A stretch of DNA of 52,930 nucleotides from Clostridia bacterium. Lineage in GTDB: Bacteria; Bacillota; Clostridia; Oscillospirales; Acutalibacteraceae. This document shows, piece after piece, positions 1 through 52,930 of the stretch. Every line of letters begins with the position of its first letter. Position 1 is the first letter of the stretch. The stretch spans positions 1-52,930 of the forward strand of contig JAFWZR010000029.1 in assembly GCA_017522225.1 (NCBI GenBank), written 5' to 3'. Below the pieces are notes generated by a model. It saw nothing but the letters and a program-made list of their open reading frames with translations. It was not told the origin of the DNA and did not search any database. The translations under genes and the position numbers were made by a program.

Positions 1-15
1 ATGAGCTACATCCGC
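1..15 (-). tRNA. 5' end of a tRNA gene, probably tRNA-Gly, cut by window edge
   Basis: Read on the minus strand the first 15 bases give GCGGATGTAGCTCAT, the acceptor strand and start of the D arm of a tRNA. The GCGGATG acceptor start is common in tRNA-Gly, but the anticodon lies outside the window, so the identity is a guess. It lies 7 bases downstream of tRNA-Asp and would be the third member of the same transcript. Confidence 0.6.
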
Positions 16-22
16 ATATGAA

Positions 23-99
23 TGGCGACCCGGAACGGGCTCGAACCGTCGACCTCTAGCGTGACAGGCTAGCGTTCTAACCAACTGAACTACCGGGCC
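23..99 (-). tRNA. tRNA-Asp (anticodon GTC)
   Basis: The minus strand folds as a full cloverleaf: acceptor GGCCCGG pairs with CCGGGTC (one G-U pair), the anticodon stem is CTAGC/GCTAG with loop CTGTCAC and anticodon GTC, the T arm has GGTTCGAGCCC, and the 3' CCA is encoded (23-25). It lies 3 bases downstream of tRNA-Val and is probably in the same transcript. Confidence 0.95.
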
Positions 100-102
100 G
101 TA

Positions 103-178
103 TGGTGGGAACAACAGGGCTCGAACCTGTGACCCTCTGCTTGTAAGGCAGATGCTCTCCCAGCTGAGCTATGCTCCC
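103..178 (-). tRNA. tRNA-Val (anticodon TAC)
   Basis: The minus strand gives acceptor GGGAGCA paired with TGTTCCC, D arm GCTCAGCTGGGAGAGC, anticodon stem TCTGC/GCAGA with loop CTTACAA (anticodon TAC, valine), T arm GGTTCGAGCCC and an encoded CCA (103-105). It is the first gene of the cluster and follows a sigma-A-like promoter. Confidence 0.95.
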
Positions 179-232
179 ATTCATCGCCATTTCACTTTTG
201 CATCCCCAGCCTATTGGCCGAGAACAGTTGAT

Positions 233-260
233 ATTATATCATACATTTCAGAAAAAGCAA
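233..260 (-). promoter_or_regulatory. Sigma-A-type promoter of the tRNA cluster
   Basis: On the minus strand TTGCTT (255-260) and TATAAT (233-238) are 16 bases apart, about 55 bases upstream of tRNA-Val. It reads toward the three tRNA genes. Nothing else recognisable was seen between the tRNAs and ligA apart from a GC-rich hairpin near 325-350. Confidence 0.6.
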
Positions 261-369
261 GTGTTTTTTTGCATTTTTTTGAAATTTTTTCAAATTATTT
301 TTCAGGTATATTTTTTGCGATTTTTCGGGCGGGTGCAAGCTCCCGCCCTGCCGTATTTTTCACCTGTTG

Positions 370-2411
<2,042 letters not shown>

Positions 2412-2413
2412 CA

Positions 2414-3034
2414 TTAAAAATCGGCAAATGTGGATGGAGTCACACCCACAATTATGCTTTCGGCAATACATATTTCAGAATCGTATTTAACAATCTTTAC
2501 CTTACCGCCGAATATAACATGGGTATTAATTGTGACACACAGAAAAATCTGATGCCTGGTCTGATTGACACCTGCCTGTTCAAAATTGTCTTCAAATCGT
2601 GTTGATGTAAGTCCACGCATAGTGACATAAAAGGTGATATCGGGACCTATTCCCGAAACTGTCTGGATACCCAGAAGTGCAGACAACGGAAGTGTTACCC
2701 TGTAAGTACCCATTCTGTTGATGTATTCATCTGTCTTTGTGCCTATTTTATTGCCTAGAGTATTGAGTGTTATGATATCAGCCGACAGAGATTTTATGTT
2801 GCCGTTATCATCATAAGTAAAGCTTACAATATCGGAATAATCGATTTTATAATCCTCCAACGCTTCTGTCAGACCTGCCGTAAGTGCAGATGAGGCAACA
2901 CTGTTTGCCTCAAGAGAGGATAAATCATCGCGGATGCTTTTTATTCTTAACTCTATAAATAAGAAAAGCCCGACCGCACAAAGCAGCAAAACTGCCGTAA
3001 CGGTCGGGATAATTATTTTTCTTCGCCGTTTCAT
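2414..3034 (-). CDS. yunB: Sporulation protein YunB
   Basis: A 206-residue protein with one N-terminal membrane anchor (about residues 7-28, rich in V, L and A) after a basic MKRRRK start, followed by an extracytoplasmic domain. The pattern SGIGPDITFYVTMRG and the C-terminal ESIIVGVTPSTF match the YunB family, which in Bacillus subtilis is made in the mother cell under sigma-E and contributes to spore development; its biochemical role is unknown. The ATG has GGCGGTG just upstream. It lies between sigA and ligA in the same direction. I could not identify a sigma-E promoter with confidence. Its presence supports a spore-forming ancestry. Confidence 0.85.
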   Translation of the reverse strand: MKRRRKIIIPTVTAVLLLCAVGLFLFIELRIKSIRDDLSSLEANSVASSALTAGLTEALEDYKIDYSDIVSFTYDDNGNIKSLSADIITLNTLGNKIGTKTDEYINRMGTYRVTLPLSALLGIQTVSGIGPDITFYVTMRGLTSTRFEDNFEQAGVNQTRHQIFLCVTINTHVIFGGKVKIVKYDSEICIAESIIVGVTPSTFADF

Positions 3035-3090
3035 TTTTCACCGCCTTATATCATATATTATGCGGCAAAAAGTGAAACTGTTATAGGGAA

Positions 3091-4197
3091 TCAGTCAAGG
3101 AAATCCTTGAGCTTCTTGCTTCTGCTCGGATGACGGAGCTTACGAAGAGCCTTTGCTTCAATCTGACGGATACGCTCACGTGTAACGTCAAACTCCTTAC
3201 CAACCTCTTCAAGGGTGTGAGGATGTCCGCCCTCGAGGCCGAAACGGAGCATAAGAACCTTCGCCTCACGCGGTGTAAGTGTTTTGAGAACTTCATCAAG
3301 CTGTTCCTTGAGGAGAAGGATAGATGCTGCATCTGCCGGTGCGGGAGCATCGTCGTCGGGAATGAAGTCACCAAGATGGCTGTCTTCCTCTTCACCGATA
3401 GGAGTTTCAAGTGAAACAGGCTCCTGCGCAACACGAAGGATTTCTCTTACCTTTGCAACAGGCATACCGAGTTCAACAGCAATGTCTTCAGCACTCGGAT
3501 CTCTGCCGTTTTTGTGGAGAAGCTGGCTGTTTGTCTTCTTTACCTTATTGATTGTTTCAACCATATGAACAGGGATACGGATTGTTCTTGCCTGGTCAGC
3601 AATAGCTCTTGTAATAGCCTGTCTTATCCACCATGTAGCATATGTTGAAAACTTAAAGCCCTTAGTATAGTCGAACTTATCAACTGCCTTGATAAGGCCA
3701 AGGTTACCCTCCTGAATAAGGTCAAGGAAGTGCATACCTCTGCCGACATATCTTTTTGCAATAGAAACAACCAGACGGAGGTTAGCCTCAGCAAGTCTTT
3801 TCTTTGCACTTTCATCGTCATCTACAATACGTACTGCAAGCTCAATTTCTTCCTCTGCAGTAAGAAGAGGAATACGGCCGATTTCCTTAAGATAAACCTT
3901 AACGGGGTCATCGTTACCCTGTGCCTTATCGTCAACATCTTCTGTTGCAAGCTCGGCTGACTTAGGCATATCCATGTTAAAATCAATGGTGAGCTCGTCG
4001 ATATTCGGAAGGTCATCAATAAGCTCGATATTCTGGTTTTCAAGAGTTTCATAGAATTTATCAAGCTCGTCAATATCGATATCCATATCAATAAGAGCCT
4101 GATCGATCTCCTGCGAAGTAAGCTTTCCTGTTACCTTACCTTTTTCAAGCAAGAGCTTAAGGGGTGATTTCTTTTGTTCGGGTACCTGATTTTCCAT
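3091..4197 (-). CDS. sigA: RNA polymerase primary sigma factor SigA (RpoD)
   Basis: The housekeeping sigma factor. At 368 residues it is the size of Gram-positive SigA. Visible are an N-terminal region 1.1-like acidic segment, region 1.2 starting near [11 protein letters not shown], region 2 with [18 protein letters not shown] and [12 protein letters not shown] for -10 recognition, region 3, and region 4 with a helix-turn-helix ([20 protein letters not shown]) for the -35. The frame opens at TTG 4203, but AGGAG lies eight bases from the ATG at 4197 and only two from the TTG, so the ATG is chosen. It follows dnaG by 17 bases, the classical dnaG-sigA macromolecular synthesis operon, with dgt upstream. 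Confidence 0.97.
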
Positions 4198-4214
4198 AGA
4201 CAATTCTCCTTTTA

Positions 4215-5969
4215 TTAAACTTCCGTTTTCCTGAATAGATTTTTGAAGTCTTCGTCATTAAGCTCTGCGGCATTAACTCCCGCAGACTTAACCTTTTCTT
4301 CTTTTAATACCTTTATGCAATCGTTACACTCGGCAACGGTGTTGCTGATAGTACCTCCCATCGCACCGAACTGAGCAAGTCTGCCCATTTCTTCGGGAGT
4401 AAATTCTGCAGCAAACATTGAAAGTTCAATGCTTCTGCCGTTTTCGATACGCTCTGACAGCGCTGCGTAAACACGCCTGTTGAATTCCGTTATGAAAAGC
4501 TCTTCGCTGACATTATCCTTGATTTTACGGTAAAAATCAGGATTTAACATAAGACTGGCAATAAGCACCTCTTCCGCCTTAGCGGCACGGATGTGCTTAG
4601 CTTTTTCGGGATTCACTGCATCTTTCGGAGTAACCGTTTCTTTCACAATTTCGTTAAAGCGGTTCTTTTTCTGTGCCTCAAGCTTACGCTTGTACGCACG
4701 TCTTACCTCCTGCAGAATTGCATCCTTGCTTATGCTCATTTCCTGTGCAAGCTTAGCCGCATACGCATCCTGCTCAATCGCATTAGCAGTTGCAAGAACA
4801 CCTGCAACTGCAGTAAGAAATTTCGTTTTGCCGTCAATCGAATCAAGGTCGTACTTTTCACGTTCACGAAGGATTGCATATTCGATATCGTTTGCCGCAC
4901 CCTCTATGAGACTGCGAAATTTTTCCTTGCCGTAATTTTTGATAATTTCGTCAGGATCCTTTCCGCCCGTAAGCTTAAGCACGCGGATTTTAACTCCCGT
5001 TCTGCTGAAAATATCAATAGCACGTCGGGTAGCCTTCTGTCCCGCTTCGTCGGAGTCATAGGCAAGAACAACCTCCTGCGCATAACGTGAAACCAGGCGT
5101 GCCTGCTCCTGTGTCAGTGCCGTACCAAGACAGGCAATTGAATTGGTAAAGCCTGCCTGATGCAAGGCAATGACATCCATATATCCCTCGGCTACAATTA
5201 TCTGTGACGGATTGCCGTTCTTTGCAAAATTAAGTGCAAAAACGCCGTCACTCTTTTTGTAAACCAGAGTATCTGATGTGTTGATGTATTTTGGCTTTGA
5301 GTCATCAAGAACTCGTCCGCCGAAAGCGATTACATTACCGCGCAGGTCAATGATAGGAACCATTGCTCGGTTTTTGAAATTGTCATAATAGTGTGTGTGT
5401 CCGTTCTTTTCGGATTTGCGGACAAGGTTTGCATCAAAAAGTTCCTGATTCGTAAAGCCCTTTGAACGCATATGCTTTAAAAGTGCATCCCACGAGTCAG
5501 GTGCATAGCCAAGACCGAAGTGCCTTATCGTCTGCATTGTAAGGCGTCTGCCGAGGAAATAATCAAGACCGATTTTCCCCTGTTCAGACATCATTGTGGC
5601 ATGGAAAAACTTTGCTGCTTCGCGGTTTGCCGCAAGAATACGCTGACGGTGCCTAGCAAGCGAATCGTCATAACCGTCCTCAGGCATTTTCATACCCGCT
5701 CTTTCGGCAAGAACCTTCACAGCCTCCACATAATCAAGATTTTCGATCTGACGGACAAAGGTGATTGCATCTCCGCCCGCACCGCATCCGAAGCAATAAT
5801 ATGACTGACTGTCGGTATAAATCGTAAAAGACGGTGTTTTTTCATTATGAAAGGGGCAAAGACCTTTTACAAGTCTGCCTCTTTTTGAAAGATTAACATA
5901 GGGTGAAATAACACTTTCAATATCGGTACGTGCCCGGAGTTCAGTAAGGAACTCATCACTGATTGCCAT
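4215..5969 (-). CDS. dnaG: DNA primase DnaG
   Basis: Synthesises RNA primers for replication. The 584-residue protein has the N-terminal CHC2 zinc finger (C38, H41, C59, C62; [11 protein letters not shown] ... YYCFGCG), the RNA polymerase core with its TOPRIM segment ([15 protein letters not shown] and the acidic [11 protein letters not shown]), and a C-terminal helicase-interaction region. The start codon lies one base after the dgt stop (TAATATG), so translation is probably coupled. Downstream is sigA. Confidence 0.97.
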
Positions 5970-5970
5970 A

Positions 5971-6981
5971 TTATTCCCCCTTCATTACAACCCACGAACG
6001 AGGAACAAAAAGCTCTTCAAAGGTGTGCACCGCATACCTGTCCGTCATACCTGCAATGTAGTCACAGGCAGCACGCTCAACGCCTTCTTTTTCACGGATA
6101 ATCTTATACTCCGCGGGCATCTCATCGGGATGAATGAGAAAATACTCATAGAGCCATTTTATCATTTCAATCGCACGTGCTTCCTCACCCTTGCAGACGG
6201 GATTGGTGTACACTCTCTCGAACATAAAGCTGTGCAGGGTTGCAAAAGCATCGGCACAGTCCTCACCGAGGATAATATCGTTTTTACTGTTATTGACGGC
6301 AGAAAGAACAAGCTTATTGATACGCTGTGATTTATTCTGCCCCAAAGCATCACGGATATCGGCGGGAATGTCAGTTTCCTTGAGAACACGGGCATGAACT
6401 GCATCATCGATATCGTGATTTATGTACGCAATACGGTCGGCAAGACGGACTATTCTGCCCTCAAGAGTGAAAGCCTCCGTACCTGATGTATGGCAGACAA
6501 TACCGTCACGCACCTCTTCGGTAAGATTGAGTCCTCTGCCTTCTTTTTCGATAACATCTGCAACGCGCAGACTTTGCTCGTAATGACGGAAGCCTCCGTC
6601 ATAAACACTGTTGAGCGCTCTTTCACCCGCGTGGCCAAAGGGAGTATGACCGAGATCATGGCCCAGAGAAATTGCCTCCGTCAGTGTTTCGTTGAGCCCG
6701 AGTGCAATTGCAATTGTCCGTGCAATCTGTGCAACCTCGAGCGTGTGGGTAAGACGCGTACGGTAATAGTCACCCATCGGTGACAAAAAGACCTGCGTCT
6801 TGTGCTTTAATCTTCTGAATGAATTGGAATGGATAACACGGTCACGGTCACGTTGGAAGCAGGTGCGCAGCTCACACTCTTCTTCAGGGCGGAGTCTGCC
6901 ACGGCTTAAGTCTGCAAAGCAGGCATTGGGACTTAAAATCTTATGCTCATTCTCGCAGGTGATTTCTCTGACAGTCTTCAC
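5971..6981 (-). CDS. dgt: Deoxyguanosinetriphosphate triphosphohydrolase-like HD protein
   Basis: A dNTP triphosphohydrolase of the HD superfamily, releasing triphosphate from deoxynucleoside triphosphates; the substrate range here is unknown. The 336-residue product has the signature FRRLKHKTQVF, RLTHTLEVAQIA (first metal histidine), GHDLGHTPFGHAGE (HD motif) and a late DRIAYINHDIDD. This is the shorter Gram-positive Dgt-like form. A GTG at 6981 with GGAG eight bases upstream is preferred to the GTG at 6990, which touches that same GGAG. First gene of the dgt-dnaG-sigA operon. Upstream TATAAT near 7022 may be its -10 but no good -35 is visible. Confidence 0.92.
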   Translation of the reverse strand: MKTVREITCENEHKILSPNACFADLSRGRLRPEEECELRTCFQRDRDRVIHSNSFRRLKHKTQVFLSPMGDYYRTRLTHTLEVAQIARTIAIALGLNETLTEAISLGHDLGHTPFGHAGERALNSVYDGGFRHYEQSLRVADVIEKEGRGLNLTEEVRDGIVCHTSGTEAFTLEGRIVRLADRIAYINHDIDDAVHARVLKETDIPADIRDALGQNKSQRINKLVLSAVNNSKNDIILGEDCADAFATLHSFMFERVYTNPVCKGEEARAIEMIKWLYEYFLIHPDEMPAEYKIIREKEGVERAACDYIAGMTDRYAVHTFEELFVPRSWVVMKGE

Positions 6982-7058
6982 TTTTATCACTCCAATCGTG
7001 TTTTTATAACCCTCTACTTATTATATACTCCAAAAATTTTGCTTTTCCTTTAATAAAA

Positions 7059-7676
7059 TCAAAAATATTTAAATTCTTCTCCGATTTCTTCGGTGTGGAA
7101 CTTTCCGAAACTCATATCGACAAGCTTTGCATCAAAGCCTGCAACATCGTCGACAGGAAGCTTGAAGGTAACCGTAACATTATCCGCAAACTCAGTGTCA
7201 TCAATCACTCCGCCCATTTCGGGTATAAAGGAATTGAGTCTGCCGTAAAAATTATAGTCGCAGGTAACTCTGAGCACCTTGCAAAGCTTCATGGTAATAA
7301 TCTTACCCGCATCAACAGCAATCTTTGCCGTGTGCGAATATGCACGAACAAGACCGCCCGCGCCAAGAAGTGTTCCGCCGAAATAACGGGTGGCAACAAC
7401 AACGCAATCGGTTACATTCTCTTTTAAAAGAACATCGAGCACCGGTATACCTGCGGTGCCCTGCGGTTCACCGTCATCAGAATAACGGCGTACCTGTCCC
7501 TCGCGAAGCACATAAGCATAGACATTGTGGGTAGCATCCCAATGCTTAGACTTGATTGAGTTTATGAAGCTGACGGCCTCCTCCTGTGTTGTAACAGGCT
7601 TGATGTAGCCGATAAAGCGTGACTTGCGTTCGATAAACTCGTCACTCGATTCGTTGAGAATGGTTCTGTATTCCAA
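7059..7676 (-). CDS. yigZ: YigZ/UPF0029 family protein (IMPACT-like)
   Basis: A 205-residue protein of the YigZ family: N-terminal UPF0029 (IMPACT) domain with FIERKSRFIGY, DDGEPQGTAG and the glycine-rich RYFGGTLLGAGGL, and a C-terminal DUF1949-type ferredoxin-like domain. Related proteins are linked to translation control or act as dipeptidases, but the function is not settled. The frame runs farther upstream, but GGAGGTG lies five bases before a TTG at 7676 that gives the usual family start (M)EYRTIL, so a TTG start is assigned. The rpmE terminator abuts its ribosome binding site, leaving no room for a promoter between. Confidence 0.9.
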   Translation of the reverse strand: MEYRTILNESSDEFIERKSRFIGYIKPVTTQEEAVSFINSIKSKHWDATHNVYAYVLREGQVRRYSDDGEPQGTAGIPVLDVLLKENVTDCVVVATRYFGGTLLGAGGLVRAYSHTAKIAVDAGKIITMKLCKVLRVTCDYNFYGRLNSFIPEMGGVIDDTEFADNVTVTFKLPVDDVAGFDAKLVDMSFGKFHTEEIGEEFKYF

Positions 7677-7690
7677 ACGGTTCACCTCCG

Positions 7691-7723
7691 AAAAAAATAC
7701 GGCGATGCAAGAAAAGCATCGCC
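7691..7723 (-). terminator. Rho-independent terminator of rpmE
   Basis: On the minus strand GGCGATGC and GCATCGCC (7701-7723) form a stem with a seven-base loop, followed by GTATTTTTTT. It lies 20 bases after the rpmE stop and directly before the yigZ ribosome binding site. Confidence 0.85.
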
Positions 7724-7743
7724 TTATTTTACAAAGTCGTAAA

Positions 7744-7947
7744 TTATTTTGACAAATTGAAACGCTTGTTAAAACGGTCAACACGTCCGCCTGTATCTAC
7801 AAGCTTCTGCTTACCTGTAAAGAACGGATGACATTTTGAGCAAATATCAACACGCAAATTCTCCTTGGTAGAACGAGTCTCTATCTCATTACCGCAAGCA
7901 CAACGAATAACTGTCTTTTCGTACTTAGGATGGATTCCTTCCTTCAT
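7744..7947 (-). CDS. rpmE: 50S ribosomal protein L31, zinc-binding type
   Basis: Large-subunit ribosomal protein L31. The 67-residue product [11 protein letters not shown]... carries the zinc-binding cysteines CACGN and CSKC and the conserved [20 protein letters not shown]. All four zinc ligands are present, so this is the zinc-type and not the zinc-free paralogue. An in-frame GTG lies nine codons upstream, but GAGGTG six bases before the ATG at 7947 and the family length fix the start. It has its own promoter and terminator. Confidence 0.96.
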
Positions 7948-7983
7948 TACTGTCACCTCTTTCGAAATATTCACGCAGATGGT

Positions 7984-8012
7984 ATTCTACCACATAATAA
8001 AAAAAATTGCAA
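7984..8012 (-). promoter_or_regulatory. Predicted promoter of rpmE
   Basis: Minus strand TTGCAA (8007-8012) and TAGAAT (7984-7989) separated by 17 bases, about 37 bases upstream of the rpmE ATG and just after the addA stop. Confidence 0.65.
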
Positions 8013-8028
8013 CAGTTTTTTTATATTT

Positions 8029-11000
8029 TTACAAAGGAATATATTCTGCGTTTTCAAATGAATAAATAAGAGTGCCTTTTACGGGCATTCCCGTGCATTC
8101 TGCCAGAGCAAATTCGTACATTTTAAGCTGCGTACGGTAGCGTTCGCGCAGTTCTTCTGCCGTCACCCCTCTGTCGGTTTTGTAATCGACAATGACCAGC
8201 TCACCGTCCTCGACAAATGCACAGTCAACATAACCCTGAATAACCACGGTTTCATCACACGGCACATCAAGGTCGTGATAAAGCTCACAAGCCTTGATTC
8301 CGACAGTAACCTGCTTTTCACGTAACAGACAGGGTGATTTTCTGATTCTCTGTGCAATATCGCTTTCAAAAAAACGTCTGAGCTTATCTTTTTCGAGTGC
8401 CTCCGCCTCCTGAACGGTCAGATGGCGGTCAGCAATCATCTTTTCTATCTGGGCGTCAATATCAAAGCTTTCCCGGGAATAGTCAAAGAACTCCATAAAC
8501 TTATGCGTTGCCGTACCGCGGCTTGCAGGATTGAGGCCTGACTTTGAAAGGAACTGTGGCTTTGATGCGGCAAAATATTGCGTAGAAAATCCCGTTGAAT
8601 CAAACTCTGACGGAGCACTCTTGGCACGGACAAATGCAAGTGAGCTGTACGGATAACGGTAATCAATTCTCTCTCTGATTTCTTCCAACAGTTCTTTGTC
8701 AGCAGGTACTTTTTCACGCACAAGCATTGTGCCGTCAGCGGTTGATGTGCCGTTTATTACGCTGACCTGAAGCCTTTCTGTGCAACGAAGCTCCGAAATC
8801 ATCGTCTCCCTGCCCGACATCACACGCAGAACGGATGCATCGGGATGGCGTAGAAAAGCCATAAGAAGCCAGTCTGCCATTGATGTTTTATCCAGAACAT
8901 TCTCGGACTCAATGTTTATCCGCTCTTCATTTACACACAAAGAAAGATCTTCGAGCTTTGATTCGGGCTTGTCATAGCGTGTAACACAGATAAGCCTTTC
9001 CTTCGCACGTGTCATTGCAACATAGAGAACTCGGAGTTCTTCGGACAATGCGGAGAAGTTTTCGGCAAGATAAAGTGCTTTTTTACCGACCGTAGAATAC
9101 CGACACTTTGTGCGGGAATCACGTCGGTCAAAGCAAATTCCGAAATCGGGATGAAATGCCGCGATACCTTTTTGGTTATCGTTTGTAAATTTATTATTTA
9201 GGTCTGCAAGAATACACACGGGGAATTCAAGACCCTTGCTTTTATGGATTGTCATAATACGGACAACATCTGCCGCCTCGGAAATATCCGACGCGCTTTC
9301 AAGGTCAGCATCCTGACGCTGTACACGGTCAATGAAGCGGATAAAGCCCGACAAGCCGCGCTTGCCCGAGTCTTCATATTTTACTGCATAGTCAAGCAGC
9401 ATATTAAGGTTTGCGTTGCGCTGCGAGCCGTTTTTAAGAGCAGTAACAATTGCCTTGTAGCCTGTAATTTCGTACAGCTCACGCACAAATTCCGAACAGG
9501 CAAGTGTTGACGAGAGCATACGCAGATTGTCGAGCTTTTCTAAGAATGAAATGCATTTTTTATTCCCGTTTTGCGCGGAATTAAGAACGCAATGGTAAAG
9601 AGGTTTCTTTCTTTCTTCAACTCTCATCCTCGCAAGGTCATCTGCGGTAAAGCCATAAATCGGTGAAAGCATTACCGCAAGCAACGGTATATCCTGAAGC
9701 GGATTATCCGTTACGCGCATCAGATTCAGCATTGTGCTGATCTCGGTTGAAGCAAAAAATCCCGCCTTGTTCGCAACGTATGCAGGTATGTTATTCTGTG
9801 CAAGGACTTCGGCATAAAGCTCTGCCCTGCCACCGCCCGTTGCACGCATAAGAACACAGAAATCGCGGTAGGTTACAGGGCGCATGCCGTCCTTTTGAGT
9901 AACAAGCATACCGCTTTCCATAACCGAACGAATTGTATCAGCAATATGCTGCGCTTCAATTTCACGGGTAACGTGTCCGCCATCCTGTGTCGGTGTTACA
10001 ATATGAAGCTCTGCTTGCGGAAAATCGCATCCGTCATAAGGTGCCGCCGCAACCAACGCTTCTTTTTCGTCATAGTTAAGCTCACCTGCATTTTCCGACA
10101 TCAACTGACTGAAAACAAAATTTACATTTTCGGTAACACCTGAACGGCTTCGGAAATTACGATCAAGAGTAATTTTTGCAGGATAGTTATTTTCAATATA
10201 ATCCTCAAGTCCGTCACGGCGGCGCAGGAAAATACCCGGCATAGCCTGGCGGAAGCGGTAGATACTCTGCTTGACGTCACCTACCATAAACATATTGCTC
10301 TCATCTTTTGATACCGCCCAGAACAGAGTGTTCTGAAGCTCGTTGATATCCTGAAACTCGTCAACAAGAATTTCGTCGAATTTCTGTGAAAGCTCCTGAG
10401 CAAGCTTTGTTTTAACAGGCATACCGTCTTCGTTATAAGTAACAAGAAGTCTGAGTGCAAGATGTGTAATATCCGAAAAATCAACACTGTTGGTCTTCTG
10501 CTTTTCTTCCCACAGAAGCTCACTGTAGCGTTGCACGATTTCAAGCAGCTTTTCAACCACAGGTCTGAGGTAACGCATATCCTCCGCGTGCTCAGCTGAG
10601 GTTGCACAGAAATATTTAGGAAGCCTTTTGGTAAGCTCATCCGTTATGGACTTTTTCTGCTTTTTTGCAAAATCAGCAACCTCTGAGGAATATCCCTTAG
10701 GAAGTCTGCCAAGCGCAGGAAACTTGAGTGAACGAAGAGCGAAAAGAGATTCATCCCACTTATTCTGTTCCAGAAGCTCACGGAGGTTTTCAGTAAGCTT
10801 TTCCATTTCAGCAAAGCAGAGACCATATTTTTCACCTACGGTTTCGTCGTCGGTGAAAGATGCCTGCACCTGAGAAATCACCGAAAGACATCTGCAGACA
10901 ATACCGTACGCATAAGTGAGTATCATCATCCCCCAGCTGCTTTCCTCCAACGGACTGTCATCGTAATAGTTATTTCTGAGACCTTCAAGGAATGCCGAAG

Positions 11001-11559
11001 GACGCGCAAAAGCCATTGCATATCCGTAAAGCTTGGAGACAAGCTCACCGACAGCACTGTCATCCGTACCGCTTGCAAGGAGATTGATAAGCTCGGTAAA
11101 AGCTTCTGAACCTTCTTTATAATACTCATCAAGAGTTCTGCTCATTGCCTCAGCTTCGGTAAGCTTCAGCTGGGCACTCTCGAGCATTTTGTAATCGGGA
11201 GAGAGGTCGAGATCGTGAAAGTTTTCCTTGACGATGTCGTTACAGAAGCTGTCAATTGTACTGATTTTTGCAAACGGAAGCATTATAAGCTGACGCTTGA
11301 GATGTTCATCGTCAGGATTTTTGCGAAGCTCGTCATTGATAGCCTGCGAAATTCTTTCCCTCATCTGTTGGGTAGCCGCACGCGTAAAGGTTACAATAAG
11401 GAGTCTGTCAGCTGTGCAGGGCTTTTCCCTGTCCATAAGTCGTCGGATAACACGCTCAACAAGAACAGCGGTCTTTCCTGAACCTGCAGCAGCGGAAACA
11501 AGAACGGTGCCGTTACGCGAATCTATGGCTTTTTTCTGTTCAGCGGTCCATTCAGGCAT
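8029..11559 (-). CDS. addA: ATP-dependent helicase/nuclease subunit A (AddA)
   Basis: Helicase-nuclease subunit of AddAB, which resects double-strand breaks to Chi-type sites for RecA loading. The 1176-residue protein has a UvrD-type helicase with Walker A AAAGSGKTAVL, the motif Ia region VTFTRAATQQM, motif II VDEFQDINELQ, motif VI VAMTRAKERL, and a C-terminal RecB-family nuclease with GELVIVDYKTDRG and the QLKMYEFAL helix. The ATG at 11559, eight bases after AGGAGG, is preferred to a GTG at 11568. The start overlaps the end of addB by eight bases (ATGCCTGA), so the two are translationally coupled. Confidence 0.96.
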   Translation of the reverse strand: MPEWTAEQKKAIDSRNGTVLVSAAAGSGKTAVLVERVIRRLMDREKPCTADRLLIVTFTRAATQQMRERISQAINDELRKNPDDEHLKRQLIMLPFAKISTIDSFCNDIVKENFHDLDLSPDYKMLESAQLKLTEAEAMSRTLDEYYKEGSEAFTELINLLASGTDDSAVGELVSKLYGYAMAFARPSAFLEGLRNNYYDDSPLEESSWGMMILTYAYGIVCRCLSVISQVQASFTDDETVGEKYGLCFAEMEKLTENLRELLEQNKWDESLFALRSLKFPALGRLPKGYSSEVADFAKKQKKSITDELTKRLPKYFCATSAEHAEDMRYLRPVVEKLLEIVQRYSELLWEEKQKTNSVDFSDITHLALRLLVTYNEDGMPVKTKLAQELSQKFDEILVDEFQDINELQNTLFWAVSKDESNMFMVGDVKQSIYRFRQAMPGIFLRRRDGLEDYIENNYPAKITLDRNFRSRSGVTENVNFVFSQLMSENAGELNYDEKEALVAAAPYDGCDFPQAELHIVTPTQDGGHVTREIEAQHIADTIRSVMESGMLVTQKDGMRPVTYRDFCVLMRATGGGRAELYAEVLAQNNIPAYVANKAGFFASTEISTMLNLMRVTDNPLQDIPLLAVMLSPIYGFTADDLARMRVEERKKPLYHCVLNSAQNGNKKCISFLEKLDNLRMLSSTLACSEFVRELYEITGYKAIVTALKNGSQRNANLNMLLDYAVKYEDSGKRGLSGFIRFIDRVQRQDADLESASDISEAADVVRIMTIHKSKGLEFPVCILADLNNKFTNDNQKGIAAFHPDFGICFDRRDSRTKCRYSTVGKKALYLAENFSALSEELRVLYVAMTRAKERLICVTRYDKPESKLEDLSLCVNEERINIESENVLDKTSMADWLLMAFLRHPDASVLRVMSGRETMISELRCTERLQVSVINGTSTADGTMLVREKVPADKELLEEIRERIDYRYPYSSLAFVRAKSAPSEFDSTGFSTQYFAASKPQFLSKSGLNPASRGTATHKFMEFFDYSRESFDIDAQIEKMIADRHLTVQEAEALEKDKLRRFFESDIAQRIRKSPCLLREKQVTVGIKACELYHDLDVPCDETVVIQGYVDCAFVEDGELVIVDYKTDRGVTAEELRERYRTQLKMYEFALAECTGMPVKGTLIYSFENAEYIPL

Positions 11560-14500
11560 CGTCCTCACCTCCTAATTTTCTGAGACTTTCATCGTGCTTT
11601 ATTTTAGCAATATCGTTTGTAGGTGTATCCTCGTCAAATCCGCATACATCCTTGTAGTCACAATACTTACATACATCGTGATACGGACTTGAGGTAGACT
11701 CTGCAACGGCAGGACGTACGGGAATTTTACCCTCATGCAGATTGACTGCCATTTCAGAAAGTATTTTTTCTACCCTCTTCATAAGAAGTCCCATCTGCTT
11801 GAGCGAAATCAGAGTTCCTGAATTTGCACCGTCTTTTTTTACCGAGGCAGGTACGATTTCACCCGCAAGACGGTTGTCCATTGAATAAATAACACGGCTG
11901 TCATCAAGCACCATACCGTTCATTTTTGCTGATTTCTGCTTTTGTGACTGTATTGCGTCCTCACCCTCATCACGCTCAATCTTTGCAAAGGGTGCGTTGA
12001 CGGGCATATAAAGGATACCCGCGGGGGTTATGTTTTTATAATCTCTGAATCCATTTTTCCAGATAGCAAAAAGATAGATAAGCATCTGCACATTAAGACC
12101 ATAGTAGACCTCATTAAGGTCAAACTTTTTGCCCCCTGATTTGTAGTCGACAACTCGTACAAAGGTTTCGTCCTTTGCATCCGCAACATCAACACGGTCA
12201 ACGGAGCCCTTGAGTCGGAGCGTGCCGCCGTCAGGAAGCGGAATTTCATAAGCGGGAATTTCACCGTCAGAATCAATTGAAAGCTCAAAAGCAACCGGAA
12301 CAAATTCACTGACGGAAAACTCGTTGACAAGTCTGTCAACAACCTCGCAGACTATAAAGCCTAACTGACGGTAAAGATAATTGAAGCGTTCACCCATATC
12401 CTCACCCATAACAAGGTTTTCGGTGAAATACCTTTCAAGCATTTCATGAACACAACTATCTCTTTGTGTTTTTGGCATTGCACAAAGACCGTCACTGCCG
12501 TAGGCTGCAATTAAATTTTCAAGTATATAATGTATTGCCGTGCCCTTCTGCATGGGGTCAAGCTCAGCGATTTTTCTCGGCTGTGCGCCTAAGCCATATT
12601 TGCAGAAATACTCAAACGGACATTTGTGATAAACCTCTGTGCGTGAGGCTGACATATACATATTGAAGCCAAAGAGCTTTTTTGAAATCTCTTTATCCTT
12701 GATTTCAAAATCTCCCTTGTTTACGGCACGTTTAAGTGCCTTAAGTCTGTCCTTATAATCAGGTCTTGAAGAGAAGTATTCTTCAAGTGTGGAGTGCATT
12801 GTTCCGCCTCTTCGGCTGAGTCTTGCCATAAGCTCAAAGGCAGGAACATCACCCTCGACAAAATCGATTTCGGGTGTTGTGACTGTATCAAGCACCGTAA
12901 CCTGCGGAAATATCCTTTTAATCTGTGCAACAAGCTCCGATGCAGCAAGCTGTGCACCTGTAATATCCTTGCGTGAATAAGTTACATAAAGTCTGTCCGA
13001 CGGACTGCAGAGAGTGTTGTAGGCAATAAAGCGCTCTTCCATCATTTTCTGCTCAAAATTGTCGTCCATATTCAGGTCAAGTCCTGCAAGTGTTCTGCGC
13101 TCGTTATCGGAAAGAATACCGTCCGCAACAGGCACCATCGGAAAAAGACCGTCATTGACACCAACGGCAAAAACAACCTTCGGCGCGGTCGTCTTGACTC
13201 TGTCTGCAGAGCCGATGACAATTTCGTCAAGTCCCTGAGGAAGATTGCCGAGAGTGTACATCGAAACAATTAAATTAAGAAGCTCACTGAAGCGCTTTGT
13301 TGTAAGTGAAATACCGTCAAGAGAAAATGCAATGCGATCAAGAATTTCAATAACAACATCCCAGATTCTGCCCTGCTCAATCGCAAGCTCCGTCTCGCCC
13401 TTTGCATTAAGAGTCTCAGCAAGAGTGCGCAGATTTTCGGCAACATTCATATCGACAAGAATGTTATAAAGCGACTTCGCAGCAGAAAGACCGTCACAGC
13501 CTCTGAGCTCATAACGGAGTTTTTTAAGCGGTGTTACCACCGTGTTGCGTGACATGTTGATTTTTGCAAGACGTGCAACATCCTTTTCGTGCATTTTTTC
13601 ACCGAGTCCGTCGGGATGTGCAGTCCAGTCATCGAGCCATTTATTACCGTTTATCTGCCACATTACCGCGTAATTTTCCAGCTCAGAAATTTCTTCAACG
13701 GTAAGGTTGGTAAGACCTGTTTTCAGCACACGCATAACCGTATCGCAGGAGAAGCCGCTTACTGCAATATCGGTTACACTTAACAGAAACTCCACCAGGG
13801 GCTGAGTCTGTATCGGCTGACGCCTGTCCTCAAAAACAGGAACACCGTTCTTAAGGAGCGCAGAGCGTATCTGACGGGCATAGTTATTCTCGCTTCGGCT
13901 GATAATTGCGATATCGCGGCAGCGAAGCCCTTGTGTTCTGATAAGCTTCTTGACCGTGTGAGCAACAAAGGCACACTCGCTCTCAAAATCTTCTGCAGAG
14001 CAGATTATTATGTTTTCTGTCTTTCCTTCATAAGTGTCATATGTGTTTTCATAAAGGCTTTTTTCAAGCAAGGGAAGCTCGGGATTTGAATACTGTTTTT
14101 CGTTAAATACCTCTATATGCTCGGGCGGAGCAATCTTTACACTGTTTTTCTCCGCAATATTAATCAGCTTTCGTACGGTTCTTTTTGTGTGCGCAAAGCA
14201 GCTGAAATCATCAACCCTTGACGGGACATCTGTACAAACGGTGACATAAACATCGTCAGATTGTGCAAAAATACGTTCCATTACTTTGAGTTCCTGACTT
14301 GTAAAGCCGCGGAAGCCGTCGAAAAATACGGTTTTACCCAGAAAATCCTTGTGTTCATCAAGAACTTTACACAGCTCATCAAGAGCACATTCATCATCAA
14401 AATAACTCTCGGATACAAGTGAAGTATATGCATCCATAACCAGAGAGAGCTCGTCAAGCTTTGATTTAAGCAGACAATCCTCCATACCGCGTGAGGTCTC

Positions 14501-14911
14501 GCGCAGCATATCCGAAGAAACGGCACATTGCCTGAATTCCTTGACAACCTTAAGCATACGGGTTATAACCAAAGCGGAATAACGGTGCTTGCCGTAAATT
14601 GAAAGTGAATCGTTTACGCTTTCAAGTGCAAGGCTCATCATAAGCGCACGGGTACTGTCATCAAGGCGGGGGTTGGAATTAAGACCGTATTTTTTAAGCA
14701 ATCGCTCACAAAGGAAGGTAAAACTGACTACCTCAACCTTATCGGCACCCTTTGCACCGAGGAGGTTAAGCATCATTTTTTCCGTGCAGAAGGAATACTG
14801 CTCCGGGATGACAAGCACTACACTTTCACCCTGCTGAACCTTTGTTTTTATTTTTGAATAAACCTCTGTGGTCTTACCGCTTCCGATACGGCCTGTTATG
14901 AGTCTTAGCAT
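11552..14911 (-). CDS. addB: ATP-dependent nuclease subunit B (AddB)
   Basis: Partner of AddA. The 1119-residue protein begins with Walker A GRIGSGKTTEVY, contains the degenerate helicase core typical of AddB, and ends with a nuclease domain (VRVVDYKSGGKKFD). The cysteines for the iron-sulfur cluster are visible: one or more in YHKCPFEYFCKYG and three as CKYCDYKDVC near the C-terminus. The ATG follows GGGGGAATAGT and a good promoter (14939-14967). addB is the first gene of the addBA operon, transcribed away from the GH29 gene. Confidence 0.95.
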   Translation of the reverse strand: MLRLITGRIGSGKTTEVYSKIKTKVQQGESVVLVIPEQYSFCTEKMMLNLLGAKGADKVEVVSFTFLCERLLKKYGLNSNPRLDDSTRALMMSLALESVNDSLSIYGKHRYSALVITRMLKVVKEFRQCAVSSDMLRETSRGMEDCLLKSKLDELSLVMDAYTSLVSESYFDDECALDELCKVLDEHKDFLGKTVFFDGFRGFTSQELKVMERIFAQSDDVYVTVCTDVPSRVDDFSCFAHTKRTVRKLINIAEKNSVKIAPPEHIEVFNEKQYSNPELPLLEKSLYENTYDTYEGKTENIIICSAEDFESECAFVAHTVKKLIRTQGLRCRDIAIISRSENNYARQIRSALLKNGVPVFEDRRQPIQTQPLVEFLLSVTDIAVSGFSCDTVMRVLKTGLTNLTVEEISELENYAVMWQINGNKWLDDWTAHPDGLGEKMHEKDVARLAKINMSRNTVVTPLKKLRYELRGCDGLSAAKSLYNILVDMNVAENLRTLAETLNAKGETELAIEQGRIWDVVIEILDRIAFSLDGISLTTKRFSELLNLIVSMYTLGNLPQGLDEIVIGSADRVKTTAPKVVFAVGVNDGLFPMVPVADGILSDNERRTLAGLDLNMDDNFEQKMMEERFIAYNTLCSPSDRLYVTYSRKDITGAQLAASELVAQIKRIFPQVTVLDTVTTPEIDFVEGDVPAFELMARLSRRGGTMHSTLEEYFSSRPDYKDRLKALKRAVNKGDFEIKDKEISKKLFGFNMYMSASRTEVYHKCPFEYFCKYGLGAQPRKIAELDPMQKGTAIHYILENLIAAYGSDGLCAMPKTQRDSCVHEMLERYFTENLVMGEDMGERFNYLYRQLGFIVCEVVDRLVNEFSVSEFVPVAFELSIDSDGEIPAYEIPLPDGGTLRLKGSVDRVDVADAKDETFVRVVDYKSGGKKFDLNEVYYGLNVQMLIYLFAIWKNGFRDYKNITPAGILYMPVNAPFAKIERDEGEDAIQSQKQKSAKMNGMVLDDSRVIYSMDNRLAGEIVPASVKKDGANSGTLISLKQMGLLMKRVEKILSEMAVNLHEGKIPVRPAVAESTSSPYHDVCKYCDYKDVCGFDEDTPTNDIAKIKHDESLRKLGGEDDA

Positions 14912-14938
14912 ACTATTCCCCCATACTTAATTAAAAAT

Positions 14939-14967
14939 ATTATACATTATAAGGTAGTTAAATGCAA
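14939..14967 (-). promoter_or_regulatory. Promoter of addBA, divergent with the GH29 promoter
   Basis: Minus strand TTGCAT (14962-14967), 17-base spacer, TATAAT (14939-14944). Its -35 is ten bases from the -35 of the oppositely directed promoter at 14978-15006. Confidence 0.75.
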
Positions 14968-14977
14968 CATTAGTGTA

Positions 14978-15006
14978 TTGCATTTGAGTACCGAAAATGG
15001 TACAAT
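14978..15006 (+). promoter_or_regulatory. Promoter of the GH29 gene
   Basis: TTGCAT (14978-14983), 17-base spacer, TACAAT (15001-15006), 30 bases before the ATG. The two divergent -35 boxes make a near-perfect inverted repeat, AATGCAA then ten bases then TTGCATT. Confidence 0.75.
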
Positions 15007-15035
15007 GTAACCATTAATTGATTGAGGTAATCGCT

Positions 15036-16388
15036 ATGGCAAACAAAAACTTGATTGAAAGAGCAAACGCAGTTGTTCCTTCGCCCGAACAAATTGAATT
15101 TATGAATACAGAATTCATCGCATTTGTTCATTTCGGCATGAATACTTTTACGAACACTGAATGGGGATCGGGCCGTGAGCCTGTCAAATACTTCAAGCCT
15201 GCAGATTTTTCTGCAAAGCAGTGGGTCAAGGCAATCAAAGCAGCAGGTATGAAAGGTATGATTCTTACCTGTAAATTTTCAGAAGGCTTCTGCCTCTGGC
15301 CGAGTAAATTTACTGAATACAGCGTTAAAAATTCACCGTGGCTTGACGGTGAGGGTGATATAGTAAGAGATGTAAGCGAAGAGTGCCGTAGGGAAGGAAT
15401 CAAATTCGGCATATACCTTTCCCCTTACGATATGCACGAGCCGACATTCGGCACGGAGAAGTATAACGATTATTTTGTAAATCAGCTGACCGAGCTGTGC
15501 ACGGATTACGGTGACATTTTCTGTGTCTGGTTTGAGCGCGATGCAAGCGGACAGCAGCCCTATGACTGGGAAAGATATTACAAGACCATACGTAAATTAC
15601 AGCCGGGTGCAATGATTTGCAACTGCGGTCCCGACGTGCGCTGGTGCGGTAACCATTCAGGTATTGGCAGACAGTCTGAGTGGAGCGTTGTACCTAAGGA
15701 GCTTATCAATAACGCGCCTGCAGAGAAGCTTGTTGAGCCTGATCTCGGAAGCCGTAAAAAGATTAAAAAAGCGAAGGAGCTTGTATGGTTCCCCGCAATT
15801 ATGGATATGAAGATGCGTCCGGGTTGGTTCTTCCACGATCACGAAAATTCCAGCCTTGAGGTTATGTCAAAGGCACTTATGTGTTATTTCAAGTCCGTAG
15901 GTAACAACGGTACCTTTGTGCTTAACATTTCACCCTCTCACACAGGACGTATAGATAAAAAGGATCTTGAGCAGCTTATCACACTGGGCGCTCAGCTTGA
16001 GCTCGAATTCAAGGATGATTTCACTGAAGGTGCAGAATTTACGGCAAGCGGCTGCAGTGACGAGCTTCATTCCGAAAAATTCATTAACTCAGGTAAGTCA
16101 TATTTCAAAACGCCCAAGGGAGCACGCAAGACATCAATCATTGTTAATATGGGCGATGTATGTTCAATCGACAAGATTGTACTTGCAGAAAACATCGAAA
16201 CAGGACAGCAGATTGAGAAATTCTCGCTCTACTATTTCTACAACAAGCGTTGGATAAGGATTTACAAGGGCACTACAATCGGACGAAAGAAAGTCTGTAT
16301 TGTGCATCCTATGGAAGCAAAGCGCATAAAGCTCGTAATTGAGAAAACCAGAGATTTTGCCACAATTTCCGAATTTAAGGTTTATTAA
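15036..16388 (+). CDS. GH29 alpha-L-fucosidase family protein
   Basis: Family 29 alpha-L-fucosidase homologue, 450 residues, without signal peptide, so cytoplasmic. Recognised from EFIAFVHFGMNTFTN, the trio NTEWGSG, FGIYLSPYDMHEP, YDWERYYKTIRKLQPG and CNCGPDVRW ... GRQSEWSVVP, followed by a beta-sandwich-like C-terminal domain (about 330-450). The nucleophile of this family is normally the Asp of WFDG; here the segment reads CVWFERDASG, with Glu at that position and a shorter loop, so activity is uncertain. The ATG at 15036 has GAGG eight bases upstream and is preferred to an in-frame TTG at 15018. It forms a monocistronic unit between its own promoter and terminator. Confidence 0.88.
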   Translation: MANKNLIERANAVVPSPEQIEFMNTEFIAFVHFGMNTFTNTEWGSGREPVKYFKPADFSAKQWVKAIKAAGMKGMILTCKFSEGFCLWPSKFTEYSVKNSPWLDGEGDIVRDVSEECRREGIKFGIYLSPYDMHEPTFGTEKYNDYFVNQLTELCTDYGDIFCVWFERDASGQQPYDWERYYKTIRKLQPGAMICNCGPDVRWCGNHSGIGRQSEWSVVPKELINNAPAEKLVEPDLGSRKKIKKAKELVWFPAIMDMKMRPGWFFHDHENSSLEVMSKALMCYFKSVGNNGTFVLNISPSHTGRIDKKDLEQLITLGAQLELEFKDDFTEGAEFTASGCSDELHSEKFINSGKSYFKTPKGARKTSIIVNMGDVCSIDKIVLAENIETGQQIEKFSLYYFYNKRWIRIYKGTTIGRKKVCIVHPMEAKRIKLVIEKTRDFATISEFKVY

Positions 16389-16403
16389 CTGTTAAAAATT
16401 TAC

Positions 16404-16440
16404 AACCTCCGTGACTTTTAGCGGAGGTTATTTCTTTGTG
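16404..16440 (+). terminator. Terminator of the GH29 gene
   Basis: AACCTCCG and CGGAGGTT (16404-16429) pair around a ten-base loop, followed by a T-rich run. It starts 16 bases after the stop codon. From here to the promoter at 16564 I see no gene. Confidence 0.85.
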
Positions 16441-16563
16441 TTTCGTCATATTTTACATAAAAGTGATGATAATCAAAGCATTTTTATTAACATTATCAAC
16501 ATAGCATCGGCGCAGTGTTCGTCATTATAACTAAACAAATACAATTTTCTTTGTGCAAAACGC

Positions 16564-16592
16564 TTGACAACTTCATTTTCTTTTGCTATAAT
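16564..16592 (+). promoter_or_regulatory. Near-consensus sigma-A promoter of the 43-aa gene
   Basis: Perfect TTGACA (16564-16569) and perfect TATAAT (16587-16592) with a 17-base spacer, the strongest-looking promoter in the window. About 52 bases of leader separate it from the small ORF at 16645. Confidence 0.85.
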
Positions 16593-16644
16593 ACAGACAC
16601 AAGGTAAGACAAGCCTTGATAAATACGAAAGGAATGAATTAATT

Positions 16645-16776
16645 ATGTCAATGAAACAAATGTACTACGAGGCTACAGAAGCTGTGCTCGATGAAATCGC
16701 GAAAGAAAAATCTCTCTTTTCATTCCGAACAATCATCAAGCTTATCGCTGCAAACTCAATCGCACGTAAGTTCTGA
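16645..16776 (+). CDS. Small 43-residue protein of unknown function
   Basis: I do not recognise this protein. It begins MSMKQMYYEATEAVLDEIA and ends IIKLIAANSIARKF. It is mixed charged and hydrophobic, with an N-terminal half that could form an amphipathic helix and a basic C-terminal helix, and it has no cysteine and no signal peptide. Support for a real gene: GGAATG upstream of the ATG, a consensus promoter 50 bases before it, and a strong terminator 36 bases after its stop. It forms an isolated unit between the GH29 gene and the secreted ceramidase-like gene. The alternative is a small regulatory RNA with a chance ORF. Confidence 0.65.
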   Translation: MSMKQMYYEATEAVLDEIAKEKSLFSFRTIIKLIAANSIARKF

Positions 16777-16812
16777 TGACCCGCCACACCGGTGGCCTCA
16801 AAACTAAAAAAC

Positions 16813-16852
16813 GGGCTTTGGTCTTTTTTTGACCAAAGCCCTTAATTTTTTT
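16813..16852. terminator. Bidirectional terminator
   Basis: GGGCTTTGGTC and GACCAAAGCCC (16813-16841) around a seven-T loop. T tracts follow on the plus strand (after the 43-aa gene) and on the minus strand (GTTTTTTAGTTTT, after the ceramidase-like gene ending at 16858). Confidence 0.9.
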
Positions 16853-16857
16853 AACGA

Positions 16858-18621
16858 TTATTTTTCGATACTTTCTACAACATCAATAAATGCTGTGATT
16901 GTAGCAGAACCTGCCTTATTACCTGAAGCAACGATTTCCTCGTTCTCACCTGCAAGAAGACTCTTGAACTCGTTGTCGGGAAGGATGTAACCTACCTGAT
17001 CGTTCATAAGACCGAATACGATAAGCTTCTTATCTGTGCCTACAACTTCCTGCATTGAGGGATAATCAAAATCCTTACCTGTCCAGGAATCTGCACCCTG
17101 AAGACATCCGCCGTAAGCGATTGCGGGTTCAAGCTCACCCGGAACGAGTGCGACTGCAAGGTCAGTGCCAAGCTCAAGGTAACCGATCTCTGTAAGGATT
17201 TCTGCATTAAAATCATACTTATCAAGACCTACAACTGTGTTTGAAATAGCACCAAGCTTACCTGCAAAGAGGAGAATCTGATTTGTTACGGGTACATAGT
17301 ACTGTCCCATCTTGAAGTTAAGAAGCGGAGCAACCTCAACCTCCTTAGTTGATTCCTCAACAAGGCGTCTGGTAAGCTCTGTTGCATAAGCATTGATATG
17401 CTCAATATCATCCAAACCCTCAGGAAGATTGAGAGGCTCAGAATCAGATGAAATTGCAAGCTCAGCACCGAGAACTACCATAAGGTTTGCATTTTCTTCC
17501 TTATTGATAATCTGTTCCATATAGTAAGGATAGTCGCCTGTAATTTCTGTACCTGCTGCACCCTTACCTACGCAGTGAATAGGAGAGTTTACAATCCATG
17601 TCTCCTTACCGCCGTCTGCAGGAACAAAACGGAAGCGATGAAGGTTACCGTCTATAACATACGGATCTCTCTTCTCACGTGCAAGATCCTCAATATCTGC
17701 TGTTGAGTAATAAATCTTACCCTTTTCCATTGTTTCGACTGCTGTCTCAACTGCGTCAACGGTTACGTTATAGAGGTTTTCCATAAACGCCTTGTTTCTG
17801 CCGTCAAGAAGCTCAAGCTCTGCACCGAACATATTGTTTGCAATATTTGCTGCAGGGTTTGTGAATACCATCTTAAGAAGGTCACCGTTCATACCGAATG
17901 TATCAACACAGCTGTGCTGGTGAAGAACGGAGATATTGATACCGACAACATTGTTAGCCTTTGCAAAATCTGCAAGCTCAGCACGGATGCCTGCAACATC
18001 AGTGTTTGAAAGGCCGAAGCCGTCAACAACTGCGATTACAACAGTTCCTCTGCCGCTGCCATCGTTAAGAGCAACGCAGCGGACACGCTGATCGTCATAG
18101 ATAGCTGTTGCACTCTTCGGATCAGGGAATGAAAGGCTGCCGCCGACATAGTGGTTACCGTCAAGCTCGTTACCTGTCTGAATTGAGCCGCTGCCGTAGC
18201 CTACACTCCATACTGCACCGGGTGCAGGTTCTGCAAGATATTCATCCATACCGGGATAGAACTGCTCGTTTTCGTATGAATCCTTATCAGCAAAATCGAT
18301 TGACGGAACAACTGAGTTAATTGCCTTAAGAACAACATCTATAAGTACATCTACGATACCGTAAAGGAACTTAAGAAGCATATCAGTAAAATCGTCTGTT
18401 GAAGTCGGAAGACGGAAATTGCTGAAATTAAGATAACCGAGAGTCTGCATAACCGAGCCTGCAATAATAGGAACGATTTCGCCTGCCTCACCTGAAATCT
18501 GTGTTGTGATGTCTGTTGCGGGTGCCTGTGTTTCTTCTGCAAAAGCATCAACGCCGAAAGAAACACTGCCGATTGTAAATACCATTACAACCGAAAGAAT
18601 GAGTGAAATTATTTTTTTCAT
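16858..18621 (-). CDS. Secreted neutral/alkaline ceramidase-like protein
   Basis: A 587-residue exported protein with signal peptide MKKIISLILSVVMVF...DAFA (cleavage near residue 28). Residues about 60-105 are unusually hydrophobic and may associate with the membrane. The rest resembles the neutral ceramidase N-terminal domain: VLHQHSCVDTFG corresponds to the zinc-binding histidine pair, NSPIHCVGKG...TGDYPYYM to the second histidine region, GAELAISSD to the segment with the catalytic serine (Ser present), and VPGELEPAIAYGG to the PGE glutamate. Real substrates are unknown; ceramide or other N-acyl amides are possible. It shares these landmarks with the product at 30942-32375. A TATAAT at 18642-18647 may be its -10. 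Confidence 0.75.
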   Translation of the reverse strand: MKKIISLILSVVMVFTIGSVSFGVDAFAEETQAPATDITTQISGEAGEIVPIIAGSVMQTLGYLNFSNFRLPTSTDDFTDMLLKFLYGIVDVLIDVVLKAINSVVPSIDFADKDSYENEQFYPGMDEYLAEPAPGAVWSVGYGSGSIQTGNELDGNHYVGGSLSFPDPKSATAIYDDQRVRCVALNDGSGRGTVVIAVVDGFGLSNTDVAGIRAELADFAKANNVVGINISVLHQHSCVDTFGMNGDLLKMVFTNPAANIANNMFGAELELLDGRNKAFMENLYNVTVDAVETAVETMEKGKIYYSTADIEDLAREKRDPYVIDGNLHRFRFVPADGGKETWIVNSPIHCVGKGAAGTEITGDYPYYMEQIINKEENANLMVVLGAELAISSDSEPLNLPEGLDDIEHINAYATELTRRLVEESTKEVEVAPLLNFKMGQYYVPVTNQILLFAGKLGAISNTVVGLDKYDFNAEILTEIGYLELGTDLAVALVPGELEPAIAYGGCLQGADSWTGKDFDYPSMQEVVGTDKKLIVFGLMNDQVGYILPDNEFKSLLAGENEEIVASGNKAGSATITAFIDVVESIEK

Positions 18622-18734
18622 AATCGCACACCTTTCATAATATTATAGTACAGTATTATTTTAACATAAAAATTAGTTTTTTACAATATTTACTGTCTTA
18701 TAAATAACAACCAAAAAGGAGTGCCGATTTTTGT

Positions 18735-19019
18735 ATGAGTTGCTGTATCGCTGAATTGAGAAACAAAGAAGTCATCTGCAAATCAAACGGATCACGGTTG
18801 GGTAATGTTGACGATGTTGAAATTGACATTGCAAACGGAAAGCTTGTTGCAATTATCATCTACGGAAAAAGCAGGATGATGGGATTCTGGGGTAAATGCG
18901 AGGACCTTGTTATCCCGTGGTGCGATATAGATGTTATAGGTGAGGATACAATACTTGTAAACTGCACCTGCCCGAAGCCCTGTCCTCCGCCTCCCCCGCA
19001 ACGCGGACGGTGGATGTAA
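18735..19019 (+). CDS. YlmC/YmxH family sporulation protein (PRC-barrel)
   Basis: A 94-residue PRC-barrel protein of the YlmC/YmxH type found in spore formers. Residues 1-75 have the expected ELRNKEVICKSNGSRLGNVDD start, VAIIIYGKSRMMGFWG and EDLVIPWCDIDVIGEDTILV. The C-terminal tail is short and unusual, CTCPKPCPPPPPQRGRWM, with clustered cysteines and prolines. Its function is not established; Bacillus ymxH is linked to sporulation. The ribosome binding site AAGGAG lies 13 bases from the ATG, longer than usual. It has its own terminator, which also serves the convergent gene at 19054. Confidence 0.85.
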   Translation: MSCCIAELRNKEVICKSNGSRLGNVDDVEIDIANGKLVAIIIYGKSRMMGFWGKCEDLVIPWCDIDVIGEDTILVNCTCPKPCPPPPPQRGRWM

Positions 19020-19022
19020 AAT

Positions 19023-19053
19023 AAAAGTCCCGGAGTGTATCCGGGACTTTTTC
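19023..19053. terminator. Bidirectional terminator
   Basis: AAAAGTCCCGGA and TCCGGGACTTTTT pair around GTGTA (19023-19051). It ends the ylmC-type gene on the plus strand and the isomerase gene (stop at 19054) on the minus strand. Confidence 0.9.
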
Positions 19054-19902
19054 TTATGCGATTGAATTTAGTATATCTCTGAATTTCACAGCACGCTCGT
19101 AAGCAAGATTCACATACTCCTGCGGTGTAAGATTCTTGTAGATATCATTTTCCGTTCTTTCGGGTCTGCCCTTTGAAATAACCTCAAACGACAGCGTTCC
19201 GTTATATCTGCATTTTTTGATTCGCTCTGCCACTCTGTGCCAGTCGGCTATACCGTCAAACGGAAGCAGATGTGAATCATCGTAAAAAGTAAGCTCGTCA
19301 CCCGTCATACCTACATTATCGTTAAGGTGCGTCACCGCAAGGCGTTCTCCGAATCTTGCAAGCATATCCTGCGAACGGTTATAGCACATTTCGTGACCCG
19401 AATCGAAGCAGAATCCGACATCCGGAATATCTCCGAATCGTTCAAATATTGCAGAAAGGTATTCCTCACCCTCCGTGTTTTCAAAAGCAAGGCTTACACC
19501 TTTGTTGACTGCATAATCTATCACAGGCTGAAGACGGTCGAGTCCGAGCTTGGTCGGGTTGTGATTATCCATACCGATAATAGCGTGAAGAACTGCATAC
19601 CTTACACCGTAATTACAGCAGTCATCAATCGTGCCGTAAATATCCTTCAGCATAATTTCGGCAAGCTCGCCTTTTTCGTCGTGAAAAATATCATCCATTC
19701 CGTAAAACGGAGCGTGAATATATTCACAGGCAAGTCCGAGACGGGCACCCTCTTTTATAAGCTCTTCGGTAAGCTCGGATGTACCGTGTTTCTCACGGTC
19801 AAAGGCAAAGGCATCAAAGCCTGCATTTTTGAGAAGAGCCAGTTGCTCCTTGATGGAAGCATCCAGCTGCATACCCAAAGACAGACAGAGTTTTCTGTTC
19901 AT
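19054..19902 (-). CDS. Sugar phosphate isomerase/epimerase-like TIM barrel
   Basis: A 282-residue xylose-isomerase-like (AP endonuclease 2 superfamily) TIM barrel. Typical features are CEYIHAPFYGMDD early, VLHAIIGMDNHNP in the middle, LAFENTEGEEYL, GFCFDSGHEM with metal ligands, and VTHLNDNVGM, ending with a strand carrying FEVISKG. The family isomerises or epimerises sugars or sugar acids; the exact substrate cannot be read. The ATG at 19902 follows GAGGAA by eight bases and lies two bases after the GH78 stop, so the gene is coupled to the rhamnosidase and probably acts on a sugar released or handled with it. Confidence 0.85.
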   Translation of the reverse strand: MNRKLCLSLGMQLDASIKEQLALLKNAGFDAFAFDREKHGTSELTEELIKEGARLGLACEYIHAPFYGMDDIFHDEKGELAEIMLKDIYGTIDDCCNYGVRYAVLHAIIGMDNHNPTKLGLDRLQPVIDYAVNKGVSLAFENTEGEEYLSAIFERFGDIPDVGFCFDSGHEMCYNRSQDMLARFGERLAVTHLNDNVGMTGDELTFYDDSHLLPFDGIADWHRVAERIKKCRYNGTLSFEVISKGRPERTENDIYKNLTPQEYVNLAYERAVKFRDILNSIA

Positions 19903-19904
19903 TT

Positions 19905-22379
19905 TCACACTTCCTCAAAAACATAGCTGCCTGAGCCAAGACTTATAACAGCGCAGTTATTTTCTTTTTCAAACTCATCCATATTGTGTTCAACGCCGTT
20001 GATTATAACCTTGCTTGCAAAAATCGGAAGAAGGAGCTTTGCAGAAGATCCCTCGGGAACAGTACACTCGTAAACAAAGCTTTCGTCATTGCTCCAGCTG
20101 CTTTCGATAAGACCTGCAACAGAATCGTATGAAGCGCGTACCCACTTCATTCTCTGCTGACCCTCGGGAAGCTCATCAGCTGTTCTTGTGTCAACACGAG
20201 GCTGAAGAAGAATGCTTCTGAAAGCAACTGAGTCTGTTTCAATACCTGCCATATAGCGGTACATCCACTCCTGAACAGAGCCGTATGCATAATGGTTAAA
20301 GGAGTTCATTCCGACATCACCGAAGCCGTTTTCAAGCGTGTAAGAATTCCAACGTTCCCAGATTGTAGTTGCACCCTGATCAACACTGTAAAGCCATGAA
20401 GGCTCGTCTCTTTGCATTAGAAGTGTGTATGCCAGGTTATCCTCACCCATTTTTGAAAGAGCGAGACAAAGATTATATGTTCCGACAAAGCCCGTTGAAA
20501 GTCTGTTGCCGTTATCCTTGATTTTCTTTACAAGACGCTCTGTTGCCTTTTTAAGATAATCTCCGCTGATAAGATCAAAAGCAATAGCAATAACATAATC
20601 GGTCTGAGTGTCACCGATAAGCTCTCCGTCCTTCATAAATGTATCTTCGAAGTATTTATGAGCGTCCTTGCGAAACGCTCTGTAATGCTCGGCACGATCA
20701 GCTTTTCCGAGTTCATCACTCATAAATGCCATCATATCAAGGTCGTGAATAAGGAACGCTGATGAGAGATATTCGTTCTTGCAGAAATCATATGCAAGCC
20801 AGTCACCGTAACGCGGAATCGGTCCCTCAAAGCCGTAATTTTCAATAAGCTGTGCGATGTATTTTTCCATTGAAGCGAAATGCTCCTCAAGGAAATCCTT
20901 ATCACCGTAAAGCTTGTAAAGATTATACGGAATAATAACACCTGCATCGCCCCAGGCTGTGGCATTGTCACAGCAGCAATAGCTGACTCTGGGTGCGATA
21001 TCACCGTAAGCACCCTCGTCACTCTGTGCATCACGCATATCCTGCATCCACTTTTTAAAGAATCCGAGTACATCGGCATTGTAAGCAGCAGTCACGCTGA
21101 ACGCCTGTGCATCACCTGTCCAGCCGAGTCTTTCGTCACGCTGCGGGCAGTCTGTCGGGATACTGAGGTAATTACTGCGCTGACCCCAGATGATATTTGA
21201 AATAAGCTTGTTGACAAGCTCATCGGAGGTTTCCATACAACCGATTTCTCTTGTATCCGAACCTACAACCTCTGCTCTGAAGCCTGTAAGCTCAATGTCA
21301 CCGTCAGCAGAAATTTCAACATAACGGAAGCCAAAGAAGGTAAATGTCGGGCGGTAAGATTCTTCACCCTTACCTGCAAGGACATAGTGGCTCTTACCCT
21401 TTGCCGAACGGAAGTTTACTGTATAAACACTGCCCTTCGGACCGTCATTACCGCGCTCAATATCACCTGAATCATTAAGGAATTCTGCATAGCGAACCTT
21501 AACCTTGGTACCCTTGTCACCCTTTAACTGAATGTTTACCCAGCCTACGATTTCCTGAGTGAGGTCAACAATAAGCTTCTGTCCCGCCTTAAGGCTGACG
21601 GGCAGCTTGTCGGGGGTTGAGATAACATCAATTTCACCGAACTTTGTGCCGTTATCCTTTGTGCTTTCATAAACGGTCATCACTTCAGCATCAAATCCGA
21701 GCCCGTCACGAACACGCACTGTCGGGCCTACAAACGGAGTTACCTCGCCCTCAAACCAATCGCATATGTCTGCTGTTTTCCAGTCAGAAACATCATAAGC
21801 AGGAAGAGATATTTCTTCATAGCTGTCAAAGCCTGCATCACGGTATTCACCGTCCCAGATATCTGCAGTGCGTATCTGACCGCCACAGGTTGCTTTCCAA
21901 TCCGTATCGGTTACCGCTGCCTTTTCTCCGTCAACGGTAACACAAGCCATAACCGAAGGCATATGTGTGCCGTAATATCCGCCTGAAATTCTGCCCTGGT
22001 ACCAACCCGGAGCAGCAACAAGAAGAATACGGTTTTCACCCTTTACAACACAGTCCGTGATGTCGTATTCATAGTAGAGCGTACGCTTATTATAGTTAGT
22101 CCATCCGGGCTTCATCTCGTCGTTACCCACACGCTTGCCGTTGATAAAAACATCAATACAGCCGAGTGCTGCAAAAGAAAGCTTTGCACAATTGAATTCG
22201 CCAAGAGTAAAACTCTTGACAAACATCGGCATACCTTCATCGCAGCGGATGTCTGAAAACTGATAGTTATCCTTCTCCTCGTCGTTTGCCCACGGCGACG
22301 AATCAAAATCAGCATAAAGCTTCATATCCGTGCTGATAAACTTTGCATTATTCCAATAAGCTGAATCATATTTATACAT
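19905..22379 (-). CDS. GH78 alpha-L-rhamnosidase
   Basis: Hydrolyses terminal alpha-L-rhamnose from glycans or glycosides. The 824-residue protein has N-terminal beta-sandwich domains (CIDVFINGKRVG, MKPGWTNYNKR), a central (alpha/alpha)6 barrel with the hallmark PTDCPQRDERLGWTGDAQ (about 407-424) carrying an acidic catalytic residue, and a late MNSFNHYAYGSVQEWMYR segment plus a C-terminal sandwich. There is no signal peptide, so it acts on imported substrates in the cytoplasm. The ATG follows GAGGAG. Upstream is a hairpin that separates it from the Gfo/Idh gene; downstream is a TIM-barrel isomerase gene. No transporter is encoded nearby. Confidence 0.93.
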   Translation of the reverse strand: MYKYDSAYWNNAKFISTDMKLYADFDSSPWANDEEKDNYQFSDIRCDEGMPMFVKSFTLGEFNCAKLSFAALGCIDVFINGKRVGNDEMKPGWTNYNKRTLYYEYDITDCVVKGENRILLVAAPGWYQGRISGGYYGTHMPSVMACVTVDGEKAAVTDTDWKATCGGQIRTADIWDGEYRDAGFDSYEEISLPAYDVSDWKTADICDWFEGEVTPFVGPTVRVRDGLGFDAEVMTVYESTKDNGTKFGEIDVISTPDKLPVSLKAGQKLIVDLTQEIVGWVNIQLKGDKGTKVKVRYAEFLNDSGDIERGNDGPKGSVYTVNFRSAKGKSHYVLAGKGEESYRPTFTFFGFRYVEISADGDIELTGFRAEVVGSDTREIGCMETSDELVNKLISNIIWGQRSNYLSIPTDCPQRDERLGWTGDAQAFSVTAAYNADVLGFFKKWMQDMRDAQSDEGAYGDIAPRVSYCCCDNATAWGDAGVIIPYNLYKLYGDKDFLEEHFASMEKYIAQLIENYGFEGPIPRYGDWLAYDFCKNEYLSSAFLIHDLDMMAFMSDELGKADRAEHYRAFRKDAHKYFEDTFMKDGELIGDTQTDYVIAIAFDLISGDYLKKATERLVKKIKDNGNRLSTGFVGTYNLCLALSKMGEDNLAYTLLMQRDEPSWLYSVDQGATTIWERWNSYTLENGFGDVGMNSFNHYAYGSVQEWMYRYMAGIETDSVAFRSILLQPRVDTRTADELPEGQQRMKWVRASYDSVAGLIESSWSNDESFVYECTVPEGSSAKLLLPIFASKVIINGVEHNMDEFEKENNCAVISLGSGSYVFEEV

Positions 22380-22403
22380 AGTGATCTCCTCGAAATTAAT
22401 ATT

Positions 22404-22450
22404 AAAAACGGTAAGACTTGAACTCCTTTTATAGAATTAAGTCTTACCGT
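22404..22450 (-). terminator. Intercistronic hairpin between the Gfo/Idh gene and GH78
   Basis: On the minus strand ACGGTAAGACTT and AAGTCTTACCGT pair over 12 bases around a 19-base loop and are followed by TTTTTAATATT (22404-22450). It looks like a rho-independent terminator, but only about 25 bases separate it from the GH78 start, leaving no place for a promoter. It may act as an attenuator or partial terminator. Confidence 0.7.
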
Positions 22451-22458
22451 CCTTTTAC

Positions 22459-23547
22459 TTAGTCAAAATATACAGGCTTGCCTGTCTGTGCAGATTCGTA
22501 AATCGCTTCAAGAATCTGTGTTACAACGAGTGACTGCTCAGGCTTTGTGGGAACTTCCGTATCGTTGATAATTGCCTGATAGAAGCCGTTTGCCTCAAGC
22601 ACCTCGGGATCGGTTGAGTCGCCGTCATAGAAGGCAACGCCGCCGCAGTCAAAGTTTGGAGTTTCAATAACCTGTCTGCCGTTCTTGACATAGTTAATAC
22701 GAAGGTCATCCTCACCCATTGTGTCTGCACCGCCCTTGTCACCGCAGATCATAACAGTTGCCTCCATCGGGTCTGCGATATTCAGAGCCCAGCTTGATTC
22801 CACAGAAACAGTTGCGCCGTTTTTCATCACAACAAAGCCGAAGGCTGAATCTTCAACCGTGAATTTTTCTGTATCCCAGTCTCCCCACGCATTTGCCGTG
22901 CCGACCTGCTTGCCAAGCTTCTTATAAGAAGTACCGACAACCATCTTCGGCTCGTGGTTATTCATAAGCCAGAGTGTAAGGTCAAGTGCGTGTGTACCGA
23001 TATCGATAAGCGGTCCTCCGCCCTGCTCGTATTCATTAAGGAATACACCCCAGGTGGGAACTGCACGTCTGCGCAGTGCAATTGCTCTGCCGTAGTAAAT
23101 ATCACCAAGCTCACCGTCTTCGCAAGCCTTTTTAAGGTAGAGATACTCATCTCTCCAACGGCTCTGATAACCGATTGTAAGCTTCTTGCCTGTTCTTTTT
23201 GATGCGTCAAGCATAGCCTTTGCTTCTGCATAGGTTTTTGCCATCGGCTTTTCACACATTACGTGCTTACCTGCCTCAAGTGCGTCAATTGTGATAAAGC
23301 TGTGTGATCTGTTCGGAGTAAGAACATGGACAGCTTCAATTGTTTCGTCCTTAAGGAGCTCCTTGTAATCCTCGTAAACAGCAACATCACCGAGATTGTG
23401 CTTTTCCTTTGTCTCATAAGCGCGTTCAACAATAATGTCACACAGTGCTACGATTTCAATATAATCAAGACTTTTAAGTGCATTCATATGCTTGCCGTTG
23501 CAGATACCGCCGCAGCCTATGATACCGACTCTGACTTTTCTTTCCAT
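22459..23547 (-). CDS. Gfo/Idh/MocA family oxidoreductase
   Basis: NAD(P)-dependent oxidoreductase acting on a sugar, inositol or similar polyol. The 362-residue protein starts with a Rossmann fold (VGIIGCGGICNGKHM), has the family motif GKHVMCEKPMAKTYAEA with the catalytic lysine of EKP (about 96-100), and the C-terminal alpha/beta substrate domain with GGGPLIDIGTHALDLTLW, where the conserved Asp and His sit. RBS GGAGG is followed by the ATG at 23547, 28 bases after the secreted PHP gene. Downstream, after a hairpin, are the rhamnosidase and isomerase genes, suggesting work in the same sugar pathway. The substrate is unknown. Confidence 0.92.
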   Translation of the reverse strand: MERKVRVGIIGCGGICNGKHMNALKSLDYIEIVALCDIIVERAYETKEKHNLGDVAVYEDYKELLKDETIEAVHVLTPNRSHSFITIDALEAGKHVMCEKPMAKTYAEAKAMLDASKRTGKKLTIGYQSRWRDEYLYLKKACEDGELGDIYYGRAIALRRRAVPTWGVFLNEYEQGGGPLIDIGTHALDLTLWLMNNHEPKMVVGTSYKKLGKQVGTANAWGDWDTEKFTVEDSAFGFVVMKNGATVSVESSWALNIADPMEATVMICGDKGGADTMGEDDLRINYVKNGRQVIETPNFDCGGVAFYDGDSTDPEVLEANGFYQAIINDTEVPTKPEQSLVVTQILEAIYESAQTGKPVYFD

Positions 23548-23575
23548 TTTTTACCTCCGTAATTACTCTGAAGAA

Positions 23576-25081
23576 TTATTTAAGAAAGAGGTTACCTAAA
23601 GCGATAATACCTGTAAATCTGAGCACAAAAGCAAGGACCTTTACAAGTGTGTCGCAGATAAGAGTTGCAGGTAAGCCAAGATCGATAAAGAATGTATCCT
23701 CTGCCTCGGGAGCACCGTCATACTCAAGAGTGAATGCCTGAGTATAGAGCACACCGCCCTCACCTATGACCTCAGCTCTTACATAAGAGCCGATCTTATC
23801 GGAATAATCGTCAAGGTCGATTGTGTTGCCTGTTGCGATGAACTCACCGTCTGCAATCCAATGAACGAGATATGCATCCTTTGTGCCGATTGTGATTGTA
23901 TCTTCTGTTTCGTTGACTGCAACATTTGTTACCTTGGGTACTGCTGCTGTCTGATCGAATTCAAACTTTGTATCCTGACCGCCGTTCTTTTCTTCTTCAA
24001 CGATGGTTTCGTATGTCTGCTGAAGCTCTGCAGCAAATTCAGGTGCAATACCTGCAGCCTTAAGCTCAGCTGCCCATGCCTTTATCTCCTCGCGGCTGCC
24101 CATATAATAGCTTGCTGCGAAGAATTCACCGTTTTCCATACAGGCTCTCAAAGCATCTGTTGTAAGCTCGGGCATACACATCCATGTATAGCCTGAATTA
24201 ACGATGCCCGGATTATGAGCATCTGATGTTGCGATAGCGTAAACATTTCTGCCGTGGGGAACAACCTTCTGAAGAAGGATATCCCAGAGCTTTCTGTCAT
24301 AGCGTGTTCTTGAGTCGCCCTTGCTGTTGATATCGATACCAAGGCAGGAATCGTACTTGATAAGAAGGTTTGCGAACTTATTGATAACATACTTATAATG
24401 GATATTATTTATATCATAAGCATCTTCATAGCATTCTTCGTCTCTGGCATTAGAATACTCGCCCGGATGATTGATAACTGAAAGGCCGCCGAGCTTATCA
24501 ATATTCTTTATAGGTCTTTCATAATCACTTGTTCCGCCTACAACATCGTTACCGTAGTCAGCAAACCATGTGTTGACATGAGCGTTATTGAATGACGTCG
24601 GGTTCTGCTCATTGGCAAAGGGAACGCGCATCATTGTGTGAAGAGCGTCGCCGTCTGCGTTGTACTGCTTGTAATAATCGTCAGCGTATGTATATGCAGC
24701 ACCTGCATCTGTTGTGCCGGAAGCCTTGAGCGGATCTATAGGACGGTTACCTTCCTTGACGGAAAGAACAACACGGATTGTCTTAGCCTCAGTGTCCTTA
24801 TCCCAGCCGTAGTCAACCGTGCCGTGGTCGGAGAGTGCCATAATATCAAAGCCGTGCTCATAATGCTTTTCAACCTGCTGTCTGATTGTCTGATCACCGT
24901 CAGAAACAGTTGAATGGGAATGAAGGTCAGCTTTATACTGATTAACAGTTGACCAGTCAATATTTTCATAAGTGCTGTTAATTTTGTAATCAACGTCACC
25001 TGCAGCGTAAGCGCCCACTGCAGTACCTGTTGCCAACATTACCATTGATAATACAACGGCAAGAAGCTTTTTAATCTTCAT
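23576..25081 (-). CDS. Secreted PHP-domain metal-dependent phosphoesterase-like protein
   Basis: A 501-residue exported protein. The N-terminus MKIKKLLAVVLSMVML...AYAAG is a signal peptide, followed by a PHP domain with motif I ADLHSHSTVSDGDQT, motif II MALSDHGTVD, a later VINHPGEYS histidine, and ATSDAHNPG. The PHP fold hydrolyses phosphoesters with a three-metal centre. After about residue 370 comes a beta-rich domain, then a hydrophobic C-terminal segment (ICDTLVKVLAFVLRF, IIALGNLFL) that could anchor it to the membrane. The ATG at 25081 has GGAGG eight bases upstream; a TTG at 25105 in frame is not favoured. Probably cotranscribed with the Gfo/Idh gene. Confidence 0.82.
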   Translation of the reverse strand: MKIKKLLAVVLSMVMLATGTAVGAYAAGDVDYKINSTYENIDWSTVNQYKADLHSHSTVSDGDQTIRQQVEKHYEHGFDIMALSDHGTVDYGWDKDTEAKTIRVVLSVKEGNRPIDPLKASGTTDAGAAYTYADDYYKQYNADGDALHTMMRVPFANEQNPTSFNNAHVNTWFADYGNDVVGGTSDYERPIKNIDKLGGLSVINHPGEYSNARDEECYEDAYDINNIHYKYVINKFANLLIKYDSCLGIDINSKGDSRTRYDRKLWDILLQKVVPHGRNVYAIATSDAHNPGIVNSGYTWMCMPELTTDALRACMENGEFFAASYYMGSREEIKAWAAELKAAGIAPEFAAELQQTYETIVEEEKNGGQDTKFEFDQTAAVPKVTNVAVNETEDTITIGTKDAYLVHWIADGEFIATGNTIDLDDYSDKIGSYVRAEVIGEGGVLYTQAFTLEYDGAPEAEDTFFIDLGLPATLICDTLVKVLAFVLRFTGIIALGNLFLK

Positions 25082-25215
25082 TTGGTTTACCTCCAACAAA
25101 TACAAATTTGCAGAATAATTTTATCACAAAGATTTTTGTAATTCCAGCAAAAATGCGTCATAATTTCATTTTTATCATATTGCACTAAATTCACGCTTTA
25201 AATTGATAAAATTAA

Positions 25216-25250
25216 CCAAAAAGCAGGAACAGACAAAACCGTTCCTGCTT
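25216..25250 (-). terminator. Terminator of the LCAT-like lipase gene
   Basis: On the minus strand AAGCAGGAAC and GTTCCTGCTT (25221-25250) pair around a ten-base loop, followed by TTTTTGG. It starts seven bases after the stop codon at 25258. The rest of 25082-25215 shows no gene. Confidence 0.8.
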
Positions 25251-25257
25251 AAAATGA

Positions 25258-26757
25258 TTATTCAGCGTTTTTAATCTGTTCGGACCATACCTTTATGAGC
25301 TCAATAAAATCTACATCCGTACTCTGTGTATCGGAATTCTCTGCTGTCATAGGCTCAAGGGCTTCTGTCTCCTGATTATTGACAAGGAACTGCGGATACT
25401 CTGCAAAGGTGTGGATAGTCTCCTGACCTTCTGTGTAAATGAGCTTATACACAAGCTCATCGTAGCCGTCCGTGTACCATGTATGTACCATATCCTTTAC
25501 GAACCAAGTAATCTCCGGGAAAACACAGGTTGAAGCATCAATCATACCGTCGGGTGAAAGATGGTTGTGACCGTCATCAATAGCCTGTACATAACCGTCA
25601 CCGAGTGTCTTGCCGTAATCCGCACAGGTTGCACCGAGAGATGTATGCTCGGTTTCTATAAGGAAGTCACTCTGAGATACGCTTTTTTCGCCGATAGGAA
25701 GTGCACCCTTGCCGTAATTTGAGAAAATAGCAAAGTTTACGCCGTTTGCCATTGCGTCTGCAATTATCTCATCGCACTTATCCTGCACCTCGTAATGGTA
25801 GCGGTCAATTTTTTGTATGAGCACGGCATTGACTTCTTCGTCAAGCATAAAGTCCTTTGCCTCCTCATAAGTTTCGGGAGTGACAAATGTCCAGAGTCCC
25901 GGAATATATCCGAAGAGAGGCTTTATGCATTCATCATAAACTATGTCATCAATATTGCCGATGAATCCGCCGAGAAAATCGACAATTGGGTTGAATGCAA
26001 ATTTTGCAAGTGAAAGGTAGAGTGCACGGTAGAATACCATATCAGGCGCATTACCCTCCATAAAGTTGCCGATATAATTAACAAGTGACTGTGCATCAAT
26101 AGTGAGGTCACCAATAAACAGTGAGCTGATTGTAGAAATACCGTCAAAGGCAGATGACTGCATTACAACAGTTTCAACGCTGTCATAACCGTAATCCTTA
26201 AGGTAAGTCATTGTGACTGCACCGCCCATACTCTCAGCACGGATAGCTACCTTGCTGTGGCCTGTAAGGCGCTTGGTTTCTTCAATATAATCATTGAGCT
26301 CTGCCGCAATATCAAAGATATCCTTACGCCAGTCATAACGGAAGGTAAAATAGTCGTTTTCATAATGCTCTGCTCTCGGCGGATTGAAGCGTTCAATATC
26401 AACCGTCGGATTTTTTGGATTGCCGTTTTCATCACAGCTCGCATCGTAGAAAAGCTCCATAACATCCGCACTCAGACGGTGTGCAAAAGCGTCATAATCA
26501 CGTGTAAGAATGAGTGAAACCAACGGAAGAATAAGGCCCTTGATCATTTCGGTTATAGCTTCACTTTCAACACCGAATGCACCGTATTCCTCAGGTGTGC
26601 CTGCATTTGCCACAAGCTCGGTATACGCAAAGCCTGTTACAAAAACAACGGGAATGTGACCGCATTGACATTCATCGGACTCAGACTGAGCAAAAATAGA
26701 AATGCTCAGCGAAAAAGCAAGAACAACAGAAAGTAAAATTGTAAGAAATTTTTTCAT
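25258..26757 (-). CDS. Secreted alpha/beta-hydrolase, LCAT-like lipase/acyltransferase
   Basis: A 499-residue exported protein with signal peptide MKKFLTILLSVVLAFS...SIFAQ. It has the layout of lecithin:cholesterol acyltransferase-like hydrolases: HIPVVFVTGFAYTELV near the mature start, FRYDWRKDIFDIAAELNDYI (the YDWR motif of that family), and a nucleophile elbow AESMGGAVT (Ser near residue 174). A late DGHNHLSPDG contains candidate catalytic histidines and an aspartate. Likely substrates are ester lipids, but this is inferred from the fold only. It has its own promoter and terminator and is divergent from the SpoVB-like gene. Confidence 0.78.
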   Translation of the reverse strand: MKKFLTILLSVVLAFSLSISIFAQSESDECQCGHIPVVFVTGFAYTELVANAGTPEEYGAFGVESEAITEMIKGLILPLVSLILTRDYDAFAHRLSADVMELFYDASCDENGNPKNPTVDIERFNPPRAEHYENDYFTFRYDWRKDIFDIAAELNDYIEETKRLTGHSKVAIRAESMGGAVTMTYLKDYGYDSVETVVMQSSAFDGISTISSLFIGDLTIDAQSLVNYIGNFMEGNAPDMVFYRALYLSLAKFAFNPIVDFLGGFIGNIDDIVYDECIKPLFGYIPGLWTFVTPETYEEAKDFMLDEEVNAVLIQKIDRYHYEVQDKCDEIIADAMANGVNFAIFSNYGKGALPIGEKSVSQSDFLIETEHTSLGATCADYGKTLGDGYVQAIDDGHNHLSPDGMIDASTCVFPEITWFVKDMVHTWYTDGYDELVYKLIYTEGQETIHTFAEYPQFLVNNQETEALEPMTAENSDTQSTDVDFIELIKVWSEQIKNAE

Positions 26758-26780
26758 AAATCTTCCCCCTTAATATTATT

Positions 26781-26809
26781 ATTCTACCACAACATTATTC
26801 TGAATTCAA
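26781..26809 (-). promoter_or_regulatory. Predicted promoter of the LCAT-like gene
   Basis: Minus strand TTGAAT (26804-26809), 17-base spacer, TAGAAT (26781-26786), about 24 bases upstream of the ATG. Confidence 0.6.
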
Positions 26810-26853
26810 TTCTTAATAATGCTTTTACGGCATAAATATTAAAAGGTGATTTT

Positions 26854-28395
26854 ATGTCAGGGGCAAAAAAGCTTTTTCACAACACATTACTGCTGACAGC
26901 AACCTCCTTTCTTATGAGAACGGTGTCGGTAAGCTTCAGCGTTTATCTTACAGGAAAAATCGGTGCAGACGGCATAGGACTTTTTCAGTTAATCACAGCC
27001 GTGTATTCGATGGCCATTACATTTGCATCAGCAGGTATCCGCCTTGCTTCAATGAGGCTTGTTGCAAACAACCGAAGCATCAGAAAGCATTCTGACAGGC
27101 AGATTATGAATATGTGTATTGCGTATTCGTTTGTATGCGGTGTGGTTATGGCGTTGATTCTCTCCGGCTTTTCCGGATTGGCAGGACAAAAGTGGATTGG
27201 CGATATCCGCAGTGTGCCGTCACTTAAGGTATTGAGCCTGAGTCTGCCGTTTGTTTCGGTTTCGGCTGCACTTGGCGGATATTTTACGGCAATAGGCAAA
27301 ATTGTACGGTATACTGTTGTTCAGTTTCTTGAACAGCTTGTAAAAATCTGTATAACCGTAATTTCATTACGCGCAGTGCTTTCGCACGGACTTGAAGCAT
27401 CGTGCATAGCAATAGTTTTCGGTATGACCTGTGCAGAGATATTCTCTGCAATCTGCTCCTTTGTGCTTTATAAATATTCCTCAGATAAAACGGCTTCACA
27501 GGGTAAAGTCGGTGAAATTATCAAAAATATGCTGCGAATAGCTCTGCCCGACGCGGTAGGTGCAGAGATGCGTTCAATACTGATGACTGTTGAGCATCTG
27601 CTGATTCCCGTAGGATTAAGAAAATCGGGAAGCAATATGCAGACGGCAATGGCTACATACGGCATTGTTCACGGTATGGCATTGCCGTTGGTGCTTTATC
27701 CGTCAGCACTTCTGTCATCACTCTCGGGACTGCTTGTGCCTGAAATATCCGCACAGCACATAACAAAAAACAATGTGCGTATCGGGTATATGATTGCCCG
27801 TGTTTTGCACATTGCTCTTATTTTTTCCATAGGTACGGCAGGGATCGTATACTTTAATTCCGACGAGCTTTCGCTTGCAGTTTACAACAACCGTGATGTT
27901 GCATTTTATATACAGGTACTGTCCCCTCTTATTCCCGTTATGTATATGGATATGACCATTGACGGAATGCTGAAGGGGCTTGATCAGCAGGTAAGCTATA
28001 TGAGGTATAACATTATTGATGCCGCCGTGTGTGTGGTTATGGTTTATTTCCTTGTCCCTGTTTTATCTGTCAAGGGATATATAATGGTTGTGTTTATGAG
28101 TGAAATCATAAACTTCGCCCTGAGCTTCCGTCGGCTGACAATAGTCAGTGAGGTTAAGGTCGATCTTTTCAGGGATCTTGTAATTCCCATGCTTTGTGTA
28201 ATTTCTGCAGGCAGTATAAAAGACATTATGTTCAGGCTTTTCCCTGTTACACTCGGATACAAGACCGCTTCCATAATGTCAATCGTTTTGAGTATTTTTT
28301 TCTACATCGCTTTGCTGCGGTTGTTTTCGGCAATCAACCGGGAGGAAATACATTGGGCAAGAAATCTGACAGGCAAAATAAAAAGCTACGGATAA
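26854..28395 (+). CDS. SpoVB/MurJ-like polysaccharide flippase (MOP superfamily)
   Basis: A 513-residue membrane protein with about 12-14 hydrophobic helices, of the MVF/MOP exporter superfamily. The start LFHNTLLLTATSFLMRTVSV and the phrase GADGIGLFQLITAVYSMA are typical of stage V sporulation protein B and related clostridial lipid-linked oligosaccharide flippases. SpoVB is needed for spore cortex in Bacillus; clostridial genomes carry several paralogues, so it could serve another glycan. The ATG follows AAAAGGTG by six bases. Its stop codon lies in the loop of the terminator hairpin. Confidence 0.85.
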   Translation: MSGAKKLFHNTLLLTATSFLMRTVSVSFSVYLTGKIGADGIGLFQLITAVYSMAITFASAGIRLASMRLVANNRSIRKHSDRQIMNMCIAYSFVCGVVMALILSGFSGLAGQKWIGDIRSVPSLKVLSLSLPFVSVSAALGGYFTAIGKIVRYTVVQFLEQLVKICITVISLRAVLSHGLEASCIAIVFGMTCAEIFSAICSFVLYKYSSDKTASQGKVGEIIKNMLRIALPDAVGAEMRSILMTVEHLLIPVGLRKSGSNMQTAMATYGIVHGMALPLVLYPSALLSSLSGLLVPEISAQHITKNNVRIGYMIARVLHIALIFSIGTAGIVYFNSDELSLAVYNNRDVAFYIQVLSPLIPVMYMDMTIDGMLKGLDQQVSYMRYNIIDAAVCVVMVYFLVPVLSVKGYIMVVFMSEIINFALSFRRLTIVSEVKVDLFRDLVIPMLCVISAGSIKDIMFRLFPVTLGYKTASIMSIVLSIFFYIALLRLFSAINREEIHWARNLTGKIKSYG

Positions 28396-28412
28396 ATCCG
28401 TAGCTTTTGCTG
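28381..28412. terminator. Terminator overlapping the SpoVB-like stop codon
   Basis: AAAAGCTACGGA and TCCGTAGCTTTT (28381-28408) form a 12-bp stem; the four-base loop TAAA contains the stop codon TAA (28393-28395). The symmetric A/T flanks let it work on both strands, so it may also serve the convergent gene ending at 28419. Confidence 0.8.
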
Positions 28413-28418
28413 TTTGCT

Positions 28419-30188
28419 TTAAGTTAAGATATCTTTAATCTTATGAACAACAACCTGAATTGCATTCATTTCAACATTTACGGTTGCAAACGCTTCATCA
28501 AGCACCACGCCGTCAGCTGAATAAAGAGTAGCTGTAAGAGTTGCCGTACCCTTTGAATTTGCATAAACAACACCGTCTTCGTCAACCGAAGCAACCTCTT
28601 CATTGTCGCTTTTCCACTTTACATATCCGCCCTCTTCATCAAAATCTGCATTAAGCTTACCGCTTGAATTGTACTTAAGTCGGATATTGTGCCAGCTGAT
28701 TCTCAGCTTATCTTCGATATCAGGGTTAATTGCGAGCAATTCATCCGCATCAAGAATACGCACCCACGTCATTGTGACATAAGGCTGATGAACATTGATA
28801 ACGGTATTTATCTGTGACAGAAGAGTTGTAATTGCAGTGCGGTGGTTTTTGATAAGATCCAGCACTTCGATAAAAATGTCAATGAGACCTTCAACATCCT
28901 TATCTGTAAGCTCCGTACCCTTTGTCTTCTCGACAACATAATCTGCAAGATACGACTGATAACCGTCAGCTTTTATTTTCTCATAGTTTGACGGAATGAG
29001 CGAAACTGCAGTAGCAAAAGCCATCGTGCCGAGTGTTCTTGCGATATCCTTGACCGTACGCTTCTTACCGAGATACTGTCCCGTGAAGAAAATAAGCGAA
29101 TTCTCGTATCTGTCGACATAGCTTTCTCTGTCAACCATAACCTCAGTTGCAAGGTAAGAGAAAACATTTTTGAATATCAGTTCACAGGAAAGAGAATCTT
29201 CTTCGCTGTAGAAAAAGTCTTTGGATTCCTTGCCCGTATGATCCATAAATGAATCAAACTCTTTGCACGCATCGTTGTAAAGCGACTGGTAATTATCACT
29301 TCTGCTTGCAGAAGGAAGGTAGAGTGTTCTGCCGTAGGTTCTGAAGTTGAAGTTATCCATTACAAACATCGGGACATAGTCGCTGGGATTGATAATATTG
29401 AAGATGTTGTGATAAAGCTCATCACTTGCCTCAGGCTTACTTGTCGCCTGCGGTGTTTCGTAAAGATAGGCGTAAATATTATCATTTGTGAAGCCGACAT
29501 CCCTGATATAGTCTCTTTCGCCATTAAGTGAAGATGTGTAGTTTCCGTCTATAAGCTCGGCTGCGAAAAGATTTGCAATCGATGAGCCCCGGCTGTATCC
29601 CGGAATCAAGATCTTTACTTTGCCTTGAGTATCAAGATTCTTACAGTAATCGTTGAAATACTGAATTGTCGTCTGCTTTGCAATATCAAAGCCCTCGTGA
29701 TTAGCTCCCGTTCCTACACGGAGATTGCCTCCCCACTCCATACCGTAGTTACCGCTTCTGATTGCGGCAATAATGACAGTGGTCTGCTCCCCGTCAAGAA
29801 GAAGCTTCTTTGTACCGAGTGCAAGGCCGACAGTGTCGTAGCCTTCGGTATCGTAACCGTAGCTTGTGAAGTCATAGCCGCACTCTTCGAGCATCATTCT
29901 GATATTTTTGTCAGGATTTTCAGCATCAAACGAGCCGAACGATGCCATTGAAACACACAGCGCATACAGCGCAAGAGCGTGATTATAATCGTAGGCGTTG
30001 CCGGTGAAATAGTCGTCCGAATATTCATAAGGATAGATTATAGTTTCGTCAAACCAGTCGCAACGGAATTCATTTTTACCCGGCATCGGATCCTTATCCT
30101 TTTTAGCAAGAACAGGAGTCTGCACCCCGGAGAAGAACATCGCAGTTGCGAGAAGTGTCGAGATTATTCTGTTACTGTTCTGTTTCAG
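28419..30188 (-). CDS. Secreted lipase-like alpha/beta-hydrolase with Big2-type domain, CTG start
   Basis: The first in-frame ATG (30140) would cut a signal peptide in half. Upstream, GGAGG lies eight bases before a CTG (30186-30188) that opens (M)KQNSNRIISTLLATAMFF...PVLA, a complete signal peptide with an A-x-A-like end before KKDKD; no ATG, GTG or TTG is available in that frame. The 589-residue product has a nucleophile elbow GYSRGSSIANLF (GxSxG, class 3 lipase-like), and INPSDYVPM and TMTWVRI further on, and ends with a bacterial Ig-like Big2 domain (about 510-580: SDNEEVASVDEDGVVYANSK). Big2 domains often mediate adhesion. It is last in a unit with the PHP and ceramidase-like genes. Confidence 0.78.
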   Translation of the reverse strand: MKQNSNRIISTLLATAMFFSGVQTPVLAKKDKDPMPGKNEFRCDWFDETIIYPYEYSDDYFTGNAYDYNHALALYALCVSMASFGSFDAENPDKNIRMMLEECGYDFTSYGYDTEGYDTVGLALGTKKLLLDGEQTTVIIAAIRSGNYGMEWGGNLRVGTGANHEGFDIAKQTTIQYFNDYCKNLDTQGKVKILIPGYSRGSSIANLFAAELIDGNYTSSLNGERDYIRDVGFTNDNIYAYLYETPQATSKPEASDELYHNIFNIINPSDYVPMFVMDNFNFRTYGRTLYLPSASRSDNYQSLYNDACKEFDSFMDHTGKESKDFFYSEEDSLSCELIFKNVFSYLATEVMVDRESYVDRYENSLIFFTGQYLGKKRTVKDIARTLGTMAFATAVSLIPSNYEKIKADGYQSYLADYVVEKTKGTELTDKDVEGLIDIFIEVLDLIKNHRTAITTLLSQINTVINVHQPYVTMTWVRILDADELLAINPDIEDKLRISWHNIRLKYNSSGKLNADFDEEGGYVKWKSDNEEVASVDEDGVVYANSKGTATLTATLYSADGVVLDEAFATVNVEMNAIQVVVHKIKDILT

Positions 30189-30221
30189 CGGTTTCGCCTC
30201 CTTTCGTATATTCTGAGATAA

Positions 30222-30890
30222 TTATTTTATAATTTTAAATTCACCGCTACGGAGTATCTGCAACAAATCATCGTTGTTTCTGATTTTCTGCGTTGTTGTG
30301 ATTCCGCTTAAATTTTCAAGATGAGACTCACGGTGAAAGTCTGTACCGCCGACACGGATTTTCATATTATTCTCCTCAGCCCAGAGCTCCGCTTTTTGAT
30401 TGATATCGGTATCCTTGCCCTTGGCGTTGTATACCTCACAGCCGTCAAGATACTTAGGATTAGTTCTGAATATATATGGTCTGAACGGATGAGCCTGAAG
30501 AAAAATCATATTATGCTTTTTGCAAAGCTCGTAAAATCGGCGCGGATAATAAGTCATAAGATTGCCATGCTCACGGATAAACTCGGGAGTAACACCGTAA
30601 ACAAGATAATCGTTACCGTTACCGTAGAAGCGGATTTCCATTCCGAAAAGAACAGTAAAATCATCGCCTGCTGCGGCAAAAGCTTTTTCGTACCCGCTTA
30701 AGTAAAAATCTGTTTCCTTCTGCGGAGCAAAAAGATGCCTGTCAAGAAATGTCTGCGGAGAATAATGATCGGTAATAACCATTCCCGAATAGCCGTGTGC
30801 TTTATACAGCTCAACCGCTTTTTCAGCGGGACAAGCGGCACACCTGCTGACATCCCCCGTGTGACAATGCAATTCATATTTATATTCCAT
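30222..30890 (-). CDS. PHP-domain phosphoesterase-like protein (cytoplasmic)
   Basis: A 222-residue PHP protein with metal-binding motifs YELHCHTGDVSRCA, MVITDHYSPQTF, FGMEIRFYGNGND, FLQAHPFRP and VGGTDFHRESH, in the canonical order. No signal peptide. PHP proteins of this size include histidinol phosphatase-like and nucleotide phosphoesterase enzymes; the substrate is unknown. The ATG at 30890 follows AGAGG by six bases; the frame extends to a GTG at 30920 without ribosome binding site. It lies between the ceramidase-like gene (51 bases upstream) and the secreted lipase-like gene (33 bases downstream). Confidence 0.85.
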   Translation of the reverse strand: MEYKYELHCHTGDVSRCAACPAEKAVELYKAHGYSGMVITDHYSPQTFLDRHLFAPQKETDFYLSGYEKAFAAAGDDFTVLFGMEIRFYGNGNDYLVYGVTPEFIREHGNLMTYYPRRFYELCKKHNMIFLQAHPFRPYIFRTNPKYLDGCEVYNAKGKDTDINQKAELWAEENNMKIRVGGTDFHRESHLENLSGITTTQKIRNNDDLLQILRSGEFKIIK

Positions 30891-30941
30891 TTTAAACCTC
30901 TGACATAGGTAGGACAGCACAAAAGTGTACTGTCCCGTAAA

Positions 30942-32375
30942 TTATTTAACTCTGCTCATAATGTCTGCAAATGTCTCGGAGAGAGTCTTTGCAGCTGAGT
31001 AACCGAGTGAATTTGTTTCGTGATAATGACCGCGGTCAAACTTATCCTTACCTGTGCTGAGGTACGGCTGAGTTTTGTGAAGAATGAAGTCATTGGGCGG
31101 TACAACATAGCCTGTAAAGTCGTTGGATACGCCGAAGACGAGAAGGTTTTCGTCTCCTGAAATCTCGACAAATGTTGGCGGATTGATTTCCGGACCTCTG
31201 CCTGTTGAGGATTTTTCTGCAGAGTCTGCACCGCCGTATGCAATTTCAGGGAATGCTTCACCGGGGATAAGAAGAACCTGCTGTGTACCTATCTTCATAT
31301 ATGTCATCTCTGACACAAGAGCCATTTTAAGCTCTGCGCTCTCGCTTGGCACCATCTTTGAGCTCATAACCTTGAGCATTGCAAGGAAAGCAAGAACACC
31401 GTTATCCGCGTGATAATGGAACGGCTGCTGAAGGACTGTAATCTCTGCAGGCATTTTCTCGTCATTGTCAATTCTTAGTGCACCTGCAGCAAGAGCCTTA
31501 CCCTGCTTTTCTGTGCGAACCCATCTGTCCTCCTCATCATTGAAGCTGCCGGGATCAACAGCACCGATTGCGCCGATGCCGAAGAGTATGTTGACATCCT
31601 TCTCTGCATAAATTGCCTGACGAAGGAAGTACGGATAATCAGCACTGCAGAGAGTGTTGCCGCCACCGAGGGTATTCGGATGAGCTGCAAAGTTGAGAAG
31701 CCATGTTTCCTTTGTACCGTTATCGGGAACAAAACGGAAGCGTGTAAGAGTATCGTTCACATTGAGCGGTTCACGTCTCTTATAGTTAGCCTCAGGCACA
31801 TGAGTTGTACCGAGATAGAGGTCGCCTGTTGTTCTGTTTTCGTAAGCTTCGATGCAGATTTCCTTGATTGTCTTGAAAATCTTCTGCATATACGTGTCCA
31901 CCTTGCCTGTGAACGGAAGTCTGCCCCAATAGCCGACTGTGTCAAAGCCTGCATGCTGATGTGTACAGCAGATGTTGATTGCCTTACATTTTGCTGTTTT
32001 GCAGAAATCTGCAAGGCTCTCACGGATGAGTGTTACCTCTGTGTTTGTAAGGCCGATGATATCAGCAGTAACGATGATTATACCGCCCTCTTCACCGACA
32101 CCAAGCCACATTGCACTGGCTGTAAGGTTATCGTGAATGCCTGTCATATCCTGAGCCATTCTATGACCTGCGATGTAATATTTCTTATCACCGAAATCAT
32201 CGGGCATCATTTCTCTTGTAGAAAAGCCGACATCGTATTTTGTATCCTTATTGTTTCTTATTACAGTGGGCTGTACCTTTTCAACAGCCGGTGCCGCACC
32301 TTTTTTGCAAAGCTTGTTGCCTTTTTTAGTTGCTATTTTTTTGACAGCTGATGCTGCAAGATCGCCTAAATCCAT
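30942..32375 (-). CDS. Neutral ceramidase-like protein (cytoplasmic)
   Basis: A 477-residue relative of the secreted protein at 16858-18621, without signal peptide. Shared landmarks: GFSTREMMPDD and YYIAGHRMAQD at the N-terminus, ICCTHQHAGFDTVGYWG (zinc histidines), NFAAHPNTLGGGN...SADYPYFL, LIPGEAFPEIAYGG and SNDFTGYVVPPNDF. In the segment where neutral ceramidases have the catalytic serine (GDVSPN) this protein reads GAVDPGS, so the serine position is Asp. The reaction is therefore doubtful; it might be a different amidase or a non-ceramidase hydrolase. The ATG at 32375 follows AGGAGG. First gene of a three-gene unit. Confidence 0.75.
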   Translation of the reverse strand: MDLGDLAASAVKKIATKKGNKLCKKGAAPAVEKVQPTVIRNNKDTKYDVGFSTREMMPDDFGDKKYYIAGHRMAQDMTGIHDNLTASAMWLGVGEEGGIIIVTADIIGLTNTEVTLIRESLADFCKTAKCKAINICCTHQHAGFDTVGYWGRLPFTGKVDTYMQKIFKTIKEICIEAYENRTTGDLYLGTTHVPEANYKRREPLNVNDTLTRFRFVPDNGTKETWLLNFAAHPNTLGGGNTLCSADYPYFLRQAIYAEKDVNILFGIGAIGAVDPGSFNDEEDRWVRTEKQGKALAAGALRIDNDEKMPAEITVLQQPFHYHADNGVLAFLAMLKVMSSKMVPSESAELKMALVSEMTYMKIGTQQVLLIPGEAFPEIAYGGADSAEKSSTGRGPEINPPTFVEISGDENLLVFGVSNDFTGYVVPPNDFILHKTQPYLSTGKDKFDRGHYHETNSLGYSAAKTLSETFADIMSRVK

Positions 32376-32461
32376 AATAACTAACCTCCTGCAATATATT
32401 TCCGAATACATTATACCACAATGTGCAGTATGCTACAAGTAAATTTTATATGAACAAACAA

Positions 32462-32490
32462 TTGAAATGCAAGATAATGTCTGTTATAAT
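32462..32490 (+). promoter_or_regulatory. Promoter of the M20 peptidase gene
   Basis: TTGAAA (32462-32467), 17-base spacer, TATAAT (32485-32490), 35 bases upstream of the ATG. Confidence 0.75.
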
Positions 32491-32525
32491 TAATCAAATC
32501 AAAATAATTCAAAGAGGCGATCATT

Positions 32526-33968
32526 ATGAAATACGTTCTTTACGTGATTCTTGCCGTTATTGCAGTGCTTGTACTGCTTTTGCTTGCGGCAGTTGTACGA
32601 ACAGCCCTTATGAAAACAAAAAAGGCTGATTACATTCCGAATCCCGATCCGAAGAGGACCAAGGAATATGTTTCCAAGCTTTCGGAAATGGTTCAGTATG
32701 AAACAATTTCCAAACGCGGTGAAGTCAATACCGAAAAATTCCTCGGCTTTCACAAGGTGCTCGAGAAGCTTTTTCCGACAGTTCACGAAAAGCTTGAGAA
32801 AACAGAAATTGACGGAAACCTCCTCTTCAAATGGAAGGGTAAGTCAAGCGAAAAGCCTATACTTATTATGAGCCATCAGGACGTTGTTGAGGCTACAGGC
32901 GAATGGAAGTACCCTCCCTTCAGCGGTGAGGTTGCAGAGGGCAAGGTCTGGGGACGCGGCACATCAGATACCAAATGTACTGTTATGGCATTTTTACAGG
33001 CTGTTGAAGAGCTTCTCAAGGATGGCTATACTCCCGACTGCGATGTTTATATTGCCAGCAGCTGTACAGAAGAAATCGGCGGTGACGGTGCTCCGAAGAT
33101 TGTTGATTACCTTGACAAACAGGGCGTAAAGCTCTTCCTCGTATGCGATGAGGGTGGCGGAATTATCCAGGATCCGATGGCAGGTATCAAGGGCAATTTT
33201 GCTATGGTCGGTGTTTTTGAAAAGGGTTACGGTGATGTTAAGTTCATCGCTCGCTCCAACGGCGGTCACGCAAGTGCTCCTCCGAAGAACACTCCGCTTG
33301 CAAGACTTTCAAAGTTTGTTGCGGCTGTCGAAAAGAAGAATCCCTTCAAGGTTGAATTTATGCCTGAGGTTGAGGCAATGTTCACACAGCTTGCTCCCTA
33401 CGCAGGCTTCGGTCTGAGACTTATTTTCGGTAACCTCTGGCTTTTCAAGCCGCTTATGAAAAAGCTTCTTCCTATGATTAGCGCACAGGCAGGCGCTATG
33501 CTTTCAACAACAATTGCGTTCACAATGGCTGAAGGCTCAAACGGATATAACGTTATCCCTCAGGAGGCTTCGATATGTGCAAATATGAGATATATCCCTC
33601 ATCAGGGAACCGACGAAAGTCTCGAGGTCATCACAAGCCTTGCAAAGAAATTTGACATTGAAACTGAGGTTATCTACAGAGGCTATCCGTCTCCCAGCGT
33701 TGACATTCACGGTGAAGCATTTAAAATGGTTGAGAGTGCAATTAACGAGTGCTTCCCCGGTGTAGGCTGCAGTCCGTATGTTGTTACAGGTGCAACTGAC
33801 GCAAGATTCTATTCTAAAATCTGTGACAGCTGTGTTCGCTTTGCTCCCGTTATTTACGGTCCCGAGCAGATGAAGGGCATGCACGGTCTTAACGAAAACA
33901 TCGAATGTAACACGCTCGAGGGTGCAGTTGATTTCTACAAAAAGATTATCACAATGCAGAAAAGATAA
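32526..33968 (+). CDS. M20 family metallopeptidase, PM20D1/carboxypeptidase S-like, membrane-anchored
   Basis: A 480-residue zinc peptidase with one N-terminal membrane helix (about 3-28) and the catalytic domain outside or facing the membrane. Metal ligands are seen in ILIMSHQDVVEA, GRGTSDTKCTVMAFLQA, SSCTEEIGGDG, VCDEGGG and the late KGMHGLNENI. The lid domain follows about 200-340. This architecture matches carboxypeptidase S and mammalian PM20D1, which hydrolyses or forms N-fatty-acyl amino acids; the bacterial substrate is unknown, with dipeptides or N-acyl amino acids as candidates. The ATG follows AGAGGCG. It stands alone between its promoter and a bidirectional terminator. Confidence 0.88.
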   Translation: MKYVLYVILAVIAVLVLLLLAAVVRTALMKTKKADYIPNPDPKRTKEYVSKLSEMVQYETISKRGEVNTEKFLGFHKVLEKLFPTVHEKLEKTEIDGNLLFKWKGKSSEKPILIMSHQDVVEATGEWKYPPFSGEVAEGKVWGRGTSDTKCTVMAFLQAVEELLKDGYTPDCDVYIASSCTEEIGGDGAPKIVDYLDKQGVKLFLVCDEGGGIIQDPMAGIKGNFAMVGVFEKGYGDVKFIARSNGGHASAPPKNTPLARLSKFVAAVEKKNPFKVEFMPEVEAMFTQLAPYAGFGLRLIFGNLWLFKPLMKKLLPMISAQAGAMLSTTIAFTMAEGSNGYNVIPQEASICANMRYIPHQGTDESLEVITSLAKKFDIETEVIYRGYPSPSVDIHGEAFKMVESAINECFPGVGCSPYVVTGATDARFYSKICDSCVRFAPVIYGPEQMKGMHGLNENIECNTLEGAVDFYKKIITMQKR

Positions 33969-33980
33969 ATGCAAAAAGTT

Positions 33981-34020
33981 AAGCAGTATTGAGTTTTCTC
34001 AATACTGCTTATTTTTTGTT
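33981..34020. terminator. Bidirectional terminator between M20 and acyl-CoA ligase genes
   Basis: AAGCAGTATTGAG and CTCAATACTGCTT (33981-34010) pair around TTTT; ATTTTTTG follows on the plus strand and AACTTTTTG on the minus strand. It overlaps the end of the ligase gene by two bases. Confidence 0.85.
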
Positions 34021-35602
34021 ATCTGTTACGCTTTATTTTCTTTGTTGTGGTCTTCGGAAATTCCGTGTCGGTGAACTTAATCTTTGCCATACGCTTGAAA
34101 TTAGGCAGCTTCTGATTGAGCTGATTTATCTTCGACTTGATTTTGCCCTCAACTCCGTCAATCTCTGTATCCGGATAAATCTCAGCAACAATTTTGTCAT
34201 TTTCACCGTAAACAAGAGTTTCCTTGACCTCGGGTATATTGTTCATAATAAGTGACTCGAGCTCTTCCGGAACAACGTTTTTGCCGTTAGAAAGAATGAT
34301 AAGATTTTTCTTTCTGCCTTCAATGTAAAGAAGTCCATCCTCGTCAATGCTTCCGAGGTCACCTGTTCTGAACCACTCACCGTCAAATGCATCTGCGGTT
34401 GCTTTTTCATTCTTATAATAGCCGAGGAAAACCGTAGGACCCTTGATCTGGATTTCACCGTCAACAACACGGCCCTCAAGTTCGGGCTGAATAGCGCCAA
34501 CGCTCGCAGGGGCAAAATGCTTTGTTCTCATCGTCGAAATAATCGGCGAACATTCCGTTATACCGTAACCGTTTGTTACGGTAATACCGATATCCCTGAA
34601 GCCCTTGATATATTTTTCATCAATAGCGGAGCCGCCGGTGATAAGCATTTCAAGATTACCGCCGAATGCATCAAACACCTGTTTGAAGACCTTGCGACGG
34701 ATATCAATGCCGACCTTAAGAAGTGCATTACTGACCTTGATCATTGTCTTAAAAAGCTTTTCCTTGCCGCCTGCACGGACATTGCTCCATATTTTGTTGT
34801 AAATCACAATAAGAAGCATAGGAACAACAGAAATATGCTTAGGCTTCGCATATTTTATATCGTCAAATGCACGCTTGAGGCTTGTGTTGATAAATACAGG
34901 GAAGCCGACCAGCATCTGACAGAGCACACAAGCCATAAATCCGAAAGTATGATAAAGAGGGAGAAGAGCAACCGTGCCCTCGGGAATACTGAGATTTTTA
35001 AGACTGATAACAGCATCCTTGGCAAGACCCTTATGACTGAGCATAACACCTTTAGGCTCGGATGTTGTACCTGAGGTAAACACGATTGCACACATACGCT
35101 CTGCATCAATCTTTGTCTCGTCAAAGCTGTTGTCACCGTTTCGGATAAACTCATTGCCCTTTTCTATAAGCTCGGCATAGCTATCAAAGCAGATGCTCTG
35201 AACATCACAGAATTCAGCAATATCCGAATATGTCTGAGAATAAAGGAATAAATCTGTATCGCTTTGTGTAAGCTGAAATTTTACATCCTTTGCAACATTT
35301 TCCTTATCAATAGGAACAACCACATTACCGCTGTTTACAACTGCAAAATACGTTATAATCCATTCATAGCTGTTTTCACCCATAACGGCGATGTGCTTAT
35401 CTTTAAAGCCGATGCTGTGAAGATAAGTGCCGAGTGCTCTGACATCATCAGCCACCTGCCTGAAGGATTTTACAATTTCCTGCTTTTGCTCTCTGTACCA
35501 GAAAGCTTTCTTGTCTGCGTATTCCTTCGCGCAGTATTCAACAAGCTCCTTTAAATCCTTCGGTTCGTAAACTTCGTTATAAGGATATTTTTTATTAGTC
35601 AT
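34019..35602 (-). CDS. AMP-dependent acyl-CoA synthetase/ligase
   Basis: Adenylate-forming enzyme, most like long-chain fatty acid-CoA ligases. The 527-residue protein has the P-loop-like motif VFTSGTTSEPKGVMLSH (about 170-190), LPLYHTFGF, TNGYGITECSP (A5), WFRTGDLG (A7) and GRKKNLIILSNGKNV (A8), with the catalytic Lys near the C-terminus (TTKKIKR). Cytoplasmic or membrane-associated. The ATG follows GGGGGAAG. It lies 34 bases downstream of the DUF1295 gene, probably in the same transcript, suggesting a shared lipid function. The acyl substrate is unknown. Confidence 0.92.
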   Translation of the reverse strand: MTNKKYPYNEVYEPKDLKELVEYCAKEYADKKAFWYREQKQEIVKSFRQVADDVRALGTYLHSIGFKDKHIAVMGENSYEWIITYFAVVNSGNVVVPIDKENVAKDVKFQLTQSDTDLFLYSQTYSDIAEFCDVQSICFDSYAELIEKGNEFIRNGDNSFDETKIDAERMCAIVFTSGTTSEPKGVMLSHKGLAKDAVISLKNLSIPEGTVALLPLYHTFGFMACVLCQMLVGFPVFINTSLKRAFDDIKYAKPKHISVVPMLLIVIYNKIWSNVRAGGKEKLFKTMIKVSNALLKVGIDIRRKVFKQVFDAFGGNLEMLITGGSAIDEKYIKGFRDIGITVTNGYGITECSPIISTMRTKHFAPASVGAIQPELEGRVVDGEIQIKGPTVFLGYYKNEKATADAFDGEWFRTGDLGSIDEDGLLYIEGRKKNLIILSNGKNVVPEELESLIMNNIPEVKETLVYGENDKIVAEIYPDTEIDGVEGKIKSKINQLNQKLPNFKRMAKIKFTDTEFPKTTTKKIKRNR

Positions 35603-35636
35603 AATGGTCTTCCCCCGTTCTTTATAAGCAACAATT

Positions 35637-36437
35637 TTACGCTACAAGCCACTTATACTTTTCCACACTGTAAAGCGGAACAAACGGCACCATAATAGGT
35701 ACTGTTTTTACATACTTCTGATACTCGGGATCCTTGCCGTAATTCTTATTCTGACGGATTTCAAGACGGCGTGCGCCCGAGAACATAACAAAAATTATAC
35801 CGATATAACCGATTGCCACAACAAGCCACTGCCAGCCCGTAACAGCACCTATACCTGAAATAAGAACTCCTGTCCAGAATATCATCTCACCGAGATAATT
35901 CGGGCAACGGACAATTTTATAAAGTCCTGTATCAACAAAGCGACGGGGATTTTTCTTTTTCGAGTTGTTTTTCTGAATGTCTGCAACTGTTTCGAACACA
36001 ATGCCGAAGAGCATAACTGCGGCGCCGATATATGTCCACACATCACTGCCCGACACATTTACAAGACGGTAAAAAACGCCTGAAACCTGAGTAACATAAA
36101 GTGCAGCGCAGGTAACCCAGATAGCAATTTTAACACCGAACGGAACAGATTTACCGTCTTTGATTTCGCCTGTCATATTCTTCTTATAAGATGAGCTTTT
36201 AAGCTCTCTGTAAGCCAGATAGCCGCCCAGACGGCAACCGTAAATTATGAAAAGCAAACAGCACAGCACCGTTCCGGGAGTGAGGGTTTTACCGTACAAC
36301 AGCATCATCAGAAGGCCCTCGCCTGCGATTGAAAATCCGTAACCGATTGAAATAAACCATACATAGTTTTTAAATCCGATTGAAGAAATAATCATTGCGG
36401 CAGCAAAAAGCAGCCAGAAATTTAACGGTAAAACCAT
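35637..36437 (-). CDS. DUF1295 membrane protein (steroid reductase/ICMT-like)
   Basis: A 266-residue integral membrane protein with seven or more hydrophobic helices. The C-terminal part RCPNYLGEMIFWTG and the segment GARRLEIRQNKNYG...EYQKYVKTVP match DUF1295, related to isoprenylcysteine methyltransferases and steroid 5-alpha-reductases; the PNYLGE motif lies in the cofactor region. The activity in bacteria is mostly unknown. AGGAG lies before the ATG at 36437; the frame opens at 36503 without a good site. Upstream gene of the pair with the acyl-CoA ligase. Confidence 0.85.
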   Translation of the reverse strand: MVLPLNFWLLFAAAMIISSIGFKNYVWFISIGYGFSIAGEGLLMMLLYGKTLTPGTVLCCLLFIIYGCRLGGYLAYRELKSSSYKKNMTGEIKDGKSVPFGVKIAIWVTCAALYVTQVSGVFYRLVNVSGSDVWTYIGAAVMLFGIVFETVADIQKNNSKKKNPRRFVDTGLYKIVRCPNYLGEMIFWTGVLISGIGAVTGWQWLVVAIGYIGIIFVMFSGARRLEIRQNKNYGKDPEYQKYVKTVPIMVPFVPLYSVEKYKWLVA

Positions 36438-36546
36438 TTTGACTCTCCTTTTTATTAACCTTATTTGACATTTTATTTTAGCACTATATGTCAATATTGT
36501 CAATTATTTAACAAAATGCTGATTTAGAATAATAAAGCGTTACTGT

Positions 36547-36577
36547 AAAAAATACCGGTACCTTGTGATACCGGTAT
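36547..36577 (-). terminator. Terminator of pdp
   Basis: On the minus strand ATACCGGTA and TACCGGTAT (36552-36577) form a stem around an eight-base loop, followed by TTTTTAC. It lies 36 bases after the pdp stop codon. Confidence 0.8.
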
Positions 36578-36612
36578 TATATATGATTTATAACCAATAT
36601 ATATTTCCGTTT

Positions 36613-37914
36613 TCAGTTAACGGTTAAATATATAAGCGGCTGCTTTTTAACAGGGTCGGATGAGATCACAAGTGCCTCATTGAACTTCTTCGCTGCGGCT
36701 GGAATTTTTGATTCAGTGTTGGTATAAAGTGTTGCAAGCACATCTCCTGCCATCACCTTATCCCCTGTCTTTTTGTTAAGTATAATGCCTGCAGTGAAGT
36801 CGAGAACATCTTTATTGGTGTTTCTTCCCGCACCGAGAAGCAGTGAAGAAACGCCGATTTTTTCAGCATTCATAAAGCTGATGTATCCGTCAGCCTGTGC
36901 CTTGATTTCATATGTGAATTCCGCTTTCGGGAAAAGCTCTGTATTGTCAATCCAGGTGGGATTTCCGCCTTGGGCTTCTACCATTTCGCGAAGCTTTCTG
37001 AGAGCAGATCCGTCTGCAATCGCACCCTTTGCCATTTCAAGGCAACTCGCCTTATCCTTGCCTGTTACAAGGGTTAGCATATTGGCGGCAAGCTCAAGGC
37101 AGACGGTAGTAAGATCTTCGCATCCGTTACCTTTAAGGGTTTCGACAGCCTCGATAACCTCCAGCGAATTGCCGACTGCATTGCCGAGAGGAATATCCAT
37201 ATCGGTTATAACCGCAACCGTATCTCTGCCTGCGGCTTTGCCTATCTTCACCATCGCTTTGGCAAGTGCCACGGACTCTTCAACACTTTTCATAAAAGCT
37301 CCGCTTCCTGTTTTTACGTCAAGGACAATACCCTTTGAGCCTGCGGCAAGCTTTTTGCTCATAATACTTGAGGCGATAAGCGGAATGCTGTCCACTGTTG
37401 CAGTATCGTTGCGCAAAGCATAGAGCTTTTTATCAGCAGGCGCAAGATCGCCTGACTGACCAATAACACTCAATCCGATTCTGTTTACCTGTGAAAGAAA
37501 CGCATCGCCCGACAATGTCGTTTGGAAGCCCTCAATTGATTCGAGCTTATCAACAGTACCGCCTGTATGGCCGAGACCTCTGCCCGACATTTTAGCAACC
37601 TTACCTCCGAGTGCCGCAACAATCGGTGCAACAATGAGTGTTGTTTTGTCACCTACTCCGCCCGTTGAATGCTTATCAACCGTGTAGCCGTCAATCGATG
37701 ACAAATCAACTATATCACCCGAACGCGCCATACACATTGTAAGTGTTGCGGTTTCTCTTTCGGTCATACCGTTAAAGCAGATTGCCATAAGCAATGCCGT
37801 AATCTGATAATTTTCGATGTCACCCTTGCTTGCATTTGTGACAAAAAACTCTATTTCTTCATCTGTCAGCTCTTCGCCGTAGCGTTTCTTGAGAATTATA
37901 TCGTAAATACGCAT
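36613..37914 (-). CDS. pdp: Pyrimidine-nucleoside phosphorylase
   Basis: Splits thymidine, uridine or deoxyuridine with phosphate into base and (deoxy)ribose 1-phosphate. The 433-residue protein has the signature KMSGRGLGHTGGTVDKLESI (about 110-129), the N-terminal helical MRIYDIILKKRYGEELTDEE, VDKHSTGGVGDKT in the phosphate-binding region, and a C-terminal barrel-hybrid domain. The ATG follows GAGGTG. It is a single gene between its promoter and terminator. It could be deoA (thymidine-specific), but Gram-positive members are usually of broad pyrimidine specificity. Confidence 0.94.
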   Translation of the reverse strand: MRIYDIILKKRYGEELTDEEIEFFVTNASKGDIENYQITALLMAICFNGMTERETATLTMCMARSGDIVDLSSIDGYTVDKHSTGGVGDKTTLIVAPIVAALGGKVAKMSGRGLGHTGGTVDKLESIEGFQTTLSGDAFLSQVNRIGLSVIGQSGDLAPADKKLYALRNDTATVDSIPLIASSIMSKKLAAGSKGIVLDVKTGSGAFMKSVEESVALAKAMVKIGKAAGRDTVAVITDMDIPLGNAVGNSLEVIEAVETLKGNGCEDLTTVCLELAANMLTLVTGKDKASCLEMAKGAIADGSALRKLREMVEAQGGNPTWIDNTELFPKAEFTYEIKAQADGYISFMNAEKIGVSSLLLGAGRNTNKDVLDFTAGIILNKKTGDKVMAGDVLATLYTNTESKIPAAAKKFNEALVISSDPVKKQPLIYLTVN

Positions 37915-37933
37915 AAAATCACCTCATACAAGT

Positions 37934-37962
37934 ATTATAACACTTAATCTGCGTAAATGCAA
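37934..37962 (-). promoter_or_regulatory. Promoter of pdp
   Basis: Minus strand TTGCAT (37957-37962), 17-base spacer, TATAAT (37934-37939). The -35 overlaps the T tract of the upstream ispH/rpsA terminator by two bases. Confidence 0.75.
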
Positions 37963-37993
37963 AAAAGAGTGAAAAGGTTGTCCTTTTCACTCT
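37961..37993 (-). terminator. Terminator of the cmk-plsC-ispH/rpsA operon
   Basis: On the minus strand AGAGTGAAAAGG and CCTTTTCACTCT (37966-37993) pair around ACAA, followed by TTTTT. It lies 15 bases after the ispH/rpsA stop. Confidence 0.85.
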
Positions 37994-38008
37994 TCTGCTT
38001 ATTATTGA

Positions 38009-40069
38009 TTATTCCTCAACAGGTGCTTCTGCTGCTTCCTCTGCAACATCTTCAACTGCTGCTTCCTCTGCAACATCTTCAACTGCTGCTTCCTCTGCCT
38101 TGGGAGCGAGGAGTGCGCGGATTGAAAGGCTTACGCGGCTCTTTTCAAAATCAATAGCTGTGATCTTGCAAGTAACCTTCTCGCCAACCTTAAGAACATC
38201 CTGAGGCTTGCTGATGTGCTGATCAGCAATCTGTGAGATGTGGATAAGACCGTCGATGCCCGGGATAACTGTTGCAAATGCACCGAATGTTGTCATACCA
38301 ACGATTGTTGACTCGATAACTGTGTCAACAGGATAGTCACGGCGAAGGATCTCCCACGGGTTGTCCTCTGCCTTCTTGTAGCCGAGAGAAATCTTCTTGT
38401 TTTCCTTGTCAAGTGACTTAACGAAAACTTCGATCTCCTGACCGATAGCAAGAACATCTGACGGATGCTTGATTCTCTTCCATGAAAGCTCCGAGATATG
38501 TACCATACCGTCTACGCCGCCGATATCAACGAATGCACCGTAGTTTGTGAGTGACTTAACTGTACCCTGGTAAACCTGGCCTTCTTCAGCCTGTGCCCAG
38601 AATGCTTCCTCAGCAGCCTTACGTGCCTCACGGAGAACTGCCTTGATTGAGCCAACAGCCTTCTTACGGCCACGCTCTGCCTTAACTTCGATAATCTTAA
38701 GGTCAACCTTTGTCTTGAGAAGATCCTCAAGTGCGTCGCCTCTTGATGCTGTTGCAAGTGATGCAGGAACAAATACTCTTACACCGTTAACGATAACGAT
38801 TAAGCCGCCCTTGATAACGTCTGTAACTGTACCTGAAACAACCTCGTCATTTTCCTTAGCTGCTTCGATCTTGTCCCATGCGCCCTGAGCGTCATATCTC
38901 TTCTTAGAAAGCATAATTGTGCCTTCCTGATCGTTTGTCTTCATGATGATGAGGTTAAGTTCGTCACCGATCTTAAGCTCCTTCATCGGATCTGCTGTGG
39001 GATCTGCGCTGTACTCGTCAGCAGGAATATAGCCTGTCTGCTTTCTGCCGATATCAACCTGTATCTCGCTGGGAGAAATACCTGTTACGATACCGAGAAC
39101 CTTCTGGTCCGTGCTCATATTTTTAAGAGACTCCTCGAGTGCCTCCATAAAACTCATATCTTCAGCGTTAGAAGTCATTGCCACCTCCTCTGCTGTTTCA
39201 ATAACGTTTTCGATTGCGTTTGTGTTTTCCGACATTGTTGAAAGTACCTCCTTTATGATTGCCGCCGGAGTTGATGCTCCTGCGGTTACACCTACCTTTT
39301 TGCAACTGCTCAGGTCAATTTCCGAAAGCTCCTTTGCTGTTTCAATCAGGTAAGTCGGACAACAGTTCTCACAAACAGCCTTCAACTTCGCTGTATTGGA
39401 GCTTTGCCGTCCTCCTACTATAATCATGGCATCGCAGGTCTTGGCTAAACGCATTGCCTCCTCCTGGCGCTCATTCGTAGCACTACATATTGTATCAAAG
39501 ATTTTTGCATTTGTATAGTGTTTTTTTATATTTTTTAAACATTTTTCGTATTCTACGGTATTAAATGTCGTCTGCCAGACAACAATTATTTCTTTTTGTG
39601 CATTTTCAGGATGCTTTACCGCCTCTTTCTCAAGCTCATCACTGTTTTTAAAGACAATGCTTTCGCCCTTACAGTAGCTCCTGATACCCTGCACCTCGGG
39701 ATGGTTTGCATCACCTGCGATAAGCACAAGAGTTTTTTCATCCGAATTATCCGTTATAATCTTGTGAATCTTTCTGACAAAAGGACAGGTCGCATCACAG
39801 AAGTCTATATTCCGTTCTTTCAGTGAATCGACAATCTGCTTCTCGACACCGTGTGTACGGATGACCACCTTTGTATCGGCAGGAACATCATTTTCGCTGT
39901 CGATAATCACAACGCCCTTTTCGGCAAGATCGCTGATAACCTGCGGATTATGGATAATCGGACCCAGCGTACAGACCTTTTCACCGTTTTCAACCATTTT
40001 ATAAAGCATATCAACTGCGCGGTTAACACCAAAGCAGAAGCCTGCTGTTTTTGCAAGTTTAATCTCCAT
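38009..40069 (-). CDS. ispH: Fused HMBPP reductase (IspH) and ribosomal protein S1-like protein
   Basis: Residues 1-283 are IspH, the last enzyme of the MEP isoprenoid pathway, with the three iron-sulfur cysteines in GFCFGVNRAVD, DATCPFVRKIH and FDTICSATNERQ, and the active-site phrase TLGPIIHNPQV. Residues about 310-660 contain four S1 RNA-binding repeats (VSGTVTDVIKGGL; GTVKSLTNYGAFVDIGGVDG; TTFGAFATVIPGIDG). Such fusions are known in Clostridia; the S1 part probably stands in for RpsA. The C-terminal tail is acidic with a repeated AAVEDVAEE. The start overlaps plsC by 11 bases, so the genes are translationally coupled. Confidence 0.95.
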   Translation of the reverse strand: MEIKLAKTAGFCFGVNRAVDMLYKMVENGEKVCTLGPIIHNPQVISDLAEKGVVIIDSENDVPADTKVVIRTHGVEKQIVDSLKERNIDFCDATCPFVRKIHKIITDNSDEKTLVLIAGDANHPEVQGIRSYCKGESIVFKNSDELEKEAVKHPENAQKEIIVVWQTTFNTVEYEKCLKNIKKHYTNAKIFDTICSATNERQEEAMRLAKTCDAMIIVGGRQSSNTAKLKAVCENCCPTYLIETAKELSEIDLSSCKKVGVTAGASTPAAIIKEVLSTMSENTNAIENVIETAEEVAMTSNAEDMSFMEALEESLKNMSTDQKVLGIVTGISPSEIQVDIGRKQTGYIPADEYSADPTADPMKELKIGDELNLIIMKTNDQEGTIMLSKKRYDAQGAWDKIEAAKENDEVVSGTVTDVIKGGLIVIVNGVRVFVPASLATASRGDALEDLLKTKVDLKIIEVKAERGRKKAVGSIKAVLREARKAAEEAFWAQAEEGQVYQGTVKSLTNYGAFVDIGGVDGMVHISELSWKRIKHPSDVLAIGQEIEVFVKSLDKENKKISLGYKKAEDNPWEILRRDYPVDTVIESTIVGMTTFGAFATVIPGIDGLIHISQIADQHISKPQDVLKVGEKVTCKITAIDFEKSRVSLSIRALLAPKAEEAAVEDVAEEAAVEDVAEEAAEAPVEE
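38030..38098 (-). repeat. 27-bp tandem repeat at the end of ispH/rpsA
   Basis: A unit of GCTGCTTCCTCTGCAAC followed by ATCTTCAACT (plus-strand reading) occurs twice in full and partly a third time. It encodes repeated AAVEDVAEE in the acidic C-terminal tail of the S1 part. Boundaries are approximate. Copy number may vary between strains by slippage. Confidence 0.7.
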
Positions 40070-40703
40070 GTCCCAATCTCCATAGCTGAGTTATTCTTTC
40101 CATTATCAGATTTGTTGCGTGCCGCAAATCCTTCATTTTTGTACTTTCGGGATCAAATTTCAATTCCTCGTGTCTGATGGGCTTGCCGTATCTGACCGTA
40201 AGTCTTGTGCCGAATTTAGCTTCGTCACTTGTATAAATTGAAACAGGTACAACATCGCATTTGCACACCTTTGCTATGTAACATGCTCCGCCTTTCCCCT
40301 TCTGCGGTGTAAAATCGGGAGATCGGGTGCCTTCAGGGAAGATACCCAGGATTTCACCGTCATTGATGAGCGAGATAGCATAATTAATGGCATCCTCATC
40401 AAAATGTGTTCTGTCTACGGGAAAAGCATTGAGCTGCGCTAAAAACCAACCTATTATTTTATTCTCAAATACTTCTTTCTTTGCCATAAAATGCACAGGT
40501 CTTTTACTTGCGACGGATATAAAAACAGGATCAAGTGCAGTTATGTGGTTTGCCGCAAGTATGTATCCTCCCTCCTCGGGAAGATTCTCCGTTCCGATGT
40601 AAGTAACCCTGTGCTTGGCTTTTGAAATAAGACCTGCCACAGGACGCATTACACCGTAGGCAATTCCGGTGTTATGATTTGAATAATCAAAATTATAGGG
40701 CAT
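40059..40703 (-). CDS. plsC: 1-acyl-sn-glycerol-3-phosphate acyltransferase (PlsC-like)
   Basis: Acylates lysophosphatidic acid to phosphatidic acid in membrane lipid synthesis. The 214-residue protein has the acyltransferase motif I NHITALD (HX4D; His near residue 53), motif III FPEGTRS, and RPVHFMAKKEVF with motif II. A short N-terminal membrane-associated segment precedes. The start lies 12 bases after cmk; its stop overlaps ispH/rpsA. The order cmk-plsC-ispH is common in Clostridia. Confidence 0.92.
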   Translation of the reverse strand: MPYNFDYSNHNTGIAYGVMRPVAGLISKAKHRVTYIGTENLPEEGGYILAANHITALDPVFISVASKRPVHFMAKKEVFENKIIGWFLAQLNAFPVDRTHFDEDAINYAISLINDGEILGIFPEGTRSPDFTPQKGKGGACYIAKVCKCDVVPVSIYTSDEAKFGTRLTVRYGKPIRHEELKFDPESTKMKDLRHATNLIMERITQLWRLGHGD

Positions 40704-40715
40704 TTTAACGACCTC

Positions 40716-41384
40716 TTATGCTAATTTTTCTTTGACAATATCAAGCAGAAGCTTTGCACCTTCCTCAAGATTACAATTGCTGTTATCAACAAGAATTGCA
40801 TCCTCTGCCTGCTTGAGAGGAGCAATTTCACGGTGGGAATCCTGATAGTCACGCTTGTTTATGTCATCAAGCACGTCCTGAAAATCTACCTTTTCGCCTT
40901 TTTCAAGAAGCTCCTTGTAGCGTCTTTCAGCTCTTGCCTCAGGTGATGCTGTGAGGAAAATCTTGATCTGTGCATCAGGAAGAACAACCGTACCGATATC
41001 TCTGCCATCCATAATGCAGTTATTGTTCTTTGCAATATCTCTCTGTAAGTCAAAAAGAAATGTTCTTACAGAAGGAATAGCAGAAACATTTGATGCACCC
41101 ATAGAAGCCTCGGGTGTACGGATAGCATCTGAAACATCCTCACCGTTGAGGAAAACATGCTGTGCACCTTCAACGAAGCCAAGCTCTACCTTTATATCCT
41201 TGAGCGTAGCCGTAACCGCTTCGGCATCCTTTGTATCAATCCCCTTACGGATAGAATAAAGACCGACTGTACGATAAAGCGCACCTGTATCAACATAGAT
41301 ATAACCGAGTTGCTTTGATACAAGCTTTGCAATACTTGATTTACCTGCACCTGCAGGACCGTCAATTGCGATATTTATAGCCAT
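40716..41384 (-). CDS. cmk: Cytidylate kinase
   Basis: Phosphorylates CMP and dCMP with ATP. The 222-residue protein starts with the P-loop MAINIAIDGPAGAGKSSIAK, then VDTGALYRTVG in the CMP-binding insert, CIMDGRDIGTVVLPDA, and a lid with SPEARAERRYKE. Length is normal. It lies 18 bases downstream of the FAD oxidoreductase gene and 12 bases upstream of plsC. Confidence 0.96.
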   Translation of the reverse strand: MAINIAIDGPAGAGKSSIAKLVSKQLGYIYVDTGALYRTVGLYSIRKGIDTKDAEAVTATLKDIKVELGFVEGAQHVFLNGEDVSDAIRTPEASMGASNVSAIPSVRTFLFDLQRDIAKNNNCIMDGRDIGTVVLPDAQIKIFLTASPEARAERRYKELLEKGEKVDFQDVLDDINKRDYQDSHREIAPLKQAEDAILVDNSNCNLEEGAKLLLDIVKEKLA

Positions 41385-41402
41385 AATGTAACCTCCGGAA
41401 AA

Positions 41403-42638
41403 TCATATATTCTCACCGGCAAGCTTACCGGTCGAAAAAGCAATCTGTAAATTAAAGCCACCCGTATAGGCATCTACGTCGATGACCTCACCTGCAAAGT
41501 AAAGACCCTTGAGAAGTCTGGATTCCATTGTCTTCGGATTAATTTCCGAAACCTTTACTCCGCCTGAGGTGATGATAGCCTCGTCTATCGGTCGGAAGCC
41601 TTTTACGGTAACCTTAAAGGATTTGAGAAGCTCAACAAGTCTGCGGCGCTCTTCACGGGTAATCTGATTAACCTTTGCAGTAGGCTTGATTCCGCTGAGC
41701 TTTGCCACAACGGGAATGAGCTTTCTCGGAAGGAGCGCACCGAGTGAATTGATATAATTTTTATTAGTATTCTCCGAGAAGTCACGGAGTATTCTTGCAT
41801 CAAGCTGATCGTGTTCAAGTGCAGGCTTCAGGTCGATATATATAATGTATCTGCCTTTTTCCATGTCTCTGAGATGCGAGCTTGCAGAAAGCACCATCGG
41901 GCCCGACACACCGAAATGGGTGAAAAGCATTTCGCCGAAATCCTCATAAATAACCTTATTGTTCCTTTTGGTATCAACAACCTTCATTCCGACATTGCGC
42001 AGTGAAAGGCCCATAAGCTCCGAGCAGAAACCCTCGTGAGCATTGAGCGGAACAAGGGAAGGCTTCGGTTCTACTATCGTGTGACCTGCCTGACGTGCAA
42101 GCTCATATCCGTCACCTGTTGAGCCTGTTGCCTGATATGACATACCGCCTGTTGCAACAAGAACACTGTCAGCATAAAGCTCGTCACCGTCAAAGGTACG
42201 CACACCCTTGAGTTCACCGTTTTCGATTATAAGCTCCTTTGCTCTGCCCTGAATAATCTCGGCACCGTCATCAGTACCGTAACGCACAAGAGCATCTACG
42301 ATATCAAGTGCCTTATCTGACACAGGGAAAACACGGTTGCCTCTTTCGCACTTGAGCGGCACACCCATATCTTCAATCAGCTCGATTGTATCCGACGGCA
42401 TAAAGTTTGAAAATGCACTGTAAAGGAATCTGCCGTTGACAGGCACATTGGATATAAGCTCACTGAGCTCCTTGCAGTTATTGGTCACATTGCATCTGCC
42501 CTTACCGGTTATAACAACCTTGCGTGCAGGGCGTTCGTTTCTTTCAAGTATTGTGACATCTTTGCCGTAAGCTGAGGCTGTACCCGCAGCAATCAGACCT
42601 GCGGCACCTGCCCCGACGATTAAAACTTTCTGTGACAT
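41403..42638 (-). CDS. NAD(P)/FAD-dependent oxidoreductase, HI0933/YhiN family
   Basis: Flavoprotein of the HI0933 family, about 411 residues. FAD binding is shown by LIVGAGAAGLIAAGTAS at the start, the linked RKVVITGKGRCNVTNN, and the C-terminal FAGEVIDVDAYTGGFNLQ, which is diagnostic. The physiological substrate of the family is not known, although aminoacetone oxidase activity is annotated for relatives. AGATTGGAGAAATT precedes the ATG at 42638. First gene of the operon with cmk, plsC and ispH/rpsA; a sigma-A promoter is 37 bases upstream. Confidence 0.92.
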   Translation of the reverse strand: MSQKVLIVGAGAAGLIAAGTASAYGKDVTILERNERPARKVVITGKGRCNVTNNCKELSELISNVPVNGRFLYSAFSNFMPSDTIELIEDMGVPLKCERGNRVFPVSDKALDIVDALVRYGTDDGAEIIQGRAKELIIENGELKGVRTFDGDELYADSVLVATGGMSYQATGSTGDGYELARQAGHTIVEPKPSLVPLNAHEGFCSELMGLSLRNVGMKVVDTKRNNKVIYEDFGEMLFTHFGVSGPMVLSASSHLRDMEKGRYIIYIDLKPALEHDQLDARILRDFSENTNKNYINSLGALLPRKLIPVVAKLSGIKPTAKVNQITREERRRLVELLKSFKVTVKGFRPIDEAIITSGGVKVSEINPKTMESRLLKGLYFAGEVIDVDAYTGGFNLQIAFSTGKLAGENI

Positions 42639-42674
42639 AATTTCTCCAATCAAAATACGCAAATATACTTGTAT

Positions 42675-42703
42675 ATTGTACAATAAAACATTTGAAAATG
42701 CAA
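42675..42703 (-). promoter_or_regulatory. Promoter of the FAD oxidoreductase-cmk-plsC-ispH/rpsA operon
   Basis: Minus strand TTGCAT (42698-42703), 17-base spacer, TACAAT (42675-42680). Confidence 0.75.
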
Positions 42704-42712
42704 TACAATCAA

Positions 42713-42742
42713 TTGACTTTAGCTTAGTGAATGATGTATACT
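42713..42742 (+). promoter_or_regulatory. Promoter of the GH95-HAD operon
   Basis: TTGACT (42713-42718), 18-base spacer, TATACT (42737-42742), 31 bases upstream of the ATG; divergent from the promoter at 42675-42703, with -35 boxes nine bases apart. Confidence 0.7.
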
Positions 42743-42773
42743 AAATTCATATTCTATTACGGAGGTAATTTAT

Positions 42774-45077
42774 ATGGGACTCGGTTCACACGTTTTATGG
42801 TACAACCGCCCTGCAAAAGAGTGGGTTGAGGCACTTCCGCTCGGTAACGGCAGCCTTGGTGCTATGGTTTTCGGCGGAGTTGACAAGGAAAAGGTAGGCC
42901 TTAACCTTGATACACTCTGGTCAGGTTATTCACATAAATATGCTGTTGAGAACAAGTATGAGCATTTTGTAAAGGCTCGTGAGCTTACACTTGACGGCAA
43001 AATGATTGAAGCAAGAGATTATATCGAAGAAAATTTTGTCGGCGACGACTGCGAATGGTATGTCCAGCTCGGCAGACTTATGATTACATCCAATATTCAT
43101 CAGTGTGCAAGAAAGTACAGGCGCGAGCTTGATATCGCAACAGGCGTTACAAAAACAATGTACACAGCAAACGATACCAATTACACCAGAGAGGCTTTTA
43201 TCAGCCATCCTGACAAGGTTCTTGTTTACTCCTTCAATTGTGAGGGAAAGAAAAAGCTCGATTTTAATGCTATGATCAGCTGTGACCTTAAATATGAGGT
43301 TGAAACAATCGGTGATACATACATTCTCAGAGGTGTATGCCCGAGTAACATCGACTTCTCAAATGATCCTCACGCAGTTACTGAATACTGTGAGGGAGAT
43401 AAAAAGGGTGTTGAATTTGCCTGTATGTTCAGAATTCTGACAGACGGTACAGTCAAGGCAAACAAACAGCATCTTACCGTTTCTGATGCAACAAACGCTA
43501 CGATTATCCTTACTGCTGAAAGTAACTTTGAAGCCTGGAACAAGCCGCTTTCACTTTCCGAGAAGGATTATGAAGGCATCTGCCGTGAAAGACTCGATTC
43601 TGCTTGTGCAAAGGGCTTTGATGAGCTCAAGGCAAATCACATTTCCGACCACAGCGAGCTTTACAACAGAGTTTCAATTGACCTTGGCAACAGCAAAAAG
43701 GACGGAACACCGACAAACCGCAGATTGCACGAGTTCCTTTATAACAAGAAAAACGACAACGATCTTTACTGTCTTCTTTTCAACTACGGCCGTTATCTTA
43801 CAATTGCAGGCTCACGTCCCGGCTCACAGGCTATGACGCTTCAGGGCATCTGGACCTTCAGAATGTGCTCTCCGTGGCGCTCGAACTATACAACAAACAT
43901 CAACACTGAGATGAACTACTGGCCGACAATGACCTGCTCATTACCCGAGCTCAATCAGCCCCTTATCGACTTTATCAAGGAGCTTTCAGTTTCAGGTCAG
44001 GAGGTTGCTAAAGAGTTTTACAATGCACGCGGCTTCTGTGTTCACCACAATGTTGACCTTTGGAGAATTCCTACACCGTCAAAGGGTAACCCTGTATGGT
44101 CATTCTGGCCGATGGCAGGTGCATGGTTCTGCCGTCATCTCTACGAGCAGTACGAATACACTCTCGACAAGGATTTCCTCAAGGATACTGCGCTTCCGAT
44201 CATGGAATCTGCTGCGCGCTTCTGCCTTGATATGATGATTGAGGATCAGGATGGTTATCTCATCCTTTGTCCGTCAACATCACCCGAGAATGAATACAAA
44301 ATCGGTCATGAGGATTGCTCAATCAGCGAAACCACTTATATGACAATGGGAATTATCCGTGACCTGTTCAAAAACATTCTCAAGAGCGCTGAAATCGTAG
44401 GTGCTCAAAGCGAGGTTATCGATGAAATCAAGCAGAAGTACGAAAAGCTTCTTCCGTTCAGAATCGGCTCAAAGGGTGAGCTCCTTGAATGGTATAAGGA
44501 TGTGGTAGGCTTCGACCAGCATCACCGCCACGTTTCTCATCTTTATTCACTCTTCCCTGCTGACCTTATCAATGTTGACGATACACCTGAGCTCGCTCAG
44601 GCAGCAAGAAGAACACTTGAGCTTCGCGGTGACAACGGTACAGGCTGGAGCCTTGGTTGGAAGATCAACTTCTGGGCAAGACTTCGTGATAAGGATAAGG
44701 TTATCAAGCTTATCAACAATCAGCTCAGATATATCAATCCCAAGTACACTCCCGGCAGAGGCGGTACTTTCCCGAATATGTTTGATGCTCATCCGCCGTT
44801 TCAGATTGACGGTAACTTCGGTGCTACAAGCGGTATTGCACAGGCACTTATGCAGTCCTTCGAGAACAGAATTCTTATCCTTCCCGCTCTTCCCGACCAG
44901 TGGGCTGACGGTCACATTCACGGTCTGACCGCTAAGGGCGGTGTTAAGGTTGACATCGACTGGGCAGAAGGCAAGCTTACAAAACTTACACTTGACGGTA
45001 AGGGTGATTACGTTATCATTTACGGTGACAGGAAGATTGACGTCAGCCTTGACGGCAAAAAGGATGTTGAATTTTAA
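42774..45077 (+). CDS. GH95 alpha-L-fucosidase
   Basis: Family 95 glycoside hydrolase, 767 residues, usually an inverting alpha-1,2-L-fucosidase, sometimes acting on L-galactose. No signal peptide, so it acts inside the cell. Family landmarks: WVEALPLGNGSLGAMVFGG near the N-terminus; NINTEMNYWPT with the two catalytic asparagines; CPSTSPENEY with the general acid Glu; PPFQIDGNFGATSGI with the catalytic Asp. All catalytic residues described for the bifidobacterial enzyme appear present. The ATG follows GGAGG. It is translationally coupled to the HAD gene by an overlapping TAATG. With GH29 and GH78 it suggests use of fucosylated and rhamnosylated glycans. Confidence 0.93.
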   Translation: MGLGSHVLWYNRPAKEWVEALPLGNGSLGAMVFGGVDKEKVGLNLDTLWSGYSHKYAVENKYEHFVKARELTLDGKMIEARDYIEENFVGDDCEWYVQLGRLMITSNIHQCARKYRRELDIATGVTKTMYTANDTNYTREAFISHPDKVLVYSFNCEGKKKLDFNAMISCDLKYEVETIGDTYILRGVCPSNIDFSNDPHAVTEYCEGDKKGVEFACMFRILTDGTVKANKQHLTVSDATNATIILTAESNFEAWNKPLSLSEKDYEGICRERLDSACAKGFDELKANHISDHSELYNRVSIDLGNSKKDGTPTNRRLHEFLYNKKNDNDLYCLLFNYGRYLTIAGSRPGSQAMTLQGIWTFRMCSPWRSNYTTNINTEMNYWPTMTCSLPELNQPLIDFIKELSVSGQEVAKEFYNARGFCVHHNVDLWRIPTPSKGNPVWSFWPMAGAWFCRHLYEQYEYTLDKDFLKDTALPIMESAARFCLDMMIEDQDGYLILCPSTSPENEYKIGHEDCSISETTYMTMGIIRDLFKNILKSAEIVGAQSEVIDEIKQKYEKLLPFRIGSKGELLEWYKDVVGFDQHHRHVSHLYSLFPADLINVDDTPELAQAARRTLELRGDNGTGWSLGWKINFWARLRDKDKVIKLINNQLRYINPKYTPGRGGTFPNMFDAHPPFQIDGNFGATSGIAQALMQSFENRILILPALPDQWADGHIHGLTAKGGVKVDIDWAEGKLTKLTLDGKGDYVIIYGDRKIDVSLDGKKDVEF

Positions 45078-45646
45078 TGATTGCTGACCTTTACGATTTC
45101 GACAAAACGATATTCAACGGTGAATCGGGTACATATTTTTATCTCTTCGAGTTAAGAAGACATCCGAGGTTTCTTCTTAATATTCCCGGTCACATTGTAA
45201 CACTTATCAAATTCGGACTCGGAATTATATCAACAGAAAAGTTCAAGGAATCTTTTTACGGTCCGCTCACAAGTGTTGACTGCGAGGAGGAGACACGTCT
45301 CTTCTGGGAAAAGTACGCTCATAGAATCAATCCGTACTTCCTTAACAGAGACAAAAGCGTTAAAACAATTGTCTGCTCTGCCTCTCCTGTTTTTCAGATT
45401 AAGCCGATTTGCGACAAGCTCGGGGTTGACCTGATTGTTGCAACAGAATTTGACCCCAAAGCAGGCAAGGCAATCGGACTTAACTGTAAGGACGGAGAAA
45501 AGATTGAAAGGATGAAAAAACAAGCCCCCGATTATACAATCAGGGATGTTTACACCGACAATCTTAAGTCTGATGGACCTCTTCTTACACTCGCAACACG
45601 TAATCAATATCACGTTGTCAAAGGTAAGGTAACAAAAATAAACTAA
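45077..45646 (+). CDS. HAD-IB family phosphatase
   Basis: A 189-residue haloacid dehalogenase-type phosphatase resembling phosphoserine phosphatase. Motif I is LYDFDKT (DxDxT near residues 7-11), motif II IVCSASP, and motifs III/IV lie around KDGEKIERMKK and YTDNLKSDGPLL. The middle helical cap has two hydrophobic stretches (FLLNIPGHIVTLIKFGLGI) that may touch the membrane. The start codon shares its A with the GH95 stop codon (TAATG). The substrate is unknown; a sugar phosphate is a reasonable guess from context. Confidence 0.88.
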   Translation: MIADLYDFDKTIFNGESGTYFYLFELRRHPRFLLNIPGHIVTLIKFGLGIISTEKFKESFYGPLTSVDCEEETRLFWEKYAHRINPYFLNRDKSVKTIVCSASPVFQIKPICDKLGVDLIVATEFDPKAGKAIGLNCKDGEKIERMKKQAPDYTIRDVYTDNLKSDGPLLTLATRNQYHVVKGKVTKIN

Positions 45647-45649
45647 AAT

Positions 45650-45683
45650 AAGGCAGTGTACCTCAGTGGTACACTGCCTTCGC
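45650..45683. terminator. Terminator after the HAD gene, probably bidirectional
   Basis: AAGGCAGTGTACC and GGTACACTGCCTT (45650-45680) pair around TCAGT. CGCTTTATT follows on the plus strand and ATTTTAG on the minus strand, serving the convergent lipoprotein gene. Confidence 0.8.
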
Positions 45684-45684
45684 T

Positions 45685-46104
45685 TTATTCAAACTGTGAC
45701 TCAACATAATCTTCTGTCAGATGATTTCCCGCCTCATCAAAAAAAATGCCGTTATCAAAAATCGCAATAAAATTACCGTCTGCCGTGTAATACTTCTGTT
45801 GTGTTGCGTTGCCTGTTTCATCGGCACCGCTTACAAGAATGTAATAAGAAAGCTTACCGTTACGGTAAGTTTCAAGCTTCACCGCAAATCCGTTATCATC
45901 GTAGTACGAAACCTGATACTCATTTTCACCTGTATCAAAGCGTTCGCTTGTTGCAACGGGACCAACGGTGTATGAAGGTTCTGTCAATTTATACTCGTCA
46001 TACGGAATGGTTGTTGTAGTGTCATCCTCCTGCTTTTGGTTACAAGAAGTAAAAAACGCAAATACTATAGAAAACACTGAAACAAAAACAATCAATTTCT
46101 TCAT
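45685..46104 (-). CDS. Small lipoprotein of unknown function
   Basis: A 139-residue predicted lipoprotein: a short basic start MKKLIVF, hydrophobic core, and the lipobox FFTSCNQ with the lipidation cysteine near residue 21. The mature part is acidic and beta-rich, with YYDDNGFAVKLETYRNGKLSYY and YYTADGNFIAIF, resembling repeats of MORN or toxin-antitoxin-like YD motifs but not clearly of any family. No function is proposed. The ATG at 46104 has GGGTGAG at the expected distance; an in-frame GTG lies three codons upstream. Single gene. Confidence 0.8.
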   Translation of the reverse strand: MKKLIVFVSVFSIVFAFFTSCNQKQEDDTTTTIPYDEYKLTEPSYTVGPVATSERFDTGENEYQVSYYDDNGFAVKLETYRNGKLSYYILVSGADETGNATQQKYYTADGNFIAIFDNGIFFDEAGNHLTEDYVESQFE

Positions 46105-46191
46105 TTTTCTCACCCGGAATCGTATACAATATATTATGGATATATATTAACTGAAGAAATAAAAAAAGTCAAAAAATTTTTATAAAAAGTA

Positions 46192-46227
46192 TTGACAAAT
46201 ATCAAAAATCAATTATAATAATAGTAA
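46192..46227 (+). promoter_or_regulatory. perR promoter overlapped by a PerR-like box
   Basis: TTGACA (46192-46197), 16-base spacer and TATAAT (46214-46219). Over the -10 lies TTATAATAATAGTAA (46213-46227), 13 of 15 matches to the Bacillus PerR box TTATAATNATTATAA. This suggests that the regulator represses its own operon. The ATG at 46259 is 40 bases downstream of the -10. Confidence 0.7.
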
Positions 46228-46258
46228 CAATTATCATTATTGATTGGAGGTCATGAGA

Positions 46259-46639
46259 ATGGCAGTAACAAAACGCAGTAAGCAGCGCGATGCAATTGTA
46301 AATGAGTTGTGCCAAAGGCATGACCACCCCACCGCCGAGGAAATTTATCTGGCATTGAAGACAGCAATGCCTAACCTGAGCCTCGGAACGGTTTACAGAA
46401 ATCTGAATATGCTTTCCGAAGACGGAACCATTCAGAAAATTTCAGTCGGCGGAGCTGATCATTTTGACGGCAATGCCATGAATCATTATCATATGCTCTG
46501 TTCGGAGTGTAAAAGACTCTATGATGTCTCCTACCCCGTAATTGAGGATATAGAGGAAAAAGCAGTAAGCTTTGCGGACGGAAAAATTACATCACACACG
46601 ATAACGTTTTTCGGTGTATGTAACGGATGTCTGCATTGA
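46259..46639 (+). CDS. perR: Fur-family transcriptional regulator, PerR-like
   Basis: Metal-dependent repressor of oxidative stress genes. The 126-residue protein has a winged helix (HPTAEEIYLALKTAMPNLSLGTVYRNLNML), the metal-sensing part ADHFDGNAMNHYHMLCSEC and the zinc site CSEC and CNGC. An aspartate in the ADHFD region, as in PerR, suggests peroxide sensing rather than iron sensing, but this assignment is not proven. GGAGG lies eight bases before the ATG at 46259. It is followed 42 bases later by rubrerythrin and preceded by a PerR-like operator, so it probably controls this operon. Confidence 0.88.
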   Translation: MAVTKRSKQRDAIVNELCQRHDHPTAEEIYLALKTAMPNLSLGTVYRNLNMLSEDGTIQKISVGGADHFDGNAMNHYHMLCSECKRLYDVSYPVIEDIEEKAVSFADGKITSHTITFFGVCNGCLH

Positions 46640-46681
46640 TTATAAAAACAAAGTATTTTATTTTTTTGGAGGTAAATTGTT

Positions 46682-47227
46682 ATGGCAAAATGGGTATGTA
46701 GTGTATGCGGTTATGTTCACGAGGGAGATTCAGCACCTGAATTCTGCCCGCAGTGCAAGGTTCCGGCAGAGAAGTTCACCAAGCAGGAAGAAAACAATCT
46801 TTCTTGGGCAGCAGAGCACGTTGTAGGCGTAGCTCAGGGCGTTTCTGAGGACATCATCATGGACCTTCGTGCAAACTTCGAGGGTGAGTGCTCAGAGGTT
46901 GGTATGTATCTTGCAATGGCAAGAGTAGCACACCGTGAAGGTTATCCCGAAATCGGTCTTTACTGGGAAAAGGCAGCTTACGAAGAGGCTGAGCACGCAG
47001 CAAAGTTTGCAGAGCTTCTCGGTGAGGTTGTAACTGATTCAACAAAGAAGAACCTTGAGCTCAGAGTTGCAGCTGAGAACGGTGCAACAGCAGGTAAGTT
47101 TGACCTTGCAAAGAGAGCAAAGGCAGCAAACCTTGACGCTATCCACGATACAGTTCATGAGATGGCGCGTGACGAAGCAAGACACGGCAAAGCATTCCAA
47201 GGGCTTCTTGAGAGATATTTTGGTTAA
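46682..47227 (+). CDS. rbr: Reverse rubrerythrin (NADH peroxidase-type)
   Basis: Non-haem iron peroxidase of anaerobes that removes hydrogen peroxide with electrons from NADH via rubredoxin-like centres. The 181-residue protein has an N-terminal rubredoxin domain (VCSVCGYVHEG, FCPQCKVP) and a C-terminal four-helix di-iron domain with EGECSE, YEEAEHAAK and the final DEARHGK (ExxH ligands). This reverse domain order is the clostridial type. GGAGG precedes the ATG. The last codons AAA, CAA, GGG and TTT are unlike the rest of the gene (AAG, CAG, GGT), and diverged copies of this 3' end occur at 50838 and 51444. Confidence 0.95.
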   Translation: MAKWVCSVCGYVHEGDSAPEFCPQCKVPAEKFTKQEENNLSWAAEHVVGVAQGVSEDIIMDLRANFEGECSEVGMYLAMARVAHREGYPEIGLYWEKAAYEEAEHAAKFAELLGEVVTDSTKKNLELRVAAENGATAGKFDLAKRAKAANLDAIHDTVHEMARDEARHGKAFQGLLERYFG

Positions 47228-47233
47228 TAGGAT

Positions 47234-47440
47234 ATGATACCTGAGCAATGTCCCTCCTGTCAGGAAACTGACGGTTGGAAAGAGGTTGTAAATCCTTTTA
47301 CCACAGGTATTCCTATCGGTAAGAATATGCGTATCAATATCGGCATTGTCCGAACAGGATGCTTTGGCTTTTATAAAGTTAAGTACCGTTGCGAAAAATG
47401 CGGTTTTGAAGATAAATATGATTACCGAGAAGATAAATAA
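47234..47440 (+). CDS. Small zinc-ribbon protein of unknown function
   Basis: A 68-residue protein starting MIPEQCPSCQETDGWKEV with CxxC, and ending YRCEKCGFEDKYDYRE with a second CxxC, so it probably binds one zinc. I do not recognise the family. It starts seven bases after the rbr stop, with only a weak AGGA just before the ATG, and would be translated with rbr. The gene is absent downstream of the two other rbr ends (50838, 51444), so it belongs to the inserted sequence and not to the ancestral operon. Confidence 0.7.
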   Translation: MIPEQCPSCQETDGWKEVVNPFTTGIPIGKNMRINIGIVRTGCFGFYKVKYRCEKCGFEDKYDYREDK

Positions 47441-47454
47441 TAAAGAGTTTTTCC

Positions 47455-47487
47455 GAGAGGGAACGGCGTATGCTGTTCCCTCTCTTT
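47455..47487 (+). terminator. Terminator of the perR-rbr-zinc-ribbon operon
   Basis: GAGAGGGAAC and GTTCCCTCTC (47455-47484) form a stem around a ten-base loop, followed by TTTG. Downstream, up to the recombinase, are repeated GTGTCC motifs and no gene. Confidence 0.75.
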
Positions 47488-47572
47488 GCGTTCCTGTGTC
47501 CTTTGCGTGTCCCTTCGCTTTTTTCAAAAGTCTAAAAGCAACGAAATGTGTCCCCTAAAAATGTGTCCCTAT

Positions 47573-48180
47573 TTAATTGTTTTCTGTCATATTAACAAGT
47601 TTATAAAAACTCGTTCTCTTTGTTTCAGTCAGTTCCATTGCGGTTTTGGCTGTTATCTCTCCCGCTTTCCAAGAGGAATAAACCTCGTTCCAATTTGCGG
47701 GGAACGCAAGCGCGGGGCGTCCTAATTTCTTGCCGTTCTGCTTTGCGGCTTCTATCCCCTCTGCCTGACGCTTGCGTATTGTTTCGCGTTCCTGTTCGGC
47801 AATCGTTCCCAACACCTCAATAAGAATGTTGTTGACCATTTCAAACACCCATTCTTGCCCTCGGGTAAGTCCATCATTGTTGTGGGTAAATCAATAACTT
47901 TTAAGCGTATGCCGTTCTCTTTGAAATACTGTAATTCGTTGTGAATGTCGAGCTTGTTACGGCTCAATCTGTCGAGTGATTTAACAACAAGCGTATCACC
48001 GCGGCGCAACATTGCGTTTTTAAGAGCCTGATACCCTTTTCGGTCTAAATCCTTGCCGCTCTCTTTATCTGTGACAATATCGCGGTCTGTTGCTCCAAGA
48101 GCCACAAAAGCGGCAATCTGACGGTCTAAATTCTGTTCCTTGCTTGATACTTTTGCATAATAATATGTGCGGCTGTTCAT
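47573..48180 (-). pseudogene. Serine recombinase (resolvase/invertase), frameshifted
   Basis: A site-specific recombinase of the small serine family, about 200 residues. The N-terminal half (48180 to about 47860) has YAKVSSKEQNLDRQ with the catalytic serine, and VVKSLDRLSRNKLDI; the C-terminal half (47848 to 47573) has IAEQERETIRKRQAEGIEAA and a helix-turn-helix region with KLGRP. The halves are in different frames. The reading at GGCAAGAATGG (minus strand, near 47855) would restore PEGQEWVFEMV if one C were added (GGCCAAGAATGG), so a single-base deletion is likely. It could also be an assembly error. The ATG at 48180 follows GAGAGGG. Confidence 0.85.
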
Positions 48181-48223
48181 ATTCGCGCCCTCTCTTATGT
48201 CTATGTTCGTATTATAGCACAAA

Positions 48224-48336
48224 TGTTCGTAAATATCGATACTTTTACGAATATGTTTGCAAATTAAATTTTATATTTTACAAACAGATTTTTTGTAAAG
48301 TTTTTGTGTGTTTGTAAACGTGTACCTTTGCGAACG
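48224..48336. other. Three dyads resembling a resolvase res site
   Basis: Immediately upstream of the recombinase are three imperfect dyads with half-site like TGTTYGYAAA: 48224-48253 (10+10+10, nine of ten paired), 48254-48286 (10+13+10, nine of ten), and 48309-48336 (10+8+10, seven of ten). Lengths of 30, 33 and 28 bases resemble the three-subsite res site of Tn3-type resolvases (28, 34, 25). An extra half-site lies near 48205. A TATAAT on the minus strand near 48210 may be the recombinase -10, so binding would also regulate it. The assignment is by eye. Confidence 0.55.
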
Positions 48337-48339
48337 ATA

Positions 48340-48380
48340 AGAAAAGAGAAAAACAGCGCGAAGCTCGCGCCCCGCGCTGT
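48340..48380 (-). terminator. Terminator of the GNAT-DUF3795 unit
   Basis: On the minus strand ACAGCGCG and CGCGCTGT (48353-48380) pair around a 12-base loop, followed by TTTTTCTCTTTTC. It lies 23 bases after the DUF3795 stop. Confidence 0.85.
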
Positions 48381-48403
48381 CATATCAGTTCGATAAATTG
48401 AAT

Positions 48404-48778
48404 TTAACGCTTGCCTGTATATATAAAATTTATCAACGTTTCTACATCATCAAAATCGTCATAATCACCATTTACACCTTCACGGTGGTAAACAACACCA
48501 TTTTGTTCATTCCTCTCAAGACAATTCAAGAGTTTTTCTTCACCATACTGCTTAATAAACAGGTTAAAGGTATATGGCTTTATTTTACCTAATAATCCTT
48601 TTCTGCAATCTTCGGTGCACTCATAACAATGTTCTATACCTTTTTCTTGAGAGCATTTTTTGTTTTCGCACCAATCGTTATCAGGACAATTCCCTGAATT
48701 GCAACCATTGCAAGAAATATTTTCAGAACATAAGCAACAAGCAAGACCACATCTTGCAATACCTAATTTTCTTTTCAC
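48404..48778 (-). CDS. DUF3795 domain protein
   Basis: A 124-residue cysteine-rich protein. GIARCGLACCLCSENISCNGCNSG, CENKKCSQEKGIEHCYECTEDC match DUF3795, found in many anaerobes with a cysteine cluster likely to bind zinc or an iron-sulfur centre. Function unknown. The frame extends to TTG 48790 with alternative GTGs; the GTG at 48778 (GTGAAAAGAAAA), preceded by AGGTTGGTG, gives the family-like start MKRKLGIARCGL and is preferred, but this is uncertain. It follows the GNAT gene closely, in the same transcript. The region is AT-rich and probably acquired. Confidence 0.8.
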   Translation of the reverse strand: MKRKLGIARCGLACCLCSENISCNGCNSGNCPDNDWCENKKCSQEKGIEHCYECTEDCRKGLLGKIKPYTFNLFIKQYGEEKLLNCLERNEQNGVVYHREGVNGDYDDFDDVETLINFIYTGKR

Positions 48779-48791
48779 AACAATCACCAAC

Positions 48792-49310
48792 CTAAATGTT
48801 ATATTCGTGATAGCCTAATTCGGTGCGATAGGTTTTTGAAGGGATAAAACCGAAACTTTCTATACAACTGATTTTTTCGGGAATGTTTGAAGTTTTAATT
48901 TTTACGCTTCCAATTCCTAAATCATCAACAAACTGTTCTATTGTCAGTTTAAGAATTTCTTTAAATGATTTTTCAGTGTTGTATTTTGAAGACAAATCAA
49001 TTCTCAAAACTCCCGCTTCACCACCAAAGATTTCTACAGTACCAATTGCTCTGCTGTCAGATTTATCAACAACTGAAAACCGAACATAATACTGCTTTCG
49101 ATATTCTTCTAACCAAAACCTAATGCAGTCTTCCATTTCACAAACTGTTGAATAATAAAAATCACTCGTACAAAAATCGGCGTTAAATCCCTTTACATTT
49201 TCTTTATCTGAATAACACATCAGCAAATCTTTTGCGTCTTCTAACTTTACCAATCGAAGAATAAAAGATTGGGTTTCATATATCGGACATTGTTCATATA
49301 CATTTATCAT
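48792..49310 (-). CDS. GNAT family N-acetyltransferase (RimJ/RimL-like)
   Basis: A 172-residue acetyltransferase of the GNAT superfamily: FILRLVKLEDAKDLLMCY at the start, AIGTVEIFGGEAGVLRIDLS in the central strands, and IESFGFIPSKTYRTELGYHEY at the end. The usual R/QxxGxG/A acetyl-CoA loop is not clear and seems replaced by the SKYNTEKSF segment, so it may be degenerate or have an unusual substrate. The ATG at 49310 follows AGGG; a TTG at 49319 is less likely. Its promoter is at 49381-49409. It is cotranscribed with the DUF3795 gene. Confidence 0.75.
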   Translation of the reverse strand: MINVYEQCPIYETQSFILRLVKLEDAKDLLMCYSDKENVKGFNADFCTSDFYYSTVCEMEDCIRFWLEEYRKQYYVRFSVVDKSDSRAIGTVEIFGGEAGVLRIDLSSKYNTEKSFKEILKLTIEQFVDDLGIGSVKIKTSNIPEKISCIESFGFIPSKTYRTELGYHEYNI

Positions 49311-49380
49311 AATACACAACCCTGTTTTAAAATTTTAATAAACCAATCATTAGTAAAAAAATCTTATTTGTTTGTTTTTA

Positions 49381-49409
49381 TTATAGATGATAAACAAATA
49401 AAAAACAAG
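49381..49409 (-). promoter_or_regulatory. Promoter of the GNAT-DUF3795 unit
   Basis: Minus strand TTGTTT (49404-49409), 17-base spacer, TATAAT (49381-49386), 70 bases upstream of the GNAT ATG. Confidence 0.65.
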
Positions 49410-49428
49410 GGTGGATAAGCTCCACCCC
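49410..49428 (-). terminator. Hairpin upstream of the GNAT promoter, possible terminator
   Basis: On the minus strand GGGTGGA and TCCACCC pair around a five-base loop (49410-49428) and run into TTGTTTTTTATTT. It would end a minus-strand transcript from 49434-49560, where only gene remnants are possible. Confidence 0.5.
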
Positions 49429-49433
49429 AATAA

Positions 49434-49561
49434 TTATGTAGCCTGAATTAAATTATTGACCGCAATTCCGTGCCGGAAGTTTCGAGAGGAACATTGCATC
49501 TGGGCGAAGCAGATGATATTCTCGACTTGTAGACTTTTTTGCAAACAACACGGTCCACGGA
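49434..49561 (-). other. Region without a convincing gene, possible remnant of a minus-strand gene
   Basis: Between the GNAT and acyltransferase promoters about 130 bases carry no ORF with a start and ribosome binding site. Minus-strand frames without start (for example one ending RPDAMFLSKLPARNCGQ before a stop near 49457) read like protein ends, and a terminator-like hairpin follows. This could be the 3' scar of a lost gene. I do not recognise it. Confidence 0.3.
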
Positions 49562-49590
49562 TTGAAAATCTCGCATACTTATGGTACAAT
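49562..49590 (+). promoter_or_regulatory. Promoter of the acyltransferase gene
   Basis: TTGAAA (49562-49567), 17-base spacer, TACAAT (49585-49590), 65 bases upstream of the ATG. Confidence 0.65.
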
Positions 49591-49655
49591 GATACTGGAA
49601 AAGTATCTGTGTAAACAGTTCGATAAGCCATGAATTTGAAAGAGAGCTATTACTG

Positions 49656-50627
49656 ATGAAACTGACAACAGAGCAAAGCAAAAACATTCAAATCTTAAGA
49701 GGATTAGCTATCATTGCGGTTGTATTCATACATAACACACCGATTGGACTGGCACAAGTTTTTTGCAGACCCTTTTTGAATTTTTCGGTCGGCCTGTTCC
49801 TGTTCCTTAGCGGTATGCTGTCCAATGCATCTAACTGGAACCCAACCAAAAGAATAATTAAAGTACTAATTCCATATGTTCTGTGGACTCTAATTTATTC
49901 TATTATGTACAATATTACTACCCCTATTAGCATTCCAAGTGCTTTTGTTAAGAATGTACTCACCGGTAAGGCTGCCGCAGTAATGTATTATATTTTTATT
50001 TACTGCGAATTTACCCTTCTTATTCCTTTTATTGATAGACTGGCAAAATCAAAATTTAAATACTGTGGATTTTTAATTGCACCCATTGAAATTGTAATAA
50101 TGCGCTCCATTCCCCTTATTGCTGGAATAGCAATAAATAAATACATTAGTATTCTTATGAGTATCTCCTGCTTGGGCTGGTTTACATATTTTTATCTTGG
50201 CTATTTGGTTGGCAATAAATTAATATCCATTAATGCGACCGCTACAAAGATTACGTTATTATGGATGCTTTCTATTCTACTTCAGATTCTCGAAGGGTAC
50301 TATTACTATACTCTTGGATATGAGAATTGTGGAACTCAACTTAAGTTAACCTCCATAATTTCCGGAGCATTATTTGCTTTGATGGCATACAATTATGTGA
50401 TTCATGGTGCAGTCAGAAATATAAAGGTGTTGGAATTATTAGGAGACAATTCCTTTGGAATATATTTCTCGCATCTAGCAGTTATGGCAGTTATTGAGCA
50501 CATTCCTGTTTATACTAGTTATGTAACATATCCTATAACAGCAGTTATTACAATTGTACTCACAACAATTTGCGTATTATTAGGAAAAAGAGTTTTAGGG
50601 AAATATAGTAAGTATTTGGCGTTGTAA
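49656..50627 (+). CDS. Acyltransferase family 3 membrane protein
   Basis: A 323-residue integral membrane protein with about ten hydrophobic helices. The N-terminal KNIQILRGLAIIAVVFIHN with its conserved His and FLNFSVGLFLFLSGM are typical of acyltransferase 3 proteins, which acetylate or acylate surface polysaccharides such as O-antigen or peptidoglycan. The late ELLGDNSFGIYFSHLAVM is also typical. The ATG is preceded by GAGAG at moderate distance. Codons are AT-rich (many ATA, TTA, AAA), unlike the housekeeping genes, which points to transfer. It has its own promoter and terminator. Confidence 0.9.
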   Translation: MKLTTEQSKNIQILRGLAIIAVVFIHNTPIGLAQVFCRPFLNFSVGLFLFLSGMLSNASNWNPTKRIIKVLIPYVLWTLIYSIMYNITTPISIPSAFVKNVLTGKAAAVMYYIFIYCEFTLLIPFIDRLAKSKFKYCGFLIAPIEIVIMRSIPLIAGIAINKYISILMSISCLGWFTYFYLGYLVGNKLISINATATKITLLWMLSILLQILEGYYYYTLGYENCGTQLKLTSIISGALFALMAYNYVIHGAVRNIKVLELLGDNSFGIYFSHLAVMAVIEHIPVYTSYVTYPITAVITIVLTTICVLLGKRVLGKYSKYLAL

Positions 50628-50687
50628 TCTATAACAAAGAATTCCAATATAGATTAAACACTGAATTCCAATTTACTCGAACAGATT

Positions 50688-50715
50688 AGGACCGCTGAAC
50701 GGTGGTCCTTTTTTC
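50688..50715 (+). terminator. Terminator of the acyltransferase gene
   Basis: AGGACC and GGTCCT (50688-50709) pair around a ten-base loop that itself can pair partly, followed by TTTTTTCG. It lies 60 bases after the stop. Confidence 0.7.
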
Positions 50716-50727
50716 GTGCCGTTTTGC

Positions 50728-50820
50728 TTCTGTATATAATATCAATAACACGGAAACAGCACAGCGGAATCGCATTTGTGTATTTGTTCATTCGTTGCCA
50801 TAAAGATATTATATACAGAA
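50728..50820. repeat. 93-bp element with perfect 16-bp inverted repeats
   Basis: TTCTGTATATAATATC (50728-50743) and its exact complement GATATTATATACAGAA (50805-50820) flank 61 bases without ORF. No target duplication is seen. It ends 17 bases before the second rbr 3' copy. It could be a MITE-like insertion, an integrase arm or oriT-like site near the end of the inserted element, or a large RNA hairpin. Confidence 0.8.
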
Positions 50821-50837
50821 ACTTTTTAGCATTTCAG

Positions 50838-50919
50838 CGATACAGTTCATGAGATGGCGCGTGACGAGGCTCGACACGGCAAGGCATTTCAGGGTCTTCT
50901 TGAGAGATATCTCGGTTAA
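50838..50919 (+). pseudogene. Second copy of the rbr 3' end (26 codons plus stop)
   Basis: From CGATACAG to the TAA it encodes DTVHEMARDEARHGKAFQGLLERYLG, the C-terminus of the reverse rubrerythrin with one change (F to L near the end). The first 30 bases equal the intact gene; then the sequences differ at synonymous positions. There is no start, so it is not expressed as protein. A terminator follows (50941-50978), as after the third copy. It reads like an attR-type remnant left by insertion into rbr. Confidence 0.85.
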
Positions 50920-50940
50920 TCCCCTGTTGAATAATAAACT

Positions 50941-50978
50941 AAGATGTGCTATCATAACGGTAGCACATCTTTTATTTT
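50941..50978 (+). terminator. Terminator after the second rbr 3' copy
   Basis: AAGATGTGCTA and TAGCACATCTT (50941-50971) pair around a nine-base loop, followed by TTATTTT. It begins 21 bases after the stop of the truncated rbr copy. The linker before it (CCCCT ... AATAAAC) resembles that after the third copy. Confidence 0.85.
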
Positions 50979-50989
50979 GGGGTGATTTT

Positions 50990-51373
50990 GTGAAGAAGAA
51001 AATTATAATTGCCGTTATTTCAATGCTTTCTGCTATTGTTATATTTATTGTGGCAGGCATCGGTTGGTTTATCTATAATACTGAATATAAACTTACTCTC
51101 GCAGGTACAGAAAACTCACCTGATGGTAAATACACCGTTACTTTTCAAATGGTCGGCAACCCCGACTGGCCTTTTGGTTCAACCACCGTTAAAATTACAG
51201 TAGAAGAAATAGGAAATAAGAAAACATTAAAGGTTATTGACACCTCAATTGATGATGACGGTGCAAAGTTCAGAGAAGATAATTGGGATGTAGTTTGGCA
51301 AGATGATTCAGTAAAAATTATTTTAAAAGGCAGTGAACAAGAAGATGCTGTTCATACAGTAATGTTACAGTAG
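50990..51373 (+). CDS. Membrane-anchored protein, DUF5412-like
   Basis: A 127-residue protein with an N-terminal membrane helix (about 4-26, IIIAVISMLSAIVIFIVAGI) and a small extracytoplasmic domain containing ENSPDGKYTVTFQM, STTVKITVEE and WDVVWQDDSVKIILKGS, a pattern like DUF5412 proteins. Function unknown. GTG at 50990 is the start: GGGGTG lies eight bases upstream. The longer in-frame ORF from 50849 is a shadow of the rbr fragment. It is the only gene between the second and third rbr ends, directly behind the terminator of copy two, with no clear promoter. Confidence 0.7.
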   Translation: MKKKIIIAVISMLSAIVIFIVAGIGWFIYNTEYKLTLAGTENSPDGKYTVTFQMVGNPDWPFGSTTVKITVEEIGNKKTLKVIDTSIDDDGAKFREDNWDVVWQDDSVKIILKGSEQEDAVHTVMLQ

Positions 51374-51443
51374 TTTTAGTGCGACAAAAGTGTGATTTAT
51401 AAAGATTAAAACCAAATAACCTTTATTTTAAGCACTGTTTCAA

Positions 51444-51500
51444 GACGAAGCAAGACACGGCAAGGCATTCCAGGGTCTTCTTGAGAGATATTTCGGTTAA
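51444..51500 (+). pseudogene. Third copy of the rbr 3' end (18 codons plus stop)
   Basis: From GACGAAGC to TAA it encodes DEARHGKAFQGLLERYFG, identical in protein to the intact rbr. The first 20 bases equal the intact gene exactly; then four synonymous differences follow (AAG, CAG, GGT, TTC here against AAA, CAA, GGG, TTT). These codons match the body of rbr better than its present end, so this copy is the best candidate for the original host gene end. Its terminator is at 51522-51548. Confidence 0.85.
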
Positions 51501-51521
51501 TCAATCCCCTATAAATAAACG

Positions 51522-51548
51522 AAGAGTGGCTGAAAAGCCACTCTTTTT
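51522..51548 (+). terminator. Terminator after the third rbr 3' copy
   Basis: AAGAGTGGC and GCCACTCTT (51522-51545) pair around TGAAAA, followed by TTTTT. Probably the original rbr operon terminator. Confidence 0.85.
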
Positions 51549-51597
51549 TAATTTCAACTATTAATGTTTAATAAAAACTTTTTACCTGTCAAAAAAT

Positions 51598-52449
51598 TTA
51601 TTCTGCTTCAGGCTCAACAAACTCAGAACCAACAACAACAAAAGCTCTTAAATCCTTATTATAATCAATGGTTGTAACCGTATCCCCTATGTAATCAGCA
51701 TGGCTTGTAAAATGTGTATATGAATTACAAACTAATTCAAAATCGCCATCATTGTCCACATCTTTTACCACAGTCTTATAAGCTCTGTCAAAATAAGCAT
51801 GCATCGGATTAAGCGGATTACCGTTTTCATCGAAGAAGTCTTCTGTGAGTTTATCTTTATTATAACGGACTCTTGTCTGGTCACCTGTATAGATATTGTC
51901 AATTATAATTTCATAATTATCATTCAGTACAGAAGCATAACCAAAGTCACAATCTGAAGAGAATACCAAGTGAGGATACCCGTTTTCAAATGTCCATACC
52001 TGAGTTTCGTGTACACCGGCTCCGCCATTACCCATAAAATCGAAGCTTATTACAAGCTCTTTACAATCAGTATCACCGTTTATTTCGCAGTCTTCATAAG
52101 CTTCTACCAGTGCTCCGATACACATTGCATTAATATGCACATAATCCGAATTTTCATATACAACGTAAGTATCTACCTTGCCTGTTGCATAATTATCAGC
52201 ATTGGCAGTGATAACATGAATATCACCATCTTCAGATGTATAAATCTCCTCAACAAGGTCGATTTCTTCTTCCTTTAAAGCTGATTTCCAATCTCCGGTT
52301 TTCTCGACAGACTCAAAATTGTCATAATCAATTTGACAATCAAGCGGATGAATAACATCAATTTTTTCTTCCTTCTGACAACCGGACAACATCAATACAG
52401 CAAACGTCAGAAAAAACATAATACCCTTTTTAAATAATGAACTTTTCAT
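51598..52449 (-). CDS. Lipoprotein of unknown function with FG-GAP-like motif
   Basis: A 283-residue predicted lipoprotein with start MKSSLFKKGIMFF and lipobox LMLSGCQK. The mature part is acidic and rich in aspartate. VVKDVDNDGDFELVCNS resembles the calcium-binding FG-GAP/VCBS motif, and YVVYENSDYVHI and WTFENGYPHLVF are beta-strand-like. The family is not recognised. The ATG at 52449 has GGAGG eight bases upstream; a TTG at 52464 is not favoured. It is convergent with the rbr fragments and lies between the accessory region and the rRNA operon. Confidence 0.8.
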   Translation of the reverse strand: MKSSLFKKGIMFFLTFAVLMLSGCQKEEKIDVIHPLDCQIDYDNFESVEKTGDWKSALKEEEIDLVEEIYTSEDGDIHVITANADNYATGKVDTYVVYENSDYVHINAMCIGALVEAYEDCEINGDTDCKELVISFDFMGNGGAGVHETQVWTFENGYPHLVFSSDCDFGYASVLNDNYEIIIDNIYTGDQTRVRYNKDKLTEDFFDENGNPLNPMHAYFDRAYKTVVKDVDNDGDFELVCNSYTHFTSHADYIGDTVTTIDYNKDLRAFVVVGSEFVEPEAE

Positions 52450-52479
52450 CTGATTATCCTCCAAATATTAATTTTTATA

Positions 52480-52508
52480 ATTATATCACTTTCTACAAGC
52501 TTAAACAA
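52480..52508 (-). promoter_or_regulatory. Promoter of the FG-GAP-like lipoprotein gene
   Basis: Minus strand TTGTTT (52503-52508), 17-base spacer, TATAAT (52480-52485), 30 bases upstream of the ATG. Confidence 0.65.
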
Positions 52509-52563
52509 CAAAAAACTCATATCATTTTATTGAAAAAACGAGCAGAAACTTATATAAAAGTAT

Positions 52564-52591
52564 AAAAAACCGTAGCAAACGCTACGGTTTT
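52564..52591 (-). terminator. Terminator of the rRNA operon
   Basis: On the minus strand AAAACCGTAGC and GCTACGGTTTT (52566-52591) pair around GTTT, followed by TTTTTTATA. It lies about 100 bases after the end of 23S. The stretch between (52592-52691) contains no 5S rRNA gene. Confidence 0.85.
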
Positions 52592-52691
52592 AGTTCGAAA
52601 TTTGTTACGCACCTTCAAAACTGAACAAAGACATGTTTTAGTAAATCTGAGTTTTGCTTTTCGCTTTTTTGTTCCTGAACCAATTCACTAT

Positions 52692-52930
52692 GGTCAAGCC
52701 CTCGACCTATTAGTACTGCCCAGCTGAAAGTATCACTACTCTTACACCTGCAGCCTATCAACCTCATAGTCCTTGAGGGGTCTTACTAGCTTACGCTATG
52801 GGATATCTTATCTTGGAGGGGGCTTCACGCTTAGATGCTTTCAGCGTTTATCCCGTCCGCACTTAGCTGCCCAGCCGTGCCATTGGCATGACAACTGGTG
52901 CACCAGCGGTGCGTCCATCCCGGTCCTCTC
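52692..52930 (-). rRNA. 23S ribosomal RNA, 3' end (partial)
   Basis: The minus-strand reading of 52692-52930 is the 3' end of bacterial 23S rRNA: the conserved final helix GGTCGAGGGCTTGACC, the upstream GCGTGAAGCCCCCTCC, and GAGAGGACCGGGATGG at the window edge. The remainder of the gene lies outside. The exact 3' end is approximate. Confidence 0.93.

Follow-up and report, generated by a model that had tools for sequence, protein, structure and literature searches.

Repeated ends of the rubrerythrin gene at a probable integration hotspot in Clostridia

The DNA analysed here, referred to as the window, is a stretch of 52,930 nucleotides from a Clostridia bacterium whose draft assembly comprises 35 contigs and 1.58 Mb and is 69% complete. 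An open reading frame at 46244..46639 (forward strand), which from its sequence alone we take to encode a Fur/PerR-type regulator, forms the native flank upstream of rbr and is matched in same-genus genomes. The intact rubrerythrin gene, rbr (46682..47227, forward strand, 181 aa), anchors an array in which the end of the gene occurs three times on that strand. Copy 1 is the tail of the intact gene (47171..47229), beginning at the D codon and extending beyond the stop, on the presumed attL side. The other two are extra, start-less tails: copy 2 (50838..50919), with its D codon at 50863 and an atypical left boundary at about -24, and copy 3 (51444..51500), the putative attR. The rbr terminator of the genus follows at 51521..51546 (forward strand). 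The three copies thereby delimit two inserts, an outer one next to the intact gene and an inner one between copies 2 and 3.

Searching the whole 1.58-Mb assembly for the rbr end returned 47090-47229, 50838-50920 and 51444-51501 (E values of 1.5e-68, 1.7e-25 and 8.2e-19). These are the only matches at E 0.001; they are the same three sites, one intact and two start-less, that the initial annotation had given, and their E values rule out chance repeats as the source. Alignment also agrees that copy 1 is identical to copy 2 for 30 bases and to copy 3 for 20, and a terminator-like hairpin is present 3' of both copies 2 and 3, as had been described for their linkers. The "four or five" differences per 19 codons reported earlier hold for copies 1 and 3 (four codons, all synonymous) and for copies 2 and 3 (five, one of them L/F), but not for copies 1 and 2, which differ at eight codons, one changing F to L. 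An assembly artefact might be suspected in an incomplete draft of 35 contigs, yet genome G010 contains the whole inner insert, G004 has the left end of the outer one and G161 its resolvase module, each in an assembly of its own, and we regard this explanation as scarcely credible.

Within the genus, the empty site predicted in the initial annotation exists in G013 (locus L064), where rbr runs straight into the terminator that follows copy 3 in the window. The tail of this gene is close to copy 3, from which it differs at 1 of 57 bases. G010 (L063) contains the inner insert only, and the terminator at 51521..51546 also follows the rbr tail in G005, G013 and G010 and the extra tail of G003. The proposal of two tandem insertions at the rbr end is thus supported by the empty and single-insert sites, while the right junction of the outer insert is atypical. 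Of the codons described initially as foreign to the gene body, only CAA and GGG set copy 1 apart from eight other rbr tails of the genus; AAA and TTT are also found in intact tails of other genomes. In this genus, each insert likely brought the tail of the intact gene. An imported tail does not fit all of the data, because copy 2 differs from the intact tail of G010 at 5 of 57 bases although the cassettes 3' of both are 99% identical, because G009, where a cassette-like module comes after rbr, has the same intact tail as the empty site in G013, and because G010 and G004 carry one and the same intact tail in front of different inserts. The assignment of native and imported tails is provisional in some cases.

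Across relatives, the gene end is duplicated as direct repeats around an insert, with rbr intact, in the window and 37 other genomes. All 48 extra tails that share a contig with rbr lie downstream of it on the same strand (38 genomes, 11 families, one order), at distances from 199 bp to 51 kb; this set excludes nearly complete second copies of rbr (G222, G043) and any tail on a contig other than that of rbr. Of the 40 genomes with two or more matches in one survey, 32 were searched again, and of 19 in another, 17. A set of 57 extra tails, which leaves out contig-edge or unpaired tails (L114, L128, L157-L159, L162, L171, L185), G476 and the phage contig L108, was used to place the boundaries. 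Within it, 36 tails begin within six bases at the D codon (-4 to +1) and 21, window copy 2 included, begin elsewhere; the usual start is the D codon of RDEARH instead of the 30-bp block CGATACAG..GTGACGA suggested initially. Over 25 copy pairs, no more than 15 of 25 are identical in any of the 36 columns preceding the D codon; at positions 1 and 2 of the D and E codons 21-25 of 25 are identical, and at the third positions 11 and 16. Repeats are present in 18 of 33 canonical arms, compared with 74 of 5000 random 100-mers; at many extra tails both the arm repeats and an integrase are lacking. For the pairs G502/G425, G347.1/.2, G347.2/.3 and G201.1/.3, the arms are 88-98% identical and the tails to their right only 61-87%, which places the crossover close to where the tail begins. 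In other pairs (G347.1/.3, G502/G347.3 and window/G010) the tails are as similar as the arms, and the mean identities of the 39 most similar arm pairs are close (arms 0.77, tails 0.74).

These boundaries bear on the view that the extra tails are deletion remnants of tandem full-length rbr genes, which is already largely refuted and in our estimate very improbable. A second rbr-like gene does lie close by in L127 and L130, but the rbr search showed no same-genus genome with two full rbr genes on one contig, and remnants would be expected to differ in boundary from case to case and to retain upstream parts of rbr, whereas 36 of 57 fall within the same six bases. The empty site in G013, the arms and the integrases likewise speak against it.

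Elements at the same codons in other genomes, which the initial annotation had suggested looking for, occur in other genera and families, and nine of the 57 extra tails adjoin a tyrosine-integrase-like ORF (recognized by motif and related by BLAST). The ORF lies 70-211 bp from the extra tail in G003 (a fragment), G014, G091, G161, G366, G465, G508 and G587, and in G443 the integrase overlaps the tail as an open frame. Pfam scanning of adjoining integrases at rbr loci covered G003 and G014 only, and the three integrases scanned in all match general phage-integrase families. Among 300 genomes of the family, the G014 integrase (E 1e-30) retrieves itself and two others only, and the G161 integrase (E 1e-40) retrieves the same three genomes, all at rbr. 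A tyrosine integrase is absent from both window inserts, a search of the 69%-complete window assembly with the G014 integrase gave no match at E 1e-20, and 21 of 26 inserts tested have no integrase homology (tblastn, E 0.01).

Phage sequences provide a further link. IMG/VR contig L108 carries an integrase, an rbr tail with TCTGTC repeats on both sides and, further on, a terminase small subunit; the rbr tail is an apparent attP. Scans of IMG/VR with two rbr-tail patterns found L108 only; its integrase retrieved its own contig only, the G014 integrase had no match there, and the L108 integrase had none among phage records at E 1e-20. With E values of up to 10 allowed, 13 phage records match the rbr tail, the last one weakly. 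Nine were fetched, and the match spans nearly the whole query in six, is cut by the contig end in two, and starts at RDEARH only in MT838577. Five integrase queries had no match in these nine records, and no circular form was seen.

The inner insert (50921..51443, forward strand, 523 bp) is a canonical, integrase-less, single-gene cassette. As read from the sequence, a promoter-like TTGAAT-N17-TATCAT with TG overlaps a terminator-like hairpin of 13 pairs (50927..50971), followed by one ORF of 127 aa with a hydrophobic N-terminus (50990..51373; weakly DUF5412-like, below the Pfam cut-off) and a right arm with direct repeats AGTGCGACAAAAGTGTG, which ends in TTTCAA before the core (51377..51443), all on the forward strand. 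Core and arm are kept without an integrase, tblastn at E 0.01 giving no integrase homology, and transfer genes are absent as judged from the ORF list only. The hairpin is conserved with covariation (11 aligned sequences, 9 genomes), and the promoter-hairpin module is common to nine genomes. In four cassettes (window, G201.2, G247.1 and G354.1) the ORFs are dissimilar by eye and the stop lies 69-74 bp before the core. Three canonical inserts stand in a row in G201, and likewise in G347. The inner cassettes of the window and G010 share 99.0% identity while the rbr genes of the same pair share only 92.6%, and the cassette appears to have moved between species. Its arm pattern is found in 3 of 300 genomes, in every case at an rbr tail. 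Relatives of its ORF occur in five other genomes of the 300 (L138-L142), where the fetched stretches hold no rbr tail; the ORF family is therefore not confined to rbr, and the ORF was dropped as a marker of rbr inserts.

The outer insert (47230..50838, 3.7 kb), in which no integrase gene was found, begins with a Cys-rich ORF of 68 aa (47234..47440, forward strand), Zn-ribbon-like by eye and without a Pfam hit, which also lies directly 3' of rbr in G004 and G008. On the reverse strand are a small serine recombinase (resolvase) gene split by a frameshift into two ORFs (47573..48222), a Cys-rich ORF of 128 aa without a Pfam hit (48404..48790) and a GNAT-like acetyltransferase ORF (48792..49319; weak Pfam match, below cut-off). 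An acyltransferase family 3 gene follows on the forward strand (49656..50627; PF01757, E 1.8e-21), and a perfect 16-bp inverted repeat lies at the right end (50728..50820). The 816 bp around the resolvase match the integrase-bearing rbr element of G161 at 93% identity; no donor or pre-insertion strain was identified for the outer insert. An 8-base match (CGATACAG) some 24 bases 5' of the D codon marks its right junction, which has no arm repeats, and the 36 bp at 50805-50840 are identical to a stretch inside, and not at the end of, the rbr element of G443. Since some integrases do adjoin longer cores (G366, -10; G161, -13; G465, -38), the outer insert may be a long-core element whose end has been lost; alternatively, the junction may be illegitimate.

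In homology-facilitated illegitimate recombination, a foreign rbr tail with its downstream genes would recombine homologously in rbr, the far end would be joined at a short match, and the native tail would be duplicated. For the outer insert, the 8-base match, the internal position of the 36-bp stretch in G443 and the 30 bases shared by copies 1 and 2 at the junction are in keeping with such an event, as are, for other inserts, scattered insert boundaries, for example in G004, G335 and G395. So is G008, where the 68-aa ORF follows rbr without an extra tail in the fetched stretch and may thus be an ordinary neighbour gene. We nevertheless consider this origin unlikely, as it leaves unexplained the boundary common to 36 of 57 tails, the frequency of arm repeats and the adjoining integrases, and boundaries upstream of the D codon are also found beside integrases (G161, G366, G465).

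On comparative, not experimental, evidence, site-specific integration accounts better for the locus: the rbr 3' end is very probably an attB-like hotspot, at which the inner cassette inserted and a second, outer insert accreted. A tyrosine recombinase would act between the D-E-A codons of RDEARHG and a core of matching sequence carried by an arriving element. Since that element would carry its own coding-compatible tail of 18 codons plus stop, rbr would stay whole and a second tail would be left at the far end as attR. In the window this would have happened at least once, with the inner cassette; the locus would also have accreted the outer insert, its right end being altered or made another way. 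Both inserts would act like CIMEs, or as non-autonomous cassettes with an integrase from elsewhere.

The chances seem to us evenly balanced that the compact inserts are ordinary CIMEs, that is, deletion derivatives of ICEs, IMEs or prophages with attL and attR and without mobility in trans. CIMEs and microCIMEs at 3' gene ends are described as common in streptococci (the IME/CIME review PMC5704250, and PMC7563491), and the outer insert has its resolvase module in common with the integrase-bearing element of G161. Less easily accommodated are the 21 of 26 inserts without integrase homology, the spacing of 69-74 bp between stop and core with dissimilar ORFs in four cassettes, the promoter-hairpin module common to nine genomes, and the window and G010 cassettes, more alike than their rbr genes. 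A somewhat more tentative reading is that of a trans-mobilised cassette system on a housekeeping gene, served by the integrases of autonomous elements and phages at the rbr site and forming arrays. Each cassette would consist of an rbr tail with stop, a promoter in a terminator hairpin, an ORF, and an integrase arm of ~70 bp with the core. The promoter-in-hairpin module would end rbr transcription and start that of the cargo, and the cassettes would stack integron-fashion with the rubrerythrin coding end as attachment site. Integrons stack single-gene cassettes at one site, and the rbr cassettes are similar in outline: single-gene, stacked at one site and presumably dependent on an integrase in trans. 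Unlike integron cassettes, they are bounded by pieces of an ordinary gene and not by attC, they appear to carry their own promoter, and the associated integrases are of the phage type (three scanned).

Integration at 3' ends with tandem accretion is already known, from CIMEs and from bacA in PAISt. For PAISt of Streptomyces turgidiscabies, at the bacA 3' end, three gene-end copies (attL, internal attI, attR), two modules, a tyrosine recombinase, a palindromic core and integrase remnants in related islands are described (PMC4057263). The window is like PAISt in that three 3'-end copies delimit two modules; PAISt differs in gene and organism, in its modules of 105 and 569 kb, in its functional integrase and in its shown excision, whereas the window inserts measure 0.5 and 3.7 kb and lack an integrase. 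In Streptococcus salivarius, CIMEs and microCIMEs are described in accretion at the 3' ends of rpsI, rpmG, fda or rplL (PMC7563491). Streptococcal CIMEs resemble the window in being integrase-less, in their gene-end repeats and in being stacked in tandem where a conserved protein gene ends (PMC7563491, PMC5704250); the rbr inserts differ from them in having end modules (promoter-hairpin, arm repeats) common to inserts around different single genes. No description of the rubrerythrin 3' end as an integration target was found in the literature searched, and as far as that literature extends, rubrerythrin as target gene, the breadth of its use and compact cassettes whose ends are shared are new. 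Such cassettes may move in trans, and with them non-autonomous gene cassettes could be put to the test outside integrons. In at least 11 families of one order, integrative elements, and apparently a phage too, would use the coding end of this oxidative-stress gene as a hotspot, and searching for extra rbr tails would be an easy way to locate mobile elements and what they carry in these bacteria.

Symmetry at the site was also considered. Over 91 distinct rbr tails, the core dyad CGTGACGA-GGC-TCGTCACG is the best of all centres (0.61, against a mean of 0.25). As a signal it was rejected, being mostly imposed by the amino acids (synonymous recoding gives a mean of 0.557 and a maximum of 0.603 in 500), and a centre at D-25 rivals it (0.588); the dyad is retained as no more than a hint. 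Terminal inverted repeats on canonical inserts were rejected as well, with a mean score of 6.7 compared to 6.9 for swapped partners and 6.4 for shuffled sequences; only G091 and G443 stand out.

The 3' end of the rubrerythrin gene (rbr; intact at 46682..47227, plus strand) occurs three times in the window, as the gene's own tail (copy 1, 47171..47229) and as extra tails at 50838..50919 (copy 2) and 51444..51500 (copy 3); a homology search of its assembly found no other match at E 0.001. The D codons of these DEARHGKAFQGLLERY(F/L)G tails lie at 47171, 50863, and 51444, and the tails differ at four (copy 1 versus 3), five (2 versus 3), and eight codons (1 versus 2), all differences being synonymous except one F/L. 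The initial annotation inferred two tandem insertions and predicted an empty site, an rbr gene ending directly in the copy-3 terminator. Among the 17 other genomes of the genus, such a site is present in G013, whose rbr tail differs from copy 3 at 1 of 57 bases. At the window end, ~1.2 kb from copy 3, lies the 3' part of a 23S rRNA gene (52690-52930, minus strand; Rfam RF02541, E 1.2e-68).

Tail queries gave matches at E 0.01 in 217 of 300 genomes of the family, and at E 0.001 in 284 of the 394 searched across the order. On contigs carrying rbr there are 48 extra tails in 38 genomes and 11 families, a figure that gives no rate and no full inventory, as only genomes with at least two matches contributed, and that includes a few weak matches (E 0.005-0.07). 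All 48 lie downstream of rbr on the same strand. The second tail of genome G476 is 51 kb from rbr, and on contig L118 (G268) an extra tail and its downstream sequence (5545-7551) are duplicated almost exactly, like a tandem cassette repeat.

The left boundaries of 57 extra tails, placed by profile score, peak immediately upstream of the codon that precedes D, with 21 at -3 and 36 between -4 and +1; the 21 outside that range count against an attB-like site. Across 25 copy pairs, some not independent, at most 15/25 agree in any of the 36 columns leading up to the D codon; at codon positions 1 and 2 of D and E, 21-25/25 agree. We propose that the rbr end serves as an attB-like site and the extra tail as attR. 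The principle itself is known from other genes, as portions of three papers show (PMC4057263, PMC5704250, PMC7563491). Judged by title and abstract opening, none of the literature matches listed, which are part of a larger number, reports an rbr-end integration site; two of those listed are, judged by passages of their text, unrelated to this site.

The arm, the stretch just left of the tail start (core), contains direct GTG(T/C)...GTG repeats in 18 of 33 canonical cases (-3 to +1), compared with 2 of the 24 remaining arms and 74 of 5000 100-mers drawn at random, under a rule drawn up after the arms had been seen. With ≤2 mismatches allowed, 3 of 300 genomes have the window's arm pattern (the window's own, G201, and G247), each time at an rbr tail, and its reversed control is absent among the rows from those 300. 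In some pairs the arms are far more alike than the tails: arm and tail identities are 0.90 and 0.61 for G502/G425, 0.93 and 0.63 for G347.1/.2, 0.88 and 0.63 for G347.2/.3, and 0.98 and 0.87 for G201.1/.3 (ranges, 88-98% and 61-87%). Arm and tail thus often have different histories, with the crossover near the tail start. Both are equally alike in G347.1/.3, G502/G347.3, and window/G010. For the 39 pairs whose arms are most similar, mean identity is 0.77 for arms and 0.74 for tails (0.68 for tails of all pairs).

In G014, intact rbr and extra tail are separated by a 10.3-kb insert encoding a 508-amino-acid tyrosine integrase 113 bp from the extra tail. As a query against the 300 genomes of the family (E 1e-30), this integrase found two others, in G091 and G161, each located at an rbr end, and the G161 integrase recovered the same three genomes at E 1e-40. 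Integrase-like open reading frames (ORFs) also adjoin extra tails in other families (G366, G443, G465, G508, and G587) and, as a fragment, within the genus (G003); in G468 and G662 one follows rbr. Leaving aside the fragments in G003 and G476, the integrases are 23-68% identical; G468 and G662 form a pair, with 68% identity between the two and 23-33% with the others. Six of nine integrase-flanked tails start between -4 and +1, and the others start further upstream (G366, -10; G161, -13; G465, -38). G338, G247, and G201.2, which lack an integrase, have arms matching that of integrase-bearing G091 at 72-82% identity; no other observation hints as strongly that both kinds of element could share one recombinase. 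An 18.6-kb IMG/VR contig, L108, contains a 30-residue rbr tail flanked on both sides by TCTGTC direct repeats. To one side of the tail are genes for a helicase, a Sak-like annealing protein, and an integrase; to the other, beyond four ORFs without a PHROG match, lies a terminase small subunit gene. We read this tail as a phage attP, although it may instead mark where two tandem prophages meet.

G010 holds only the inner insert (window, 50921..51443), which agrees with the window's at 518 of 523 aligned positions (99.0%), compared with 92.6% for rbr up to the D codon and 86.2% for the stretch before rbr, indicating that the insert is younger in both hosts than their divergence. Were the tail supplied by the element, copy 2 and the intact G010 tail should be nearly identical; they differ at 5 of 57 bases (50863-50919 versus L063 1923-1979), and the cassette after them is 99% identical. 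The intact G009 tail (L068) equals the G013 empty-site tail, yet a promoter-hairpin cassette-like module follows rbr in G009, its second insert end unseen because the contig stops ~1 kb after the tail start. The intact tails of G010 and G004 are identical despite different inserts behind them. These tail comparisons speak against an element-supplied rbr tail; a hypothetical later exchange between tails would account for them. In G005, G004, and G003 (L062, L065, L067), a common hairpin-rich stretch of ~50 bp (ACCCCTCTGTCACTTCGTGACATC...), which looks like a small repeat element, lies between rbr stop and terminator.

The outer insert (47230..50838) has a noncanonical right junction, with the boundary at -24, without arm repeats, and at an 8-base match, CGATACAG; the 36 bp preceding it occur identically inside the element of G443, from another family. 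Either a long-core element has lost its right end or the insert entered by homology-facilitated illegitimate recombination, and we rank neither above the other. Its serine resolvase gene (47573-48222) is split by a frameshift, and the surrounding 816 bp match the left portion of the rbr element in G161 at 93% identity. That integrase-bearing element (L117) has a longer, single-frame relative of the resolvase. The first ORF of the outer insert is at the same place in G004 and G008; the fetched stretch of G008 has no extra tail. A perfect 16-bp inverted repeat (50728-50743/50805-50820) lies at the insert's right end.

At the start of the inner insert, TTGAAT-N17-TATCAT overlaps a hairpin of 13 pairs with T residues after it, a module that from its sequence would be a promoter plus terminator. 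Promoter-like sites in this stretch number 5 versus 2.7 expected, so the promoter call rests on conservation; the G027 row lacks the -35-like part. An alignment of eleven sequences from 9 genomes, all located behind an rbr tail, preserves the hairpin, and pairing holds in 98.6% of its cells. Both sides of four pairs have changed, a number that 2/500 shuffles reached, and the covariation score was reached in 0/500; the number of pair types is not above shuffles (414/500). The rows were chosen for matching, and counts of this kind are raised by related rows. Integrase homology at E 0.01 is present in 5 of 26 two-ended inserts (boundary rule relaxed by one or two bases; G354 included by hand) and absent from the other 21. 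The distance from ORF end to core is 69-74 bp in the window, G201.2, G247.1, and G354.1. From translations judged by eye, we take cargo in other inserts to include GNAT-like, ferritin-like, and small membrane proteins and sortase/pilin genes; on L126 (G275) and L132 (G202), presumed genes for sortase, signal peptidase, and pilin-like proteins lie upstream of extra rbr tails. The insert after rbr on L186 (G338) presumably carries, again by eye, a ferritin-like protein, an iron/oxidative-stress theme next to rubrerythrin.
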